64,000 bases of DNA from assembly GCF_900113605.1 (NCBI RefSeq), contig NZ_FOPY01000006.1:148416-212415 (forward strand), in the 5' to 3' direction. This stretch comes from Modicisalibacter xianhensis. Lineage in GTDB: Bacteria; Pseudomonadota; Gammaproteobacteria; Pseudomonadales; Halomonadaceae. The notes under the pieces are model-generated. The model saw only the letters and a program-made list of their open reading frames with translations, was not told the origin of the DNA and searched no databases. The position numbers and the translations under genes were made by a program. Below are positions 1-64,000 of this stretch, in pieces (within the stretch, counting starts at the first letter, position 1; each line of letters opens with the position of its first letter).

Positions 1-855
1 ATGAACGACGTGCTGCTCGACGTGCGCGACAGCAGCGAATCGGTCAGCGTGGCGGCAGGCGAGATTACCCAGGGCAGCCAGGACCTGTCGTCGCGCACCG
101 AGACGGCGGCCTCCAACCTGCAGGAAACCTCGGCCTCGATGGAACAGCTGACCAGCACCGTCGAGCACACCGCCGAATCGACGCGCCAGGCCAACCAGCT
201 GTCGCAGTCGGCCTCGGAAGTCGCCTCGCGCGGCGGCGAGGTGGTGTCGCAGGTCGTAAACACCATGGACGACATCGATGCCTCGTCACGCCAGATCGCC
301 GAGATCGTCACGCTGATGGACGGCATCGCCTTCCAGACCAACCTGCTGGCGCTCAACGCTTCGGTGGAAGCCGCGCGTGCCGGCGAACAGGGGCGCGGTT
401 TCGCGGTGGTGGCCGGCGAGGTGCGTCAACTGGCCAGCCGCAGCGCCGACGCCGCGCGCCAGATCAAGGAACTGATCGATACGTCGGCGGCCAAGACCCG
501 TGCCGGTGCGGCACTGGTACGCCGCGCCGGCGAGACCATGGACGAGATCGTCGCCAGCGTGGCGCGGGTCTCCGATGTGCTTTGCGAGATCAGTGCCGCC
601 ACCAAGGAGCAGAGCCAGGGCATTGGCCAGGTCAACCAGGCCGTTGCCGAGCTGGATCGCATGACCCAGCAGAACGCCGCGCTGGTCGAGGAATCCACGG
701 CGGCGGCAGACCGGCTCGAGGAACAGGCGGTGAGACTGACCCAGGTCGTCGGCGCCTTCAACCTGGCGCCCCGGAATGGGCAACACACCGATATGGCGCT
801 GCCAGCACCGGCCCAGCCTTCAGCGACACGGGCACTTAGTCGAGACGATGCCTGA
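1..855 (+). CDS. Methyl-accepting chemotaxis protein, C-terminal part (5' end outside window)
   Basis: This is the cytoplasmic signalling half of a transmembrane chemoreceptor, which passes ligand signals to CheA/CheW. The 284 visible residues are almost entirely helical heptad coiled coil. The highly conserved hairpin tip lies at about residues 103-145 ([20 protein letters not shown], then [12 protein letters not shown]). Glu/Gln pairs suited to methylation occur on both sides. No periplasmic sensor, membrane segment or HAMP domain is visible, so the gene almost certainly begins upstream of base 1 and the first ATG is an internal Met. The end is intact and a hairpin terminator follows. The ligand cannot be inferred. 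Confidence 0.93.
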
Positions 856-872
856 CGGCTGAACCCTACCTC

Positions 873-900
873 AACGGCCCGGAATTCCGGGCCGTTGTCT
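873..900 (+). terminator. Terminator of the chemoreceptor gene
   Basis: A perfect 10-bp inverted repeat (AACGGCCCGG, loop AATT, CCGGGCCGTT) at 873-896 is followed by a short T-rich stretch. It lies between the chemoreceptor stop and the convergent LysR gene and could act in both directions. The T run is weak. Confidence 0.6.
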
Positions 901-915
901 TGATGCGCCTGCTCT

Positions 916-1842
916 CTAGGGAACGTAAGGCAACTCGATCTCGTCGCTGCGACGGATGCCCTCAGTCATCTGCTGGCACAGGCGCACGAATTCACGCAGG
1001 CCGGTGGCCAGGTACTTGTGGCGATGCCAGATGAAGCTGAACTGACGGCGCAGGTCGAGCTGTGGAGTGACGACCGGCACCAGGCTGCCGCGCCGGAAGG
1101 CGTCACGCAGCGCCAGACGCGAGACGCAGCCGATGCCCAGCCCCGATTCGACGGCCCGCTTGATGCCTTCGGTATGCTCCAGCTCGAGCAGGATGTTGAA
1201 GCGTCCGCGCCGGTGGCGCATGGCATGCTCCAGCGTTAGCCGTGTCCCCGAGCCCTGTTCGCGCATGATCCACGACTCGCGCAACAGCTGATCGAGGCCC
1301 ACGTCGCCGGCTTGCGCGAGCGGATGGCGGGGTGAGCAGAACACCGTGAGCTCGTCCTCGACCCAAGGCTGCATCACCACATCTTCATGCTGGCAATCGC
1401 CTTCGATCAGACCCAGGTCAAGCTCGTGCTGGACGATATGCTCGATAATCGAGGCCGTGTTACGCACATGCAATCGCACCCGGCTGCCGGGATGGCGCTG
1501 CATGAAATCACTGATCAACAGCGTCGCCAGGTAGTTGCCGATGGTCAGCGTGGCGCCCACGTCCAGTGAGCCGATACCGCGCTGGCCGCGCAACAGCTCC
1601 TCGATCTCCTCGGCACGGTCGAGCAGGGCGACCGCCTTGGGCAACAGCTGGAAACCCAGCGCGTTGAGCTTGAGTCGTTTGCCGATGCGGTCGAGGAGTT
1701 GGCAATCGAACTGGCGTTCGAGCTCCGCCAGGGCGGTACTGGTTGCCGACTGGGACAGAGCCAGGGCGCGTGCAGCGCGCGAGACACTCTCGTGCTGGGC
1801 AACGGCGACGAAGACTTCGAGCTGGCGCAGGCTGTAGCGCAT
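916..1842 (-). CDS. finR: LysR-family transcriptional regulator, FinR-like
   Basis: A 308-residue LysR-type regulator. The winged helix-turn-helix is at about residues 3-60 (SVSRAARALALSQSATSTAL is the recognition region) and is followed by a two-lobe effector-binding domain to residue ~295. It is divergent from the ferredoxin-NADP reductase gene fpr, with 149 bp between the start codons. In Pseudomonas the same arrangement is finR-fprA, where FinR activates the reductase under superoxide stress and sulfite assimilation. The name rests on family plus this neighbourhood. The E. coli relative is YeiE. The inducer is not evident from sequence. Confidence 0.85.
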   Translation of the reverse strand: MRYSLRQLEVFVAVAQHESVSRAARALALSQSATSTALAELERQFDCQLLDRIGKRLKLNALGFQLLPKAVALLDRAEEIEELLRGQRGIGSLDVGATLTIGNYLATLLISDFMQRHPGSRVRLHVRNTASIIEHIVQHELDLGLIEGDCQHEDVVMQPWVEDELTVFCSPRHPLAQAGDVGLDQLLRESWIMREQGSGTRLTLEHAMRHRRGRFNILLELEHTEGIKRAVESGLGIGCVSRLALRDAFRRGSLVPVVTPQLDLRRQFSFIWHRHKYLATGLREFVRLCQQMTEGIRRSDEIELPYVP

Positions 1843-1878
1843 GTCAGGCTCCGGCAGGGCGTGTATATCAGGATTACA

Positions 1879-1915
1879 GATAAGCCTTATCCAGACAATC
1901 CATTTAACAGATAAG
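1879..1915. promoter_or_regulatory. Candidate FinR operator: three GATAAG half-sites
   Basis: A perfect palindrome GATAAG-C-CTTATC lies at 1879-1891. A third half-site GATAAG is at 1910-1915. The decamer ACAGATAAGC is repeated exactly at 1876-1885 and 1907-1916, 31 bp apart, or about three helical turns. The palindrome would sit near -54 and the third half-site just inside the -35 element of the fpr promoter. That is the usual recognition-site/activation-site geometry of LysR regulators. Confidence 0.6.
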
Positions 1916-1932
1916 CGTCGGCAACTTAGAAT
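1904..1932 (+). promoter_or_regulatory. fpr promoter (-35/-10)
   Basis: TTAACA (1904-1909) and TAGAAT (1927-1932) each match the sigma-70 consensus at 5 of 6 positions with the ideal 17-bp spacer. Transcription would start near 1939. A ribosome-binding GGGAG lies at 1981-1985. Confidence 0.65.
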
Positions 1933-1991
1933 GCATGTATCGACTTGGCGCGCTGCTTTATGCGCTTTGGGAATAAATACGGGAGATCGTC

Positions 1992-2768
1992 ATGAGCAAG
2001 TTTGCCCTGGAAGAGGTCCTCAGCGTTCATCACTGGAACGACACGCTATTCAGTTTCCGCACCACGCGCGAGCGCAGCCTGCGGTTCAAGAACGGCCAGT
2101 TCGTGATGATCGGCCTGGAAGTCGAGGGCAAGCCGCTGGTACGTGCCTACTCGGTCGCCAGCCCCAACTACGAGGATCACCTCGAGTTCTTCAGCATCAA
2201 GGTGCCCGATGGCCCGTTGACCTCGCGTCTGCAGCATCTCAAGGTCGGCGACCAGATCATGGTCAGCCGCAAGCCGACCGGCACGCTGGTGACCGACGAT
2301 CTGCTCCCTGGGCGCAACCTGTACATGCTGTCGACCGGTACCGGCCTGGCGCCGTTCATGAGCCTGATCCAGGATCCGGAAGTCTACGAGCGCTTCGAGA
2401 AGGTCGTGCTGATTCATGGCGTACGTACCGTCAGCGAGTTGGCGTATGCCGATTTCATCACCAAGGAGCTGCCGGCCCACGAGTATCTGGGTGAGGAAAT
2501 CAGCGAGAAGCTGGTCTACTACCCGACCGTGACCCGCGAAGAGTTCCACACCATGGGCCGTCTGACCGACCACATGCGTAGCGGCAAGCTGTTCGAGGAC
2601 ACCGGCCTGCCGGCACTCGATCCGAAGCAGGATCGCGCCATGATCTGCGGCAGCCCGGCGATGCTCGACGAAACCAGCGCCATGCTCGACGACTTCGGCT
2701 TCAAGATCTCGCCGCGCATGGGCGAGCCGGGGGATTACGTCATCGAGCGGGCCTTCGTGGAAAAATAA
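1992..2768 (+). CDS. fpr: Ferredoxin--NADP(+) reductase
   Basis: A cytoplasmic FAD enzyme that exchanges electrons between NADPH and ferredoxin or flavodoxin and helps protect against oxidative stress. The 258 residues match the length of Pseudomonas FprA. The FAD-binding beta-barrel carries RAYSVASP at residues 51-58. The NADP domain has the GTGLAPF motif at about 116-122. The C-terminus ends VEK, as in the bacterial Fpr subclass that lacks the aromatic cap of plastid enzymes. The ATG follows GGGAG at an optimal distance. Control by the divergent LysR gene is likely. Confidence 0.95.
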   Translation: MSKFALEEVLSVHHWNDTLFSFRTTRERSLRFKNGQFVMIGLEVEGKPLVRAYSVASPNYEDHLEFFSIKVPDGPLTSRLQHLKVGDQIMVSRKPTGTLVTDDLLPGRNLYMLSTGTGLAPFMSLIQDPEVYERFEKVVLIHGVRTVSELAYADFITKELPAHEYLGEEISEKLVYYPTVTREEFHTMGRLTDHMRSGKLFEDTGLPALDPKQDRAMICGSPAMLDETSAMLDDFGFKISPRMGEPGDYVIERAFVEK

Positions 2769-2801
2769 CCAGGCCGCTCGCCTACGTTTGAGTCAAACGA
2801 G

Positions 2802-2832
2802 AAAAACCCACGGCACGGGCCGTGGGTTTTTC
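2802..2832. terminator. Bidirectional terminator between fpr and glnK
   Basis: A 13-bp perfect stem (AAAAACCCACGGC, loop ACGG, GCCGTGGGTTTTT) is T-rich on both strands. It serves the converging fpr (+) and glnK (-) genes. Confidence 0.9.
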
Positions 2833-2850
2833 ATGTCGGGGTCAGGGCGT

Positions 2851-3258
<408 letters not shown>

Positions 3259-3293
3259 TCAAGCATACACCCGCTCGTCCAAGGAATAAAAAA

Positions 3294-3310
3294 GCCCCCC
3301 CGAAGGGGGC
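3294..3310 (-). terminator. Terminator after amtB
   Basis: Read on the minus strand, GCCCCC-TTCGG-GGGGGC is followed by six Ts (positions 3293-3288). This is a textbook intrinsic terminator just after amtB and before the second glnK. Confidence 0.85.
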
Positions 3311-3345
3311 CAGGGGAGCACGCCAGCTCACTCGTAGGGTCGGCC

Positions 3346-4590
3346 TTACTTGTTGCTGCCGACAGTAAACTCGGGATAGGCCTCCAGGCCGCACTCGGCC
3401 AGGTCGACCCCCTCGTATTCTTCCTCTTCGCTGACCCGAACACCCATGATCGCCTTGATGATAAGCCACACGATCAGGCTGGCGATGAAGACCCATGCAA
3501 AGATACCGATGATGCCGATCAACTGGGCACCGAAGCTGGCGTCGCCGTTGGTGAAGGGCACCACGATCACGCCCCAGATGCCGACCACGCCGTGGGCGGA
3601 GATGGCACCCACCGGATCGTCGATCTTCAGCTTGTCCAGGGTGACGATGGAAACCACCACGAGCAGGCCACCGATGGCACCGATGAGGGTTGCGCCCAGG
3701 CCGGTCGGGGACAGCGGATCGGCAGTGATCGATACCAGGCCGGCGATTGCGCCGTTCAGAGCCATGGTCAGGTCCGCCTTGCGGAACCAGATCTTGGCCA
3801 GGATCAGTGCAGCGATGACACCGCCGGCAGCCGCGGCATTGGTGTTGAGCAGAACCTGGGCCATGTTGTTGGCGGAAGAGACGTCGGACACCTTCAACTC
3901 TGAGCCGCCATTGAAGCCGAACCAGCCCATCCACAGGATGAAAGTGCCCAGCGTGGCCAGCGGCATGTTGGCACCGGGAATCGCATAGATGGCGCCGTTC
4001 TTGCCGTACTTGTCCTTGCGAGGGCCGAGGACCAGCACGCCGGCCAGCGCAGCGGCGGCACCGGCGAGGTGAACGATGCCGGAGCCGGCATAATCGGAAT
4101 AGCCGACCTCTGACAGCCAGCCGCCGCCCCAGGTCCAGAAGCCTTCCACCGGGTAGATGACGCCGGTCATGACCACGGCGAAGGCCAGGAAGGCCCACAG
4201 CTTCATGCGCTCGGCCACGGCACCGGAGACAATGGACATGGCGGTCGCCACGAACACCACCTGGAAGAAGAAGTCGGCGCGGGCGGAGTAATAGGGGGCG
4301 TCTTCGCCGCCGTTGAGTACGGCATCGACGGTGTTCTCGCCACCCAGCAGGAACCCGAGGTTGGGCAGGATGCCGCCGGCATCACTGGAATACATGATGT
4401 AGTAGCCGACCAGCAGATACATCGTACAGGCGATGGCAAACAGCACGATGTTCTTGGTCAGGATTTCTGCGGTGTTCTTCGAGCGTACCAAGCCTGCTTC
4501 CAGCATCGCGAAGCCGGCGGCCATCCACATGACCAGCACGCCGCAGATGAGGAAGTAGAATGTATCGAGCGCGTAGTTGAGCTCTGTCAT
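3346..4590 (-). CDS. amtB: Ammonium transporter
   Basis: A 414-residue inner-membrane Amt/Rh channel with about 11 membrane helices that takes up ammonium when it is scarce. The twin pore histidines are seen in GIVHLAGAAA and AHGVVGIWG. There is no cleavable signal: the protein begins MTELNYALDTF and enters its first helix at about residue 10. The ATG is 28 bp after the upstream glnK stop, so the two are one operon. The C-terminal tail after the last helix is acidic (EEEEYEGVD) and is where the P-II protein normally docks. Confidence 0.96.
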   Translation of the reverse strand: MTELNYALDTFYFLICGVLVMWMAAGFAMLEAGLVRSKNTAEILTKNIVLFAIACTMYLLVGYYIMYSSDAGGILPNLGFLLGGENTVDAVLNGGEDAPYYSARADFFFQVVFVATAMSIVSGAVAERMKLWAFLAFAVVMTGVIYPVEGFWTWGGGWLSEVGYSDYAGSGIVHLAGAAAALAGVLVLGPRKDKYGKNGAIYAIPGANMPLATLGTFILWMGWFGFNGGSELKVSDVSSANNMAQVLLNTNAAAAGGVIAALILAKIWFRKADLTMALNGAIAGLVSITADPLSPTGLGATLIGAIGGLLVVVSIVTLDKLKIDDPVGAISAHGVVGIWGVIVVPFTNGDASFGAQLIGIIGIFAWVFIASLIVWLIIKAIMGVRVSEEEEYEGVDLAECGLEAYPEFTVGSNK

Positions 4591-4617
4591 CGTTATTTTC
4601 TCCTAAGTCCAGCGCCT

Positions 4618-4986
<369 letters not shown>

Positions 4987-4994
4987 CTAGACTG

Positions 4995-5009
4995 GCGAAC
5001 GCCATGCCA
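4995..5009 (-). promoter_or_regulatory. Sigma-54 promoter of glnK-amtB
   Basis: The minus strand reads TGGCATGGCGTTCGC. It fits the RpoN consensus TGGCACG-N4-TTGC with GG and GC exactly 10 bases apart. The start site would be near 4984, giving a 28-nt leader to the glnK ATG. Confidence 0.8.
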
Positions 5010-5095
5010 TGCGAAATTATTTTTCGTTCAATCAATCGGTTAGGGCGGTGTCTGGCAAGGGGTGGTCAAGATCGGGGCATAAGTGAAAATTCAGG

Positions 5096-5112
5096 TGCAC
5101 CATGCTGGTGCC
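5096..5112. promoter_or_regulatory. NtrC enhancer box
   Basis: TGCACC-ATGCT-GGTGCC matches the NtrC dyad TGCACC-N5-GGTGCA at 11 of 12 fixed positions. It is centred about 120 bp upstream of the sigma-54 start. A weaker dyad at 5128-5144 (TGCGCC/TGCGCA) is centred 32 bp further up, the spacing seen between paired NtrC sites at glnA. Confidence 0.78.
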
Positions 5113-5203
5113 GGGGCTTTCAGGCTTTGCGCCAGGATTGCGCATGCGTCAGTCGGCGTCCTTGCGTATGCTTGAGGCAGTTCACTCGAAAGGAGCCCAT
5201 TCG

Positions 5204-5596
5204 ATGGCAAGCAACGACCGGTTCAGTCGCCTGGCCCAACAGATCGGCGAACGTCTTCAGGAAGCTTCCCACGCTCCCGAAGAGATCCAGCGCAGCGTGC
5301 AGAGTGTCATGCGCGGTGCCTTCGACCGCATGGAACTGGTATCTCGCGAAGATTTCGATATCCTCATGGACGTGTTACAGCGCACCCGGTCGCGCGTCGA
5401 GGCGCTCGAGCGCCAGGTCGCGGCACTGGAGGCCGCGGTAGATGCCCAGTCTGCCACGCCGGCATCGCCCGCCGTGGTAGCGGCCGATACTGCTGCGCCA
5501 CCCGCCGAAGAGGCAGAAGGGGGTACAGCGAGCCAGCCCAGCGGCATCGACAGCAAGCGGACCGATCAAGGGACCGGTGGCGACAAGACGCCGTAA
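5204..5596 (+). CDS. ubiK: Ubiquinone biosynthesis accessory factor UbiK (BMFP domain)
   Basis: A 130-residue YqiC/UbiK-family protein that binds the lipid-binding factor UbiJ in the soluble ubiquinone-synthesis complex. The conserved N-terminal half (ASNDRFSRLAQQIGERL, then FDILMDVLQRTRSRVEALE) ends in a trimerising coiled coil at about 55-80. The last 50 residues are an Ala/Pro/Glu-rich, probably disordered tail. An in-frame ATG at 5102 exists, but its extension is unlike the family and would overlap the NtrC box. The ATG at 5204 has an AAAGGAG site at 5188-5194. Confidence 0.88.
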   Translation: MASNDRFSRLAQQIGERLQEASHAPEEIQRSVQSVMRGAFDRMELVSREDFDILMDVLQRTRSRVEALERQVAALEAAVDAQSATPASPAVVAADTAAPPAEEAEGGTASQPSGIDSKRTDQGTGGDKTP

Positions 5597-5710
5597 CTGA
5601 TCGGCGGAGCGCGCCCAAACTCGGTGCATTCACCGAACCCATTCATTCTGGGCTCCACGCTCCGCTTGCCCGGCGCGAACGATCAGGGAGCCATCTGGCG
5701 AGGGAGAGCC

Positions 5711-7246
5711 ATGGCGCTAGCCATCATTGCCACCCGGGCGGGGCTGGGACTTGAAGCCCCGGAAGTCCTGGTCGAGGTCCATCTGTCCAACGGCCTACCG
5801 GGGCTGACCCTGGTGGGCCTGCCCGAGACGGCCGTCCGCGAAAGTCGCGAACGGGTGCGCAGTGCCCTGCTCAATGCCGGTTTCGAATTTCCCAATACCC
5901 GGCGCATTACCATCAACCTGGCGCCTGCCGACCTGCCCAAGGAAGGCGGGCGCTTCGACCTGCCCATCGCCCTGGGTATTCTGGTGGCCTCCGAGCAGAT
6001 TCCTGCTGCAGCCCTGGAAGGCCTCGAATGCCTGGGCGAGCTGGCCCTGGACGGGCGATTGCGTTCCATCAATGGTGCGCTGCCGGTGGCGCTGGCCGCC
6101 AAGGTTGCCGGCCGGGGACTGCTGTTGCCGGCAGCCAACGCCGACGAGGCCGCTCTGGCCGGTGAGCTGGCGGTATTCCCGGCCGAGCATCTCTCTCAGG
6201 TTGTCGCTCACCTGCTGGGCCAGGATCGCCTGGCCCAGCATCGCCTCAGCAGCCCGAGCTTGCCGGAGCGCACCACGCACGATCTGGCCGAGGTACGTGG
6301 CCAGCATCAGGCGCGTCGCGCTCTCGAAGTCGCTGCCGCTGGCGGCCATAACCTGCTTTTCGCTGGCCCGCCAGGGACCGGCAAGACCATGCTGGCCAGT
6401 CGCCTGCCCGGCATCCTGCCGCCGCTGTCGCATGACGAGGCGCTGGAGGTCGCGGCCATCCGCTCGGTGTGCGGCATGGGCCTGCTCGATCGCTGGGGCG
6501 AGCGCCCTTTCCGCTCGCCGCACCATACCGCCAGCGGTGTCGCCCTGGTCGGTGGCGGCTCGAAACCGCGGCCCGGCGAGATCTCGCTGGCGCATCACGG
6601 CGTGCTGTTTCTCGACGAGCTGCCGCAATTCGATCGCGGTGTTCTGGAAGTGATGCGCGAGCCGCTGGAGTCGGGGCAGATCCATATCGCCCGCGCCAGC
6701 CACCAGCGCTGTTTTCCGGCGCGCTTCCAGCTCGTTGCCGCCATGAATCCGTGCCCGTGCGGCCATCTGGGCGATCCCCGCCAGCCCTGCGTATGCACCC
6801 CGGCCCAGGTACAACGCTACCAGGCCAAGCTGTCCGGCCCCCTGCTCGACCGCATCGACCTGCAGGTCGAAGTACCAGCCCTGCCGCCCGAGCAACTGAC
6901 CTCGCCGACCCTCGGCGAAAGCTCGGCCACGGTGCGTGAGCGGGTACTGGCTGCCCGTGAGCGCCAGCGCCAGCGTGGTGCACTCAACGCCCGCCTGCCC
7001 GGGCGCGAGCTGGAAGCCGCCTGTGCCCTGACCACGGAAGAGCGGGCCTGGCTGGCTGACGTGCTGACACGGCTGAAGCTGTCGGCCCGGGCCTATCACC
7101 GGGTGCTGCGGGTGGCCTTGACCTTGGCCGACCTGGCCGGCGAGCCGCGTCCATCGCGCCCGCAATTGATGGAAGCCATCGGCTACCGCCAGCTGGATCG
7201 CCTGCGCGGAGGGAACGAAACGCCAAAGGCCGTTGCCGGTATGTAA
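5711..7246 (+). CDS. comM: ComM/YifB AAA+ ATPase (Mg-chelatase-like)
   Basis: A 511-residue cytoplasmic AAA+ helicase of the ComM family, which promotes branch migration during integration of incoming DNA in natural transformation. An N-terminal ChlI-like domain (1-190) is followed by Walker A GPPGTGKT at about 219-226, Walker B LFLDELP, and a Cys cluster (CPCGHLGDPRQPCVC). The C-terminal helical domain ends near the stop. The ATG at 5711 follows AGGGAG. An upstream in-frame ATG at 5624 adds 29 unlikely residues. The gene is also found in species that are not known to be transformable. Confidence 0.93.
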   Translation: MALAIIATRAGLGLEAPEVLVEVHLSNGLPGLTLVGLPETAVRESRERVRSALLNAGFEFPNTRRITINLAPADLPKEGGRFDLPIALGILVASEQIPAAALEGLECLGELALDGRLRSINGALPVALAAKVAGRGLLLPAANADEAALAGELAVFPAEHLSQVVAHLLGQDRLAQHRLSSPSLPERTTHDLAEVRGQHQARRALEVAAAGGHNLLFAGPPGTGKTMLASRLPGILPPLSHDEALEVAAIRSVCGMGLLDRWGERPFRSPHHTASGVALVGGGSKPRPGEISLAHHGVLFLDELPQFDRGVLEVMREPLESGQIHIARASHQRCFPARFQLVAAMNPCPCGHLGDPRQPCVCTPAQVQRYQAKLSGPLLDRIDLQVEVPALPPEQLTSPTLGESSATVRERVLAARERQRQRGALNARLPGRELEAACALTTEERAWLADVLTRLKLSARAYHRVLRVALTLADLAGEPRPSRPQLMEAIGYRQLDRLRGGNETPKAVAGM

Positions 7247-7274
7247 GAGACATCAGCGAAGCCAAGGAGGCACG

Positions 7275-8693
7275 ATGGACAACAGGGAATCCCGGATTGC
7301 CGCGATGGATGCCGCCACCCTGATCGACGCTTACGCGGCCGGGCGACTCTCGCCCGTGGAAGTCATCGAGGATACGCTGGCCAGGATCGACCGCGACAAC
7401 CCGGCCATCAATGCATTCTGCCATGTCGATCACGAGGGGGCGCTGGCCGCAGCGCGCGAGGCCGAGACGCGCTGGCGCGCCGGCAAGCCGCTGGGGTTGG
7501 TGGACGGCCTGCCGGTCACCATGAAGGACCTGACGCGCGTACGCGGCATGCCAGCCCGTGAGGGGACGCTGATTTCCGACCCTGCACCCTGCGAGGAGGA
7601 CGGCCCACCGGCGCGCATGATGCGCGAGGCCGGGGCCATCATCCTTGGCAAGACCACCACCCCCGAGTTCGGCTGGAAGGGCGTCACCGATAGTCCGCTT
7701 ACCGGGGTGACCCGCAACCCTTGGGATACGCGACTGACCCCAGGCGGGTCGTCGGGCGGTGCTGCCGCGGCGTGTGCGCTCAACCTGGGCGTGATGCACC
7801 AGGGCGGGGATTCGGGCGGCTCGATCCGGATTCCGGCCTCGTTTACCGGCACCTTCGGCTTCAAGCCGACCTTCGGGCTGGTGCCGCAGTGGCCACCCTG
7901 CTCCCTGCCGTCGATGTCGCACCTGGGGCCGATCACCCGCACCGTCGACGATGCGATCCGCATGCTCAACGTGGTGGGGCGCTACGACTCGCGTGACAGC
8001 TACGCGGTCGATGCTGCACCGGACGACTGGGGCGAGGGGACACACGCACCGCTGGAAGGCATGCGTATCGGTTTGATCACCCGGGCCGAGCGCGTCGGCG
8101 TCGACCCTCAGGTCACCAAGGCCATCGAACGTGCCGCCAGGCAGTTCGAGGCGCTCGGCGCCGAAGTCGTACCCGATGACCTGGACCTTCACGAGGCGGG
8201 TGAAGCCTTCAAGATCCTGTGGTACTCCACCAGTTGGCGCCTGTGCAGCCAGATGACCGAGAGCGAGCGTCGCCAGATCAGCGAAGGTCTGATGAAGAAT
8301 GCCTGGCGCGGCGAATCCCTCAATGCCAACGATGTGCATGCCGCCCAGGAAGCGCGCGCCATGCTGACGGCGCGTTTCGAAGCGAGCTTTCGCAATCGCT
8401 TCGACCTGTTCCTGATGCCCAGCGTCGCCGTGCTGCCGTTCGCGGCCGGTCAGGAAGTGCCGGAAGGGCGTGGCATGAGCGACTGGATGGATTGGACGCC
8501 GTTCACCTACCCGTTCAATCTGACGCGCCAGCCGGCTGCCTCATTGCCGTGTGGGTTCAGTGAGGAAGGCCTGCCTATCGGTTGTCAACTGGTCGGGGCA
8601 CGCTTCAACGACCGCGCCGTGCTGCGCGCCAGCCGCGCCTACCTGGCGGCGCATCCGCCGCGTTTCCCGGACGCACCCCACGACCCACGGTGA
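7275..8693 (+). CDS. Amidase (amidase signature family)
   Basis: A 472-residue hydrolase of amide bonds from the amidase-signature family. The Ser-cisSer-Lys triad is visible: Lys84 in LPVTMKD, Ser159 in GGSSGG and nucleophile Ser183 in DSGGSIRIPAS. The glycine/serine loop is complete, so it should be active. It is not GatA: there are no gatC/gatB neighbours. The substrate cannot be deduced; aryl or aliphatic amides are typical. The ATG follows AAGGAGG at 7264-7270. It is 28 bp after comM and 9 bp before the exchanger gene, so they may be cotranscribed. Confidence 0.9.
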   Translation: MDNRESRIAAMDAATLIDAYAAGRLSPVEVIEDTLARIDRDNPAINAFCHVDHEGALAAAREAETRWRAGKPLGLVDGLPVTMKDLTRVRGMPAREGTLISDPAPCEEDGPPARMMREAGAIILGKTTTPEFGWKGVTDSPLTGVTRNPWDTRLTPGGSSGGAAAACALNLGVMHQGGDSGGSIRIPASFTGTFGFKPTFGLVPQWPPCSLPSMSHLGPITRTVDDAIRMLNVVGRYDSRDSYAVDAAPDDWGEGTHAPLEGMRIGLITRAERVGVDPQVTKAIERAARQFEALGAEVVPDDLDLHEAGEAFKILWYSTSWRLCSQMTESERRQISEGLMKNAWRGESLNANDVHAAQEARAMLTARFEASFRNRFDLFLMPSVAVLPFAAGQEVPEGRGMSDWMDWTPFTYPFNLTRQPAASLPCGFSEEGLPIGCQLVGARFNDRAVLRASRAYLAAHPPRFPDAPHDPR

Positions 8694-8702
8694 GCCCAAG
8701 CC

Positions 8703-9752
8703 ATGCCTGTGTCTCTCGAAAGCCTGCCGCTACCCTGGAGTATCGGCCTGTTCTGTGCCTGTGCGCTGATCATCGGCGTGGTCGGTACCCGCCTCACCCA
8801 TGTGGTCGACGATCTTGCCGACCGGACCGGTCTGGGCGAGGCGATTGCCGGCGCCCTGCTGTTGGGGGCGACCACGTCGCTATCGGGCAGTGTGCTGTCG
8901 ATCACTGCCAGCCTGGAAGGCCAGGCCGAACTCGCGGTCAGCAACGCGGTAGGCGGGATTGCCGTACAGACCCTGTTCCTGACCGTGGCCGATATGTTCC
9001 TGCGCCGGGTCAACCTCGAGCATGCCGCGGCCTCCATCGGCAACATGATGCAGGGTTCGCTGCTGGTCTGCATGCTGGGACTGGTGCTGATCGGAACCTT
9101 CTCCCCCGAGTGGACGTTCTGGAGCGTTCATCCCATCACGCCGATTCTGGTCGTGGGTTATATCTACGGCCTGCACATCGTCGACAAGGCCCAGGCCGCT
9201 CCCATGTGGCAGCCGGCGCGCACGCGCGAGACCCGCGAGGATGTACCCGATGAACAGGCCCAGCAGCGTTCATTAGTCTCGCTGTGGATCGCCTTCCTGA
9301 CCATGGCGCTGATCCTTGGCGTGTCGGGGTGGCTGCTGCAGCGTTCGGCCACGGTGATTGCCCAGGAGACGGGGCTGGGCCAAGTGGCGGTGGGCGTCTT
9401 GCTGACCTCGGTCGTTACCTCGTTGCCGGAACTGGTAACGTCGGTCGCCGCGGTACGGCGTGGCGCCCTGACGCTTGCCGTGGGCGGGATCATCGGCGGC
9501 AATGCCTACGATACGCTGTTCACCGCCATGTCGGACGTCGCCTACCGCCAGGGCTCGGTCTATCACGCCGTTTCCGACGAGACGCTATTATGGGTGGCGA
9601 TCTCGATGGTCATGACCGGTGTGCTGATCATGGGCCTGATTCGTCGCGAGAAGCATGGGCCTGGCCATATCGGCTTCGAGAGCATGGCCATCATCGGGCT
9701 CTATGTGGCCGGGGTCGTCATGGTGATCTTCGGTGGAGCGGCCTCCGGCTAG
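8703..9752 (+). CDS. Sodium/calcium exchanger family membrane protein
   Basis: A 349-residue inner-membrane antiporter of the CaCA superfamily. Two inverted repeats each carry the ion-binding alpha motif: [12 protein letters not shown] in the first half (about 54-65) and [13 protein letters not shown] in the second, followed by GGNAYDTLF. About 10 membrane helices are split by a charged cytoplasmic loop near 165-190. The first alpha repeat has Ser-Gly where a Glu is usual (SLSG instead of SLPE), so ion selectivity or stoichiometry may differ from classical Ca exchangers. The cation is unknown. Confidence 0.8.
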
Positions 9753-9758
9753 CGCCGC

Positions 9759-10862
9759 TCACTCGGCCAGGGCCCGCTCCAGTGCGGTCAACCGGCCGGG
9801 GCGCAGGGCGTCTTCCACGGCACTGATGCGCAGCACATGGCCCAGCGCCGGGTGCGGTGGCCGATGGATGAGGCTGCCGGCCTCGAGAAGCTCACGGTGC
9901 ACGCGGGCGGCTGTGTCGGCCTCGGACAGGCGCACGGCCACGAAGTTGGTATCGCTGGTGGGCACATCGGCGCCCAACTCGCGTAGCCAGTCGGCCAGAC
10001 GCTCGCGGCGTGCGATCACTGCATCGATATGCTCGCGCGTCTCGTCGGGATGATCCAGCACCGTCTCGGCGGCAGCCAGCGCCAGCGACGATACCGCGTA
10101 GTGAATCCTCACCTTGTGCATGATCTCGACGGCCTCGGGCTCGGCAATCGCATAACCGATACGCAGGCCGGCCAGGCCGTGGGCCTTGGACAGGGTACGC
10201 AGGCGAATCACGCCGGGCCAGGCCGCGCCAGCGGAGGCGGAACCGGCATCGGGACGGAAGTCGTGGTAGGCCTCGTCGAGCAGCAGCGTACACGTCTCGG
10301 GCAGTGCTTCGCGCAGGCGCTGGATGGCGGCATCGTCATGCAGGTGCCCGCTCGGGTTGTCGGGGTTGGCCAGATAGACCAGCCGCGCCGATTGCTCATT
10401 CGCCGCCTCGGCCAGTGCCTCCAGGTCGGGTGCCAGCAGCCCCGGTGCGTCACGGTAGGCCACCTCATGCATCACGCAGCCTTGGCCCAGCGCGAAATAG
10501 CCGAACGTGGGATAGGTACCGGCGCTGGCCACGACGGCGGCCCCCGGCTCGCAGGTGGCGCGCAGCGCCAGGGCGATCAGGCTGTCGGCGCCGGCATCGA
10601 CCAGCAAGGCGTCCAGTGGCGTGTCAAGCGCTGCCGACAGCCGCTGGCGCACGCCTAGCGCCTGTGCATCGCCATAGCCCCGGGCCAGTTCGGCCACGGC
10701 ATTGCCAAAGCGCGCCGACAGGGCGCGGTGCGGCATGTCCAGCCCCTCGTTGGAGCCCAGTTGATACGGGATGGCGCGCCCCAGGCGGCGCTCCAGGGCC
10801 TTGATGCCCGGAAAGGGGTTATGCGGGCCGTCGCGGTAGAGGTGGCGAGCGTAGCGGGGCAT
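9759..10862 (-). CDS. PLP aminotransferase, histidinol-phosphate aminotransferase-like
   Basis: A 367-residue fold-type I class II aminotransferase. PLP contacts are visible: ANPDNPSG at about 165-172, DEAY with Asp196 and Tyr199, the Schiff-base Lys226 in TLSKAHGLAG, and a C-terminal Arg in HVLRISA. It most resembles HisC, which transfers an amino group between histidinol phosphate and glutamate. It stands away from any his operon, so it may be a second HisC or act on another amino acid. The ATG at 10862 has a GAGG site. A longer frame to 11102 lacks support. It converges with the exchanger gene. Confidence 0.8.
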   Translation of the reverse strand: MPRYARHLYRDGPHNPFPGIKALERRLGRAIPYQLGSNEGLDMPHRALSARFGNAVAELARGYGDAQALGVRQRLSAALDTPLDALLVDAGADSLIALALRATCEPGAAVVASAGTYPTFGYFALGQGCVMHEVAYRDAPGLLAPDLEALAEAANEQSARLVYLANPDNPSGHLHDDAAIQRLREALPETCTLLLDEAYHDFRPDAGSASAGAAWPGVIRLRTLSKAHGLAGLRIGYAIAEPEAVEIMHKVRIHYAVSSLALAAAETVLDHPDETREHIDAVIARRERLADWLRELGADVPTSDTNFVAVRLSEADTAARVHRELLEAGSLIHRPPHPALGHVLRISAVEDALRPGRLTALERALAE

Positions 10863-10939
10863 GGCGGTCCTCGCGGTCTGGCGGATGAACGGCCATTGTG
10901 GCGGCTGGACCGCGACATGCAAAGCCCGGGTGCGCCACG

Positions 10940-11431
10940 CTACAGGGCGCTGGCATCCAGTGCACCGCTGATGACCTGGGTCCAGTGCGGTGCCGCATCG
11001 CCCGGCCGGCGCAAGGCCAATTCCAGACGATAGGGCAGCAACTCGCGGTCCGACAGGATCAAGGCTGGCCCCTCGGCACGCAAGCGGCTCTCCAGCAGCC
11101 ACTGGTTGTCGGGTAGTCGGGCCTCGGCCATCGTCGGAGTCCAGTCCAGAACCTGGGGGCCCTCCTCGCGGGCGAGAAGGGCACGGGTCAGCGTCTCGCG
11201 AAAGCGCTCGGTGTCGACGCCCAGGTCGCTGTCGATCTCGGGTAGCGCCAGCAACAGCACGACTTCCTCGGTTGGGCCCGACCAGGTGGGCTGGGTGGCG
11301 GCCGCCTCGGCGGCGCGCTCGCCCAAGCCGTAGAGCGCCTGACGCTGTGTCTGCGGACGCTCCGGCTGGCCGGCACAGGCTGATAGGGTGAGTGTCAGGA
11401 CAGCGATCAGGAATTTCAGGCGACGGCTCAT
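10940..11431 (-). CDS. Lipoprotein of unknown function
   Basis: A 163-residue predicted lipoprotein. The signal peptide ends in the lipobox LSAC with lipidated Cys19. The mature part has a PTEEVVLLLALPEI strand and alternating charged stretches but no domain I recognise. Its ATG overlaps the stop of the upstream alpha/beta hydrolase (ATGA), so the two are translationally coupled. This start is chosen for the signal peptide; a longer frame to 11626 lies within the hydrolase gene. Residue +2 after Cys is Gly, which would favour sorting to the outer membrane. Confidence 0.75.
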   Translation of the reverse strand: MSRRLKFLIAVLTLTLSACAGQPERPQTQRQALYGLGERAAEAAATQPTWSGPTEEVVLLLALPEIDSDLGVDTERFRETLTRALLAREEGPQVLDWTPTMAEARLPDNQWLLESRLRAEGPALILSDRELLPYRLELALRRPGDAAPHWTQVISGALDASAL

Positions 11432-12420
11432 AGCGTGGTCGACGGTGACGAGAAAGGGGAGGGTACGGGCCCGCTGGGGCACGCCAGGTCGTCCAGAAAC
11501 GCGTCGAGCTCTTCGAACAGCAGGTCGCGGATGGGCGCCGCCTCGTTGACCAGATGATGTCGGGCCTCGGGGTGACGATGGATACGGGCCTGGGGAAACT
11601 TGCTGGTCAGCACTTCCAGGTTCCATTGCCAGTCCACGGTCAGGTCCTGCTCACCCTGCAGGATCAGCACCGGCAGGTCACTCGAGGGCAGGGCCAGCAT
11701 GTGCGCCATCCAGCGGCGCATGGCCGCGACCCAGGTCAGCGTCAGGCGATCGGGTTGCAGCGGGTCGTGCTCGCGCAGGAAGGTGGCGAAATCGTCGTCG
11801 GTGGAATTGGCGCGGTACTTGCGGGGAATCGAGCGGATGAACGGACTGGCCAGGCGATGCAGCCAGTTCGATTGTGGCCAGCCCCACGGCCGGACCAGCG
11901 GCGCCAGCAGGACCAGCGCTTGCCAGGGCGCGGACGAACCTCGACCGAGCGCATCGGTGGCGAGAATTGCCGCCCCTGTGCTCTGGCCGACCCCGATCCA
12001 CGGCCCCGGCGCCATGTCGCGGGCTGACAGGTGATTCTGCAGTGCCTGCAGGCAGGCGCCGTACTCCTCGAAATCGTCGATGGTGGCACGCTCGCCGCTG
12101 GACAGGCCATGGCCGGGCAGGTCCCAGAGTACTACCCGCCAGCCCTGGCCGAGCAAGCGCTCCAGCAGGTGACGGTAAAGTCCCAGGTGATCGAAGTAGC
12201 CATGCACCACGAACGCCGTGCCACGTGGTGCTTCCGGCGACCACACCTGGGCCCAGAGGCGGTAGCCTTCGGCATCGATGAAGCCGACATGCAGGCCCAC
12301 CTCTTCCTTGAGCAGCGGGGCCAGACGATAGTGATCGAGGTAATCCACCAGGGCTGAGGCCTGGGATTCGCCCACCGGGGCCAGCGGCCCAAGTGCTTGC
12401 AACGGTGCGAAATCGGTCAT
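11428..12420 (-). CDS. Alpha/beta hydrolase, lysophospholipase/monoglyceride-lipase type
   Basis: A 330-residue serine hydrolase. The nucleophile elbow GVGQSTG places Ser147. The upstream DLPGHGLSSGER motif is typical of PldB and monoacylglycerol lipases. Asp in LILQGEQDLTV and His in ARHHLVNE complete the triad. There is no signal peptide, so it probably acts in the cytoplasm or at the inner membrane. The ATG at 12420 follows AGGGAG; in-frame ATGs further up (12444, 12486) lack such a site. It is coupled to the lipoprotein gene downstream and diverges from glcB. Its natural lipid substrate is unknown. Confidence 0.82.
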   Translation of the reverse strand: MTDFAPLQALGPLAPVGESQASALVDYLDHYRLAPLLKEEVGLHVGFIDAEGYRLWAQVWSPEAPRGTAFVVHGYFDHLGLYRHLLERLLGQGWRVVLWDLPGHGLSSGERATIDDFEEYGACLQALQNHLSARDMAPGPWIGVGQSTGAAILATDALGRGSSAPWQALVLLAPLVRPWGWPQSNWLHRLASPFIRSIPRKYRANSTDDDFATFLREHDPLQPDRLTLTWVAAMRRWMAHMLALPSSDLPVLILQGEQDLTVDWQWNLEVLTSKFPQARIHRHPEARHHLVNEAAPIRDLLFEELDAFLDDLACPSGPVPSPFSSPSTTL

Positions 12421-12513
12421 CGCGTTCTCCCTGTACGTCTTCATGCTAGCCCGCTTTACTGATGAACACGACACCCCGAGCATCAACGGCTTTCTTAGTC
12501 ATTGGTCGAGCGG

Positions 12514-12543
12514 TACACAATTTTCTTCCAATTTGGTTATTAT
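12514..12543 (+). promoter_or_regulatory. Probable glcB promoter
   Basis: TATTAT (12538-12543, 5 of 6) is preceded at 18 bp by TACACA (12514-12519, 4 of 6). The start would fall at about 12550, inside the palindrome described next. The -35 match is modest. Confidence 0.5.
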
Positions 12544-12561
12544 ATGGAAGTCATTTCCATA
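12543..12561. promoter_or_regulatory. IclR-type operator upstream of glcB
   Basis: TATGGAA-GTCAT-TTCCATA is a 7-bp perfect inverted repeat. Its core TGGAAGTCATTTCCA (12545-12559) matches the E. coli IclR consensus TGGAAATNATTTCCA at every fixed position but one. It overlaps the predicted start of glcB transcription, a position that fits repression of a glyoxylate-pathway gene. Confidence 0.65.
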
Positions 12562-12639
12562 AACGTGGCAACCATAACGAATCGTCTATCGTTGGAAGGA
12601 TCGCATCGTTAGACAGCAGCGCAGCAGGAGAGGATTTCC

Positions 12640-14829
12640 ATGACTCAACGCATCTCTCGCCATCGTCTCCAGGTGGCCGCCGAGCTCGACCGCTTCCTCA
12701 ATGAAGAAGCCTTGCCCGGCACCGGTGTAGATGTCGATGCCTTCTGGACCGGGCTCGACGCCCTGATTCACGATCTCGCCCCCACCAACCGGGAGCTGCT
12801 CGCCGAGCGCGATCGCCTGCAGGGCGAACTTGATGCCTGGCACAAGGCACACCCGGGACCGGTGCGCGACCTGGCCGGCTATCGCGAGTTTCTCAAGCAG
12901 ATCGGTTACCTGGTCGAGGCACCGGCCAAGGTCGAGACGACGACCCGCAACGTCGACCCCGAGATCGCCGTGCAGGCCGGGCCGCAACTGGTGGTGCCGG
13001 TCAGCAATGCGCGCTATGCCCTGAATGCCGCCAACGCGCGTTGGGGCAGCTTGTACGACGCGCTCTACGGCACCGACGCCATCAGCGAGGATGATGGCGC
13101 CGAGAAGAGTGGCGACTACAATCCCAAGCGCGGTGCCAAGGTCATTGCCTATGCGCGTGGCGTGCTGGATCAGGCCGCTCCGCTGGCCGAAGGCTCGCAC
13201 AAGGATGCCGTCAGCTATACCCTGCGTGACGGCAAGCTGGTCGTTGGCCTCGAAGGGGGGCAGGAAACTGGCCTCAAGGACCCGGCCCAAATGGTCGGCT
13301 TCCAGGGCGATGCCGCCCAGCCGCAGGCGATTCTGCTGACCAACCATGGCCTGCATCTCGAAGTGCAGTTCGACGACACCCACCCGATCGGCAAGACCGA
13401 CCCGGCCGGCGTCAAGGACGTGCTGGTGGAAGCCGCGATCACCACCATCATGGATTGCGAAGACTCGGTGGCTGCCGTGGATGCCGAGGACAAGGTCCAC
13501 GTCTACCGCAACTGGCTGGGCCTGATGCAGGGCGACCTCGAGGAAGAGGTCAGCAAGGGCGGCAAGGCGTTCATGCGTCGTCTCCATGATGACCGCAGCT
13601 ACACTACGCCCGATGGCAGCACGCGCACCCTGCCGGGCCGTTCGCTGATGTTCGTGCGCAACGTTGGCCATCTAATGACTACGCCGGCGATCCTCGACGG
13701 CAACGGCGATGAGATCCCCGAAGGCATGCTCGACGGCATCGTCACCAGCCTGATCGCCATGCACGACCTCAAGAAGGGCGGAGCGACCGGCACCCAGAAG
13801 ACCAACAGTCGCAGCGGATCGATCTATATCGTCAAGCCCAAGATGCACGGGCCCAGGGAAGTCGCTTTCGCCAATACCCTGTTCGGGCGTATCGAGGACG
13901 TACTGGGACTGGAGCGCGATACCCTGAAGATGGGCATCATGGACGAGGAACGGCGTACCACCGTCAACCTCAAGGCCTGTATCAACGAGGCCTCCTCGCG
14001 CGTCGTGTTCATCAACACCGGTTTCCTCGACCGCACCGGCGACGAGATGCACACCGCCATGGAAGCCGGCCCGATGCTGCGCAAGGGCGACATGAAGGGC
14101 GCCAAGTGGATCGCCGCCTACGAAAAGAATAACGTCCAGGTCGGCCTGGCCTGCGGCCTGCGCGGCCGCGCCCAGATCGGCAAGGGCATGTGGGCCATGC
14201 CTGACCTGATGGCGGCCATGCTCGAGCAGAAGATCGGCCATCCCAAGTCTGGCGCCAATACCGCCTGGGTGCCGTCGCCGACCGCTGCGGTGCTGCACGC
14301 GCTGCATTACCACCAGATCGATGTCGCGGCGCTGCAGCAGGAAATGGAGCGCCAGGGCGAAGCCGATCTGCTTGACGACCTGCTCAGCGTGCCGGTGGTC
14401 GAACGGGCCGATTGGTCAGCCGACGAGCTCCAGCAGGAACTCGACAACAACTGCCAGGGTATCCTCGGTTACGTGGTGCGCTGGGTCGAGCAGGGTGTGG
14501 GGGCGTCCAAGGTGCCCGATATCCACGATGTGGGCCTGATGGAGGATCGCGCCACACTGCGTATCTCCAGCCAGCACATCGCCAACTGGCTGTACCATGG
14601 CGTGGTGACCGAGGCGCAGGTGCGCGAGACGCTGGAGCGCATGGCTGGCGTGGTCGACAAGCAGAACGAGGGCGACGCCAACTATGTGCCGATGACCTCG
14701 CACCTCAGTGAATCCACGGCCTTCCAGGCCGCCTCGGACCTGATCTTCAAGGGGCGCGAGCAGCCTTCCGGATACACCGAGCCGCTGTTGCACCACTGGC
14801 GCGCGGTACACAAGGCGAAGCACGCCTGA
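12640..14829 (+). CDS. glcB: Malate synthase G
   Basis: This enzyme condenses glyoxylate with acetyl-CoA to malate, allowing growth on acetate, fatty acids or glycolate. The 729 residues match the long single-chain G isoform. They include the inserted alpha/beta domain, a catalytic-site arginine region ([15 protein letters not shown]), the Mg-binding [15 protein letters not shown] segment near 270 and the C-terminal Asp-containing [23 protein letters not shown] site precedes the ATG. It is monocistronic, with its own promoter and a strong terminator. No isocitrate lyase gene is in the window. Confidence 0.97.
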
Positions 14830-14860
14830 TTACCGTACACCAGGCAGACAACTCAGTAGA

Positions 14861-14886
14861 ATGCCCCGCTTCGGCGGGGCATTTTT
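14861..14886 (+). terminator. Terminator of glcB
   Basis: Perfect 9-bp stem ATGCCCCGC-TTCG-GCGGGGCAT followed by TTTT. The UUCG tetraloop makes it very stable. Confidence 0.93.
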
Positions 14887-14987
14887 CGTATGGCAAAACG
14901 CTTGGCGGCTGTGCTGCGCCTGACGCTTACGCTATCGTTACCCACGAGCCCGTACCCACCCGTTCGTCACGCAGGGAGAAGCACCGC

Positions 14988-15413
14988 ATGACCGTCATGA
15001 CCGCCGCCGCCATCGAGGAGTTTCTCGATGAGGTCTTTCCGCATCGTCAGGGGACCATCGAAGGCGTCGGCGATATGCGCGCCACCATGAGTCTGGCCAT
15101 CGAGGACGAACACTTGCGGCCGGGTGCGTGCGTCTCGGGGCCGAGCATGATGGGGCTGGCCGATGTGTGCCTGTACGTGGCGATCCTCGCCCAGATCGGC
15201 CCGGAGGCGATGGCCGTGACCACCGATCTCAACTGCCATTTCCTGCGGCGTGCCCGCGGCGACCGCGACCTGATCGCCAATGCCCGCATCGTCAAGCTGG
15301 GGCGGCGACTGGCGGTCGGCGAGGTGGAACTGTTTACGGCCGGCGACGACGAACCGGTGGCCATCGTCACCGCGACCTATGCGATTCCGGACCGCGACGA
15401 GGAAGACGACTGA
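14988..15413 (+). CDS. PaaI-family hotdog thioesterase
   Basis: A 141-residue single hotdog-fold protein of the PaaI/YbgC acyl-CoA thioesterase group. The central helix has SGPSMMGLADVCLY, where the family has HGG...ADxA. The catalytic Asp/Asn is probably in MGLAD (about residue 59). The strand motif TTDLNCHFLRRA is typical. It is predicted to be a cytoplasmic dimer or tetramer that hydrolyses acyl-CoA. The substrate is unknown, and no phenylacetate genes are nearby. The AGGGAG site lies 10 nt before the ATG. The 3' end lies 33 bp from the convergent DUF423 gene. Confidence 0.82.
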   Translation: MTVMTAAAIEEFLDEVFPHRQGTIEGVGDMRATMSLAIEDEHLRPGACVSGPSMMGLADVCLYVAILAQIGPEAMAVTTDLNCHFLRRARGDRDLIANARIVKLGRRLAVGEVELFTAGDDEPVAIVTATYAIPDRDEEDD

Positions 15414-15446
15414 GCTCCTCGTCGGGATACCCTCCGGCCTGGGCGG

Positions 15447-15824
15447 TCAGGGGCGGGCCCGCCAGGCCGCCACGGCCAGGGCCAGCCAGCCGACCATCAG
15501 TAATACTCCGCCCAGCGGTGTGACCATGCCGATGCCGCGTATGCCCGTCAGGGCCAGCAGGTAGAGCGAGCCCGAGAACAGCACGATACCCGCTCCCCAT
15601 AGCCACAGCACGAGTGGCTGCCCCTTGAGCGGCATCTGCTGGTGCCAGATGAGCACACCGAGAATCGCCAGGGTGTGCCATGCCTGATAGCGTACTCCCG
15701 TCTCGAACGCCTCGAGCAACGACGCCGAGACGCGCCCCTCCAGGCCGTGGGCGCCGAATGCGCCGGCCATCACCATGATCAGGCCGCTCAGGGCCATGGC
15801 GATCCAGGCTGGACGCTGTCGCAT
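15447..15824 (-). CDS. DUF423 family inner-membrane protein (YgdD-like)
   Basis: A 125-residue integral membrane protein with four predicted helices. It carries the family hallmarks MAGAFGAHGL near the N-terminus, ETGVRYQAWHTLAIL in the middle and LTGIRGIGMVTPLGG toward the end. The function is unknown across the family. GGGAGG lies just upstream of the ATG. It diverges from the alanine symporter gene. Confidence 0.87.
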   Translation of the reverse strand: MRQRPAWIAMALSGLIMVMAGAFGAHGLEGRVSASLLEAFETGVRYQAWHTLAILGVLIWHQQMPLKGQPLVLWLWGAGIVLFSGSLYLLALTGIRGIGMVTPLGGVLLMVGWLALAVAAWRARP

Positions 15825-15988
15825 GAACTTGCCTCCCGACTGCTACGCTGACTGTGTGTCAGCTCAAAACGATTTGCATGCTTGGCATTTCGCCAGGCGT
15901 GCCGCGCCGCTATCATGCCTGCCCTTGCGGCACCGTGCACCATCGAGGTGCAAGACCGGCCCAATGACGACGACAGGAGATTCGACCC

Positions 15989-17473
15989 ATGGAAGCCCTT
16001 GCCTCGCTGTTCGCCCCGCTGCGCGACGGCATGTATGCGGTGATGACGCCCATCAGCGATTTTATCTGGAGCTACATTCTCGTCTACCTGCTGCTGGGGG
16101 CCGGCCTGCTGTTCACGATCCTGACCCGCGGCATGCAGTTTCGCCTGTTCGGCCACATGGCACGTGTCACGATCTCCGCGCGTGGCGCAGGGGAGGGTGT
16201 CAGCGGCTTCCAGGCATTTGCCACGTCGCTGGCGGCCCGCGTGGGCACGGGCAACCTGGCCGGGGTGGCGATTGCCCTGTGGGTCGGCGGCCCCGGGGCG
16301 ATCTTCTGGATGTGGATGACCGCGCTGGTCGGGTTCGCCACGGCCTTCGTCGAGTCGACCCTGGCCCAGGTCTACAAGCATCGCAACGAGGACGGCGTGT
16401 TCCGTGGCGGTCCGGCCTACTACATCGAACGTAGCCTGGGCTGGCGCTGGCTGGGATCGCTGTTCGCAATTTTTCTGCTAATTGCCTATGGCCTGGCTTT
16501 CAATGCCGCGCAGTCCAACACCATTGCCCAGGGCATGTCCGGGGCGTTCGGTATTCCCGACTGGTTGACCGGGCTGGTGCTCGTCGGGGTGGTCGCGCTG
16601 GTCATCTACGGCGGCCTCAAGTCCGTGGCACGGACCGCCGAGCTGATCGTGCCGTTCATGGCCATCGCCTACCTGCTGGTAGCGCTGTGGATCCTGTTTG
16701 CCAACATTACCGCCGTGCCCGACATGCTGGCACTGATCGTCAAGAGCGCCTTCGGCTTCGGCCCGGCGGTCGGCGGCGCGGCCGGCTATGCCATCAAGGC
16801 GGCAATGGAGAACGGCATCAAGCGCGGCTTGTTCTCCAACGAAGCCGGCATGGGCTCGGCGCCTAACGCCGCCGCCCAGGCGACGGTCAAGCATCCCGCC
16901 GCCCAAGGGCTCGTGCAATCCTTCGGCGTGTTCGTCGACACCTTGGTGATCTGCACCTGCACTGCCGTGGTAATCCTGCTTTCGGGGGTCTACGAGCGGC
17001 TGCTGAGCACCTCGGCCGGTGACTCGATCGAGGGTATCAAGCTCACTCAGGATGCCATGGTCGACCATCTGGGTGGCTTCGGCGAGATATTCATCGCCAT
17101 TGCCATTCTGCTGTTCGCCTTCACCTCGATCATCGCCAATTTCTCGTTTGCGGCGGTCAACGTCGAGTACCTGTTCCGCCATCATGCACGCAAGGCCGTA
17201 CAGATTCTTCGCCTGGCCGTGCTGGGCATGGTCATGATCGGTGCGCTGGCCAACCTCGAGTTCGTGTGGCGCTTCGCCGACCTGTCCATGGGCCTGATGG
17301 CGACCACCAACCTGTTCGCGATACTCATCTTGGCGCCGGTGGCCCTGCGTGTGCTGCGTGACTACGAGCGCCAGCGCCGGGAGGGTGTCGCTGAGCCAGT
17401 GTTCGACCCCAAGGTGCTCAAGCGGCCGGAACTGGTCGATGCCGATGTCTGGCCGCCGAAGGATGTCCGCTGA
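15989..17473 (+). CDS. Sodium:alanine/glycine symporter (AGCS family)
   Basis: A 494-residue inner-membrane symporter of the AlsT/DagA family that takes up alanine or glycine with Na+. About 10-11 helices are seen. The family signature GGPAYYIERSLGWRWLG lies near 140. FSNEAGMGSAPNAAAQA near 285 contains the conserved substrate and Na+ loop. The C-terminus is a charged cytoplasmic tail ending VWPPKDVR. Sodium coupling fits a halophile, but that is inference. It is preceded by a 164-bp divergent region with no clear regulator site. Confidence 0.93.
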   Translation: MEALASLFAPLRDGMYAVMTPISDFIWSYILVYLLLGAGLLFTILTRGMQFRLFGHMARVTISARGAGEGVSGFQAFATSLAARVGTGNLAGVAIALWVGGPGAIFWMWMTALVGFATAFVESTLAQVYKHRNEDGVFRGGPAYYIERSLGWRWLGSLFAIFLLIAYGLAFNAAQSNTIAQGMSGAFGIPDWLTGLVLVGVVALVIYGGLKSVARTAELIVPFMAIAYLLVALWILFANITAVPDMLALIVKSAFGFGPAVGGAAGYAIKAAMENGIKRGLFSNEAGMGSAPNAAAQATVKHPAAQGLVQSFGVFVDTLVICTCTAVVILLSGVYERLLSTSAGDSIEGIKLTQDAMVDHLGGFGEIFIAIAILLFAFTSIIANFSFAAVNVEYLFRHHARKAVQILRLAVLGMVMIGALANLEFVWRFADLSMGLMATTNLFAILILAPVALRVLRDYERQRREGVAEPVFDPKVLKRPELVDADVWPPKDVR

Positions 17474-17539
17474 GGCATTTGGCGTTAAACTAGGGGCCCG
17501 CCTGATGGCGGGTCTGCCTTCCCGAACGATGAGGCTGCC

Positions 17540-17740
17540 ATGCAGATTCAGCTAAACGGCGATCCTCGCGCCCTTGACGGCGAGCCGACGATCAGCGAGC
17601 TCATCGCTTCCCTGGGCCTGACCGGCCGGCGTATCGCCGTCGAGGTCAACGAAGAGATCGTTCCGCGCAGTCAGCACGCCGAGACTCGCCTGGCCGAAGG
17701 TGACCGCGTGGAAATCGTGCACGCCATCGGTGGTGGCTAG
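17540..17740 (+). CDS. thiS: Sulfur carrier protein ThiS
   Basis: A 66-residue ubiquitin-like protein that carries sulfur as a C-terminal thiocarboxylate for thiazole synthesis. It ends AIGGG, with the required terminal Gly-Gly. It is the first gene of thiS-thiG-trmB. A CCCGCC-TGAT-GGCGGG hairpin at 17497-17512 lies in the leader, but the conserved TPP-riboswitch elements are not seen. ThiF, needed to activate ThiS, is not in the window. Confidence 0.95.
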   Translation: MQIQLNGDPRALDGEPTISELIASLGLTGRRIAVEVNEEIVPRSQHAETRLAEGDRVEIVHAIGGG

Positions 17741-17851
17741 GCACGCTGCCCCGTGTAAACCATTCATGCTGTGTTCCGCCGCTCCGGCCACCCCGCCTGC
17801 GGGATCGGCAGGTCCGACGCGGACCCGTCAGCGCCTTTTCTGGAGACGCCA

Positions 17852-18658
17852 ATGTCAGAACGCATGGACATCCCCGGTGACCAGCCCTGGCACGTTGCCG
17901 GACGCGAGTTCACCTCGCGCCTGCTGGTCGGTACCGGCAAGTACAAGGATCTGGACGAGACTTCCGCCGCCATCGAGGCCAGCGGTGCCGAGATCGTGAC
18001 TTTCGCGGTGCGGCGCACCAATCTCGGCCAGAACGCCGACGAGCCCAACCTGCTCGATGCCGTACCGCCCCAACGCTATACCCTTCTGCCCAACACTGCC
18101 GGCTGTTATACCGCCAAGGATGCGGTGCGCACCTGCAAGCTGGCGCGCGAACTGCTGGACGGCCACAACCTGGTCAAGCTCGAGGTGCTGGGTGACGACA
18201 ACACGCTGTACCCCAACGTGGTCGAGACGCTCAAGGCCGCCGAGGAACTGGTGCGCGATGGCTTCGATGTGATGGTCTACACCAGTGACGACCCCATCGT
18301 CGCCAAGGAACTCGAGAAGATCGGCTGCAGCGCGGTCATGCCGCTGGGCTCGCTGATCGGCTCCGGGCATGGCCTGCTCAACCCGGCCAGCCTGGCGATC
18401 ATCCTCGAAAACGCCAACGTCCCGGTGCTGGTCGATGCCGGCATCGGTACCGCATCAGACGCCGCGCTGGCCATGGAAATGGGCTGTGCCGGCGTATTGA
18501 TGAACTCGGCAATCGCCCATGCCCGCCAGCCGGTACTCATGGCCCGCGCCATGCGCAAGGCCATCGAGGCCGGACGTGAGGCGTTCCTCGCCGAGCGCAT
18601 GCCGCGCCGCCAGCGTGCCGAGGCATCGTCGCCGATGGCTGGACGCATCAACCGCTGA
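17852..18658 (+). CDS. thiG: Thiazole synthase
   Basis: A 268-residue TIM-barrel enzyme that joins 1-deoxy-xylulose-5-phosphate, dehydroglycine and ThiS-carried sulfur to make the thiazole phosphate of thiamine. Lys in [11 protein letters not shown] forms the imine with the sugar. [21 protein letters not shown] and [11 protein letters not shown] are family signatures for phosphate binding. The ATG at 17852 follows TGGAGA at 17841-17846; the frame open from 17771 adds unrelated residues. It lies 111 bp after thiS and 26 bp before trmB. Confidence 0.96.
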
Positions 18659-18684
18659 ACCTTCGAGAGACTCAAGACCGTTGC

Positions 18685-19422
18685 ATGAACAATGACCGTT
18701 TGAACGCCGACGACCCGGGGCAGGATACTTCCACCGTGGCCGAGCCTCCGCGGCGCGGCATCAAGAGCTATGTGCTGCGTGCCGGTCGCATGACGGCAGC
18801 CCAGCAGCGTGGCCTGGACGAGGTCTGGCCGCAGCTGGGGCTCAAGCTCGAGGACGGCCTGCTGGACCTCGATGCGGTATTCGGCCGCCGCGCACCGCGC
18901 GTGGTGGAGATCGGCTTCGGCATGGGCGCCTCATTGATCGAGCAGGCCGAGACGCACCCCGATACCGATTTCATCGGCATCGAAGTGCACGCGCCCGGGG
19001 TGGGCAAGCTGCTCGACGAGGTTGACAAGCGCGGGCTGACCAACCTGCGCGTCTATCGTGACGATGCCCTGGAAGTGCTGACGCGCTGCCTGCCCGAGGC
19101 CAGTCTCGACGGCCTGCAGCTATTCTTCCCCGACCCGTGGCCGAAGAAGAAGCACCACAAGCGGCGTATCGTGCAGCCGGCCTTCGTGGAACTGGTACGC
19201 ACGCGCCTCAAGCCTGGCGGTACGCTGCACATGGCGACCGACTGGGAAGCCTATGCCGAACATATGGCCGAGGTCATGGCCGAGGCGCCCGGTTTCCGCA
19301 ATACCTCGTCCGAGGGTCCCTACGTGCCGAGACCTGAGTTTCGGCCCTTGACCAAGTTCGAGCATCGCGGCGCCCGGCTGGGACATGGTGTGTGGGATCT
19401 GATTTACCGTCGCAGTGAATGA
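18685..19422 (+). CDS. trmB: tRNA (guanine-N7-)-methyltransferase
   Basis: A 245-residue SAM-dependent enzyme that methylates G46 in the tRNA variable loop. SAM-binding [10 protein letters not shown] begins near 72, and [15 protein letters not shown] follows. The diagnostic [16 protein letters not shown] lies near 150. The first 30 residues (Asp-rich, PPRRGIKSY) match the longer gammaproteobacterial form. It is coupled to thiamine genes, as in Pseudomonas. A strong terminator follows. Confidence 0.95.
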
Positions 19423-19445
19423 AAGCCATACGCACAGGCGCTCAG

Positions 19446-19476
19446 GAGCCGCTCCCTTGGAGCGGCTCTTTTGTTT
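19446..19476 (+). terminator. Terminator of trmB
   Basis: 10-bp perfect stem GAGCCGCTCC-CTT-GGAGCGGCTC followed by TTTTGTTT. Its GCCGCTCC stem is the same as in the two sRNA terminators that follow on the other strand. Confidence 0.92.
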
Positions 19477-19510
19477 CACGCGGTATACCGATCGTGAGAT
19501 GAAAACATCA

Positions 19511-19577
19511 ATGGCAAAAGAAAGCCGCTCCAAGAGGAGCGGCAAGGACCGTGACTAGCTTGATGAGGAGAAACCAT
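19511..19577 (-). repeat. Direct repeat, copy 1 (sRNA core plus terminator)
   Basis: 67 bp that recur at 19732-19799 with 3 substitutions and one 1-base indel. The repeat spans the sRNA core and terminator but not the promoter or 5' stem. No inverted ends or transposase are present, so it looks like a gene duplication rather than a mobile element. Confidence 0.95.
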
Positions 19578-19628
19578 TAGCGGGAACCTGACTTCTCGCC
19601 GATGGAGTGCGATGTCTCGCGACATCGC
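19516..19628 (-). ncRNA. Candidate Fur-regulated small RNA, copy 1 (about 113 nt)
   Basis: A predicted minus-strand transcript. The promoter is TTGACG (19663-19658), 17 bp, TATCTT (19640-19635). The RNA would open with a 9-bp stem TGCGATGTC closed by a GCGA tetraloop (19629-19608). A probably single-stranded core CTCCTCATCAAGCTAGTCAC follows (19570-19551). It ends in the intrinsic terminator GCCGCTCC-TCTT-GGAGCGGC-TTTCTTTT (19543-19516). No credible protein frame runs through it. A Fur box fills the promoter spacer. Arrangement and pairing logic resemble RyhB/PrrF iron-sparing sRNAs; sequence homology to them was not tested. Confidence 0.75.
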
Positions 19629-19636
19629 AAATAAAA

Positions 19637-19655
19637 GATAATCATTATCATTAAC
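19637..19655 (-). promoter_or_regulatory. Fur box of sRNA copy 1
   Basis: GATAATCATTATCATTAAC on the plus strand; its complement matches the 19-bp Fur consensus GATAATGATAATCATTATC at 17 of 19 positions. It lies between the -35 and -10 elements, so iron-loaded Fur would block RNA polymerase. Confidence 0.85.
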
Positions 19656-19731
19656 GTCGTCAAGCGGCAACGCTAACTTTTTATGGAGCGAGAGAGTGCA
19701 AGGAGCGAGCCTGGCGGTACACAGAAAGGTG

Positions 19732-19799
19732 ATGCCAAAAGAAAGCCGCTCCAAGGGGAGCGGCAAAGACCGTGACTAGCTTGATGAGGAGATAACCAT
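19732..19799 (-). repeat. Direct repeat, copy 2 (sRNA core plus terminator)
   Basis: 68 bp, the partner of 19511-19577, starting 221 bp away. Differences from copy 1 are in the terminator loop, one base beside the terminator, one base at the outer edge and a single extra T before the core. Confidence 0.95.
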
Positions 19800-19866
19800 G
19801 GCAGGGAATACCGCGCGTACAGTATTCTCTGCGATGGAAAGTAGCGCCTGGCGAGCGCCACAACTT
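19737..19866 (-). ncRNA. Candidate Fur-regulated small RNA, copy 2 (about 129 nt)
   Basis: A second predicted minus-strand sRNA. The promoter is TTGACG (19897-19892) and TTTACT (19875-19870) with a 16-bp spacer. The 5' half differs from copy 1: it contains an imperfect stem AGAGAATAC/GTATTCCCT at about 19830-19804. The core CTCCTCATCAAGCTAGTCAC (19791-19772) is identical to copy 1. The terminator is GCCGCTCC-CCTT-GGAGCGGC-TTTCTTTT (19764-19737). A conserved seed with divergent 5' structures suggests duplicated regulators with shared targets. Confidence 0.73.
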
Positions 19867-19870
19867 CAAA

Positions 19871-19889
19871 GTAAATCATTCTCATTTGT
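19871..19889 (-). promoter_or_regulatory. Fur-like box of sRNA copy 2
   Basis: The minus strand reads ACAAATGAGAATGATTTAC, 12 of 19 to the Fur consensus, with the characteristic AATGAGAATGATT core. It covers the promoter spacer and the -10 region, as at copy 1. Confidence 0.68.
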
Positions 19890-19925
19890 CCCGTCAAGGT
19901 AAACGAGAATATTTTTTATTCGCCT

Positions 19926-20840
19926 TTATCCCGCCAGGGCTAGCCAGGCCGGCAGAGTCAACATGGCCAGCAGGGTTTGTCCGGTGATCAGCGCAGCCAT
20001 CAGCTCGGCATCGCCACCCAATTGGCGTGCCAGGATATAGGCCGATGTCGCGGTCGGCAGTGCGGCAAAGAGCAGAGCCACATCCCGGCTCACGTCATCG
20101 AGCCCCAGCAGGATGCCCAAGCCCAGGACCAAAGCAGGCATCAGTGCCAGCTTGATCAGGTTGGCGCTCAAGACGCCACGGTCTAGGCGCATCAGCGCAC
20201 GAGGGCGCAACGCAACGCCTACTGCGACCAGTCCCATGGGCAGTGCCGCGCGCCCCAGCAGCGTAATGGCATCGCCACTCCAGCCGGGCAGGCCGATATC
20301 GCTGAGATTGAGCGCAATGCCGACGACACAGGCCAGGATCAAGGGGTTGCGTATCAGTGCGGTGAGGCTCTTGCCGACACTCGATGAGCCCAACGTGCCG
20401 GCCGCCACGAAGCTTGCCACGCAGAACACGTTGACTACCGGGACCATCAGCGCCACCGCCACTGCAGCCACCGTGGCACCGGCCGACCCATGCAGCGCTG
20501 CGGCGCCGGCCACCCCGACATACGTATTGAAACGCAGTGCGCCCTGGAAAACCGAGGTAAAGGCTGCCGCCTCGAGACCGAGGCGCGCGCGCCAGCGCCA
20601 GAGCAGCAGGGCGAACAGGGTCATGCTGCCCAACAGGGCCAGGGCGACGCGAACCACCGGCACCTCGGCGACATTGGCCGTGGCCAGCGTGGACACCAGC
20701 ATGGCAGGAAACAGCACGAAGTAGATCAGGCGCTCGAGCGGCGGCCAGAACCCGTCGCCGGGAAAGCGACACGTGCCAAGTACGGCACCCAGCAGAATCA
20801 GCAGGAACAGTGGCCCCAGGGCGCTCTCGACGCCGGTCAT
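19926..20840 (-). CDS. AEC-family (auxin efflux carrier-like) transporter
   Basis: A 304-residue inner-membrane carrier with about 10 helices in two repeats of five. Family features are the N-terminal FLLILLGAVLG, the central NPLILACVVGIALNL and LPTATSAYILARQLGGD near the end. Bacterial AEC proteins export or import small carboxylates such as malate; the substrate here is unknown. An AGGAG site lies just before the ATG. The stop lies 29 bp before the -35 box of sRNA copy 2 on the same strand, with no terminator between. Confidence 0.87.
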   Translation of the reverse strand: MTGVESALGPLFLLILLGAVLGTCRFPGDGFWPPLERLIYFVLFPAMLVSTLATANVAEVPVVRVALALLGSMTLFALLLWRWRARLGLEAAAFTSVFQGALRFNTYVGVAGAAALHGSAGATVAAVAVALMVPVVNVFCVASFVAAGTLGSSSVGKSLTALIRNPLILACVVGIALNLSDIGLPGWSGDAITLLGRAALPMGLVAVGVALRPRALMRLDRGVLSANLIKLALMPALVLGLGILLGLDDVSRDVALLFAALPTATSAYILARQLGGDAELMAALITGQTLLAMLTLPAWLALAG

Positions 20841-20943
20841 GTCATCTCCTCACGTGGCGGCCCCATGCGACATCGTTTCGCAGGGAGGTGCTGGCAAACG
20901 CTGGTAAGCTTACCCGTTTCCACCGATCAATGGCTTGTCGAGT

Positions 20944-21450
20944 ATGGCCATGTCCCGTCAAGACGACGATAACGCACGCTCGCCGCTGCTCAACCTCCTG
21001 ATCATCGTGACGCTGGCCACCATCGTGGTGGCGCTCTGGTATCTGGTCGATTACTACGTGCGCGGCAGCACCGAAGACATCATCTGGTATCCTCCCCAGG
21101 TCCCTTGCGACCTGCACCGTGGCGCCTGCCAGGCCGACCTGGGCGTGCATGCCGACATGCGACTGTCACTGGGTAGCGACCTGCAGCCCCTTGAGCCGCT
21201 GGAAATCGATGTGCACCTCCACGGCATCGAGGCCGAGCAGGTCGTGGTGGAGTTCGTGGGGCGCAACATGAACATGGGGCTGAACCGCTATATCCTCGAT
21301 GACATGGGCAACGGCCATTTTCGGGGGCTGGGGCAGTTCGGCGTCTGCAGCGAAGACCTCATGCCCTGGCGCGCACAGGTGATGATCGAGACCGCCGACG
21401 GACGCAAGGGCAGTTGGTTCGATGTCGACATCCGACGGAGAGCGTCATGA
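20944..21450 (+). CDS. Membrane-anchored YtkA/FixH-like protein, probable copper handling
   Basis: A 168-residue protein with one N-terminal membrane helix (about 14-36) and a beta-rich periplasmic domain. Metal-ligand candidates are Cys55, Cys62, Cys125 and the Met-rich GRNMNMGLNRY near 107-117, followed by WRAQVMIE. This is the general pattern of YtkA/FixH-type domains. Its stop overlaps the start of the SCO1 gene (ATGA), so the two are coupled and probably act together in copper delivery to cytochrome oxidase. The start is uncertain: ATGs at 20944 and 20950 both lack a strong ribosome-binding site, and a TTG lies at 20935. Confidence 0.68.
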   Translation: MAMSRQDDDNARSPLLNLLIIVTLATIVVALWYLVDYYVRGSTEDIIWYPPQVPCDLHRGACQADLGVHADMRLSLGSDLQPLEPLEIDVHLHGIEAEQVVVEFVGRNMNMGLNRYILDDMGNGHFRGLGQFGVCSEDLMPWRAQVMIETADGRKGSWFDVDIRRRAS

Positions 21451-22058
21451 GAGGGAAACTCAAGCGGCATTGGCCTTGGCTTGTGCTGGGCGGCACGTCG
21501 CTGGTTGCCGCATTGGTCCTGGCCTGGGCGCTGCAGCAGTTGCTTCGCGATGATGACGGGTTGCCGCAGGGTGGTCCGATTGAATTGCCGTCGACCGTTG
21601 GCGAGTTCTCTCTCTCCGAACTCGATGACGATCAGTTGGCTGTGGTGTTCTTCGGCTATACGCACTGTCCCGATGTCTGCCCGATGAGCCTGTCGGTCAT
21701 GCGCCAGGCCCTGGCCCGGCTCGACCCCGAGACACGTCAGCGCGTCGTGCCGCTATTGATTTCAGTGGACCCGGCGCGAGACGATCTGCCGCGCTTGCGG
21801 GAATACGTCGGTTTCTTCGGGCCGCAGTTCATCGGTGCCACAGGCAGCCAGGCACAGCTGGCCGATATCGCCGAACGCTACGGCGTGGCCTGGCGCAAGG
21901 TGGATGCAGGCGATTCGGCGATGGGCTATACCGTGGATCACAGCGCCTCGCTGTTCATCGTCGATAACGACGGTGAGATTCTCGAACGGGTGATGTACTC
22001 GCCAACGCCTGGGTTGTTGAGCGATGCCTTGGGCCAGGTGCTGACAGCCCACCGGTAA
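21447..22058 (+). CDS. SCO1/SenC family copper chaperone
   Basis: A 203-residue thioredoxin-fold protein anchored by one helix (about 10-32) that inserts copper into the CuA site of cytochrome oxidase. The copper ligands are visible: Cys74 and Cys78 in HCPDVCP and His165 in TVDHSAS. The sequence FFGYTHCPDVCPMSL is diagnostic. ATG overlaps the previous stop, with ACGGAG just upstream. It is shorter than average but complete. No oxidase genes are in the window. Confidence 0.92.
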   Translation: MRGKLKRHWPWLVLGGTSLVAALVLAWALQQLLRDDDGLPQGGPIELPSTVGEFSLSELDDDQLAVVFFGYTHCPDVCPMSLSVMRQALARLDPETRQRVVPLLISVDPARDDLPRLREYVGFFGPQFIGATGSQAQLADIAERYGVAWRKVDAGDSAMGYTVDHSASLFIVDNDGEILERVMYSPTPGLLSDALGQVLTAHR

Positions 22059-22078
22059 CAGGCGAAGCCAAGCCGTCG

Positions 22079-23110
22079 CTAGGTACCGGCCAAGTGATCG
22101 ACCATGGCCTTGATCGCCTGGACCTGGTGACCCTGGCGGGTATCGTAGATCGGATCGCGCTGCCAGCTGCTTTCATCGTAGCCCCACCAGTCCCAGCATG
22201 CCTTGGGGTTGGGCAGGCTGGGTTCCGCCTGTGGGTATAGGACAACGATACGATTGGCCGCCGCCCAGGCATTGAGCCCCGATTCGCGGACGAACGTCTC
22301 GCCGACCTGTTCGGCACTCATTGCGCACCCATGCAGTGCCACGGTCAGCGCGCAGGGTGCACCTTCCTCGCAGGCCTTGGGCACGTACACATAGCCTGTC
22401 TCGGCCAGCCGCCGCCCATCGTAGAACGGTGCCTGATCGAAGGGCATCAGCATGCCGCGTTCGTCGCCTGTGGGTGGCTGCAGGTCGTTAGCGTAAATCC
22501 ACTGCAGCGCCTGGCCGGCCCCGTCCATGTCACAATCCAGCAGATGGGGACTACCGCCCTGGGAACAGTCGACTGCCGCTGACGAGGCTGACACCGGCCA
22601 GCCATGGGCGGCTCGGGGAGACGTTACCTCCTTGAGCTGTGACTCGGGATCGTCCAGCCAGGTACGATACTGCTCGGCGAGCAGGGCGCCGAGTTGCGGG
22701 TCGACCGTGTCGTCCTGTCCGCCATGCCAGAGATAGACGCGCTGTCTGGCCAGGTCGCCGGGATCGCCGACGCGCTCGTCGTGCAGATAATCCGTATGAC
22801 GTTGCTGGAGAACATTGAGGTCGGGGGGGCCGAGGCGGGTCTGCATGCACTGGGTCAACGCCAGGGACAGCGTGCCCCGGGCACACCCCCAAGGGCCGGC
22901 GGCAAACACCGCCAGCCCCGAGAAACGTGCCGGCCAGGCGACGGCCAGTTGCGTCGCCATGTAGCCGCCCGACGAGACGCCCATCACGCTGATGGCGTCA
23001 GGCTCGATGTTCAGCACCGGCAGCGAGGCCGCCGGTTGCGCCTCGGGCTCGGCCAGTGCCGTGGCAGGCAGGGCCAGGAGCAGGGCCGTGAGCACAGCCG
23101 ATGCTTTCAC
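22079..23110 (-). CDS. Secreted PHB-depolymerase-like esterase
   Basis: A 343-residue alpha/beta hydrolase with a signal peptide cleaved after ATALA (residue 20). The lipase box GVSSG gives nucleophile Ser46. Candidate Asp is 133/134 (HGGQDDTV) and His169 (AAHGWP). The oxyanion His260 in LTVALHGCA comes after the triad, the order of type II catalytic domains in poly(3-hydroxybutyrate) depolymerases, as is the NPKACWDWWGYD motif. Even Cys spacing suggests disulfides. There is no substrate-binding or linker domain, so it may act on oligomers or soluble esters. Confidence 0.83.
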   Translation of the reverse strand: MKASAVLTALLLALPATALAEPEAQPAASLPVLNIEPDAISVMGVSSGGYMATQLAVAWPARFSGLAVFAAGPWGCARGTLSLALTQCMQTRLGPPDLNVLQQRHTDYLHDERVGDPGDLARQRVYLWHGGQDDTVDPQLGALLAEQYRTWLDDPESQLKEVTSPRAAHGWPVSASSAAVDCSQGGSPHLLDCDMDGAGQALQWIYANDLQPPTGDERGMLMPFDQAPFYDGRRLAETGYVYVPKACEEGAPCALTVALHGCAMSAEQVGETFVRESGLNAWAAANRIVVLYPQAEPSLPNPKACWDWWGYDESSWQRDPIYDTRQGHQVQAIKAMVDHLAGT

Positions 23111-23116
23111 GCCGGG

Positions 23117-23851
23117 TCAGCCCTGGTCGCTTTCGGCATTGCCACCGCTGGCCTGATCGCCATCTGCCGATTCGACACCCAGCAGTTCGACCTTGAAGGT
23201 CAGGGCCTCGTTGGGGCCGATCGGGCCACCGGTACCGGCCTGACCGTAGGCCAGATCGGAAGGCAGGTAGATCATCCAGGTGTCGCCGACATTCATCATC
23301 TGCAGGGCTTCCTGCCAGCCTTCGATCACCTGGTCGACACGGAACTCGACCGGCTCGCCACGCTGGTAGGAACTGTCGAAGACAGTGCCGTCGAGCAGCT
23401 TGCCTTCATAATGAACCTTAACGTTGTCCTTGGGGCCAGGCGTGGCGCCATCGCCGGATTTCAGTTCCTTGTACTGCAAGCCGGAATCAGTGACCTTGAC
23501 GCCTTCCTTCTCGGCATTCTCGGCCAGGAACTTCTCGCCTTCGGCCTTGTTGGTCTCGGCGGCCTGCTTGGCCTTGGCCTGCTGCTCGGCCATCTTCTGC
23601 TGCTGGAACTGGGTCAGGGCCTGAGCCATCTCTTCCTGGCTCATCTGCAGCTCGTCACCGGCGTAGATGTCTTCCAGGGCCTGGGTGAAGGCGTCGATAT
23701 CAAGGTTCTCGACATCCTGCGAAAGGCTCTGACCAAGCGTGACACCGATGCTGTAGCTGAGCTTTTCCTGGTCGCTCTCGGGGGCGGCCAGCACGAACGG
23801 CGCGGTGCTCAATGCCGCTGTGACGGCTGCGGCGGTCAGTAGGGTTTTCAT
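23117..23851 (-). CDS. FKBP-type peptidyl-prolyl cis-trans isomerase (FkpA/Mip-like)
   Basis: A 244-residue periplasmic foldase. The signal peptide ends APFVLA (about 22). A helical dimerisation domain (about 28-125, Gln/Ala/Lys-rich) precedes the FKBP domain (about 140-232). The FKBP domain has VKVHYEGKLLDGTVFDSS, VIEGWQEALQMM and DLAYG, the proline-isomerase pocket. The C-terminal 15 residues are polar. The ATG at 23851 follows AGGAG; the longer frame to 23908 lacks a signal peptide. It lies 6 bp upstream of the esterase gene, so the esterase is probably cotranscribed. Confidence 0.92.
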   Translation of the reverse strand: MKTLLTAAAVTAALSTAPFVLAAPESDQEKLSYSIGVTLGQSLSQDVENLDIDAFTQALEDIYAGDELQMSQEEMAQALTQFQQQKMAEQQAKAKQAAETNKAEGEKFLAENAEKEGVKVTDSGLQYKELKSGDGATPGPKDNVKVHYEGKLLDGTVFDSSYQRGEPVEFRVDQVIEGWQEALQMMNVGDTWMIYLPSDLAYGQAGTGGPIGPNEALTFKVELLGVESADGDQASGGNAESDQG

Positions 23852-23928
23852 AAGGCTCCTCTGGAATCGATATGCCTGCGGTTGCGTTATTGTCAGGCCG
23901 TTTCGCAACGGCCCGGAACCTTGGGACT

Positions 23929-24429
23929 CTAACAGGGCGGCATGGGTTCCGCACTTGCGGCGGCGATCAGCTGGGCCAGCGCCGGTTCGGTCGCAAGGGT
24001 CAGCATGGGGATCAGGCGTCGCAACTGGGCATCCAGCGTGTCGCCGGGCTGCATGCGGTACACGCCCTGTTGGGGTTCGGCAAGTCGTGCCAGACGAGTC
24101 AGCGCCTCGCGCTCCGCCATTAGTTCGGCCCGCTTGATTGCCTGGCGCAGCTGCGCCACGTTCTCGTCACGCGCGGCGTCAGGCTTGAGCGCACGGCGTT
24201 GCGCCCGCAGCGGGTATGTGTAGCGGGCCTGCCAGTCACGCACCGCGGCCAACTGTGCCGACACATCATCGGCAGGTCGCCAGCCGCGCCGGGCCAGCCA
24301 GCAGGCCCATAGCAGCTCGCAGACGTCTGCGCCGGCTTCGTCCTGCAGGGCAAGGCAGGCCTCGGCCACCTCGGCATGGCCATACAGGGACAGCGCGTAA
24401 TCCCATAATTGGGTAGAATCGTCACTCAT
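23929..24429 (-). CDS. TIGR02444/DUF2390 family protein
   Basis: A 166-residue, mostly helical cytoplasmic protein of unknown function. Conserved features are LWDYALSLYGHAEVAEACLALQ at the N-terminus, a short DVCELLWACWLA segment and LKREELMAE-type charged helices. It is divergent from the ABC-F gene yheS, with 51 bp between starts, a pairing common in Pseudomonas and Halomonas relatives. No catalytic motif is seen. Confidence 0.82.
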   Translation of the reverse strand: MSDDSTQLWDYALSLYGHAEVAEACLALQDEAGADVCELLWACWLARRGWRPADDVSAQLAAVRDWQARYTYPLRAQRRALKPDAARDENVAQLRQAIKRAELMAEREALTRLARLAEPQQGVYRMQPGDTLDAQLRRLIPMLTLATEPALAQLIAAASAEPMPPC

Positions 24430-24480
24430 TGCCTGCGCGGCCTTCGCCGCCGTTCCCTCATCGCTTTATTCGGAGTCGGC

Positions 24481-26397
<1,917 letters not shown>

Positions 26398-26409
26398 CGA
26401 GGACCGACG

Positions 26410-26676
26410 ATGAGGCGAAACGTGTGGGTGGCGGCAATCATGGTCGTCACACTCGGGCTGGTTGGCTGCGAGGATTCCCGCCTGACCCTGGACAACTACG
26501 AGCAGCTTCAGGCGGGCATGACCCGGGCACAGGTCGAGGCGATTCTTGGCGAGCCCAGCGAATGTTCCGGCGCGGTGATGATCGACAACTGCCTATGGGG
26601 TGACGAGGTGCGCTTCATTCAGGCGCAGTTCGTCGGTGGCAAGGCCATGGCCTATCAGTACCAGGGGCTGAAATAG
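26410..26676 (+). CDS. Small lipoprotein, DUF3862/SmpA-like fold
   Basis: An 88-residue lipoprotein. The lipobox LVGC lipidates Cys20. The rest is the compact BamE/BLIP-like repeat: LDNYEQLQAGMTRAQVEAILGEP, two Cys (likely disulfide), WGD and a C-terminal GGKAMAYQYQGLK. These domains often stabilise outer-membrane protein complexes; a specific role is unknown. It lies 12 bp after yheS and is probably cotranscribed. Asp follows the Cys at +2 (Glu-Asp), which suggests inner-membrane retention is possible. Confidence 0.8.
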   Translation: MRRNVWVAAIMVVTLGLVGCEDSRLTLDNYEQLQAGMTRAQVEAILGEPSECSGAVMIDNCLWGDEVRFIQAQFVGGKAMAYQYQGLK

Positions 26677-26745
26677 AAGACAGTCTGCCGAATTGGCAGC
26701 CTGTCGCGGGGTCGCAAACTGCCTTGTGGAAAAGTGCCTTGTGAA

Positions 26746-27174
26746 TCAGTGGCGATGACGCATGAACGGAGCCGGGCGTGCCCGCAGGGCGATACCGGTG
26801 TCACGCAGCGTCGAGCCGCAATCCCTGAACAACCGAAGCATGTAGGTCGACATGCGGGTCAGGCAGTCGCCCGCCGGCAAGGATGTGTCGTCATGCTTCA
26901 TGAAGTAGTTCAGGGTGGCCAGCAGATCGAGTTCATCGTGCGAGACGCAGGGTGACTTGGGGCCGAGCAGTTCGAATTCGCCACGGCTGTCCAACGCGTT
27001 CTTGATCAACTGGACGAAAGGCGAGCTTGCCTCGGGATGAATGCCGATCCGCTTCAGGGTGGCCTCCACGTCGGTTGGCCGGGAATCGGCCTCCTTGATG
27101 GCCCGTAGTGCTCGCAGCAGCTCCTGTTCGGACTTGGAGCACTGTGCCTTGAGAAACAGAACATTGCCTTTCAT
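26746..27174 (-). CDS. Hypothetical protein, 142 residues
   Basis: I do not recognise this protein. It is helical and soluble with no signal or membrane segment: a Lys/Glu-rich N-terminal helix (CSKSEQELLRALRAIKEAD), a VEATLKRIGIHPEAS turn, and HDELDLLATLNYFMKHDD. Four cysteines (12, 76, 104, 119) could bind a metal. The C-terminus is Arg/His-rich (RARPAPFMRHRH). A good GGGAGG site lies 9 nt before the ATG, which supports a real gene. The 300 bp upstream are free of genes and hold a palindrome at 27260. Confidence 0.62.
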   Translation of the reverse strand: MKGNVLFLKAQCSKSEQELLRALRAIKEADSRPTDVEATLKRIGIHPEASSPFVQLIKNALDSRGEFELLGPKSPCVSHDELDLLATLNYFMKHDDTSLPAGDCLTRMSTYMLRLFRDCGSTLRDTGIALRARPAPFMRHRH

Positions 27175-27472
27175 TGCTAATGCCCTCCCGTAATCGGTGG
27201 TCTGGCGCCGTAGTTCAGGATTCGTCGGCCCTTCCCTCCGATGCCGTGCAACGTGCTATGCAAGTGAACTTGCGTCAAAATCTAGTCGGCTAGTGAATAA
27301 GGTTAACCGTGGTTGAATTATGGCGTTTCACCGCCAGGATTCCCACCTTCGCCCCATGAAGAATGGCTATGATGACGATTGCCAACCACGATGAACGACC
27401 CATCGCCGACGGCAATGAAGGAAAGGCGAATACCGCTGAGGCTGCCATTGGCAGCCTCGGCAAGAAGGACGC
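27175..27472. other. Intergenic region upstream of the hypothetical gene
   Basis: No solid gene. It contains a perfect palindrome GCAAGT-GA-ACTTGC (27260-27273), a CTAG-TCGG-CTAG repeat at 27282-27293, and an inverted repeat GAGGCTGCC-ATT-GGCAGCCTC (27438-27458) without a T run. A possible 37-codon frame (27363-27476) overlaps that inverted repeat but has no ribosome-binding site. The lower half presumably holds the promoter of the hypothetical gene; I could not fix -35/-10 boxes. Confidence 0.45.
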
Positions 27473-28252
27473 CTAGTCGGCGTAGATCATCTTGCGGGTC
27501 ATGCCACCATCGATGACGAATTCCTGGCCGGTGATGAAACCGGCCTCGTCGCCAGCCAGAAAGGCCACGGCAGCGGCGATATCCTCGGGCTCACCGATAC
27601 GGCCAGCGGGGTGCTGCTCCCGGTCGATGGTGCGGTGCACCGGCGTGCTGCGCTGGCTGCTCTTCTGCCAGGGGCCAGTCTCGATCCAGCCCGGACAGAT
27701 GGCATTGACGCGCACCTCGGGACCCAGACTGACGGCCAAGGCATGGGTCATGGCCAGCAGACCGCCCTTGGCGGCTGCATAGGCTTCGCAATGCGGCTCC
27801 GACTGCAGGGCGCGGGTCGATGCCATGTTGACGATACTGCCTCGACGGGTGCGCAGATCAGGTATCGCCGAGCGTGTGCACAGGAAGGCGCCGGTCAGGT
27901 GGCTGTCCTGCCAACGCCGCCAGTCGGCCAGTGAAAGACGCTCCAGCGGGCCAGTTTCGGGATCGGCAATACCCGCGTTGTTGACCAGCAGATCCAGGCC
28001 GGGTGGCTGGTTGGCCACGCCCTGCCAGTCGTGCAGGCGGGTAAAGGCGGCATCCACTTCGGTCTCGTGGCTATTGTCGGCCACCAGCGGCAGCAGCGGC
28101 GACGAGGGATGCGCGGCATCCAACTCGGCCAGCGCATCGCCATCGCGATCCAGGGCAGCGACCCGCCAACCGCGAGCCAGCAGGTATTCGACGATGCCGC
28201 GCCCGATCCCCTGGGCGCCGCCGGTAATCAAGGCGAGTCTCGAACTGGCCAT
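27473..28252 (-). CDS. Short-chain dehydrogenase/reductase
   Basis: A 259-residue classical SDR oxidoreductase. Cofactor motif TGGAQGIGRG lies at about 10-19. Asp near 36 (ALDRDGD) favours NAD(H). NNAGIAD follows, then the catalytic Ser in NMASTRA and the YAAAK dyad near 155-160. The C-terminus ends GGMTRKMIYAD. A GGAGG site precedes the ATG. It lies 30 bp downstream of dtd on the same strand. The substrate is unknown; the closest general group contains 3-oxoacyl- and sugar-type reductases. Confidence 0.88.
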   Translation of the reverse strand: MASSRLALITGGAQGIGRGIVEYLLARGWRVAALDRDGDALAELDAAHPSSPLLPLVADNSHETEVDAAFTRLHDWQGVANQPPGLDLLVNNAGIADPETGPLERLSLADWRRWQDSHLTGAFLCTRSAIPDLRTRRGSIVNMASTRALQSEPHCEAYAAAKGGLLAMTHALAVSLGPEVRVNAICPGWIETGPWQKSSQRSTPVHRTIDREQHPAGRIGEPEDIAAAVAFLAGDEAGFITGQEFVIDGGMTRKMIYAD

Positions 28253-28282
28253 GACTGTTGTCCTCCTTGCTTCGACTCGGCC

Positions 28283-28720
28283 TCAGGTTTCCAGCAGGAA
28301 CGTGACGGGCCCATCGTTGAGCAGACTCACCTGCATGTCGGCCCCGAACTCGCCGCTGGCCACGTGAGGCCATGTATCGCGCGCTCGTGTCAGCAGATAC
28401 TCGAACAGGCGCTCGCCCTCGGCCGGGGGCGCGGCGCTGGAAAAGCTCGGACGCAACCCCTTGCGGGTATCCGCCGCCAGGGTGAATTGCGACACCAGCA
28501 GCAGCCCCCCGTCGACCTGCTGCAGATCGAGGTTCATCTTGCCGGCGTCGTCACCGAACACGCGATAATGCAGCAGCTTGTGCAGCAGCTTGTCGGCGCG
28601 CGCCTCGTCATCGCCTTTCTCCACGCCGATCAGGGCCAGCAAGCCCTGGTCAATGGCACCCACCGTTCGCCCGCCGACATCCACACGGGCATGACTGACC
28701 CGCTGTATCAACGCTCTCAT
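28283..28720 (-). CDS. dtd: D-aminoacyl-tRNA deacylase
   Basis: A 145-residue homodimeric enzyme that hydrolyses D-amino acids and glycine from mischarged tRNA. Both active-site signatures are present: SQFTLAAD near 77-84 and the Gly-cisPro motif [11 protein letters not shown] at the C-terminus. The start [15 protein letters not shown] is typical. Downstream (lower coordinates) is the SDR. The TRAP operon terminator lies just upstream. Confidence 0.96.
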
Positions 28721-28730
28721 CGTATCTCCA

Positions 28731-28758
28731 AAGAAAACCCCCGTCCGCAGACGAGGGT
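28731..28758 (-). terminator. Terminator after the first TRAP permease operon
   Basis: On the minus strand ACCCTCGTC-TGCG-GACGGGGGT (9 bp, one G-T pair) is followed by TTTCTT. It lies between the dctM stop and the dtd start. Confidence 0.8.
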
Positions 28759-28780
28759 AGCATGACGCCGATGACTCGGC

Positions 28781-30055
28781 TCAGTTGGCCAGATTGGGCA
28801 GGAACAGCGAGATCTGCGGGAAGGCAATGATCAGCGCGGTGGCCAGCAGCAGCAGGGCAATGAATGGCGGGGTGCCGCGGATGATGTCCAGGTAGGGTTT
28901 TCGGAATACCGCCACCGCCGTGAATATGTCACAGCCGAAGGGTGGCGTGGCCGAACCTATCGCAGCCTGCAGCGTGACCAGCACCCCGACGTGCACCGGA
29001 TCGAGGCCGGCGGTCTCGATGGCCGGCGCGAACACTGGCGACAGGATCAGGATGACCACGATCGGATCGACGAACATGCAACCGACGAAGAAGGCTGCCG
29101 CGATGACGATCAGCAGGGCAAAGGGGTGCTCGGACAGAAACGGGATATAGCCGCCGAGTATGGCGTCGGGAATCTTGGCGAACGAGATGATCCACGAGAA
29201 GGCGGCACCGGCCGCAACCAGGATGAACACCACGGCGGTAATCAGGCCGGTGCTGAAGGCCACCTTGGGCAGGTCGCTGAAAGAGACGCCGCGATAGATG
29301 ACCATCTCCAGCAGCAGGGCATAGAGTACCGACACGGTGGCGGCCTCGGTGGGCGAGAACATGCCCGAATAGATGCCGCCGATAATGATCACCGGAAAGC
29401 CGGCCGGCAGACTGGCGCGCTTGACGGCATGCCAGCGTTCGGCCCAGCTTTTGCGCGGCAGCGGCTCGATGCCCAGCTTGTTGGACTTCCAGATGCAGTA
29501 AATCGAGAACAGGACCAGAATCAGCAGCCCTGGCAGGATGCCGGCGATAAATAGATCGCCCACCGAGGTACCGGTGGCCACACCGTAAATGATCATGCCG
29601 ATCGACGGCGGAATCAGTAGCGCGATGTCCGAGGCATTGATGATCAGGGCGATGGTGAACTTGTCGCTGTAACCGGCATCCAGCAGTCGCGGGCGCAGTG
29701 GACGCCCCATGGCGACCACGGTGGCCTGGGTCGAGCCCGAAACGGCACCGAACATGGTACAGCCCATGGCGGTGGTGACCGGCAGTCCACCTTTCCAGTG
29801 ACCGACGAAGCTTTCTATGACATCGAGCATGCGCTGGGCGGTGCTGCCCTTGAGCATGATATCCGCTGCCAGGATGAACATCGGCACGGCGGTCAGGACC
29901 ACCGGCTGCAGCCCGCCGATCATCTGCTGGATGGCCAGTTCGGGCTTGAGAAAGCTGTAGCCGCTCAGCAGGATGGCGAAGGCGCCGGCAAGCAGCGGAA
30001 CCAGCATGGGTAGACCCAGCAGCAGCAGGCCGACCATCAATAGCATAATCCACAT
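28781..30055 (-). CDS. TRAP transporter large permease, TeaC/DctM-like
   Basis: A 424-residue inner-membrane protein with about 12 helices, the ion-coupled transport subunit of a tripartite ATP-independent periplasmic transporter. Family motifs include GGLQPVVLTAVPMFILA, GAVSGSTQATVVAMG, IPPSIGMIIYGV and ATPPFGCDIFTAVAVF near the end. It works with the small subunit encoded 36 bp upstream and with the binding protein encoded divergently. Transport is driven by Na+ in TRAP systems studied so far. Confidence 0.93.
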   Translation of the reverse strand: MWIMLLMVGLLLLGLPMLVPLLAGAFAILLSGYSFLKPELAIQQMIGGLQPVVLTAVPMFILAADIMLKGSTAQRMLDVIESFVGHWKGGLPVTTAMGCTMFGAVSGSTQATVVAMGRPLRPRLLDAGYSDKFTIALIINASDIALLIPPSIGMIIYGVATGTSVGDLFIAGILPGLLILVLFSIYCIWKSNKLGIEPLPRKSWAERWHAVKRASLPAGFPVIIIGGIYSGMFSPTEAATVSVLYALLLEMVIYRGVSFSDLPKVAFSTGLITAVVFILVAAGAAFSWIISFAKIPDAILGGYIPFLSEHPFALLIVIAAAFFVGCMFVDPIVVILILSPVFAPAIETAGLDPVHVGVLVTLQAAIGSATPPFGCDIFTAVAVFRKPYLDIIRGTPPFIALLLLATALIIAFPQISLFLPNLAN

Positions 30056-30091
30056 GGGCGAGTATCCTCGTGTTCTTGTTGGTTCCCTGAC

Positions 30092-30706
30092 TTACAGGCT
30101 GGTTTCGCTGAGATCGCCGCTCTCGGCATCGATCTCGGGCGTCTTCCATGACATCCAGGCGCCGCGACTCAGCAGGTTGCGCATGATCGCCATGAAGAAC
30201 TGGATTGCGCCCAGTCCCAGGCCGATGGGCACGATCGAGTAGAGGACATCCAGTGGCCAGCGCAGCGACGGAGTAACGCGTCCGGAAGCAGTGAGGCTGC
30301 CCACGTACTTGAATGCCAGCCAGGCCAGCCAGGCCAGCAAGGCGCAGGTCACGATCTGGCCTGCGACCAGCAGCCATTTGCGGAAAGTTTCTCCGACCAT
30401 GTCGAGCAGCGCAGTGACCCGGATATGCCGACCGACCCGGGCACCGTAGCTGATCCCCAGGAATGTCAGCCAGATCTGCAGGATCTGCATGATCTCCTCG
30501 GTGAAAGGCAGGCTGTAGTTGAAGAGGTTGCGTCCGATGACGTTGGAAAAACTGGCGACGGCCATGCCAATGACACAGCCGGCGATCAGCCAGCGTTCCA
30601 CCACTGCCATGGCACTGTCCGCCTTGTCGAGCCCGTGAGCCAGACCCAGTAATCCCCGCGGTAGATGACTCAGCGATTGCTCTCGTTCTTCTTTGGATGT
30701 AGCCAT
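30092..30706 (-). CDS. TRAP transporter small permease, TeaB/DctQ-like
   Basis: A 204-residue membrane protein with four helices. The conserved VIGRNLFNYSLPFTEEIMQILQIWLTF segment is the DctQ signature. The N-terminus is a long charged cytoplasmic stretch (TSKEEREQSLSHLPRG). The ATG at 30706 has an AAGGA site; the frame open to 30895 crosses the promoter region. It forms an operon with the large permease. Confidence 0.9.
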   Translation of the reverse strand: MATSKEEREQSLSHLPRGLLGLAHGLDKADSAMAVVERWLIAGCVIGMAVASFSNVIGRNLFNYSLPFTEEIMQILQIWLTFLGISYGARVGRHIRVTALLDMVGETFRKWLLVAGQIVTCALLAWLAWLAFKYVGSLTASGRVTPSLRWPLDVLYSIVPIGLGLGAIQFFMAIMRNLLSRGAWMSWKTPEIDAESGDLSETSL

Positions 30707-30755
30707 GAGCGATCCTTGTTCTAAAAAATGGAAGCAAGCTCCAGAATGTTGACTA

Positions 30756-30770
30756 TTATCATAATGATAA
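30756..30770. promoter_or_regulatory. Palindromic operator between the divergent TRAP genes
   Basis: TTATCAT-A-ATGATAA is a perfect 15-bp palindrome in an AT-rich 139-bp divergent region. A TTGACT at 30749-30754 could be a -35 box for the binding-protein gene, which would put the palindrome in its spacer. The site also partly resembles a Fur box (12 of 19 in its best alignment). Confidence 0.6.
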
Positions 30771-30845
30771 ATAATGAGGTTTTGGAAAAACGCTAGTTGA
30801 TCTGTTATGTATGTATCACACCACCTCGAAAAAGGGATAACAACC

Positions 30846-31871
30846 ATGTTCAAGAAAGCAGGCCTGATTGCCGCCATTGCCGCTGCTGGTGCCATGACTA
30901 CTAGCGTAGCCCAAGCGGAAACCTGGCGTTTCGCTCTTGAGGAAGTGGATGGCAGCGTGCAGGACGCCTATGCGGAAGAATTCAAGAAGCGCATCGAGGA
31001 AAAATCCAACGGCAATATTACGGTCGAGATCTATCCATACGGCACGTTGGGAACGTCATCGCAGTTGACCGAGCTGGTGCAGCAGGATGCCATCCAGCTC
31101 GCCTTCGCCTCGCCCGGTCACCTGGCTTCGGTGATTCCCGAAACCGGCGTGTTCACCCTGCATTTCCTGTTCTCGGATGACAATCAGGTCAACGAGCAGG
31201 TACTGGGCAGTTCCAAGGCCATCGACATGCTGCAGGAGGCCTATAACGAGCAGAACCTCGAATTGCTGGGGGTGATTCCTGAAGGCTGGATGGTGTGGAC
31301 CGCCGACCGCCAGATCCAGACCCCGGAGGATATGGAAGGCTTCAAGATCCGCACCATGACCTCGCCGATCCTGGTCGAGTCCTACCGTGCCTATGGCGCC
31401 AACCCGACGCCGATGCCGTATTCCGAAGTCTACTCGGGGCTGCAGCTCCAGCAGATCGACGGGCAGGTGAACCCGGTCTTCGCCATCGAGGAAATGAGCT
31501 TCTACGAAGTTCAGGATTACATGATCGAGGCCAAGCAGGCCCAGTTCATCACTACCTTGGTGGCGGCCCAGGACTTCTACAACAATCTGCCCGAAGATCA
31601 GCAGCAGATGGTTGATGAAGTGACCGATGGCCTGCGCAGCTATATCTTCGAGAAGCAGGACCAGTTCAATGAAGAGCGCCTGAATACCATCAAGGAAAAC
31701 AGCGACATCCAGGTGTCCACGCTGACTGATGAGCAGCGCGATGCCTTCCGTGAGAAGAGCATGTCGGTACGCGATACCTTCATCGAGCAGGCGGGCGAGC
31801 GCGGCAAGCAGATTCTTGAAACGCTGCAGCAGGACATCGAGGCGGCCGAGAAGGAAAAGAGCGGCAGCTAA
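30846..31871 (+). CDS. TRAP transporter substrate-binding protein, TeaA-like
   Basis: A 341-residue periplasmic protein that captures the solute for the divergently encoded permeases. The signal peptide ends SVAQA (about 24). Mature ETWRFALEEVDGSVQD, IRTMTSPILVESYRAYGANPTP and SGLQLQQIDGQVNPVF follow the pattern of Halomonas TeaA, the ectoine-binding protein, which is also 341 residues. From memory of TeaA, two of its tryptophans (167, 188) are Tyr and Ala here, so the ligand may not be ectoine. AAGGGA precedes the ATG at 30846. Confidence 0.88.
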   Translation: MFKKAGLIAAIAAAGAMTTSVAQAETWRFALEEVDGSVQDAYAEEFKKRIEEKSNGNITVEIYPYGTLGTSSQLTELVQQDAIQLAFASPGHLASVIPETGVFTLHFLFSDDNQVNEQVLGSSKAIDMLQEAYNEQNLELLGVIPEGWMVWTADRQIQTPEDMEGFKIRTMTSPILVESYRAYGANPTPMPYSEVYSGLQLQQIDGQVNPVFAIEEMSFYEVQDYMIEAKQAQFITTLVAAQDFYNNLPEDQQQMVDEVTDGLRSYIFEKQDQFNEERLNTIKENSDIQVSTLTDEQRDAFREKSMSVRDTFIEQAGERGKQILETLQQDIEAAEKEKSGS

Positions 31872-31902
31872 GTTGACGCCAACACTGCATGAGATGATAA
31901 AC

Positions 31903-31928
31903 AAGGCCCGGCACATGCCGGGCCTTTT
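31903..31928 (+). terminator. Terminator of the TeaA-like gene
   Basis: 10-bp stem AAGGCCCGGC-ACAT-GCCGGGCCTT followed by TT. It may also serve the convergent stress-protein gene. Confidence 0.88.
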
Positions 31929-31972
31929 CGTTTATCGAAGCGATGGAAGCATGTCTCTGCAGCACATCGGGG

Positions 31973-32818
31973 TTACCAGGCGCGACACACCATCATGTCG
32001 CAGTGCGGTTCGGCCAGCAGGCGCTCGGTCAGGTGACCGTCACGCCCCAGGCGCATCTGGCTGTTGAGTGCCAGCAGGTCGGGTGGCTGCCGGCGCAGGC
32101 GGTTGAGCAGGACCTCGCCGGGCTCGCCCCGCTCCAGTTCCAGTTCCAGTTCGGGCACGTCACCCAGCTCGTTCATCATCTGATCGATCTCGCCCTGAAT
32201 CTGCTGGCGTAACCTTTCCACCTCGCGATCACGCCACTGAGCGTAGCCGCTATTGGAACCGAACTCCTCCTCACCCGGGACATGCCAAGCGTGCAGCAGG
32301 GTCAGGCGGGCATCGGGAAAGCGCATCAGGGTCTGGCGCAAGGTATGGCGGCAAGCCAGGGAAAAGTCCACCGGCACCAGCACATCCTGCCACTCCTGGT
32401 TGGCGGCATGACTGATCAGGTAGACCGGACAGGGCGCGCCGCGCAGCACCCGCGCCAATGTGGTGCCACCGACCAGCTCCGGCTGGCCGCGCTTGCGATG
32501 GGCGCCGAGCACGATGGCACCGGCCTTGCGCTCGTGCGCCTCGCGGACGATCTCCACATAAGGCGCGCCGGCCACGGTCTGGATCAGGGTGGGTGGGGCC
32601 GGCAAGGCATAATCCTCGCGCAGGTCGGTCATCAGCCGTTCCATTTCCTCGACGACCGCAATCTCGAGGTCGCGAAGCGCCTGATGAGGCAGGTGCGGGT
32701 CCAGGACATGCAGGACATCCAACTGAGCGCCATTCTCCACGGCCAGGCGTATGGCGCGGGCGAACGCTGCACGGTTTTCGGCAGACAGGTCGCAGGCAAA
32801 CAGCAGCGTCTGAGGCAT
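31973..32818 (-). CDS. Tandem universal stress protein
   Basis: A 281-residue cytoplasmic protein made of two UspA domains (about 1-137 and 142-281). The first half has the nucleotide-loop remnant IVLGAHRKRG...VGGTT. The second half has ALNSQMRLGRDGHLTERLL, a less canonical loop that may not bind ATP. It converges with the TeaA-like TRAP gene. In H. elongata a single-domain Usp (TeaD) is encoded with teaABC and binds ATP to tune ectoine uptake, so a linked role is possible. A GGAGGG site precedes the ATG. Confidence 0.87.
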   Translation of the reverse strand: MPQTLLFACDLSAENRAAFARAIRLAVENGAQLDVLHVLDPHLPHQALRDLEIAVVEEMERLMTDLREDYALPAPPTLIQTVAGAPYVEIVREAHERKAGAIVLGAHRKRGQPELVGGTTLARVLRGAPCPVYLISHAANQEWQDVLVPVDFSLACRHTLRQTLMRFPDARLTLLHAWHVPGEEEFGSNSGYAQWRDREVERLRQQIQGEIDQMMNELGDVPELELELERGEPGEVLLNRLRRQPPDLLALNSQMRLGRDGHLTERLLAEPHCDMMVCRAW

Positions 32819-32943
32819 GGCGGTTCCCTCCGGGTCGTTGACGTTCGGTCATCTCCGGTTACATTGGCGCCTTGACGGTGGGCACCGTAGCCTCAGCATG
32901 GTCAGCCCCTGCTGGTCCTGCAAGTGACGCGATTCGCCCGTGT

Positions 32944-33762
32944 TCACCACCAGGCGTGAAAGTGATGGACCGGCCCGCGCCCCTTGCCGACATCGAGGCG
33001 CTCGCTTTCATGCAGCGCCTGGCTCAGCCAGACCTTGGCGCGCTGCACGGCGCTGACCAGCGCATCGTCATGGGCCAGGCAGGCGGCGATCGCCGAAGAC
33101 AGCGAGCAGCCGGTACCGTGCAGATTGTCGGTAGGGATGCGCTCCGCTTCCAGCCAACTGCTGCCCGCCGCGGAAGCCAGCAGGTCGGGGCAACGTTCAC
33201 CCTGAAGGTGACCGCCCTTCAGCAACACGTTGGGCGCGCCCAAGGCCAGCAGGCCCGGTACCATGGCTTCCATGGCATCGGCGTCCGAAGCCCGGGGACG
33301 GTCGAGCAGTACTGCGGCTTCCGGCAGGTTGGGGGTGATCACGTCGGCCAGCGGGACCAGCACGTCGCGCACCGCCTGGATGCCGGCGTCGTTGACCAGT
33401 ATATCCCCGCTCTTGGCTACCATCACCGGATCGAGCACGACCCAGCGCGGGCGCTGGCGTTGCAGCGCATCGCGAATGACTTCGGCGACGTCCAGGCTGG
33501 CCACCATGCCGATCTTGACGGCATCGATGCGCACGTCGTCGAGCAGTGCCTCGAGCTGGGCGGCGATGAAGTCGGCCGGTACCGGATGCACGCCCCTCAC
33601 ACCTTGTGTGTTCTGGGCAGTCAACGCCGTGATCACGCTGGTGCCGTAGGCCCCGAGCGCCGAGAACGTCTTGAGATCGGCCTGGATGCCGGCACCGCCC
33701 GCGGGATCGGAGCCGGCAATGGTCAGCACATTCGGAATGTGAGAACGAGAAGATGTGGTCAT
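32944..33762 (-). CDS. thiD: Hydroxymethylpyrimidine/phosphomethylpyrimidine kinase
   Basis: A 272-residue ribokinase-fold enzyme that phosphorylates HMP and HMP-phosphate in thiamine synthesis. N-terminal IAGSDPAGGAGIQADLKT and the ATP site GTGCSLSSAIAA near 228 are diagnostic, and VKIGMVAS and DPVMVAKSGDIL lie between. The ATG at 33762 aligns with the family start; the frame to 33795 adds 11 unlikely residues. It stands alone, divergent from nuoA. The other thiamine genes in the window are thiS and thiG. Confidence 0.94.
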   Translation of the reverse strand: MTTSSRSHIPNVLTIAGSDPAGGAGIQADLKTFSALGAYGTSVITALTAQNTQGVRGVHPVPADFIAAQLEALLDDVRIDAVKIGMVASLDVAEVIRDALQRQRPRWVVLDPVMVAKSGDILVNDAGIQAVRDVLVPLADVITPNLPEAAVLLDRPRASDADAMEAMVPGLLALGAPNVLLKGGHLQGERCPDLLASAAGSSWLEAERIPTDNLHGTGCSLSSAIAACLAHDDALVSAVQRAKVWLSQALHESERLDVGKGRGPVHHFHAWW

Positions 33763-33837
33763 TGCGGTGATCTTAATGGCCTGCAGAAACCCCATAGCCT
33801 AGATGATTTCGATGTATCACGGCCACGTTACCGACCT

Positions 33838-33866
33838 CTGACAAATCTCTAATGATCTCCTACGCT
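33838..33866 (+). promoter_or_regulatory. Possible nuo operon promoter
   Basis: CTGACA (33838-33843) with a 17-bp spacer to TACGCT (33861-33866). The -35 box is good and the -10 box is weak, so an activator or another promoter is possible. Confidence 0.4.
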
Positions 33867-33925
33867 TAAGCCAGACGAATGAGAACAGGGCGATTCGACG
33901 AAGTCGCCTGTGCCGCGAGACGGCT

Positions 33926-33947
33926 GGCCACGCCCATGCGCGTGGCC
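33926..33947 (+). promoter_or_regulatory. Leader hairpin beside the nuoA ribosome-binding site
   Basis: A perfect 8-bp stem GGCCACGC-CCATGC-GCGTGGCC that ends four bases before the CGAGGAGGAG ribosome-binding segment (33951-33960). It has no T run, so it is not a terminator; it may stabilise the message or influence initiation. Confidence 0.55.
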
Positions 33948-33961
33948 TGACGAGGAGGAGT

Positions 33962-34375
33962 ATGGAGCAGAACGCCGCAGCGCTGATTGCCCAGTACTGG
34001 GCTGTCGGACTTTTCGTGGTCGCTGTCATCGGCCTGTGCGCTTTCATGATCGGCGCTGCCAGCCTGCTGGGCGGTCGCAGCGTCGGTCGCAGCAAGTCCC
34101 TGCCATTCGAGTCCGGCATCATCGGCACCGGCAGTGCGCGCCAACGCTTCTCCATCAAGTTCTACCTGGTCGCGATGCTCTTCGTGATCTTCGATATCGA
34201 GGCCGTGTTCCTGTTCGCCTGGGCCGTTTCCGTGCGCGAGGTCGGCTGGGCCGGTTTCTGGGGCGCGGCGGTATTCATCGTCATCCTGCTGGCCGGGCTG
34301 GTCTACGACAGCCGGGTCGGGGCGCTGGACTGGGCGCCGACGGCGCGTCGCAAGCGCCAGGATGGCGAGGCCTGA
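33962..34375 (+). CDS. nuoA: NADH-quinone oxidoreductase subunit A
   Basis: A 137-residue membrane subunit with three helices, at the junction of the membrane and peripheral arms of complex [21 protein letters not shown] and the acidic [13 protein letters not shown] helix are family signatures. It is the first of 13 nuo genes running to 48998. A strong GAGGAGGAG site ends one base before the ATG. Confidence 0.96.
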
Positions 34376-34446
34376 CACCGTGGCCGGACTTGCTCGAATC
34401 CGTAACACTTTCGATCGTTTTATTGCCTTGTCGTGGGAGGAGTCGC

Positions 34447-35127
34447 ATGGCGTATACCCTAACGCGTGCCGATGACGCGATGGCGGCGGACAACGCCCGC
34501 TATCCGCTGGGCGAACGCCAGCGCGTGGAGGACCCGCTCGACCAGCAGGTCCATCGCAGCGTGTTTACCGGCAAGCTCGAGGAAGTGCTCCACTCGGCAG
34601 TCAACTGGGGGCGAAAAAACTCCCTGTGGCCCTATAACTTTGGCCTGTCGTGCTGCTACGTGGAGATGACCACGGCGTTCACCGCCCCCCACGACATTGC
34701 CCGCTTCGGCTCCGAGGTCATTCGCGCCTCGCCCCGCCAGGCGGACTTCATGGTCATCGCCGGTACCTGCTTCATCAAGATGGCGCCGGTCATCCAGCAG
34801 CTCTACGACCAGATGCTGGAACCCAAGTGGGTGATCTCGATGGGCTCGTGTGCCAACTCCGGCGGCATGTACGACATCTATTCCGTTGTTCAGGGTGTCG
34901 ACAAGTTTCTGCCGGTGGATGTTTACGTGCCGGGCTGCCCGCCGCGTCCCGAAGCGTTCCTGCAGGGACTACAGTTGTTGCAGGACTCCATCCAAGAGGA
35001 GCGGCGGCCGCTGTCCTGGGTGGTCGGCGATCAGGGCGTCTACCGTGCCGAGATGCCATCGCAGCGCGAGAAATGGCGCGACCAGCGCATTCAGACCACC
35101 GAGCTGCGTACCCCCGACAGCATCTGA
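34447..35127 (+). CDS. nuoB: NADH-quinone oxidoreductase subunit B
   Basis: A 226-residue peripheral subunit carrying cluster N2, which passes electrons to ubiquinone. The cluster ligands are seen in [16 protein letters not shown], the single Cys of GTC and GSCANSGG, and [15 protein letters not shown] precedes the ATG at 34447. An open frame upstream (from 33910) is only a shadow of nuoA. Confidence 0.97.
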
Positions 35128-35164
35128 GACATCGTTGGATTGAGCAGGGAGAGCTGCACGAGAC

Positions 35165-36946
35165 ATGAGCGTCGCCACACCCAATGATACGACCGCGAAC
35201 GACGCGCAGGCCGATCCGGTCGTCGTTGCCCTGATGCAGCGCTTCGGCGAGCGGGCCTTCGTCGAGCAGGCCACCCTGATCGGCATGCCGGTGCTGTGGG
35301 TCGCGCGTGACAGCCTGATTGACGTGTTGCGCTTTCTGCGAGAAATGCCCGAGCCGTTCAATATGCTGTTCGACCTCTCGGCCACTGATGAGCGCCTGCG
35401 CGGCAATCGTCAGGGTCTGCCGGATTCGGATTTCACGGTGTTCTACCAGCTACTGTCGGTCTCGCGCAATCGCGACATCATGCTCAAGGTGGCGCTCGCC
35501 GAGAGCGACCTGGAAGTACCCAGCAGCGTCTCGCTCTACCCCAACGCCAACTGGTACGAGCGCGAGGTGTGGGACATGTTCGGCGTGACCTTCCATGGCC
35601 ACCCGCACCTGACCCGCATCCTGATGCCGCCGACCTGGATGGGGCACCCGCTGCGCAAGGATCATTCCGCGCGGGCCACCGAGTTCGACCCCTACACCCT
35701 GACCGTGGAGGGCCAGGACAAGGAGCAGCAGGCGCTGAAGTTCGATCCCGAGGCGTGGGGCATGCGCCGCGGCGGCGAGGACAGCGAGTTCATGTTCCTC
35801 AACCTTGGCCCCAACCACCCCTCGGCCCACGGTGCTTTCCGCATCGTGCTGCAACTCGAGGGCGAGGAAATCGTCGACTGCGTGCCCGACATCGGCTATC
35901 ACCATCGCGGTGCCGAGAAGATGGGCGAGCGCCAGTCGTGGCACAGCTATATCCCCTATACCGACCGGGTCGACTATACCGGCGGGGTGATGAACAACCT
36001 GCCCTACATCCTGGCGGTGGAGAAGCTCGCCGGCATCACCGTCACCGACCGGGCGCGCACCATTCGCGTGATGATGGCCGAGCTGTTCCGCATCAACAGT
36101 CACCTGCTCTTCCTTGGCACCTACCTGCAGGACCTTGGTGCCATGACACCGGTGTTCTTCACGTTTACCGACCGCCAGAAGGCCTACGAGGTGATCGAGG
36201 CGATCACCGGTTTCCGCATGCACCCGGCGTGGTTCCGCATCGGTGGAGTCGCCCAGGACCTGCCCAAGGGCTGGGACCGGCTGATGCAGGGATTCGTCGA
36301 CTGGATGCCCAAGCGGCTGGCCGAATACGAACGGGCGATGATGGAAAACGCCATTGTCCGCGAGCGCACCCGCAATGTTGTCGCCTATTCCACGGCTGAG
36401 GCGCTGGAGTGGGGGGTGACCGGCCCCAACCTGCGTGCCACCGGCTGCAATTTCGATCTGCGCAAGCAGCGCCCCTATTCCGGCTACGAGAACTTCGACT
36501 TCGAGGTGCCGCTGGGGGGCAACGGCGATGTCTTCGACCGTGGCCAGGTGCGCATCGAGGAGATGCGCCAGAGCCTGCGCATCATCCAGCAGTGTATCGA
36601 CCACATGCCAGACGGCGACTACAAGGCCGACCACCCGCTGACCACGCCGCCGCCGCGCGACAAGATGCTGCAGCACATCGAGACGCTGATCACGCACTTC
36701 CTGCAGGTGTCGTGGGGGCCAGTGCTCAAGCCCAACGAGTCGCAGCAGATGATCGAGGCCACCAAGGGTATTAACAGCTATTACCTGACCAGTGACGGTA
36801 ACACCATGAGCTATCGCACGCGCATTCGTACGCCGAGTTTTCCGCACCTGCAGCAGATTCCGGCAGTGATGCGCGGTGGCTTCGTGCCGGATCTGATCGC
36901 GCACCTGGGCAGTATCGATTTCGTCATGGCCGACGTGGACCGCTGA
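35165..36946 (+). CDS. nuoCD: NADH-quinone oxidoreductase subunit C/D fusion
   Basis: A 593-residue fusion of NuoC and NuoD, as in E. coli and other gammaproteobacteria. The NuoC part (about 1-185) has [21 protein letters not shown]. The NuoD part begins near 205 ([16 protein letters not shown]) and contains the quinone-pocket stretches [12 protein letters not shown] and [16 protein letters not shown], ending VMADVDR. It holds the quinone-binding chamber together with NuoB. It is followed 2 bp later by nuoE. Confidence 0.97.
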
Positions 36947-36948
36947 AC

Positions 36949-37473
36949 ATGAACTCGACCGCCGCTACCCGTAACGACGCCACCATCGCCACTGACGGCG
37001 ACGCCTTCGTCCTGCATGGCGATGACCGCCGCGCCATCGAGCACGAACTCGCCCATTATGAACAGCCGCAGGCGGCCTGCATCGAGGCGCTGAAGATCGT
37101 CCAGCGCCGCCACGGCTGGGTGCCCGACGGGGCAATTCCGGCGATCGCGACAGTGCTGGGCGTGGGAGCGGCCGACGTCGAGGGGGTGGCCACCTTCTAC
37201 AGTCTGATCTTCCGCCAGCCGGTCGGGCGCCACGTGATCCTGGTCTGTGACAGCAGCTCGTGCTTTCTCACCGATTACGAGGCGCTGTATGACGCGCTGG
37301 CGGAGGTACTCGGCATTCGCTTCGGCCAGACCACGTCGGACGGGCGCTTCACACTGCTGCCGGTGTGCTGCCTGGGCGCCTGCGACCGCGGCCCGGCGCT
37401 GATGATCGATGACGACACCTATGGCCCCGTCGAACCCGACGATGTGGCCGAGCTGCTGGAGGCCTACGCATGA
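36949..37473 (+). CDS. nuoE: NADH-quinone oxidoreductase subunit E
   Basis: A 174-residue thioredoxin-like subunit with the 2Fe-2S cluster N1a. The four Cys are in CDSSSC and [28 protein letters not shown] is typical. Its last base overlaps the start of nuoF (ATGA), so the two are translated together; the proteins form the NADH-oxidising tip with NuoF and NuoG. Confidence 0.95.
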
Positions 37474-38852
37474 CGGCAAGTCGCTCTTCGCTTCGCACTT
37501 CGTTGCGTTATCGCTGCCAGTTACGCCAGGCGGCCGCCGAGCGGCGCGCCGAGACCCACCCGTTGACCTGGCGTCTGCACGATGACAATCGCCCGCTCGG
37601 GTTCGACGAGTACCTCGACATGGATGGCTACGCCGCCGTGCGCGAGGTGCTTGGCAGGCAGTCGCCCGACGAGGTGATCGATCAGGTCAAGGAGGCCAAT
37701 GTCCGCGGCCGCGGCGGGGCCGGTTTCTCGGCCGGCATGAAGTGGAGCCTGACCATGAAGGGCGAGGGCATCCCGCGTGGCTATCTGGTGTGCAACGCCG
37801 ACGAGATGGAGCCGGGCACCTTCAAGGATCGCCTGCTGCTCGAACAGCAGCCGCACCTGCTCATCGAGGGCATGATCCTCGGTGGCTATGCCAACAACTC
37901 GCGCTACGGCTACATCTTCCTGCGTGGCGAGTACGTCGAGGCGGCCCGTGCCGTGACGCAAGCATTGGAGGAAGCACGCGCCGCCGGCTGGCTGGGCAAG
38001 GATATCGCCGGCAGCGGCTTCGACTTCGACATTGCCCTGCACACCGGGGCCGGGCGCTACATCTGCGGCGAGGAGACTGCGCTGATCAGCTCGCTGGAGG
38101 GCAGCCGCGCCAATCCGCGCGCCAAGCCCCCCTTTCCCGGCCAGTCCGGGGCCTGGGGCAAGCCCACCGTGGTCAACAACGTCGAGACGCTATGCAACGT
38201 GCCGGCGATCCTGCGCCACGGTGTCGAGTGGTATCAGGGCCTGTCCGGCGGCCGCAGTGACGACGGGGGTACCAAGCTCTATGGCGTGTCCGGGCGGGTC
38301 AATGAGCCCGGTCTCTGGGAACTGCCGATCGGCACCACCGGCCAGGAATTGCTCGACCTAGCTGGCGGTATCCGCGATAGCAAGGCGCTCAAGACCTGGC
38401 TGCCGGGTGGCGGCAGTACCGGGTTTCTGCTGCCGGAACATCTCGAGCTGCCGCTCGACTTCGACACTGTCGGCCAATACGGCAGCCGCATGGGCACCGG
38501 GCTTTTGACCGTGGTCACCGAGGAGCAAAGCGTGGTGGCGTTGCTGCGCAATCTAGAGCAGTTCTTCGCCCGCGAGTCGTGCGGCTGGTGCACGCCATGC
38601 CGCGATGGCCTGCCATGGGTAGTGAAGATCCTGCAGTCGATCGAGCGCGGCGAGGGCGAGCAGGGCGATATCGAACTGCTCGAGGATCTTGCCGTCAAGC
38701 TGGGGCCGGGCAAGACGTTCTGTGCCCACGCACCCGGGGCGGCGATGCCACTGCAGTCGGCGATCAAGCATTTCCGGGACGAGTTCGAGCGCGGCATCTC
38801 GCACCGGGCGCGGGCCGCCCACGAGGATCCGATACCGGTGGGGGAAGTATGA
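37470..38852 (+). CDS. nuoF: NADH-quinone oxidoreductase subunit F
   Basis: A 460-residue flavoprotein that oxidises NADH. The FMN/NADH site is seen in [16 protein letters not shown] near 84-99, [14 protein letters not shown] and [19 protein letters not shown]. The 4Fe-4S cluster N3 ligands are in [12 protein letters not shown] plus a later Cys (FCAHAPGA). The N-terminus ([16 protein letters not shown]) is longer than in E. coli. The start overlaps nuoE. Confidence 0.96.
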
Positions 38853-38880
38853 CGCGGGCAGGCGCAGGGGAGAGGCACTG

Positions 38881-41670
38881 ATGGCGACGATTCATGTGGA
38901 CGGTAAGGCCTACGAGGTCGACGGCTCGGACAACCTGCTCCAGGCCTGCCTGTCGCTGGGGCTGGATATTCCCTACTTCTGCTGGCATCCGGCCATGGGC
39001 AGTGTGGGTGCCTGCCGGCAGTGCGCGGTCAAGCAGTACAAGGATGCCGACGACACCAAGGGCATGCTGGTAATGTCGTGCATGGCGCCGGCCAAGGACG
39101 ACACGATCATTTCCATCGATGACGACGAGGCCCGCGACTTTCGCGAGAGTGTCATCGAGTGGCTGATGATCAACCATCCCCATGACTGCCCGGTGTGCGA
39201 AGAAGGCGGCCATTGCCACCTGCAGGACATGACCGTGATGACCGGCCATGACCGGCGCCGCTACCGCTTTCGCAAGCGCACCCACCGCAATCAGTACCTC
39301 GGCCCGTTCATCGCCCATGAGATGAACCGCTGTATTACCTGCTATCGCTGCGTGCGCTTCTATCGCGACTATGCCGGCGGTGGCGATCTCGGGGCCTTCG
39401 GAGCCCATGACAACATCTATTTCGGACGCCATCAGGAAGGCGTGCTGGAAAGCGAGTTCGCCGGCAACCTGACCGAGGTATGTCCTACCGGGGTATTCAC
39501 CGACCAGACCCACTCGGATCATTACACCCGCAAGTGGGATTTGCAGTTCGCGCCGAGCATCTGCCACCAGTGCGCGGTGGGCTGCAATATTAGCCCCGGT
39601 GAGCGCTACGGTGACATCCGACGCATCGAGAATCGCTATCACGGTGAGGTCAACCGCTTCTTCCTGTGTGATCGTGGTCGCTTCGGCTATGGCTACGTCA
39701 ATCGCAGCGACCGGCCACGCCGCCCCGAATGGCGTGACGAGAACGGCCATGAGCCGGTCACGCTCGAGGTGGATGCCGCGCTGGAGCGGGCCGCCGACCA
39801 GTTGCGTACCGCGCGGCGGGTGATCGGCATCGGTTCGCCGCGCGCCAGCCTGGAAAGTAACCACCAGCTGCGCGAACTGGTCGGCGACGACAACTTCTCG
39901 ACCGGCATCGTCGCCCGCGAACTGGCCTGCCTGACCGCCATGAACCGGCTCAATCGCGAGACCGGCGTGGCTACGCCGACCCTGCGTGAGGTGGAGGCGC
40001 ACGATGCGGTTCTGGTGCTCGGCGAGGACCTGATCCAGAGCGCCGCCCGGCTGGGGTTGGCAGTGCGTCAGGCGGTGCTGGGACGCCGCGATGCGCTTGC
40101 CGAGCAGCGTGGCATTCCCGGCTGGAACGCCGAGGCGGTCAAGACGCTGGGCCAGGATACGTTCTACCCCCTGTTCAGTGCCTATCCCACTGCAACCGGG
40201 CTCGATGCCATCGGCGAGACGACCTGGCGGCTGGCGCCGGACGACATCGCCCGGCTGGGCTTCGCCATTGCCCATGCCATCGACGACACGGCGCCGGCCG
40301 TGGACGGTCTGGACCCGGCGATGCGCGACGAGGCCGGGCGCATCGCCGAAGCGTTGCTGGCCGCCCAGCGCCCGTTGATCGTCAGTGGCGGCTCGCTGGG
40401 CTCACAGGCCATCATCGAGGCCGCCGGCAGCGTGGCCCGGGCGCTGGCACGGCGCACCCGGCAGGCCGGACTGACGCTGGTGCGCCACGAGGCCAACAGT
40501 ACGGGGCTCGCGCTGCTGGGTGGCGAGTCGCTGGAGTGGGCGCTGAAGGAGATCGAGGCCAATCGCGCCGATGCGCTGGTCATCCTCGAAAATGACCTCT
40601 ATCAGCGCCTGCCGCAAGGCCAGGTCGATGCCGCCCTGGACGCCGCCGACACTGTCATCGTGCTCGATCACCAGCGAACCGGAACCTGGGAACACGCCCA
40701 CCTGGGGCTGCCGGCGGCGACCTTTGCCGAGGGCGACGGCACGCTGGTCAGCCTGGAAGGCCGCGCACAGCGCTTCTTTCAAGTGTTCGATCCGCGTTAT
40801 ATCCGCCCCGAGACACGCATCCACGAGAGCTGGCGCTGGCTTCACGTGCTCAAGGCGGGGCTCGAGCGACGCAGTGGTGCGGACGTCACGCTCGACGAGG
40901 TGACCCGCGCGTGTGCCGAGCGGCATCCCGCACTGGCCGGCATCGTCGATGCCGCGCCGCATGCCGACTATCGGGTCGAAGGGCTCAAGCTGGCCCGCGA
41001 GCCGCACCGTTACAGCGGGCGCACGGCGATGCGTGCCAACCTGAATGTCAGCGAGCCCCGCGCCCCGCAGGATCCCGACTCACCGTTCAATTTTTCCATG
41101 GAAGGCTACAACGGCTTCCATCGTCCGCGTCAGGAAGTGGCCTTCGCCTGGGCGCCGGGCTGGAACTCGCCACAGGCCTGGAACAAGTTCGTGGATGAGG
41201 TCGGCGGCCATCTGCGCGCCGGCGACCCCGGGGTGCGCCTGCTGGCGCCGCAGCCCGGCGACTACACCTATGCACAGGACATACCTTCCGCCTTCACGCG
41301 GCGCGACGATGCCTGGCAGGTCGTGGTGCTGCCGCGCCTGTTCGGTGGCGAGGAAACCACGCTGCGGGCCGCGCCGATTGCCGAGCGCGCCGCGCCGCCG
41401 GCCATCATTCTGGCCGCCGAGGATGTTCAGCGCCTGGGGCTAGCCGAGGGCGAAGCGATAGCGCTCGAGACCGAGACAGGGCGCGTGGAGCTGCCATTGA
41501 ACTCGTCCGATGGCTTTCCGGCTGGCCTGGTCGGCCTGCCGTCAGGGGTTTCGGCGGGCATGGTCTCGGGGACATGGGGCTGGTTGCACGCGGCAATCAC
41601 CGACCAGGGGGACCACGCGCCCGGCGTCGACAGGCCGCCCCGTAACGATCACCAGGAGGATCGCCCATGA
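38881..41670 (+). CDS. nuoG: NADH-quinone oxidoreductase subunit G
   Basis: A 929-residue iron-sulfur subunit (E. coli 908) with a 2Fe-2S domain ([15 protein letters not shown]), a His/Cys-ligated cluster segment ([17 protein letters not shown]), two 4Fe-4S centres (CITCYRC, CPTGV), an extra cluster N7 motif (CHQCAVGC) and a molybdopterin-oxidoreductase-like C-terminal domain that lacks the cofactor. GGGGAG precedes the ATG at 38881; the frame to 38689 overlaps nuoF. The last base overlaps nuoH (ATGA). Confidence 0.95.
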
Positions 41671-42647
41671 GCTGGTGGACCCCGACAGTCGAGGCGGCGT
41701 TCATTGCCATGCTGCAAGCGTTGGTCATCCTGCTCGGAGCCGTGCTGCTGGGGGCGGTGATGACGGTCGTCGAGCGTCGCCTGCTCGGCCTATGGCAGGA
41801 TCGCTACGGTCCCAACCGGGTAGGGCCGTTCGGCACGCTGCAGCTGGTCGCCGACATGCTCAAGATCTTCTTCAAGGAAGACTGGATACCACCATTCGCC
41901 GATCGTACGCTGTTCGTGCTGGCCCCGGCCATTGCCATGGCGTCGCTACTGCTCTCCTTCATCGTCATACCCATCACGCCCGGCTGGGGCGTGGCGGACC
42001 TGCACATTGGCCTGCTGTTCTTCCTCGCCATGGCCGGCATCAACGTCTACGCAGTGCTGTTCGGCGGCTGGTCGAGCGGCAACAAGTACGCCCTGATCGG
42101 CGCCATGCGTGCCTCGGCGCAGACACTCTCCTACGAGGTGTTCATGGGCCTGGCGCTGATGGGGGTGGTAGCCATGGCCGGCTCGTTCAACATGCGCGAG
42201 ATCGTCAACGCCCAGGAGGGCTTCTGGTTCGTCATCCCGCAATTCTTCGGTTTCTGCACTTTCCTGATCGCCGGGATCGCGGTGACCCACCGCCATCCCT
42301 TCGACCAGCCCGAGGCCGAGCAGGAGCTGGCCGATGGCTACCACATCGAGTACTCGAGCATGAAGTTCGGCATGTTCTTCATCGGCGAGTATGTCGGCAT
42401 GGTGCTGGTCTCGGCGCTGATCGTCACCCTGTTCTTCGGGGGCTGGCATGGGCCGCTGTTGCCGCCCATCGTGTGGTTCGCGCTCAAGACGGGCTTTTTC
42501 CTGATGCTGTTCGTCCTGCTGCGCGCCTCGTTGCCCAGGCCGCGCTACGACCGGGTGATGAGCTTCGGCTGGAAGGTCTGTCTGCCGCTGACACTGGTCA
42601 ACCTGCTGGTGACAGGAGCGGTGATACTGCTCGTGTCGCCGCAATGA
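41667..42647 (+). CDS. nuoH: NADH-quinone oxidoreductase subunit H
   Basis: A 326-residue membrane subunit with about 8 helices that forms the entry to the quinone chamber. Signature stretches are [21 protein letters not shown] near 34-54, [10 protein letters not shown] and the Glu-rich cytoplasmic loop [19 protein letters not shown]. It overlaps nuoG by 4 bp and is followed by nuoI after 25 bp. Confidence 0.97.
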
Positions 42648-42672
42648 ATCCGAGTCTGCAAGGAGTCACGGT

Positions 42673-43212
42673 ATGCTGAAGTGGCTGATCGAGGGAACCT
42701 GGTCGCAGCTGCGCACGCTGGGCATGGTCTTCATGCACAGCTTTCGCAAGCGCGAGACCCTCAACTATCCCGACGAGCCGGTACCGCTGCCGCCGCGCTA
42801 TCGCGGACGCATCGTGCTGACCCGCGACCCCGATGGTGAGGAGCGCTGCGTGGCCTGCAACCTGTGCGCCGTGGCCTGCCCGGTGGCCTGCATCTCGCTG
42901 CAGAAGGGCGAAAAGGAAGACGGTCGCTGGTATCCCGAGTTCTTCCGCATCAATTTCTCACGCTGCATCTTCTGCGGCATGTGCGAGGAGGCCTGCCCGA
43001 CCTCGGCGATCCAACTGACCCCCGACTTCGAGATGAGCGAGTACCGCCGCCAGGAGCTGGTCTACGAGAAGGACGACCTGCTGATCAACGGACCCGGCAA
43101 GGATCATGACTACCACTTCTACAAGGTGGCCGGGCTGGCGATCGCCGGCAAGGACAAGGGCAGGGCGCAGAATGAGGAAGCGCCCATCGACGTCAAGACA
43201 CTGCTTCCCTAG
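42673..43212 (+). CDS. nuoI: NADH-quinone oxidoreductase subunit I
   Basis: A 179-residue ferredoxin-like subunit with two 4Fe-4S clusters (N6a, N6b). The motifs [16 protein letters not shown] and [16 protein letters not shown] are complete. The N-terminal amphipathic region (about 1-30) docks on the membrane arm. The Asp/Lys-rich C-terminus ([10 protein letters not shown], then [11 protein letters not shown]) matches gammaproteobacterial relatives. Confidence 0.97.
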
Positions 43213-43232
43213 TGCACAGATAAGGAAAAGAC

Positions 43233-43772
43233 ATGGAAGTAGCTTTCTACCTCAGTGGTCTGGTGGCGGTGCTGGCGACCCTCGGCGTGGTCGTCAGCGT
43301 CAACCCGGTGCATGCGTTGCTCTACTTGATCGTCTCGTTGATCGGCGTGGCGATGGTGTTCTTCGCCCTCGGCGCGCCCTTTGCCGGGGCGCTGGAGATC
43401 ATCGTCTATGCCGGGGCGATCATGGTGCTGTTCGTGTTCGTGGTGATGATGCTCAACCTCGGCGAGGCGGTCGTCGACCAGGAAAGAGCCTGGCTGAAGC
43501 CCGGCATCTGGCGGGGGCCGGCAGTGCTGGCCGCGCTGCTGCTGGTGATCCTGGCGGTGACGCTGTGGCGGGGCGACATCGGCATGGTCATTGCCGGCGA
43601 GACGCTGACCGCCAAGGCGGTGGGGATGACGCTGTTCGGCCCTTGGCTGCTGGTCGTGGAGCTGGGGGCGATGCTGCTGCTGGCGGCACTGGTCACGGCC
43701 TCCCACGTTGGACGACTGTCGACGCCGCGACAGACGCCGGGGCGTGACGCGAGCACTAAGGAGGGGGCATGA
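43233..43772 (+). CDS. nuoJ: NADH-quinone oxidoreductase subunit J
   Basis: A 179-residue membrane subunit with five helices. The third helix holds [18 protein letters not shown], the pi-bulge segment involved in coupling. The end overlaps nuoK by 4 bp (ATGA). GTARGD-like acidic or charged features are confined to the short C-terminal tail. Confidence 0.95.
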
Positions 43773-44077
43773 GCGGCATACCGATGGAGCACGGCTTGAT
43801 CCTGGCGTCTATCCTCTTCGCGCTGGGGCTGGTGGGGCTGATGGTCCGCCGTAACATGGTGTTCGTGTTGATGAGCCTGGAAATCATGCTCAATGCGTCG
43901 GCCCTGGCCTTCATTGTCGCCGGCACGGCCTGGGGGCAACCCGAGGGGCAGGCAATGTTCCTGCTGGTGATCACCCTGGCGGCGGCCGAGGCCAGCGTGG
44001 GCCTGGCGCTGTTGATCCAGTTGCATCACCGCTTCAAGACCCTGGACACCGATGCCGCCAGCCGGATGCAAGGATGA
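43769..44077 (+). CDS. nuoK: NADH-quinone oxidoreductase subunit K
   Basis: A 102-residue subunit with three helices. The membrane glutamates of the proton path are in [13 protein letters not shown] and [16 protein letters not shown]. Both ends overlap neighbours by 4 bp at nuoJ and, if the first ATG is used, at nuoL. Confidence 0.96.
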
Positions 44078-44088
44078 TGGAGTCGCCG

Positions 44089-45942
44089 ATGTCGCTGTTT
44101 CTGCCCCTGACCTTCCTGCTGCCCCTGGCCGGTACGCTGATCCTGTCGCTGTCCCGCGGTCGTCTGGGTGAAGCCGACAGCGCCTGGGTCGGTGTCTCCA
44201 GCGTCGGGCTGGCAGCCGTGATCACGGCGCTGCTGACCTGGACCTACCTAGTTTCGCCCGGCACCTACGAGGTGACATTGTGGACCTGGATCGCGGTCGG
44301 TGACTTCCAGCCCACCATTGGCCTGGCCCTGGACGGCCTGTCGCTGACCATGCTCGGCATCATCACCGGCGTGGGATTCCTCATCCATCTGTTCGCGGCC
44401 TGGTACATGCGTGGCGAGAGCGGCATCACGCGCTTCTATGCCTACATGAACCTGTTCGTGTTCAGCATGATCCTGCTGGTGCTCGGCGACAACCTGCTGC
44501 TGCTGTTCCTGGGCTGGGAAGGGGTCGGCCTGTGCAGTTACCTGCTGATCGGCTATTACTACCAGACCGCGGCCAACGGCTGGGCCGCCTTCAAGGCATT
44601 CATCGTCACGCGTATCGGCGACGTGTTCCTGGCCATTGGCCTGTTCCTGCTGTTCCGCGAGCTGGGCACGCTGGACATTTCCGAGCTGCTCGAGAGGGCG
44701 CCGCAGGTCTGGGCCGAAGGCGACGCCACGGTGGAACTGGCGGCCCTGCTGCTGCTGGGTGGGGCGCTGGGCAAGTCGGCGCAGCTGCCGCTGCACACCT
44801 GGTTGGCCGATGCCATGGCCGGCCCCACGCCGGTGTCGGCGCTGATCCATGCCGCAACCATGGTCACCGCAGGCGTGTATCTGATAGCCCGCCTGCACGG
44901 CATCTTCCTGCTGGCGCCGGGAGCGCTCTACCTGACCGGCGTGATCGGGGCGCTGACCCTGCTGCTGGCCGGCTTCGCCGCGCTGGCGCAGACCGACATC
45001 AAGCGCGTGCTGGCCTACTCGACGATGAGCCAGATCGGCTACATGTTCCTGGCCTTGGGCGTGGGTGCCTTCGATGCGGCGATTTTCCATCTGATGACCC
45101 ACGCCTTTTTCAAGGCGCTGCTGTTCCTGTCTGCCGGGGCGGTGATTGTCAGTTGCCACCACGAACAGGACATGCGACGCCTGGGCGGGCTGTGGCGTCG
45201 CCTGCCGCTGGCCTACGGCGGGTTCGTGGTCGGTGGGGCGGCACTGGCCGCGCTGCCGCTGGTCACTGCCGGGTTCTACAGCAAGGACGAGATTCTCTTC
45301 CAGGCACTGCTGGCCGGTCACGGCGGGCTGATGCTGGCGGGGCTGATCGGCGCCTTCCTGACTTCGATCTACACCGTGCGCTTGATCATCAATACCTTCC
45401 ATGGCGAGCCGAAGAGCGACAATGCCCGGCATGCCGAGCCCGGACGCGGTCTGGTGCATGGCGCGCCGCTGGTTGTGCTGGCCATTCTCTCGACGTTTCT
45501 CGGCGCGTGGATCACCCCGCCGTTGCAAGGCGTGCTGCCTGCGGCGGAAGAGGCTGGGCATGGCGGGGCGCTTGCACTCGAGATCGTCGCGGCCGGGGTC
45601 GCCCTGGCGGGTATCGCGCTGGCGGCGTGGCTGTTCCTGGCCCGGCGGGCCTGGCTGCGCGAGCGGGTCGCCCAGGGCTGGGGCGCCAGGTTGCGCACGC
45701 TGTGGTATGCCGCCTGGGGATTTGATGCCTTCTTCGACCGTACGCTGGTGAAACCCTACCAGGGCATGGTGAAGTGGCTGCGCAGTGACCTGCTCGACCG
45801 CACCTTTGCTCGGGTGGCCTGGCTGGCGGGCCTGCTGCACCAGGGGCTGTCGCGCACGCAGACCGGGCGGCTGCGCTGGTATGCCACCACGATGGTGGTC
45901 GGCGCCACCGTCGTGGTGCTGTTATTGACGCTGGGGGCGTAG
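44089..45942 (+). CDS. nuoL: NADH-quinone oxidoreductase subunit L
   Basis: A 617-residue antiporter-like subunit with about 16 helices and the long lateral helix near the C-terminus. Signatures include LFLGWEGVGLCSYLLIGYYY, KSAQLPLHTWLADAMAGPTPVSALIHAATMV (Lys and His of the proton channel) and YSTMSQIGYMFLALG. Two starts are possible. ATG 44074 overlaps the nuoK stop, but ATG 44089 has GGAG at 44079-44082 with good spacing and aligns with E. coli, so I chose it. Confidence 0.93.
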   Translation: MSLFLPLTFLLPLAGTLILSLSRGRLGEADSAWVGVSSVGLAAVITALLTWTYLVSPGTYEVTLWTWIAVGDFQPTIGLALDGLSLTMLGIITGVGFLIHLFAAWYMRGESGITRFYAYMNLFVFSMILLVLGDNLLLLFLGWEGVGLCSYLLIGYYYQTAANGWAAFKAFIVTRIGDVFLAIGLFLLFRELGTLDISELLERAPQVWAEGDATVELAALLLLGGALGKSAQLPLHTWLADAMAGPTPVSALIHAATMVTAGVYLIARLHGIFLLAPGALYLTGVIGALTLLLAGFAALAQTDIKRVLAYSTMSQIGYMFLALGVGAFDAAIFHLMTHAFFKALLFLSAGAVIVSCHHEQDMRRLGGLWRRLPLAYGGFVVGGAALAALPLVTAGFYSKDEILFQALLAGHGGLMLAGLIGAFLTSIYTVRLIINTFHGEPKSDNARHAEPGRGLVHGAPLVVLAILSTFLGAWITPPLQGVLPAAEEAGHGGALALEIVAAGVALAGIALAAWLFLARRAWLRERVAQGWGARLRTLWYAAWGFDAFFDRTLVKPYQGMVKWLRSDLLDRTFARVAWLAGLLHQGLSRTQTGRLRWYATTMVVGATVVVLLLTLGA

Positions 45943-46008
45943 CGTTGGCCGTCAGGCCGACGCCGTCGGGGGAGCCGTGATGACAAGACGACAAGGAATG
46001 CGACATCT

Positions 46009-47556
46009 ATGACGCTGGTCTGGCTGATTCTGATTCCCTTCATTGGCGGGTTGCTGTGCTGGCAGGCAGAGCGCTGGGGCGGGATGGCGCCGCGCTGGAT
46101 CGCACTGGGCACCATGGGGCTGGTCCTGCTGATCACCCTCGGCCTGTGGTTCCAGGGCGAATACCATCTCCCCGATCCTACGGCCGCCAGCGAGGCGGTG
46201 CGCTGGTCGATGGAGTGGCGCACGGCGTGGATTCCGCGCTTCGGCATCGAGGTGCACCTGGCGCTGGATGGCCTGTCGCTGGTACTGATCGCGTTGACCG
46301 GCTTTCTCGGTGTGCTGGCGGTGCTGTGTTCCTGGAACGAGATCGTGCGCAGGGTCGGTTTCTTCCATCTCAACCTGCTGTGGATTCTCGGCGGGGTGGT
46401 CGGGGTGTTCCTGGCCATCGACCTGTTCCTGTTCTTCTTCTTCTGGGAAATGATGCTGGTGCCGATGTACTTCCTGATTGCGCTGTGGGGACACAGCGGC
46501 TCGGAGGGCAAGACACGCATCACTGCCGCCACCAAGTTCTTCATCTACACCCAGGCCAGCGGGCTGCTGATGCTGGTGGCCATCCTTGGGCTGGTCTTCG
46601 TGCATCACGCCAATACCGGGGAATATACGTTCAGCTACGACGCCCTGCGCAACACGCCGCTGTCCGACGACCTGGCCATGTGGCTGATGCTGGGGTTCTT
46701 CATTGCCTTTGCGGTCAAGCTGCCGGTGGTGCCCCTGCATGGCTGGCTGCCCGACGCGCATGCCCAGGCCCCGACCGCGGGCAGTGTCGACTTGGCGGGT
46801 ATCCTGCTCAAGACCGCGGCCTACGGCATGCTGCGCTTTGCGCTGCCGCTGTTTCCCGAGGCCTCTCAGGCCTTTGCGCCGGTGGCGATGGCGCTGGGGC
46901 TGGTGGGCATCTTCTATGGCGCGGTGCTGGCCTGCGGTCAGCACGACGTCAAGCGACTGATCGCCTATACCAGTATTTCGCACATGGGCTTCGTGCTCAT
47001 CGGTATCTATGCCGGCACCGAACTGGCCCTGCAGGGCGTGGTCATGCTGATGGTGGCGCATGCCTTCTCGGCAGCCGGCCTGTTCATTCTCAGCGGGCAG
47101 CTCTACGAGCGCCTGCATACCCGCGACATGCGCGAGATGGGTGGCCTGTGGGGTCGCCTGGGCAGCCTGCCGGGGTTCACGCTGTGCTTTTCCGCTGCCT
47201 CGCTGGGCATGCCGGGGACGGCCAACTTCATCGGCGAGTTCATGGTGCTGTTCGGCAGTTTCCCGGTCGCGCCCTGGACGGTGGCGATCGCCAGCGCCGG
47301 CCTGATCCTGGCTGCCGTCTACTCGCTGTTGCTCATGCAGCGTGTGCATTTCGGTCCGGCCCAGGACGACGCTCCACTGGCCGGACTCGACCGGCGCGAG
47401 TTCCTCATGATGCTCGGCCTGCTGGCGCTGGTGCTGCTGTTCGGCCTGTACCCGCAGTTGCTGCTCAACACCACCGATGCCGCCATGCTCGAAGTCCAAC
47501 GCCTGTTCGGCGCGGCTGACGCGCTTTCCACCACGCTGCCGATGGGGGTCTCATGA
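46009..47556 (+). CDS. nuoM: NADH-quinone oxidoreductase subunit M
   Basis: A 515-residue antiporter-like subunit with about 14 helices. FFFWEMMLVPMYFLIALWG (key Glu), KLPVVPLHGWLPDAHAQAPTAGS (Lys/His) and YTSISHMGFVLIGIYAG are the proton-channel signatures. It follows nuoL after a 66-bp gap and overlaps nuoN by 4 bp. Confidence 0.96.
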   Translation: MTLVWLILIPFIGGLLCWQAERWGGMAPRWIALGTMGLVLLITLGLWFQGEYHLPDPTAASEAVRWSMEWRTAWIPRFGIEVHLALDGLSLVLIALTGFLGVLAVLCSWNEIVRRVGFFHLNLLWILGGVVGVFLAIDLFLFFFFWEMMLVPMYFLIALWGHSGSEGKTRITAATKFFIYTQASGLLMLVAILGLVFVHHANTGEYTFSYDALRNTPLSDDLAMWLMLGFFIAFAVKLPVVPLHGWLPDAHAQAPTAGSVDLAGILLKTAAYGMLRFALPLFPEASQAFAPVAMALGLVGIFYGAVLACGQHDVKRLIAYTSISHMGFVLIGIYAGTELALQGVVMLMVAHAFSAAGLFILSGQLYERLHTRDMREMGGLWGRLGSLPGFTLCFSAASLGMPGTANFIGEFMVLFGSFPVAPWTVAIASAGLILAAVYSLLLMQRVHFGPAQDDAPLAGLDRREFLMMLGLLALVLLFGLYPQLLLNTTDAAMLEVQRLFGAADALSTTLPMGVS

Positions 47557-48998
47557 CGCTGACCTTGACGCACCTCGTTGCGCTGCTGCCGCTGATCCTG
47601 GTCTGTGTCACGGCCGTCGTGGTGATGCTGGGCATCGCCTGGCGGCGCCATCACTCGGGGACTGCCTTCGTCAGTGTAGTGGGGCTCAACCTCGCTCTGC
47701 TGTCGCTGCTGATTGTCTGGCAGGTGGCGCCGCTCGAGACGCCGTTGCTGGCCGTGGATGGGCTGGCGATGTTCGCTGCCGTGCTGATCCTCGTCTCGTC
47801 GCTGGCCTGTGCCACGCTGGCCCATGCCTATCTCGAGCATTACGGCGGGCCGCGTGAGGAGTTCTACCTGCTGCTGCTGTGTGCCGCTGCTGGCGGCCTG
47901 GTGCTCGCGGCCAGCCAGCATCTGGCGACGCTGTTCTTCGGCCTCGAACTGCTGTCGATGCCCCTCTACGGCATGCTCGCCTACACCTTCCATGAACGGC
48001 GCTCGCTGGAGGCCGGCATCAAGTACCTGGTGCTGTCAGCGGCGGGCACGGCATTTCTGCTGTTCGGCATGGCGCTGCTGTATGCCCAGACCGGCCGCCT
48101 GGACCTGGCCGGCCTGTCGGCGAGCCTCGTCGAGGGACCCGGCCCCTGGGGGCTGGCCGGTGCCGGCCTGATGCTGGTAGGGCTGGGCTTCAAGCTGTCG
48201 ATCGTGCCGTTTCATCTATGGACGCCGGATGTCTATGAGGGCGGGCCGGGGCCGGCCGCGACGTTCCTTGCCTCGGCCAGCAAGGTGGCGGTATTCGTCG
48301 TGCTGCTGCGCCTGGTGCTGTCGGCGCCGGCCTTCGAGGATGCCTGGCTGCACGATCTGTTGGCGGCATTGGCGCTACTCACCATGCTGGTCGGCAACCT
48401 GCTGGCACTGACCCAGGCCAACCTCAAGCGTCTGCTTGGTTACTCGTCGATCGCTCACTTCGGTTACCTGCTGGTCGCCTTGGTGGTCAGCGACGGGTTG
48501 GCGGCGGAAACCGGTGCGGTCTACCTGGTCACCTACCTGATCACCACGCTCGGCGCATTCGGGGTAGTCACCCTGCTGTCGAGCCCCTACGGCGGACGGG
48601 ACGCTGCAGGGCTTCACCATTTTCGCGGCCTGTTCTGGCGACGGCCCTACCTGACCGCCGTGCTCACCGTGACCATGTTGTCGCTGGCCGGCATTCCCTT
48701 CACAGCGGGCTTCATCGGCAAGTTCTACATCATCGCGTTGGGCGTCGAGGCAGAACGCTGGTGGCTGGTCGGAGGTATCGTGGTAGGCAGCGCCATCGGC
48801 CTGTACTACTACCTGCGTGTGATGGTCACGCTGTACCTGGTCGAGCCGGGCATGCAGAGCCGCGACGCACCGCACAACTGGGGCATACGTGCCGGTGGGG
48901 TCATGGTGCTGGGGCTGGCGCTGCTGGTCGTGCTGCTGGGTATCTATCCGGCACCGATGATCGAATGGGTGCGGGCCATGGGTACCCTGAACGGTTAA
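47553..48998 (+). CDS. nuoN: NADH-quinone oxidoreductase subunit N
   Basis: A 481-residue antiporter-like subunit with about 14 helices, the last nuo gene. GLELLSMPLYGMLAYT, SIVPFHLWTPDVYEGGPGPAATFLA and LLGYSSIAHFGYLLVALV are the family signatures. The start overlaps nuoM (ATGA). It converges with the second TRAP operon; a strong hairpin lies between them. Confidence 0.96.
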   Translation: MTLTLTHLVALLPLILVCVTAVVVMLGIAWRRHHSGTAFVSVVGLNLALLSLLIVWQVAPLETPLLAVDGLAMFAAVLILVSSLACATLAHAYLEHYGGPREEFYLLLLCAAAGGLVLAASQHLATLFFGLELLSMPLYGMLAYTFHERRSLEAGIKYLVLSAAGTAFLLFGMALLYAQTGRLDLAGLSASLVEGPGPWGLAGAGLMLVGLGFKLSIVPFHLWTPDVYEGGPGPAATFLASASKVAVFVVLLRLVLSAPAFEDAWLHDLLAALALLTMLVGNLLALTQANLKRLLGYSSIAHFGYLLVALVVSDGLAAETGAVYLVTYLITTLGAFGVVTLLSSPYGGRDAAGLHHFRGLFWRRPYLTAVLTVTMLSLAGIPFTAGFIGKFYIIALGVEAERWWLVGGIVVGSAIGLYYYLRVMVTLYLVEPGMQSRDAPHNWGIRAGGVMVLGLALLVVLLGIYPAPMIEWVRAMGTLNG

Positions 48999-49028
48999 GC
49001 GTAGGGAAGCCGATCGTACGTGAAGCCC

Positions 49029-49058
49029 AAAAAAACCGGGCCCGCTGAGCGGGCCCGG
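49029..49058 (-). terminator. Terminator of the second TRAP operon, perhaps shared with nuo
   Basis: 10-bp stem CCGGGCCCGC-TCA-GCGGGCCCGG on the minus strand followed by seven Ts. The plus strand lacks a T run, so nuo termination would be weaker. Confidence 0.88.
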
Positions 49059-49081
49059 TGATCTGCAGGAACCAGTGCTTC

Positions 49082-50200
49082 TTACTGCTGCTGGGTCGTG
49101 GTGGTATCGCCGTCCGGGTTGCGGGCGTTGTAGTACGCCTGTTCGGAAATGGCGTGGTAATTCTCGACCTTATCCTGGAAGGCGCTGTAGGAGTCGTAGA
49201 TCTTCTTGGCCATCTCGTTGGTCTCGGCCAGTTCCTGCACGACGGCCTGGGAGTGCTTCTTGGCTTCAGCCAGTACGTCGTCGGGGAAGCGGCGCAACTC
49301 GACGCCATGCTCTTCGACCAGTGTCTGCAGCGCATCGTTGTTGCGTGCGGTGTACTCGTTGAGCACCGATAGATTCACGTCGTGCACGGCGGTCTGGAGG
49401 ATCGCCTGCAGGTCGGCTGGCAGCTCGTTGTAGGCGTCTTCGTTGACGATGGCCTCGAACATCACGGTCGGCTCGTGCCAGCCCGGATAGTAGTAGTAAT
49501 CCGCCGCCTGGTGCAGGCCGAAGGCCAGGTCGTTGTACGGCCCGATCCACTCGGTGGCGTCGATGGCGCCGGACTGCAGCGAGGTAAAGATTTCGCCACC
49601 CGGCATATTGACGATGGCCGTGCCCATGCGGCTCATGACCTCACCGCCGAGGCCGGGCATACGCATCTTGAGCCCTTCGAGGTCCTTGACCGAATTGATT
49701 TCCTTGTTGAACCAACCGCCCATCTGGACGCCCGAGGCGCCCGCCGTCATGACCTCGACGCCGAACTGATCATACAGCTCGTTCCACAGCTCGATGCCGC
49801 CGCCATACTGCAGCCAGGCATTCATTTCCTGCGCGTTCATGCCGAATGGCACGGCGGCGAAGAACTGGGCGGCAGGTGCCTTGCCCTTCCAGTAGTAGGA
49901 CGCGGAGTGGCCCATCTCGGCGGTGCCTTCGGCCACGGCATCGAAGACCTCGAAGCCCGGTACCAGCTGGCCGGCCCCGTAGACCTCGATGGTCAGGCGG
50001 CCATCGGACATCTTCTCGACCAGTTCGGCCAGGCGCTCCGGCCCCTGGCCAACGCCGGGGAAGTTCTTCGGCCACGAGGTGACCATCTTCCATTCGTAGG
50101 TTTCCTGCGCGTGGGCGGGGTTGTCGAGTGCGGTCGCCAGGCCCAGGCCGGTGGCGGCACTGGTCATGGCGATTGCTGCGGCAAGTGACTTGAGTTGCAT
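49082..50200 (-). CDS. TRAP substrate-binding protein, TakP/DctP type
   Basis: A 372-residue periplasmic binding protein. The signal peptide ends NPAHA (about 31). The mature chain has WKMVTSWPKNFPGVGQGPERLAE, ELVPGFEVFDAV-like segments, AEMGHSASYYWKGK and MGGWFNKEI. This set is characteristic of TakP-type proteins that bind 2-oxo acids or lactate and form swapped dimers. Arg in MRMPGLGGEVM is the expected carboxylate ligand. The C-terminus is a Gln/Thr-rich tail. It is the last gene of the dctQ-dctM-dctP operon, set 114 bp apart. Confidence 0.9.
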   Translation of the reverse strand: MQLKSLAAAIAMTSAATGLGLATALDNPAHAQETYEWKMVTSWPKNFPGVGQGPERLAELVEKMSDGRLTIEVYGAGQLVPGFEVFDAVAEGTAEMGHSASYYWKGKAPAAQFFAAVPFGMNAQEMNAWLQYGGGIELWNELYDQFGVEVMTAGASGVQMGGWFNKEINSVKDLEGLKMRMPGLGGEVMSRMGTAIVNMPGGEIFTSLQSGAIDATEWIGPYNDLAFGLHQAADYYYYPGWHEPTVMFEAIVNEDAYNELPADLQAILQTAVHDVNLSVLNEYTARNNDALQTLVEEHGVELRRFPDDVLAEAKKHSQAVVQELAETNEMAKKIYDSYSAFQDKVENYHAISEQAYYNARNPDGDTTTTQQQ

Positions 50201-50254
50201 AGCGCATTTCCCCTTATTGTGTCGTTGAGCGCATCGTGCGCCTAGGGTTGTCAT

Positions 50255-50292
50255 CGTGTGACGGTAGGCGGTCTGCCCACCGCCATCACACG
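50255..50292 (-). promoter_or_regulatory. Intercistronic hairpin between TRAP permease and binding protein
   Basis: An imperfect stem: outer arms CGTGTGA/TCACACG (50255-50261, 50286-50292) and inner arms GGCGGT/ACCGCC (50267-50272, 50279-50284) around a 6-base loop. There is no T run, so it is more likely an RNA-stability element than a terminator. Confidence 0.55.
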
Positions 50293-50314
50293 AGTCAGTC
50301 TGGACCATTCCCTA

Positions 50315-51718
50315 TCAGAACTGTGCCGGTAGCCAAGTTGCCAGCTCCGGCACCAAGGCCAGGGCGACCAGCATGCCCAGCTGCAGCACGATGAAGGGAA
50401 TCACGCCCCGATAGATCGCCGTGGTCGGCACCGTGTCCGGCGCCACGCCCCGCAGGTAGAACAGCGCGAAGCCGAACGGCGGCGTCAGGAACGAGGTCTG
50501 CAGGTTGATGGCGATCATGATGCCCAGCCAGATCGGGTCGAGGCCCATGGCCAGCAGGACCGGACCGACGATCGGCACCACCACGAAGGTGATCTCGATG
50601 AAGTCGAGGATGAAGCCGAGCAGGAAGATCACCAGCATCACGATGATCGTCGCACCGACCACACCACCGGGCATGTTATCGAACAGGTGCACGACCAGTT
50701 CCTCGCCGCCGTAGGCGCGGAACACCAGCGAGAACAGCGCGGCACCGATCAGGATCAAAAAGACCATGGTGGTGACGTGCGTCGTCGAGCGCACCACTTC
50801 CTTGAGGGTGGCGAAATCCAGCTTGCGGTAGGCCAGCGCCAGCACCAGCGCACCGAAGGCACCCACCGCCGACGCCTCGGTGGGCGTGGCAAAGCCGCCA
50901 AGGATCGAGCCCAGCACGGCGATGATCAGCACGATCGGCGGTACCAGACCCTTGAGCAACAACGTGCCCAGGTTGCCCTGATGGCCGAGTTCGGCCATCA
51001 GTTCTTCACGATCGGCGGGAGGGGCGGCCGAGGGCTTGAGCCAGGCGACGGTGGCCACATAAATGATGTATAGCACGACAAGGATCAGACCCGGCACGAT
51101 GGCGCCCATGAACAGGTCGCCCACCGATACGGTCTTGGGGCTGAAGATGCCCATCGACAACTGCGCCTGCTGATAGGCGGACGAGAGTACGTCGCCGAGC
51201 AGCACCAGGGCGATGGAAGGCGGAATGATCTGGCCCAGGGTGCCGGTGGCGCAGATCGTACCGGTGGCCAGGGACTGGCTGTAGCCACGCTTGAGCATGG
51301 TCGGCAGCGACAGCAATCCCATGGTGACCACGGTGGCACCGACGATACCGGTCGAGGCGGCCAGCATCATGCCGACGATGGTCACCGAGATGCCCAGGCC
51401 ACCGCGCAGCGAGCCGAACAGTAGCGCCATGGCGTCGAGCAGGGTCTCGGCGACCTTGGATTTCTCCAGCAGTACGCCCATCAGCACGAACAACGGCACG
51501 GCCAGCAGCGTCGAGTTGGACATGATGCCGTAGAGACGGTTGGGCAGGGCCGACAGGAAGGCCGGGTCGAAGTTGGCATCGATACCGATGGCATCGAGCC
51601 CCAGGCCAAGGCCGGCAAAGGCCAGCGCGGTACCGGCCAGCGACAGTGCCACCGGGTAGCCGAACATGAGAACGATACAGATGACAGCGAACAGGACGAG
51701 CGCCATGTAGTCGAACAT
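50315..51718 (-). CDS. TRAP transporter large permease (TakP system)
   Basis: A 467-residue DctM-type membrane subunit with about 12-13 helices. It has SLRGGLGISVTIVGMMLAAS, GQIIPPSIALVLLGD and LTPPFGFALFYLRGVAPD, all family signatures. It is longer than the first system's permease because of a cytoplasmic loop near 235-250 (PSAAPPADREELMAE). It overlaps the small subunit by one base (TAATG), so they are translationally coupled. Confidence 0.93.
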   Translation of the reverse strand: MFDYMALVLFAVICIVLMFGYPVALSLAGTALAFAGLGLGLDAIGIDANFDPAFLSALPNRLYGIMSNSTLLAVPLFVLMGVLLEKSKVAETLLDAMALLFGSLRGGLGISVTIVGMMLAASTGIVGATVVTMGLLSLPTMLKRGYSQSLATGTICATGTLGQIIPPSIALVLLGDVLSSAYQQAQLSMGIFSPKTVSVGDLFMGAIVPGLILVVLYIIYVATVAWLKPSAAPPADREELMAELGHQGNLGTLLLKGLVPPIVLIIAVLGSILGGFATPTEASAVGAFGALVLALAYRKLDFATLKEVVRSTTHVTTMVFLILIGAALFSLVFRAYGGEELVVHLFDNMPGGVVGATIIVMLVIFLLGFILDFIEITFVVVPIVGPVLLAMGLDPIWLGIMIAINLQTSFLTPPFGFALFYLRGVAPDTVPTTAIYRGVIPFIVLQLGMLVALALVPELATWLPAQF

Positions 51719-52278
51719 TACACGCGCTCCTCGAGGTGATCGTCGTCATGGGGCGGCGGCGTGATGCGGCCGGTAATGATCAGGACATTGCGGATGAGTT
51801 CGGCGATCCCCTGCAGGATCATCAGCACGGCGAACACCGGAATCAACGTCTTGAGCAGGAACACGGCAGGGATGCCGCCAGTGTCCGGGGAGCCTTCGAA
51901 AATCGCCCATGACTTGCCGACGTAACCCAGGCTCGAGACGAAAATGAAGATCATGACAGGGAACAGCAGGAACAGCGTCCCGAACAGGTCGACCCAAGCC
52001 TTGCGTCGGGCCGAGAATCCCCGATAGAAGATGTCGACGCGTACATGACCGTCGTGCTTGAGGGTATAGGACGCGGCCAGCAGGAAGACCAGGGCATGCA
52101 TGTACATGACCGACTCCTGCATGGGAATGCTATTGAAGTTGAAGATGTAGCGCAGCACCACGATCAGGAACTGGATCAGCATCATCACGATGATCAGCCA
52201 GGCAAGCGCCTTGCCCAACCGCTCGGTGACGACGTCTATCCAGGCCAGGGGAGCCGGCACGGACGAAGCACGATTCAT
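51718..52278 (-). CDS. TRAP transporter small permease (TakP system)
   Basis: A 186-residue DctQ-type subunit with four helices. The signature VLRYIFNFNSIPMQESVMYMHALVFLL is present. The C-terminus is charged (HDDDHLEERV). It is the first gene of this three-gene operon. The 195 bp upstream to 52473 hold no other gene; I see no clear operator there. Confidence 0.9.
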   Translation of the reverse strand: MNRASSVPAPLAWIDVVTERLGKALAWLIIVMMLIQFLIVVLRYIFNFNSIPMQESVMYMHALVFLLAASYTLKHDGHVRVDIFYRGFSARRKAWVDLFGTLFLLFPVMIFIFVSSLGYVGKSWAIFEGSPDTGGIPAVFLLKTLIPVFAVLMILQGIAELIRNVLIITGRITPPPHDDDHLEERV

Positions 52279-52473
52279 GGAACCCTCTCAGTACTAGGCG
52301 TTTTGCGCCGTTATTTTTCCTGGAACGTCGTGTCGCTGCCCACAGGGTGCGTACACGGCATGCCAGGGGGCCTATCTTCGCACAGTCCGGCTTGTGGCCG
52401 TGACGTCAGGAATGGCCGCGCTTCACGCAAAATCTACGCTAGCGTGCCCGCTGACCGCCACCACGGCAATGGA

Positions 52474-53283
52474 TCATTGGTCTGACAAGAGGGAAATGGC
52501 CTGCCGACATGATTCGGGCAGGTGAATGTCCACTGCCAGCGGCAGGTGATCCGAGGCCAGCGGATCCAGCGCCATGATCTCGCCGGCCTCGAGTGACGAG
52601 GAGAGCAGGATATGATCCAGCGCCCGGCTCGGCTGCCAGGAGGGGTAGCTCAGCAGTGGACGCACCGGATGCAGTGGCAGCGAGGTGCAGAATCGCGAAT
52701 GGGCGTGCAACTGATCGGGTGTACAGTTGAGGTCACCCATGACCACCACGTGCTTGAGTGGCGTGATCAGCTCGCTGAGGTAGTCGAGCTGGCGTGTGCG
52801 GCCGCGGTGGCTCAGTGCCAGGTGAGCAACGAATACATGCAGAGCATCGGGCCCTTCACCGAATCGGGCATGAATGGCGCCACGCCCGGGCAGGGTGCCG
52901 GGCAGGCGGTGCTCCTCGATATGGCTCGGCGCTACACGAGACAGCAGGCCGTTGCTGTGCTGGGCTACACGGCCCAGGTTGCGATTCAGCTGCTGGTAAT
53001 GAAAGGCAAACCCCGCCCGGTGGGCGAGGTATTCCACCTGATTGACGTTTCCCGAACGGAAGCTGCCGCCATCGACTTCCTGCAGGCCGACAATATCGAA
53101 GCGACCCAGCACCTCGCTGAGCATATCGAGTCGCCCCAGCCGCTTCGAGTGTGGCAGCAGGTGCTGCCAACTGCGGGTGATGTAGTGGTGATAGGCCGAG
53201 GTGTGGATGCCGACCTGCAGGTTGTACGTCAGCAGGCGCAGCGTGTCTGCACGGCCTTTATGCATGGCTCGCGCGTGCGTCAC
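52474..53283 (-). CDS. Endonuclease/exonuclease/phosphatase family protein
   Basis: A 269-residue metal-dependent phosphoesterase of the EEP superfamily. Active-site motifs are in order: LTYNLQVG (Asn), GLQEVDGG (Glu), the His of HLALSHRG, MGDLNCTPDQ (Asp-Asn) and SDHLPLAVDI (Asp-His). The substrate could be a nucleic acid, a phosphoinositol-like lipid or another phosphodiester. I chose GTG 53283, one base after the dsbA stop, because AAGGAG precedes it; ATG 53265 is the alternative. It is cotranscribed with dsbA. Confidence 0.84.
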   Translation of the reverse strand: MTHARAMHKGRADTLRLLTYNLQVGIHTSAYHHYITRSWQHLLPHSKRLGRLDMLSEVLGRFDIVGLQEVDGGSFRSGNVNQVEYLAHRAGFAFHYQQLNRNLGRVAQHSNGLLSRVAPSHIEEHRLPGTLPGRGAIHARFGEGPDALHVFVAHLALSHRGRTRQLDYLSELITPLKHVVVMGDLNCTPDQLHAHSRFCTSLPLHPVRPLLSYPSWQPSRALDHILLSSSLEAGEIMALDPLASDHLPLAVDIHLPESCRQAISLLSDQ

Positions 53284-53284
53284 G

Positions 53285-53923
53285 TCACTCTCCTTGGCTG
53301 CTGTCTTCGTCACGCACCTGCTCGATGAGCGCACTGGCGATCTGCGGCATGTTCTCGAGACTGCCGGCGCTGCTGGGGGTGATGACATAGCGGCCATCGA
53401 CGACCAGCGCCGGGACGCCCATCAGCTTGTAGGCACGCATCGTGGCATGGGCGCGGTTGATCTGGCTCTTGACGCCGAACGAGGTCAGGGCATCCTTGGC
53501 CTCCTCTTCGCTCACGCCATAGTTGCTGAAGAACTCGGCGATCTCGTCGGTATCGGCGAGCTTGCGCCCGTCCTGATGGATCGCATCGAAGAAGTCCTCG
53601 TGGAGCTTGTCAAGGATGCCGAGCTGCTGGGCGGCGTAGAAGGCCGTGGCATGGGTCGTCCAGACATCGCCCATGGTCGCTGGCAAGCGCTGGAAGGTGA
53701 CATCCTCGGGCAGCTCGGTTACCCAGGCGTTGAGCGGCTCTTCCAGGTTATAGCAGTGCGGGCAGCCGTACCAGAAGACCTCGGTCACCTCGATCTGTCC
53801 CTGGTCGACACGGGTTTCCACCGGCTCGTCGAGCACCTGATAATCCTCGCCCGCGACCGGGGCGGCCATGGCCATCGTCGACAGTCCAAGTCCGGCAATT
53901 GCCGCGATCCAGTGTTTCAGCAT
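53285..53923 (-). CDS. dsbA: Thiol:disulfide interchange protein DsbA
   Basis: A 212-residue periplasmic oxidant that introduces disulfides into exported proteins. The signal peptide ends AMA (about 20). The active site is FWYGCPHCYNLE with Cys54 and Cys57. The cis-Pro loop MGVPALVVDGRY is present. The C-terminus is acidic (DEDSSQGE). An AAGGAG site precedes the ATG. DsbB is not in the window. Cytochrome c4 lies upstream on the same strand, beyond a terminator. Confidence 0.95.
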   Translation of the reverse strand: MLKHWIAAIAGLGLSTMAMAAPVAGEDYQVLDEPVETRVDQGQIEVTEVFWYGCPHCYNLEEPLNAWVTELPEDVTFQRLPATMGDVWTTHATAFYAAQQLGILDKLHEDFFDAIHQDGRKLADTDEIAEFFSNYGVSEEEAKDALTSFGVKSQINRAHATMRAYKLMGVPALVVDGRYVITPSSAGSLENMPQIASALIEQVRDEDSSQGE

Positions 53924-54050
53924 GTGCCACGTCTCCTTGAAGTGCTTGGCGGTTTTCTACTTAAGGTACCAGAAACTGCGGCGTGGGGCTGCGGCCCCGC
54001 CCGCGTCTTTGAACGCGAACCTGGAAGACGGTTCCCGAGACGTAACGACA

Positions 54051-54072
54051 CAAGGCGGCCGAAGCCGCCTTG
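54051..54072 (-). terminator. Terminator after cytochrome c4
   Basis: Minus-strand stem CAAGGCGGC-TTCG-GCCGCCTTG (9 bp, UUCG loop) followed by TGTCGTT. The T run is broken. Confidence 0.7.
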
Positions 54073-54102
54073 CTTGAAGATGCCGAGCGTCAGTACCGAC
54101 GA

Positions 54103-54711
54103 TCAGTTCAGACCATAGACGTAATTGGCCACGGCTTCCATGTCGCTGTCGCTCATCTTGGAGGCAATATCGCGCATGATGGCGTTGGGGTCGTTGTCAC
54201 GCTCACCGCTGGCAAACGCCTTCAGCGTACTCACGGTGTACTCGGGATGCTGGCCGGACAATGCTGGGTAACGGGCGGTATTGATGCCTTCGCCGGTCGG
54301 GGTGTGGCAGGCCATGCAGGCGGGAAGGCCCTTGGCGAGGCTGCCGGCCTTGTAGAGCTCGAGCCCGCGCTGGGCGAGTTCGGGGTCGGCCTGACCCAGG
54401 TTGGCGGGTTGATTGGCGTAGTAGGCGGCCAGGTCGGCAATGTCCTGCTCGCTGAGGTTGTCGACGATGCCCGCCATCTGCGGCACTACGCGTTCGCCGT
54501 CACGGATATCGGTAATCTGCTTGATCAGGTAATTGGGTTGCTGTCCCGCCAGGTTGGGAAAGGTCGGAGCCGCGCTGATGCCCTGCTGGCCATGACAGGC
54601 TGCACAGACCTGCGCCTTTTCGCGGCCTGCGGAAGGATTGCCCTCGACCTGAGCGTGAGCCGTGCCCACCAGACCAAGAGTGATAGTCAGGCTTGCCAGT
54701 AACTTTCTCAT
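54103..54711 (-). CDS. Cytochrome c4 (dihaem)
   Basis: A 202-residue periplasmic electron carrier. The signal peptide ends TAHA (about 20). Two haem sites, Cys36-Ala-Ala-Cys39-His40 and Cys132-Met-Ala-Cys135-His136, lie in two similar halves. Axial Met candidates are in VPQMAGIV and the C-terminal KMSDSDM. It usually donates electrons to terminal oxidases and often neighbours engB, as it does here on the opposite strand. No clear ribosome-binding site is seen; ATG 54735 is an alternative. Confidence 0.92.
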   Translation of the reverse strand: MRKLLASLTITLGLVGTAHAQVEGNPSAGREKAQVCAACHGQQGISAAPTFPNLAGQQPNYLIKQITDIRDGERVVPQMAGIVDNLSEQDIADLAAYYANQPANLGQADPELAQRGLELYKAGSLAKGLPACMACHTPTGEGINTARYPALSGQHPEYTVSTLKAFASGERDNDPNAIMRDIASKMSDSDMEAVANYVYGLN

Positions 54712-54964
54712 CGCTAATCCACTATGCCGTTTCATTATGTTATGTCGGGTTGCAGGCTCACGTGCCGGAAGCGCCGACAGGCCAAGCGTTCGCGACCGTC
54801 GCGTACCGAGTGGTACACTAACCCGGCCCAAGGCGACAACAACTGCTGGGGCAGTATATCGAATCCCCTCTGTGGCGTGAATGTGGCCATATTGCCGCAC
54901 GTGGCCCATGACAGATTCTCCGATGATCGCCACTCGGGGCCGCTTAGCCAGAAAGAGACCCGTC

Positions 54965-55591
54965 GTGACCCGCCTCAACTACCACGCTACCCGATTCATG
55001 ACCAGCGCGCCGACGTTGGCAACGTGCCCGCCCGATGCCGGCCATGAGGTCGCTTTTGCCGGACGTTCCAATGCCGGCAAGTCCAGTGCGATCAACGCAC
55101 TGACCCAGCAGAAAGCCTTGGCGCGCACCTCCAAGACGCCGGGCCGCACCCAGTTGATCAATTTCTTCAGCGTGGGCGACGACACGCAGTGCCGCTTGGT
55201 CGACCTGCCCGGCTATGGCTTTGCCAAGGTGCCCGAGAAGGTCAAGCTCGAATGGCAGCGCCACTTGGCGGCGTACCTGCAGCGGCGCGAGTCCTTGCAG
55301 GGGCTGGTGCTGCTGATGGACGTGCGCCATCCGCTGACCGAGTTCGACGAGATGATGCTGGGCTGGGCCGACGAGCAGGACATGCCCGTGCACATCCTGC
55401 TGACCAAGGCCGACAAGCTCAAGCCGGGGGCGGCCAAGAACAGCCTGCTGCAGGTGCGCCGGCGCCTGCGCGAATGGGAAGACCTGGTCAGCGTGCAGCT
55501 GTTCTCGGCACTCAAGAAGCAGGGGCTGGACGAGGCCAGGTCGCGCCTGGACGCTTGGCTGGCGCCCTCAGCGGCCGAGCCGCTCGAGTAG
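54965..55591 (+). CDS. engB: Ribosome biogenesis GTP-binding protein EngB (YsxC/YihA)
   Basis: A 208-residue essential GTPase for 50S assembly. G1 GRSNAGKSS near 33-41, the T-rich G2 [11 protein letters not shown]3 [10 protein letters not shown] and G4 TKADKL are all present. I chose GTG 54965 because the peptide [15 protein letters not shown] then aligns with the E. coli start; ATG 54908 would add 19 residues without homology. The 3' end overlaps the convergent yigB by 24 bp. Confidence 0.93.
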
Positions 55592-56320
55592 CGCTGGCAG
55601 TTCCCGCACATGGGCGAGCCGGTAGACGCCGTCGGGTAGTGACGCCGGTCGCTCGTTGCGCTTGTCGATCCAGGCGACGCGCATGCCCAGCCGCCAGGCC
55701 GGCAGGACGTCCTCGTTCCACGAATCGCCGACATGCAGCGCTCGCGAGGGCGTGCTGCCCAGGCGGGCCAGCGCCGCCAGAAACGGTCGTGCATCGGGCT
55801 TGGGCGTGAGCATCTCCCCCGCGGCGATAATCACCGAAAAGTGATGGGCCAGTTCCAGGCGCCGAAGGTCGGCGTTGCCGTTGGTGATGGCCGCCAGCCC
55901 GTAGCGAGAGCGCAGGTCGTCGAGCATCGGCACGACCTCGGGGTAGGGGGTCAGCTCGTGGCGCAAGGTCAGGAAGCGCTCGATGGCCGCCGCCGCCCAC
56001 AGGTGAGCGGCGCTGCGCGGCAGGCCGAACTCCTCGAGCAATTCGACCAGCGCGCGTTCGCGCAGCCAGGTGAAGTCGCCGCGTCGCAGCGGATGCCGCC
56101 GGGCCACGTCCAGGCGGCGCTGCAGATAATGCTCCAGCGTATAGCCCTCGCTGTAGCGGCCCAGCCGGCGTATCGCCTCGTCGACCACGGTCTCGTCGAG
56201 CCAGGTGGCCAAGGCGTCGTCGAGCCAGGCATGGTGTTCGTGCTCGGCGCGCTCCATGACCGGGTGGTTGTCCCACAGGGTGTCGTCGAGGTCGAAGGTC
56301 AGGGTATCGATCAGTGCCAT
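55568..56320 (-). CDS. yigB: HAD-family phosphatase YigB-like
   Basis: A 250-residue haloacid-dehalogenase hydrolase. In E. coli YigB dephosphorylates the riboflavin precursor 5-amino-6-(5-phosphoribitylamino)uracil. Motif [11 protein letters not shown] at about 9-18, motif II AITNGN, the Lys of [10 protein letters not shown] and motif [16 protein letters not shown] are complete. The helical cap lies at about 20-90. ATG 56320 is 11 bp after xerC, matching the E. coli order dapF-yigA-xerC-yigB. A long frame to 56707 is out of phase with xerC coding and was discarded. Confidence 0.9.
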
Positions 56321-56330
56321 GGTAGGGGCC

Positions 56331-57239
56331 TCAGGCAGTCGGGTCGTCACCGGGGGTTCGGCGCTGGCGGCGGGCCCGGGGATGAGCGGCATCGTAGGCG
56401 CTGGCCAGGTGCTGCCAGTCGAGCCGGGTGTAGACCTGGGTAGTCGCCAGATTGGCGTGGCCCAGCAGTTCCTGGACGGCGCGAAGGTCCTGGCTGGACT
56501 CCAGTAGATGGCTGGCAAACGAGTGGCGCAGGCGGTGCGGGTGCAGGTGTTCCGGCAGGCCTCGGGCAATGGCGCAACCGGCCAGTCGCTGCTGAATGGC
56601 GCGATGACCGAGGCGCCGGCCGCGTTGGCCGACGAACAAGGCCGGCTCCTCGGGGCCGGCAAGCTCGCCGCGCACCTCGAGCCAGGCATCCAGTGCCTGG
56701 CGCGCACGCTGGCCGAGCGGGACCTGGCGCGGCTTGCTGCCCTTGCCTACTACCCGCACGCGACGTGTGTCGAGGTTGCCGAGATTCAGCGCGGCAAGCT
56801 CGGCCAGGCGCAGGCCACAGGAGTAGAACAGTTCGAGCATTGCCTGGTCGCGGATCGCCAGTGGCGTCCCGTCGTGCGGCGTATCGAGAAACCGCGCCAA
56901 CTGGTCGACGTCCACGGGACGTGGCAGGTGCTGGGGCTGGCGGGGTGTGCGGATCAGCCTGACCGGATTGAGTGACAGCACGCCCTGGCTTACCAGTGCC
57001 TCGGCGAAGCGCGCCAGGGCAGCACGACGGCGTGCCAGGCTGCGTGGGGCCAGGCCACGACTGCGCTCCCTGCCCAGAAAACGCCTGACCCAGGCGGCAT
57101 CCAGCCTCTGCCAGTCGTCGACTCCCTGTTCCGTGAGGTAGGCCTGCAGGGCGTTCAGGTCGCGGCGATAGGCGTCCACCGTGGCCGGGCTGGCCTGCCG
57201 GGCCAGCTGGGACAGGAAATGCTCGACGGCGTCATTCAT
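56331..57239 (-). CDS. xerC: Tyrosine recombinase XerC
   Basis: A 302-residue recombinase that, with XerD at dif, resolves chromosome dimers before division. All six catalytic residues are visible: Arg144, Lys166, His235, Arg238, His261 and nucleophile Tyr270 (TTQVYTRLDW). The N-terminal SAM-like core-binding domain is at about 1-90. The C-terminal tail is Arg/Pro-rich. It sits in the conserved lysA-dapF-DUF484-xerC-yigB order and not beside an integron or phage, so a housekeeping role is secure. Confidence 0.96.
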   Translation of the reverse strand: MNDAVEHFLSQLARQASPATVDAYRRDLNALQAYLTEQGVDDWQRLDAAWVRRFLGRERSRGLAPRSLARRRAALARFAEALVSQGVLSLNPVRLIRTPRQPQHLPRPVDVDQLARFLDTPHDGTPLAIRDQAMLELFYSCGLRLAELAALNLGNLDTRRVRVVGKGSKPRQVPLGQRARQALDAWLEVRGELAGPEEPALFVGQRGRRLGHRAIQQRLAGCAIARGLPEHLHPHRLRHSFASHLLESSQDLRAVQELLGHANLATTQVYTRLDWQHLASAYDAAHPRARRQRRTPGDDPTA

Positions 57240-57252
57240 AGATCACCGGCAT

Positions 57253-57969
57253 TCACTGGCCGGGCGTCTGCCGCACCAGCAGGCGGACCACGACATCGCC
57301 GAGATATTCGGTGAACAGCGTGTCCAGGCTAGCGCGGAAGTGCTCGGTATCGTGGCTGGCCAGAATCAGGTAGCCGAGGGGCTCGCCCAGGGTCAGGCGC
57401 GTCAGCGCGCAGGAACCGGCCTGATTCGGCGGTTCGATATGCGGCAGCAGACGCTGCCAGTCCTTGCGTGACAGGCGCCGGCAGCGGCTGGTGCGGCCAT
57501 CGAGCAGCGCGGCGAGCCGGGTGCCGGCGGTCTCATCGAGCACGAAGCGCGGCGGCTGAGGGGGCTGCGGCTCACGATCGGTCAGGCTCGGGGCACACCA
57601 CAGTGCCACCGACTGGGTCCGGAAACGCTCCGAAAGCTGGGTCGCCAAGGCCTGGCCCAGCGCATCGCTGTCCTCGGCCTCGAGCAGCGCCAGGATCAGC
57701 TCACGGGTGCGTCGGTACTGCGACTCGTTATGGCGTGCCGACTCGAGCAATTGTTCCAGGCGCCATTCGGCACCCTCGGCCCGTTCGCGCAGATCGAGCA
57801 CCAGGCGCTCGAGCAGCGAAATCGCGCCCTGGGTTTCCGGGTGCGGGACCTTGAGCTGCTGCAGCAATCCCTCGCGCCCGACAAAGAAGTCGGGATGCCG
57901 GGCCAGCCAGCGGGCCACCGCTTCCGGGGACAGCGTCTGACGGGGATCAGGAGCTTGGGCTTGGGACAT
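57253..57969 (-). CDS. DUF484 family protein (YigA-like)
   Basis: A 238-residue cytoplasmic protein of unknown function, always found between dapF and xerC in gammaproteobacteria. The N-terminal LSPEAVARWLARHPDFFVGREGLLQQLKVPHP is diagnostic. A coiled coil (about 60-105) precedes a GAF-like domain (SVALWCAP to YLGDVVVRLL). ATG 57969 follows a GAGGT site; the ATG at 57996 adds nine residues. It precedes xerC by 13 bp. Confidence 0.9.
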   Translation of the reverse strand: MSQAQAPDPRQTLSPEAVARWLARHPDFFVGREGLLQQLKVPHPETQGAISLLERLVLDLRERAEGAEWRLEQLLESARHNESQYRRTRELILALLEAEDSDALGQALATQLSERFRTQSVALWCAPSLTDREPQPPQPPRFVLDETAGTRLAALLDGRTSRCRRLSRKDWQRLLPHIEPPNQAGSCALTRLTLGEPLGYLILASHDTEHFRASLDTLFTEYLGDVVVRLLVRQTPGQ

Positions 57970-57997
57970 GATGGTTACCTCATGATCGTGCGGCACT

Positions 57998-58831
57998 TCA
58001 GCCGAGCGGCACTCGACCGTCGAACACCCGCACGGCGGGGCCGGTCATGAACAGGGGCTCGCCGTCGCCGGCCCACTCCAGGGTCAGTGAACCGCCGGGC
58101 AACTCGACATCCACCGGGCTTTCCAGCAGGCCCTGGCGAATGCCGCTGGCAACGGCGGCACAGGCGCCAGTGCCGCAGGCCAGCGTCTCGCCTGCACCGC
58201 GTTCGTAGACGCGCAGGCGTATGGCGTGACGGGACACGACCTGCATGAAGCCGGCATTGACCCGGCGCGGAAAGCGAGGATGGGACTCGATCGCCGGCCC
58301 CAGCCGCTCCACCGGTGCGCTATCCACGTTCTCGACCTGCAGGACGGCATGAGGATTGCCCATCGACACCACGCCGACGCGTAGCGTCTCGCTGTCGACC
58401 TCCAGGTCATGCAGCGGGCGATCCTCGGCGGCATCGAAGGGGACTGCGTCCGGGGCAAAGCGCGGCGCACCCATGTTCACGCGTACCCGACCATCGTCCT
58501 CGATGACCAGGGTCAACGGGCCGCCCTGAGTCTCGACGCGGATCTCGCGCTTGTGGGTCAGACGCTGATCGCAGACGAAACGCGCGAAGCAGCGCGCCCC
58601 GTTGCCACAATTTTCCACTTCGCTGCCATCAGCGTTGTAGATGCGGTAGCGAAAGTCCATGTCCGGGTCGCGCGGCGGCTCGACGACCAGCAACTGGTCG
58701 AAGCCAATGCCGAAATGGCGGTCGGCAAGCTGACGGATGCACGCCTCGTCGAAGCGCGCTCGCTGGGTGACCAGATCGACAACCATGAAGTCGTTGCCCA
58801 GCCCGTGCATCTTGGTGAAATGCAACAGCAT
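57998..58831 (-). CDS. dapF: Diaminopimelate epimerase
   Basis: A 277-residue cofactor-free racemase that converts LL- to meso-diaminopimelate, for lysine and peptidoglycan. The two catalytic cysteines are Cys75 ([15 protein letters not shown]) and Cys219 ([13 protein letters not shown]). [12 protein letters not shown] starts the chain. ATG 58831 overlaps the lysA stop by one base; a longer frame to 58867 lies within lysA. It is made next to lysA, the following pathway step. Confidence 0.96.
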
Positions 58832-60105
58832 CAGCGCATCTCCGGCAACAGCGTTTCTCCGGCCCACAGGTCCTCGAGACGCTCGCGGCGACGCACCAGG
58901 TGCGTACGGTCGCCGTCGACCATGACTTCCGCCGGGCGCGGGCGGCTGTTGTAGTTCGAGGCCATCACGAAGCCGTAGGCTCCCGACGAGCGTACTGCCA
59001 GCAAGTCATTGGCCTCCACGGCCAGCTCGCGATCCTTGCCCAGGAAATCGCCGGTCTCGCAGACCGGGCCGACCACGTCATAGGTGGCGGTGTCACGCGG
59101 CGCGCGAGTATCGACAGGGATGATCGCCTGCCAGGCCTGGTAGAGCGACGGCCGGATCAGATCGTTCATGCCGGCATCGACGATGGCGAAGTTCTTGGTC
59201 TCGCCGGGCTTCAGGTACTCGACGCGAGTCAGCAGTACGCCGGCATTGGCGGCGATCGAGCGACCCGGCTCGAACAGCAGGGTCAGGTTGCGGCTGCTGT
59301 CCCAGGCCGAGAGGCGCTCGAGCAGGGCGCGAGCATAGTCGAACGGTGCCGGTGGCGTCTCGCCCTGGTAGGGCACGCCGAGACCGCCACCCAGGTCGAG
59401 GTGCTCGATACGGATGCCGCGTTCCTTGAGCCGGTCAAGCAGCACCAGCAGGCGGTCCAGAGCATCGAGGAACGGCGCCAGCTCGGTGAGCTGCGAGCCG
59501 ATGTGGCAGTCGATGCCCACCGGCTCGACGTTGGGCAGGGCCGCGGCGCGTTCGTAGACGTCCAGTGCCTGTTCGATGGCGATGCCGAACTTGTTGGCCT
59601 TGAGCCCGGTGGAAATGTATGGGTGGGTGCGGGCGTCGACATCGGGATTGACGCGCAGCGACACTGGGGCGACCTTGCCCAGGCTGGCGGCCACGGCATC
59701 CAGGCGCTCCAGTTCCGGCAACGACTCGACGTTGAAGCACTTGATGCCGACCTCCAGCGCGCGGATCATCTCGTCGGCCTGCTTGGCGACACCGGAGAAC
59801 ACCACCTTGGCCGGGTCGCCGCCGGCGGCCAGCACACGCTCGAGCTCGCCCTGCGAGACGATGTCGAAGCCGGCGCCGAGCCGTGCAAGCAGGTTCAGCA
59901 CCGCCAGGTTGGAGTTGGCCTTGACTGCATAGCAGATCAGGTGCGGGTGGCTGCCCAGCGCTTCGGCATAGGCGCGGTAGTGGCGTTCGAGCGTAGCCCG
60001 TGAATAGACGTAGCAGGGGGTGCCGAAACGCTCGGCCACCTGGGCTAGCGGAACGTCTTCGCTGTAGAGCACGCCGTCGCGATATTCGAAATGGTCCATC
60101 GTCAT
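58831..60105 (-). CDS. lysA: Diaminopimelate decarboxylase
   Basis: A 424-residue PLP enzyme that decarboxylates meso-diaminopimelate to lysine. Lys62 in CYAVKANSN is the Schiff-base lysine. [12 protein letters not shown], the phosphate-binding GGGLGVPY and CETGDFLG are the fold-III decarboxylase signatures. Two starts are close: ATG 60105 overlaps the lptM stop (ATGA), and ATG 60099 has AGGGA at better spacing. It is in one transcription unit with lptM upstream and dapF downstream. Confidence 0.95.
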
Positions 60106-60311
60106 TCCCTGACGCCGGACGATGAAGCGTCGCCGGCGTCTGCGTCGTTGTCTTGGTCAGCGTCGGGCTGCCCGTCATAGGCGGCACCCGTCGGATCGTA
60201 GGTCTCTGCGGCCTGCTCATCGCCCGGCAGATAGAGCGGTCCCTTCTGGCCGCAGCCGGCGAGCAGCGTCAACGCCAGCAGCAGGCCGGCCAGTACCGAG
60301 CGCGAGCGCAT
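60102..60311 (-). CDS. lptM: LPS-assembly lipoprotein LptM (YifL)
   Basis: A 69-residue lipoprotein. The lipobox LAGC lipidates Cys20 and is followed by the invariant GQKGPLYLPGD. In E. coli LptM binds the LptD/E translocon and speeds its disulfide maturation. The C-terminal 40 residues are Asp/Ala-rich and probably disordered, more acidic than in E. coli. The gene overlaps lysA by 4 bp, the same order as yifL-dapF in enterics except for the lysA insertion. Confidence 0.9.
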   Translation of the reverse strand: MRSRSVLAGLLLALTLLAGCGQKGPLYLPGDEQAAETYDPTGAAYDGQPDADQDNDADAGDASSSGVRE

Positions 60312-60312
60312 C

Positions 60313-61716
60313 TTAACCTTCCCCCGTCATGGCCTGCAGAGCGTCGCGGGCGCGCTGCGCGGCGGCGCGGACCTGATCCGGCGCCGTCCCGCCGATGTGG
60401 TTGCGTGCCGCTACCGAACCTTCCAGGGTCAGCACCTCGAAGACATCGTCGCCGATGGTGTCCGAGAACTGGCGGAGTTCATCCAGGCTCATCTCGGAAA
60501 GGTCCTTCTTCTGGGCGATACCGTAGGCCACGGACTGGCCGACGATCTCGTGAGCGTCGCGGAAGGCCACACCCTTGCGCACCAGATAGTCGGCCAGGTC
60601 GGTGGCGGTGGAGAAGCCACGCCGGGCCGCTTCACGCATGTTGTCCGACTTGGCCTCGATGGCCGGGACCATGTCGGCGAACGCCTTGAGGCAGCCCTTG
60701 ACCGTGTCGAGCGTGTCGAACAGGGGTTCCTTGTCTTCCTGATTGTCCTTGTTGTAGGCCAGCGGCTGCGACTTCATCAGCGTCAGCAGGCCCATCAGGT
60801 GGCCGTAGACGCGCCCGGTCTTGCCGCGCACCAGCTCGGGCACGTCGGGGTTCTTCTTCTGCGGCATGATCGAGGAGCCGGTACAGAAACGATCGGGCAG
60901 ATCGATGAAGTCGAACTGGGCGCTGGTCCATAGCACCAGTTCCTCGCTCATGCGCGACAGGTGCATGAGCAGCAGACTGGCGAGAGCGGCGAACTCAATG
61001 GCGAAGTCGCGGTCACTCACCGCATCCAGCGAGTTTTCGGCGGGGCGCTCGAAGCCCAGCAGTTCGGCAGTGACGTGACGGTCGATGGGGTAGGTAGTGC
61101 CGGCCAGCGCCGCGGCGCCCAGCGGCATCACGTTGACCCGCTTGCGGCAGTCGCGCAGGCGCTCGTGATCACGAGCGAGCATCTCCTGCCAGGCCAGCAG
61201 GTGATGGCCGAAGGTCACCGGCTGGGCCGTCTGCAGGTGGGTGAAACCGGGCATGATGGTGTCGGCTTCGCTGGCGGCCAGCTCGATCAGACCGTGGCGC
61301 AGGCGCGTCAGCTCGGCGTCGACGGCGTCGATCTCGTCTCTCAGGTAGAGGCGAATGTCGGTGGCCACCTGGTCGTTGCGCGACCGGCCGGTGTGCAGCT
61401 TCTTGCCGGTGATGCCGATCTTCTCGGTCAGGCGTGCCTCGATGTTCATGTGCACATCCTCGAGCTTGACCGACCACGGGAACTCGCCGGCCTCGATCTC
61501 GCGCTCGACCTCGGCAAGGCCATCGATGATGGCGTCGCGCTCGTTGGCGGTCAGCACGCCGACCCGCTCGAGCATGGTGGCATGGGCAACCGAGCCGCGG
61601 ATATCGTGGTGATAGAGGCGACGATCGAAGTCTACCGAGGCGGTGAACTTCTCGACGAAGGCGTCGGTGGGTTCGCTGAAGCGGCCACCCCAGGACTGGT
61701 TGGTCTGCTGGCTCAT
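60313..61716 (-). CDS. argH: Argininosuccinate lyase
   Basis: A 467-residue tetrameric enzyme that splits argininosuccinate into arginine and fumarate, the last step of arginine synthesis. The fumarase-superfamily signature [12 protein letters not shown] carries catalytic Ser282. His160 in [10 protein letters not shown] is the second catalytic residue. The gene begins [18 protein letters not shown], the usual start; the frame to 61797 is an extension without support. It is divergent from hemC, with 201 bp between starts. Confidence 0.97.
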
Positions 61717-61917
61717 CGGGCGTAAGCGTCCTGCGTTGTCACTGAAAGGGATGAGTGTACCAGAGTCGACGCGGCTGGCGAGGCCGGTCGGGGCCACGTC
61801 AGGCGGCGATTTTTCCTTGCTTCACGACTGCTTTATGATGAAAGGCAACGGGCCATGGCAATGGCCGCACCTATGGGTCGGCGCAAACGCCGTCCATTCC
61901 ATTGCAGGGAGACTGAC

Positions 61918-62853
61918 GTGTCCGCCATCACCAAGCTTCGTATCGCCACTCGCAAGAGCCTGCTCGCCCTGTGGCAGGCCGAATACGTGCGCGACCGCCT
62001 CATGGCACTGCACCCGGGTCTCGAGGTGGAACTGGTGGCGATGTCCACCCGGGGCGACAAGATTCTCGATACGCCGCTGGCCAAGGTCGGCGGCAAGGGC
62101 CTGTTCGTCAAGGAGCTCGAGGAGGCGATGATCGACGGTCGTGCCGACATTGCCGTGCATTCCATGAAGGACGTGCCGATGCACTTTCCCGAAGGGCTGG
62201 GGCTGTCTGTGATCCTGGAAGGTGCCGAGCCCACGGATGCCTTCGTGTCCAACCACTATGCCAGCTTCGACGACCTGCCCAAGGGCGCGCGCGTGGGTAC
62301 GTCGAGCCTGCGTCGCGGCCTGCAGGTCAGCGAGGCGCGCCCCGACCTGCAGGTGCTCAACCTGCGCGGTAACGTGCAGACCCGGTTGGGCAAGCTCGAT
62401 GCCGGCGACTTCGATGCCATCATCCTGGCCACGTCCGGACTGCGTCGGCTGGGGCTCGGCGAACGCATCACCATGGAATTGCCGCCGGAAATCTGCTTGC
62501 CAGCCTGCGGGCAGGGCGCACTGGGCATCGAGTGCCGGACCGATGCGCCGGAACTGCTTGCGCTGTTGAGACCGCTCGACCACCCCGAGACGGCGACCCG
62601 GGTGCGTGCCGAGCGGGCCATGAACACCCGGCTCGAGGGCGGCTGCCAAGTGCCGATTGCCGGACATGCCGTCCTGGAAGGCGATACGCTGTGGCTGCGT
62701 GCGCTGGTCGGTATGCCGGATGGCTCCCAGGTGCTGCGCGCCGAGGGCCGTGGCTCGGCCTACGAGCCCGAGGCACTGGGCATACGTGTGGCCGAGGATC
62801 TGCTCGACCAAGGGGCCGGCGAGATCCTGGCCAACGTCTACGGCGAGTATTGA
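61918..62853 (+). CDS. hemC: Porphobilinogen deaminase (hydroxymethylbilane synthase)
   Basis: A 311-residue enzyme (E. coli 313) that polymerises four porphobilinogens for haem, sirohaem and cobalamin. The dipyrromethane cofactor is attached to Cys243 in [26 protein letters not shown], the catalytic Asp in MKDVP and GTSSLRR are present. GTG 61918 follows AGGGAG with 6-nt spacing and aligns with the E. coli start; the ATG at 61855 lies too far upstream. A TATGAT -10-like hexamer is at 61834-61839. Confidence 0.96.
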
Positions 62854-63644
62854 TGCCGCCGCGCCCCCGTGTCCTGATCACGCGCCCCGGCAAGCGGGCG
62901 CAACCGCTGCATCGGGCACTCGAGGCGGCGGGCGCCGAGGCGGTTGCGCTGGAGGCCATGCGTCTGGAGCCGCTGACGGAAACGCCCGAGGTGCGGCAGG
63001 CCTGGCTCGACTTCGATCTGTTCCAGCGGGTCGTGGTGGTCAGCCCCTTCGCCGCGGAATGCCTTGCCGATGGGCTCGACCGCTACTGGCCGCAACTGCC
63101 GTTGGGTCCGAGTTTCTACGCGGTGGGTGCAGGCACGGCCCAGGTGCTGCACGATATGCTGGGTGTGCGCGTTCACCTGCCGCCGGCCAATGCCGAGGAC
63201 AACAGCAGTGAGGCACTGCTGCAACTGCCTTCGCTGCAGCGGCTGGATGATCAGCGTGTGTTGCTGGTCGCCGGCGAAGGGGGGCGAACCGTGCTGGCCG
63301 ACAGCCTTGCCCAGCGGGGAGCAAAGCTGACCCGGTTGGCGTTGTATCGCCGCACCCCGGTTGAGCCTGGCGGGCCGGGCGCGCAGTATCTGGCACAGGG
63401 AGATTACTCCGCACTGGTGGTGACGAGCGGCGAATTGCTGGAACATCTGGCAGGATGGTGTTCTGGCAAGGCGTTGAACCAACCGCTAATCGTTTCCAGC
63501 CAGCGTTTGGCTACACTGGCCCACACGCTGGGCTATCTGCGTCCACATGTGGCGCAAGGCGCCACACCGGCCGCCCTGACGGCTGCCGTGGCCAACGCGT
63601 GTAACCTGGATGGCGCCGATCATGATGATCTTGAAAAGGGCTAG
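62853..63644 (+). CDS. hemD: Uroporphyrinogen-III synthase
   Basis: A 263-residue cyclase that turns hydroxymethylbilane into uroporphyrinogen III. Sequence is weakly conserved in this family, but the N-terminal VLITRPGKRAQPLHRALE, VVVVSPFAAECL, YAVGAGTAQVL and LVVTSGELLEHL are typical. The start overlaps the hemC stop by one base (TGATG), so coupling is tight. Confidence 0.92.
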   Translation: MPPRPRVLITRPGKRAQPLHRALEAAGAEAVALEAMRLEPLTETPEVRQAWLDFDLFQRVVVVSPFAAECLADGLDRYWPQLPLGPSFYAVGAGTAQVLHDMLGVRVHLPPANAEDNSSEALLQLPSLQRLDDQRVLLVAGEGGRTVLADSLAQRGAKLTRLALYRRTPVEPGGPGAQYLAQGDYSALVVTSGELLEHLAGWCSGKALNQPLIVSSQRLATLAHTLGYLRPHVAQGATPAALTAAVANACNLDGADHDDLEKG

Positions 63645-63650
63645 CGACAG

Positions 63651-64000
63651 ATGAGCAAGCAAGAGCACGATCAGGACGAACAACGTGCGCCTTCCGGCGC
63701 GGGCAAGGGCGAGTCCCCTGGCGACGCGTCGAAAAAACCGGCTACGGACAAGGGGGCTGCGGCCCAGTCCGGCAATGGCAAGGCTGCGTCGACATCCTCG
63801 AATAACGACAAGAGCAAGGCGGCGGAACCTGCCGGAAAAACGGACAGATCCCATGCCAGCCGTCCGGCGACGGACAGTGCCAAGTCCAGGCAGGAAGGCT
63901 CGGCAGCACCGGCCAAGGCCCAGGAGGACGGCAAGCCCGGGAAGTCTCAGGACACCAAGCCGGAGCCGGCGAAGACGGGCATTGGTAGCAACGCTGGTAC
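63651..64000 (+). CDS. hemX: HemX-like protein, N-terminal part (cut by window end)
   Basis: The first 116 residues of a gene that continues past base 64000. They are a disordered, Lys/Ala/Ser/Asp-rich region (SKQEHDQDEQRAPSGAG to KPEPAKTGIGSNAG). Its position directly after hemD, 6 bp away, and this type of hydrophilic N-terminus fit HemX, a membrane-anchored protein of the hemCDXY operon. The membrane helix and following domain lie outside the window, so identity rests on context. An AAAAGGG site lies 11 nt before the ATG. Confidence 0.7.
   Translation, partial: MSKQEHDQDEQRAPSGAGKGESPGDASKKPATDKGAAAQSGNGKAASTSSNNDKSKAAEPAGKTDRSHASRPATDSAKSRQEGSAAPAKAQEDGKPGKSQDTKPEPAKTGIGSNAG

Follow-up and report, generated by a model that had tools for sequence, protein, structure and literature searches.

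Two small RNA genes stand in tandem on the minus strand of the window (the whole 64-kb stretch of Modicisalibacter xianhensis DNA analysed here), and on the evidence of sequence alignment both are homologues of PrrF, lying outside the PrrF family as Rfam now delimits it. We consider it highly probable that they are prrF genes that would be induced when iron is short, through the release of Fur, and whose RNAs would pair with acnB and sdhC, lowering iron-rich enzymes. The original prediction was of tandem, Fur-controlled small RNAs on this strand: its layout has held, together with homology and conservation in relatives, while transcription and Fur control are read from the sequence.

Two units with a common core

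The upstream unit, first in transcription order, runs from promoter to T-tract over positions 19737 to 19897 (161 bases); the downstream unit, second in transcription order and called copy 1 in the original prediction, occupies 19516 to 19663 (148 bases). They score 138 and 145.6 bits, respectively, with R1, a model that we derived from 27 copies in the Halomonadaceae, the window's own family. R1 acts mainly as a sequence profile, since it was built with an imperfect alignment structure. Both units present the same order of parts: TTGACG, a Fur-like box, two predicted hairpins, an unpaired core and a terminator-like hairpin. The 23-base core, TCTCCTCATCAAGCTAGTCACGG, is identical in the two (19770 to 19792 upstream, 19549 to 19571 downstream, 221 bases apart), and blastn with the downstream unit as query aligns 67 bases of the second copy at 94%, in agreement with the repeats of 67-68 bases sharing a core that had been noted at this spacing. 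A hairpin and T-tract had also been announced after each copy, and the terminator scan finds terminator-like hairpins followed by TTTCTTTT in both (19745 to 19764 upstream, 19524 to 19543 downstream).

Ahead of the core, the predicted fold and pair counting give each unit a 5' hairpin, SL1, with eight pairs in the upstream unit (19841 to 19861) and nine pairs closed by a GCGA loop (a GNRA cap) in the downstream unit (19608 to 19629), and then a second hairpin, SL2 (19796 to 19837 and 19574 to 19605, respectively). The 5' parts were said to differ; they do so in sequence, not in architecture, because the upstream unit also starts with a hairpin.

A transporter gene (Pfam Mem_trans, 19926 to 20840, minus strand) lies directly upstream of the pair, and a convergent gene with the Pfam domain Methyltransf_4 (18685 to 19422, plus strand), which we take from reading to be trmB, lies downstream; both are conserved neighbours in relatives. 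The stem GCCGCTCC/GGAGCGGC is common to the two sRNA terminators and to a terminator-like hairpin that follows trmB (19444 to 19470).

Fur-like boxes and promoters

Scanned with a Fur consensus of 19 positions, the downstream unit carries a minus-strand site at 19637 to 19655 that agrees at 17 of 19 positions; it is the only site in the 64-kb window with three mismatches or fewer, against an expectation of 0.00 from 100 shuffles. The box of the upstream unit (19871 to 19889) agrees at 12 of 19, which is weak when taken alone. Both scores reproduce those first given. Among 81 related copies, 73 reach a score of at least 12 within their first 42 bases, and the mean of 12.7 compares with 9.0 in base shuffles, none of 200 shuffled sets being as high. 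A predicted Fur box over the promoter is thus supported in both units, the upstream one through its relatives. The promoter scan detected a sigma-70-like promoter, TTGACG-17-TATCTT, by consensus match for the downstream unit only (19635 to 19663), and the TTGACG hexamer can be read in both.

An element ATTC[TG]C[AG]T occurs just upstream of the -35 (19898 to 19942 in the window) in 55 of the 81 copies. By eye it resembles a second Fur box in some relatives, which suggests that two Fur sites may surround the -35 there. Some genomes carry prrF copies at distant loci (L245 and L246 in genome G090, L247 in G109), and at these loci the best Fur-like match lies upstream of the -35, not in the spacer.

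Have the two units remained redundant? The downstream copy, with its better box and a core start of UUUCUCCUC, could have acquired a different iron response or other targets, for example sodB, a classic target. The units do differ in their Fur-like boxes (17 against 12 of 19), in their hairpins and in the bases preceding the core, and the sodB leader of the window's genome carries GAGGAGAAA, which matches the downstream copy over nine bases and the upstream copy over seven. However, the cores are identical, and a reading of the sodB leaders of relatives (one core for all, long loops allowed) revealed no conserved complement. We regard such a divergence of roles as possible, though on balance unlikely.

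Distribution and copy number

With the downstream unit as query, blastn matched 139 of the 151 genomes of the window's family, and relatives keep the core and the promoter box as well as the fold and the terminator. R1 matched 149 of the 151, in 23 of 24 genera, a figure that is partly a matter of construction and that counts weak matches, such as those in genus g3. The two non-matching genomes are G018 and G094; together with the weak g3 matches, they may reflect loss or fast change of prrF. RF00444 detected 47 of 293 genomes across the order, in 25 of 119 genera, and none of 14 control genomes. The figure of 47 is a lower bound, since this model missed four family genomes that R1 matches (G010, G033, G047 and G058). 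Across the class, it found 3 of 369 genomes, all three in the window's own order.

Within the named genome collection, 69 stretches contain the exact 23-base core. Their titles mention Modicisalibacter, Salinicola, Chromohalobacter, Kushneria, Cobetia, Franzmannia, Onishia and Halotalea, all of which we take to be Halomonadaceae, and one stretch comes from an unclassified gammaproteobacterium. Of these stretches, cut at 8 kb, 50 of 69 have the transporter gene upstream in the same orientation and 51 of 69 have trmB downstream and convergent, with two further stretches showing the reverse arrangement for each gene. The closest named relatives by neighbour proteins are Halomonas sp. McH1-25 and Modicisalibacter luteus, with 89-92% in the transporter and trmB.

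Among the 149 matched family genomes, 107 have one match, 34 have two, seven have three and one has four. The 42 genomes with two to four matches include cases where the copies are not adjacent (e.g. G090) and cases where the second match is weak. In the named set, 11 of the 69 stretches hold two or more copies. M. luteus carries a single copy, which belongs to the first type, and McH1-25 and M. coralii have two; the upstream-unit orthologue in McH1-25 is 96% identical to the single M. luteus copy (L216). The McH1-25 siblings (L173) are 75% identical over the whole unit, compared with 95% for the P. aeruginosa PrrF pair, as given in the available part of PMC4211561. In two stretches (L233 and L191), the siblings are nearly as alike as each is to other species, whereas in two others (L172 and L199) each sibling is nearer to its counterpart in the other species. 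This difference in the pattern of resemblance is consistent with duplication on more than one occasion.

Larger arrays also occur. Genome G139 holds four tandem prrF copies (L237, 1248 to 1951); judged by eye, the Fur-like box survives in the first alone. Copies 2-4 are 183-base repeats that hardly differ from one another and have a different upstream sequence in common, so their expression may be constitutive or may depend on read-through. Five tandem PrrF-like units with the core CTCTCTCATCAAGCTAATCACGG are present in G399, which belongs to another family of the order (L053, 922 to 2213).

Does the tandem layout serve a third, longer RNA? In P. aeruginosa, the same layout is the source of PrrH, as described in the available text of PMC2851614, and the interrupted T-tracts (TTTCTTTT) of the tandem units would suit a comparable haem-responsive read-through product. 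Against this, the spacer between the units (19664 to 19736) appears by eye poorly conserved relative to McH1-25, the nearest relative, in which both units are nearly identical, and 107 of the 149 matched family genomes have a single match. A PrrH-like RNA thus gains no support from the spacer, and we judge it improbable.

Homology to PrrF

At the Rfam gathering threshold, the whole 64-kb window yields no match to any family. When positions 19420 to 19930 were searched with an E-value threshold instead, the PrrF model RF00444 aligned over its positions 1-150 with the downstream unit (75.1 bits, E 5.3e-13) and with the upstream unit (58.6 bits, E 2e-9), both below the curated cut-off of 90 bits. 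In the reciprocal test, R1 matched 12 of 12 loci that pass the Rfam PrrF cut-off (L032-L043, from family f21, presumably the Pseudomonadaceae), as well as 13 of 13 further loci of the order given to it. The core shares 21 of its 23 bases with the f21 loci passing the cut-off; it has AAGCTAGT where these mostly have AGGCTAAT, and elsewhere in the order, other genera and families have cores of a mixed type, such as AAGCTAATCACGG. Since RF00444 aligns whole-length to both units and R1 reciprocally finds the loci that pass the cut-off, we call the units PrrF homologues.

The original prediction had likened the layout to that of Pseudomonas PrrF1/PrrF2. The whole-length alignment, the reciprocity of R1 and the core, promoter box, fold and terminator conserved in relatives strengthen this likeness to homology. 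The two systems have in common the order of their parts, their tandem arrangement and acnB and sdh as likely targets, and they differ in that the window's units stay below the curated PrrF score and lie in another gene neighbourhood. RyhB and NrrF are Fur-repressed, iron-sparing RNAs that follow the same regulatory logic as PrrF. However, models for RyhB (RF00057) and NrrF are absent among the 11 matches obtained at E values up to 10 in 19420 to 19930. The available part of PMC4211561 likewise describes PrrF as having no sequence homology to E. coli RyhB. ArrF of Azotobacter vinelandii is presented as an iron-repressed PrrF homologue in the accessible text of PMC2851614, and we liken it to PrrF through that description, not through sequence.

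Could the resemblance have arisen by convergence, from Fur-controlled sRNAs of independent origin? Scores under the Rfam cut-off would agree with this, as would the finding of no common neighbours within 1.5 kb when the window's locus is compared with 25 loci from other families of the order. However, convergence would have to account for a whole-length RF00444 alignment, with an E-value of 5e-13 for one unit, for the 21 of 23 core bases shared with the f21 loci, for detection by R1 in the reverse direction and for the mixed-type cores (AAGCTAATCACGG) that other genera and families within the order have, and it seems very unlikely.

A conserved predicted fold

The two units give stability z-scores of -4.5 and -4.7, with none of 200 shuffles as good. 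When the downstream-unit fold is laid on a 27-sequence alignment, 91.8% of 679 cells are paired, a measure that favours the tested structure because this structure derives from one of the aligned sequences; both-sided changes are seen at 16 of 26 pairs, and for either count none of 500 shuffles is as high. Sliding the pair partners lowers pairing to 35-52%. For further pair types, one of five fold measures, 9 of 500 shuffles reached the observed value. These counts use the single-unit fold and pair counting in place of RNAalifold, whose consensus on alignment A2 was rejected for its wrong terminator pairing, a result of misaligned variable terminators. Conservation is concentrated in the promoter box, the paired bases and the unpaired core. 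As in PrrF RNAs, the core in the predicted fold lies unpaired between the hairpins and the intrinsic terminator.

That the repeat is protein-coding or a purely terminator-related duplication without RNA function is almost certainly wrong: a 96-codon open frame does cross the region and the hairpin after trmB does have the terminators' stem, but one-base indels that separate the copies immediately ahead of the core disrupt any frame they might share, in line with the statement of the original prediction that no coding frame explains the conservation, and this reading is contradicted both by where conservation falls and by compensatory base-pair changes.

Joint variation of the core and the acnB leader

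The best supported candidate target of the putative prrF RNAs is acnB. We searched 45 genomes, of which 42 gave a match (none in G015, G090 and G361) and 40 were used, G026 being left out for a missing core and G399 for another N-terminus; the G047 match is split by a stop and its leader was taken as it stands. The analysis rests on exact runs of complementarity between each genome's own core and a 38-base acnB leader that ends at the start codon. In 38 of the 40 genomes, a run of at least seven leader bases is perfectly complementary to the best core copy of that genome. The exceptions are G001 (five bases) and G007 (six); single extra copies fall short in G080 (six) and G139 (four). The window's genome itself has a match of 8 bases, not 10, and its relative G104 has one of seven.

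Cores differ among these genomes: CCTCATCAAG is found in 18, CCCTCTCATTG in eight, all of genus g11, CCTCATTG in six, all of genus g20, and CCTCATCAGG in six from other families of the order, with another form in two. The leaders differ correspondingly. The full 10-base CTTGATGAGG is present in 6 of the 18 genomes with core CCTCATCAAG, ATGAGAGGG in all eight g11 genomes with core CCCTCTCATTG, and CAATGAGG in five of the six g20 genomes with core CCTCATTG. On average, the longest match is always with the leader's own core type: 8.3 bases against at most 7.6 for other types in the CCTCATCAAG group, 9.2 against at most 5.8 for CCCTCTCATTG, 7.7 to 8.7 (for two g20 variants) against at most 6.7 for CCTCATTG, and 8.5 against at most 7.8 for CCTCATCAGG. 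Duplex energies also favour the own core type in all four main groups, by a small margin in two of them (-17.4 versus -16.6 kcal/mol for CCTCATCAAG leaders and -20.2 versus -19.9 kcal/mol for CCTCATCAGG leaders).

When cores were swapped among 22 genera, each represented by one genome, the observed mean was reached in 7 of 5000 permutations. A rerun gave 3 of 2000 for the acnB leader, and four control windows near acnB gave 408 to 1598 of 2000. Shuffled cores reach a mean of 4.7 bases compared with the 8.2 observed, with none of 1000 sets as high. These sequence comparisons support a joint change of core and acnB leader between lineages, unlike in the control windows; the signal comes mainly from two genera (g11 and g20), so independent events of co-variation are few.

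Other candidate targets

The start of sdhC reads CCGTGAAWAGY in 37 of the 40 genomes where it was read, G007, G015 and G016 being those without the N-terminal motif. Its pairing with GCUAGUCACGG or GCUAAUCACGG of the core is possible with at least one mismatch. As the site is partly coding and shows no co-variation, sdhC is only a suggestive second site for the 3' part of the core. For P. aeruginosa, acnB and sdhD are listed among PrrF targets in the available part of PMC6321483.

A search of the window's own genome for complements to 18 core bases with at most three mismatches returned only the two loci themselves (the control returned 2). The shorter GATGAGGA is found 3-11 bases before a start codon at 54 listed sites, most of them inside genes, versus five for a backwards control. 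These represent 51 distinct contexts, of which eight pass a filter requiring a frame of at least 60 codons and at most 25 open codons upstream. Ten proteins (the eight filtered plus two picked by eye) were compared with Pfam: three contain iron-sulphur clusters, namely AcnB, a [2Fe-2S] subunit and a Rieske oxygenase of the VanA type, five are of other kinds, and two gave no match. This tally, taken without a matched gene control, is only suggestive.

Proposed mechanism and implications

We propose that iron-loaded Fur would occupy the promoters and keep both prrF units silent as long as iron is abundant. When iron is short, both units would be transcribed into two RNAs of about 115-130 bases, a length deduced from where promoter and terminator lie. 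With the first two hairpins and the terminator formed, the core would stay unpaired and, presumably with the use of Hfq, could then pair through its 5' part (of the CCUCAUCAAG type) with the ribosome-binding site of acnB, encoding aconitase B, and probably through its 3' part (GCUAGUCACGG) with the start of sdhC, encoding a succinate dehydrogenase component. For acnB, blocked ribosome entry is the natural reading, because the GAGG of the ribosome-binding site falls within the complement. The outcome would be a lower synthesis of iron-rich enzymes.

A more specific view, to which we incline with some reserve, is that the core consists of two modules. The 3' module would have remained constant, like the sdhC start, throughout the order, and the 5' module would have drifted together with the acnB ribosome-binding site in two Halomonadaceae genera, which would thus amount to a natural experiment in which an iron-sparing RNA and its main target acquired compensatory mutations. 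The experiment would have been carried out on a background of recurring tandem copies, some of which (copies 2-4 of G139, judged by eye) have lost the Fur-like box and maybe escape iron control. The co-variation of core and acnB leader is sequence-level evidence for direct pairing and provides a ready-made experiment.

By sequence comparison, the present analysis adds an extension of PrrF through the family, recurrent tandem copies and a natural co-variation with acnB. The tandem prrF layout is described as exclusive to P. aeruginosa in the available part of PMC6321483, and as nearly so in those of PMC4211561 and PMC2851614. Contrary to these reviews, it recurs outside that species. In the window, the homologues are hidden by the Rfam cut-off. 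We found no description of a native PrrF in Halomonadaceae in the open-licence literature, including the accessible parts of PMC12164125, PMC12096840 and PMC13414033, which is consistent with the statement in the original prediction that no such pair was known in this lineage.

PrrF is thereby extended to nearly the whole sampled family of halophiles, some of which are used in biotechnology. A knock-down system based on PrrF1 is in use in Halomonas bluephagenesis and, in one account, includes the P. aeruginosa Hfq, according to the text available from PMC12164125 and PMC13414033. If a native PrrF is present in H. bluephagenesis as it is in the sampled relatives, it could compete or cross-talk with the PrrF1 tool.
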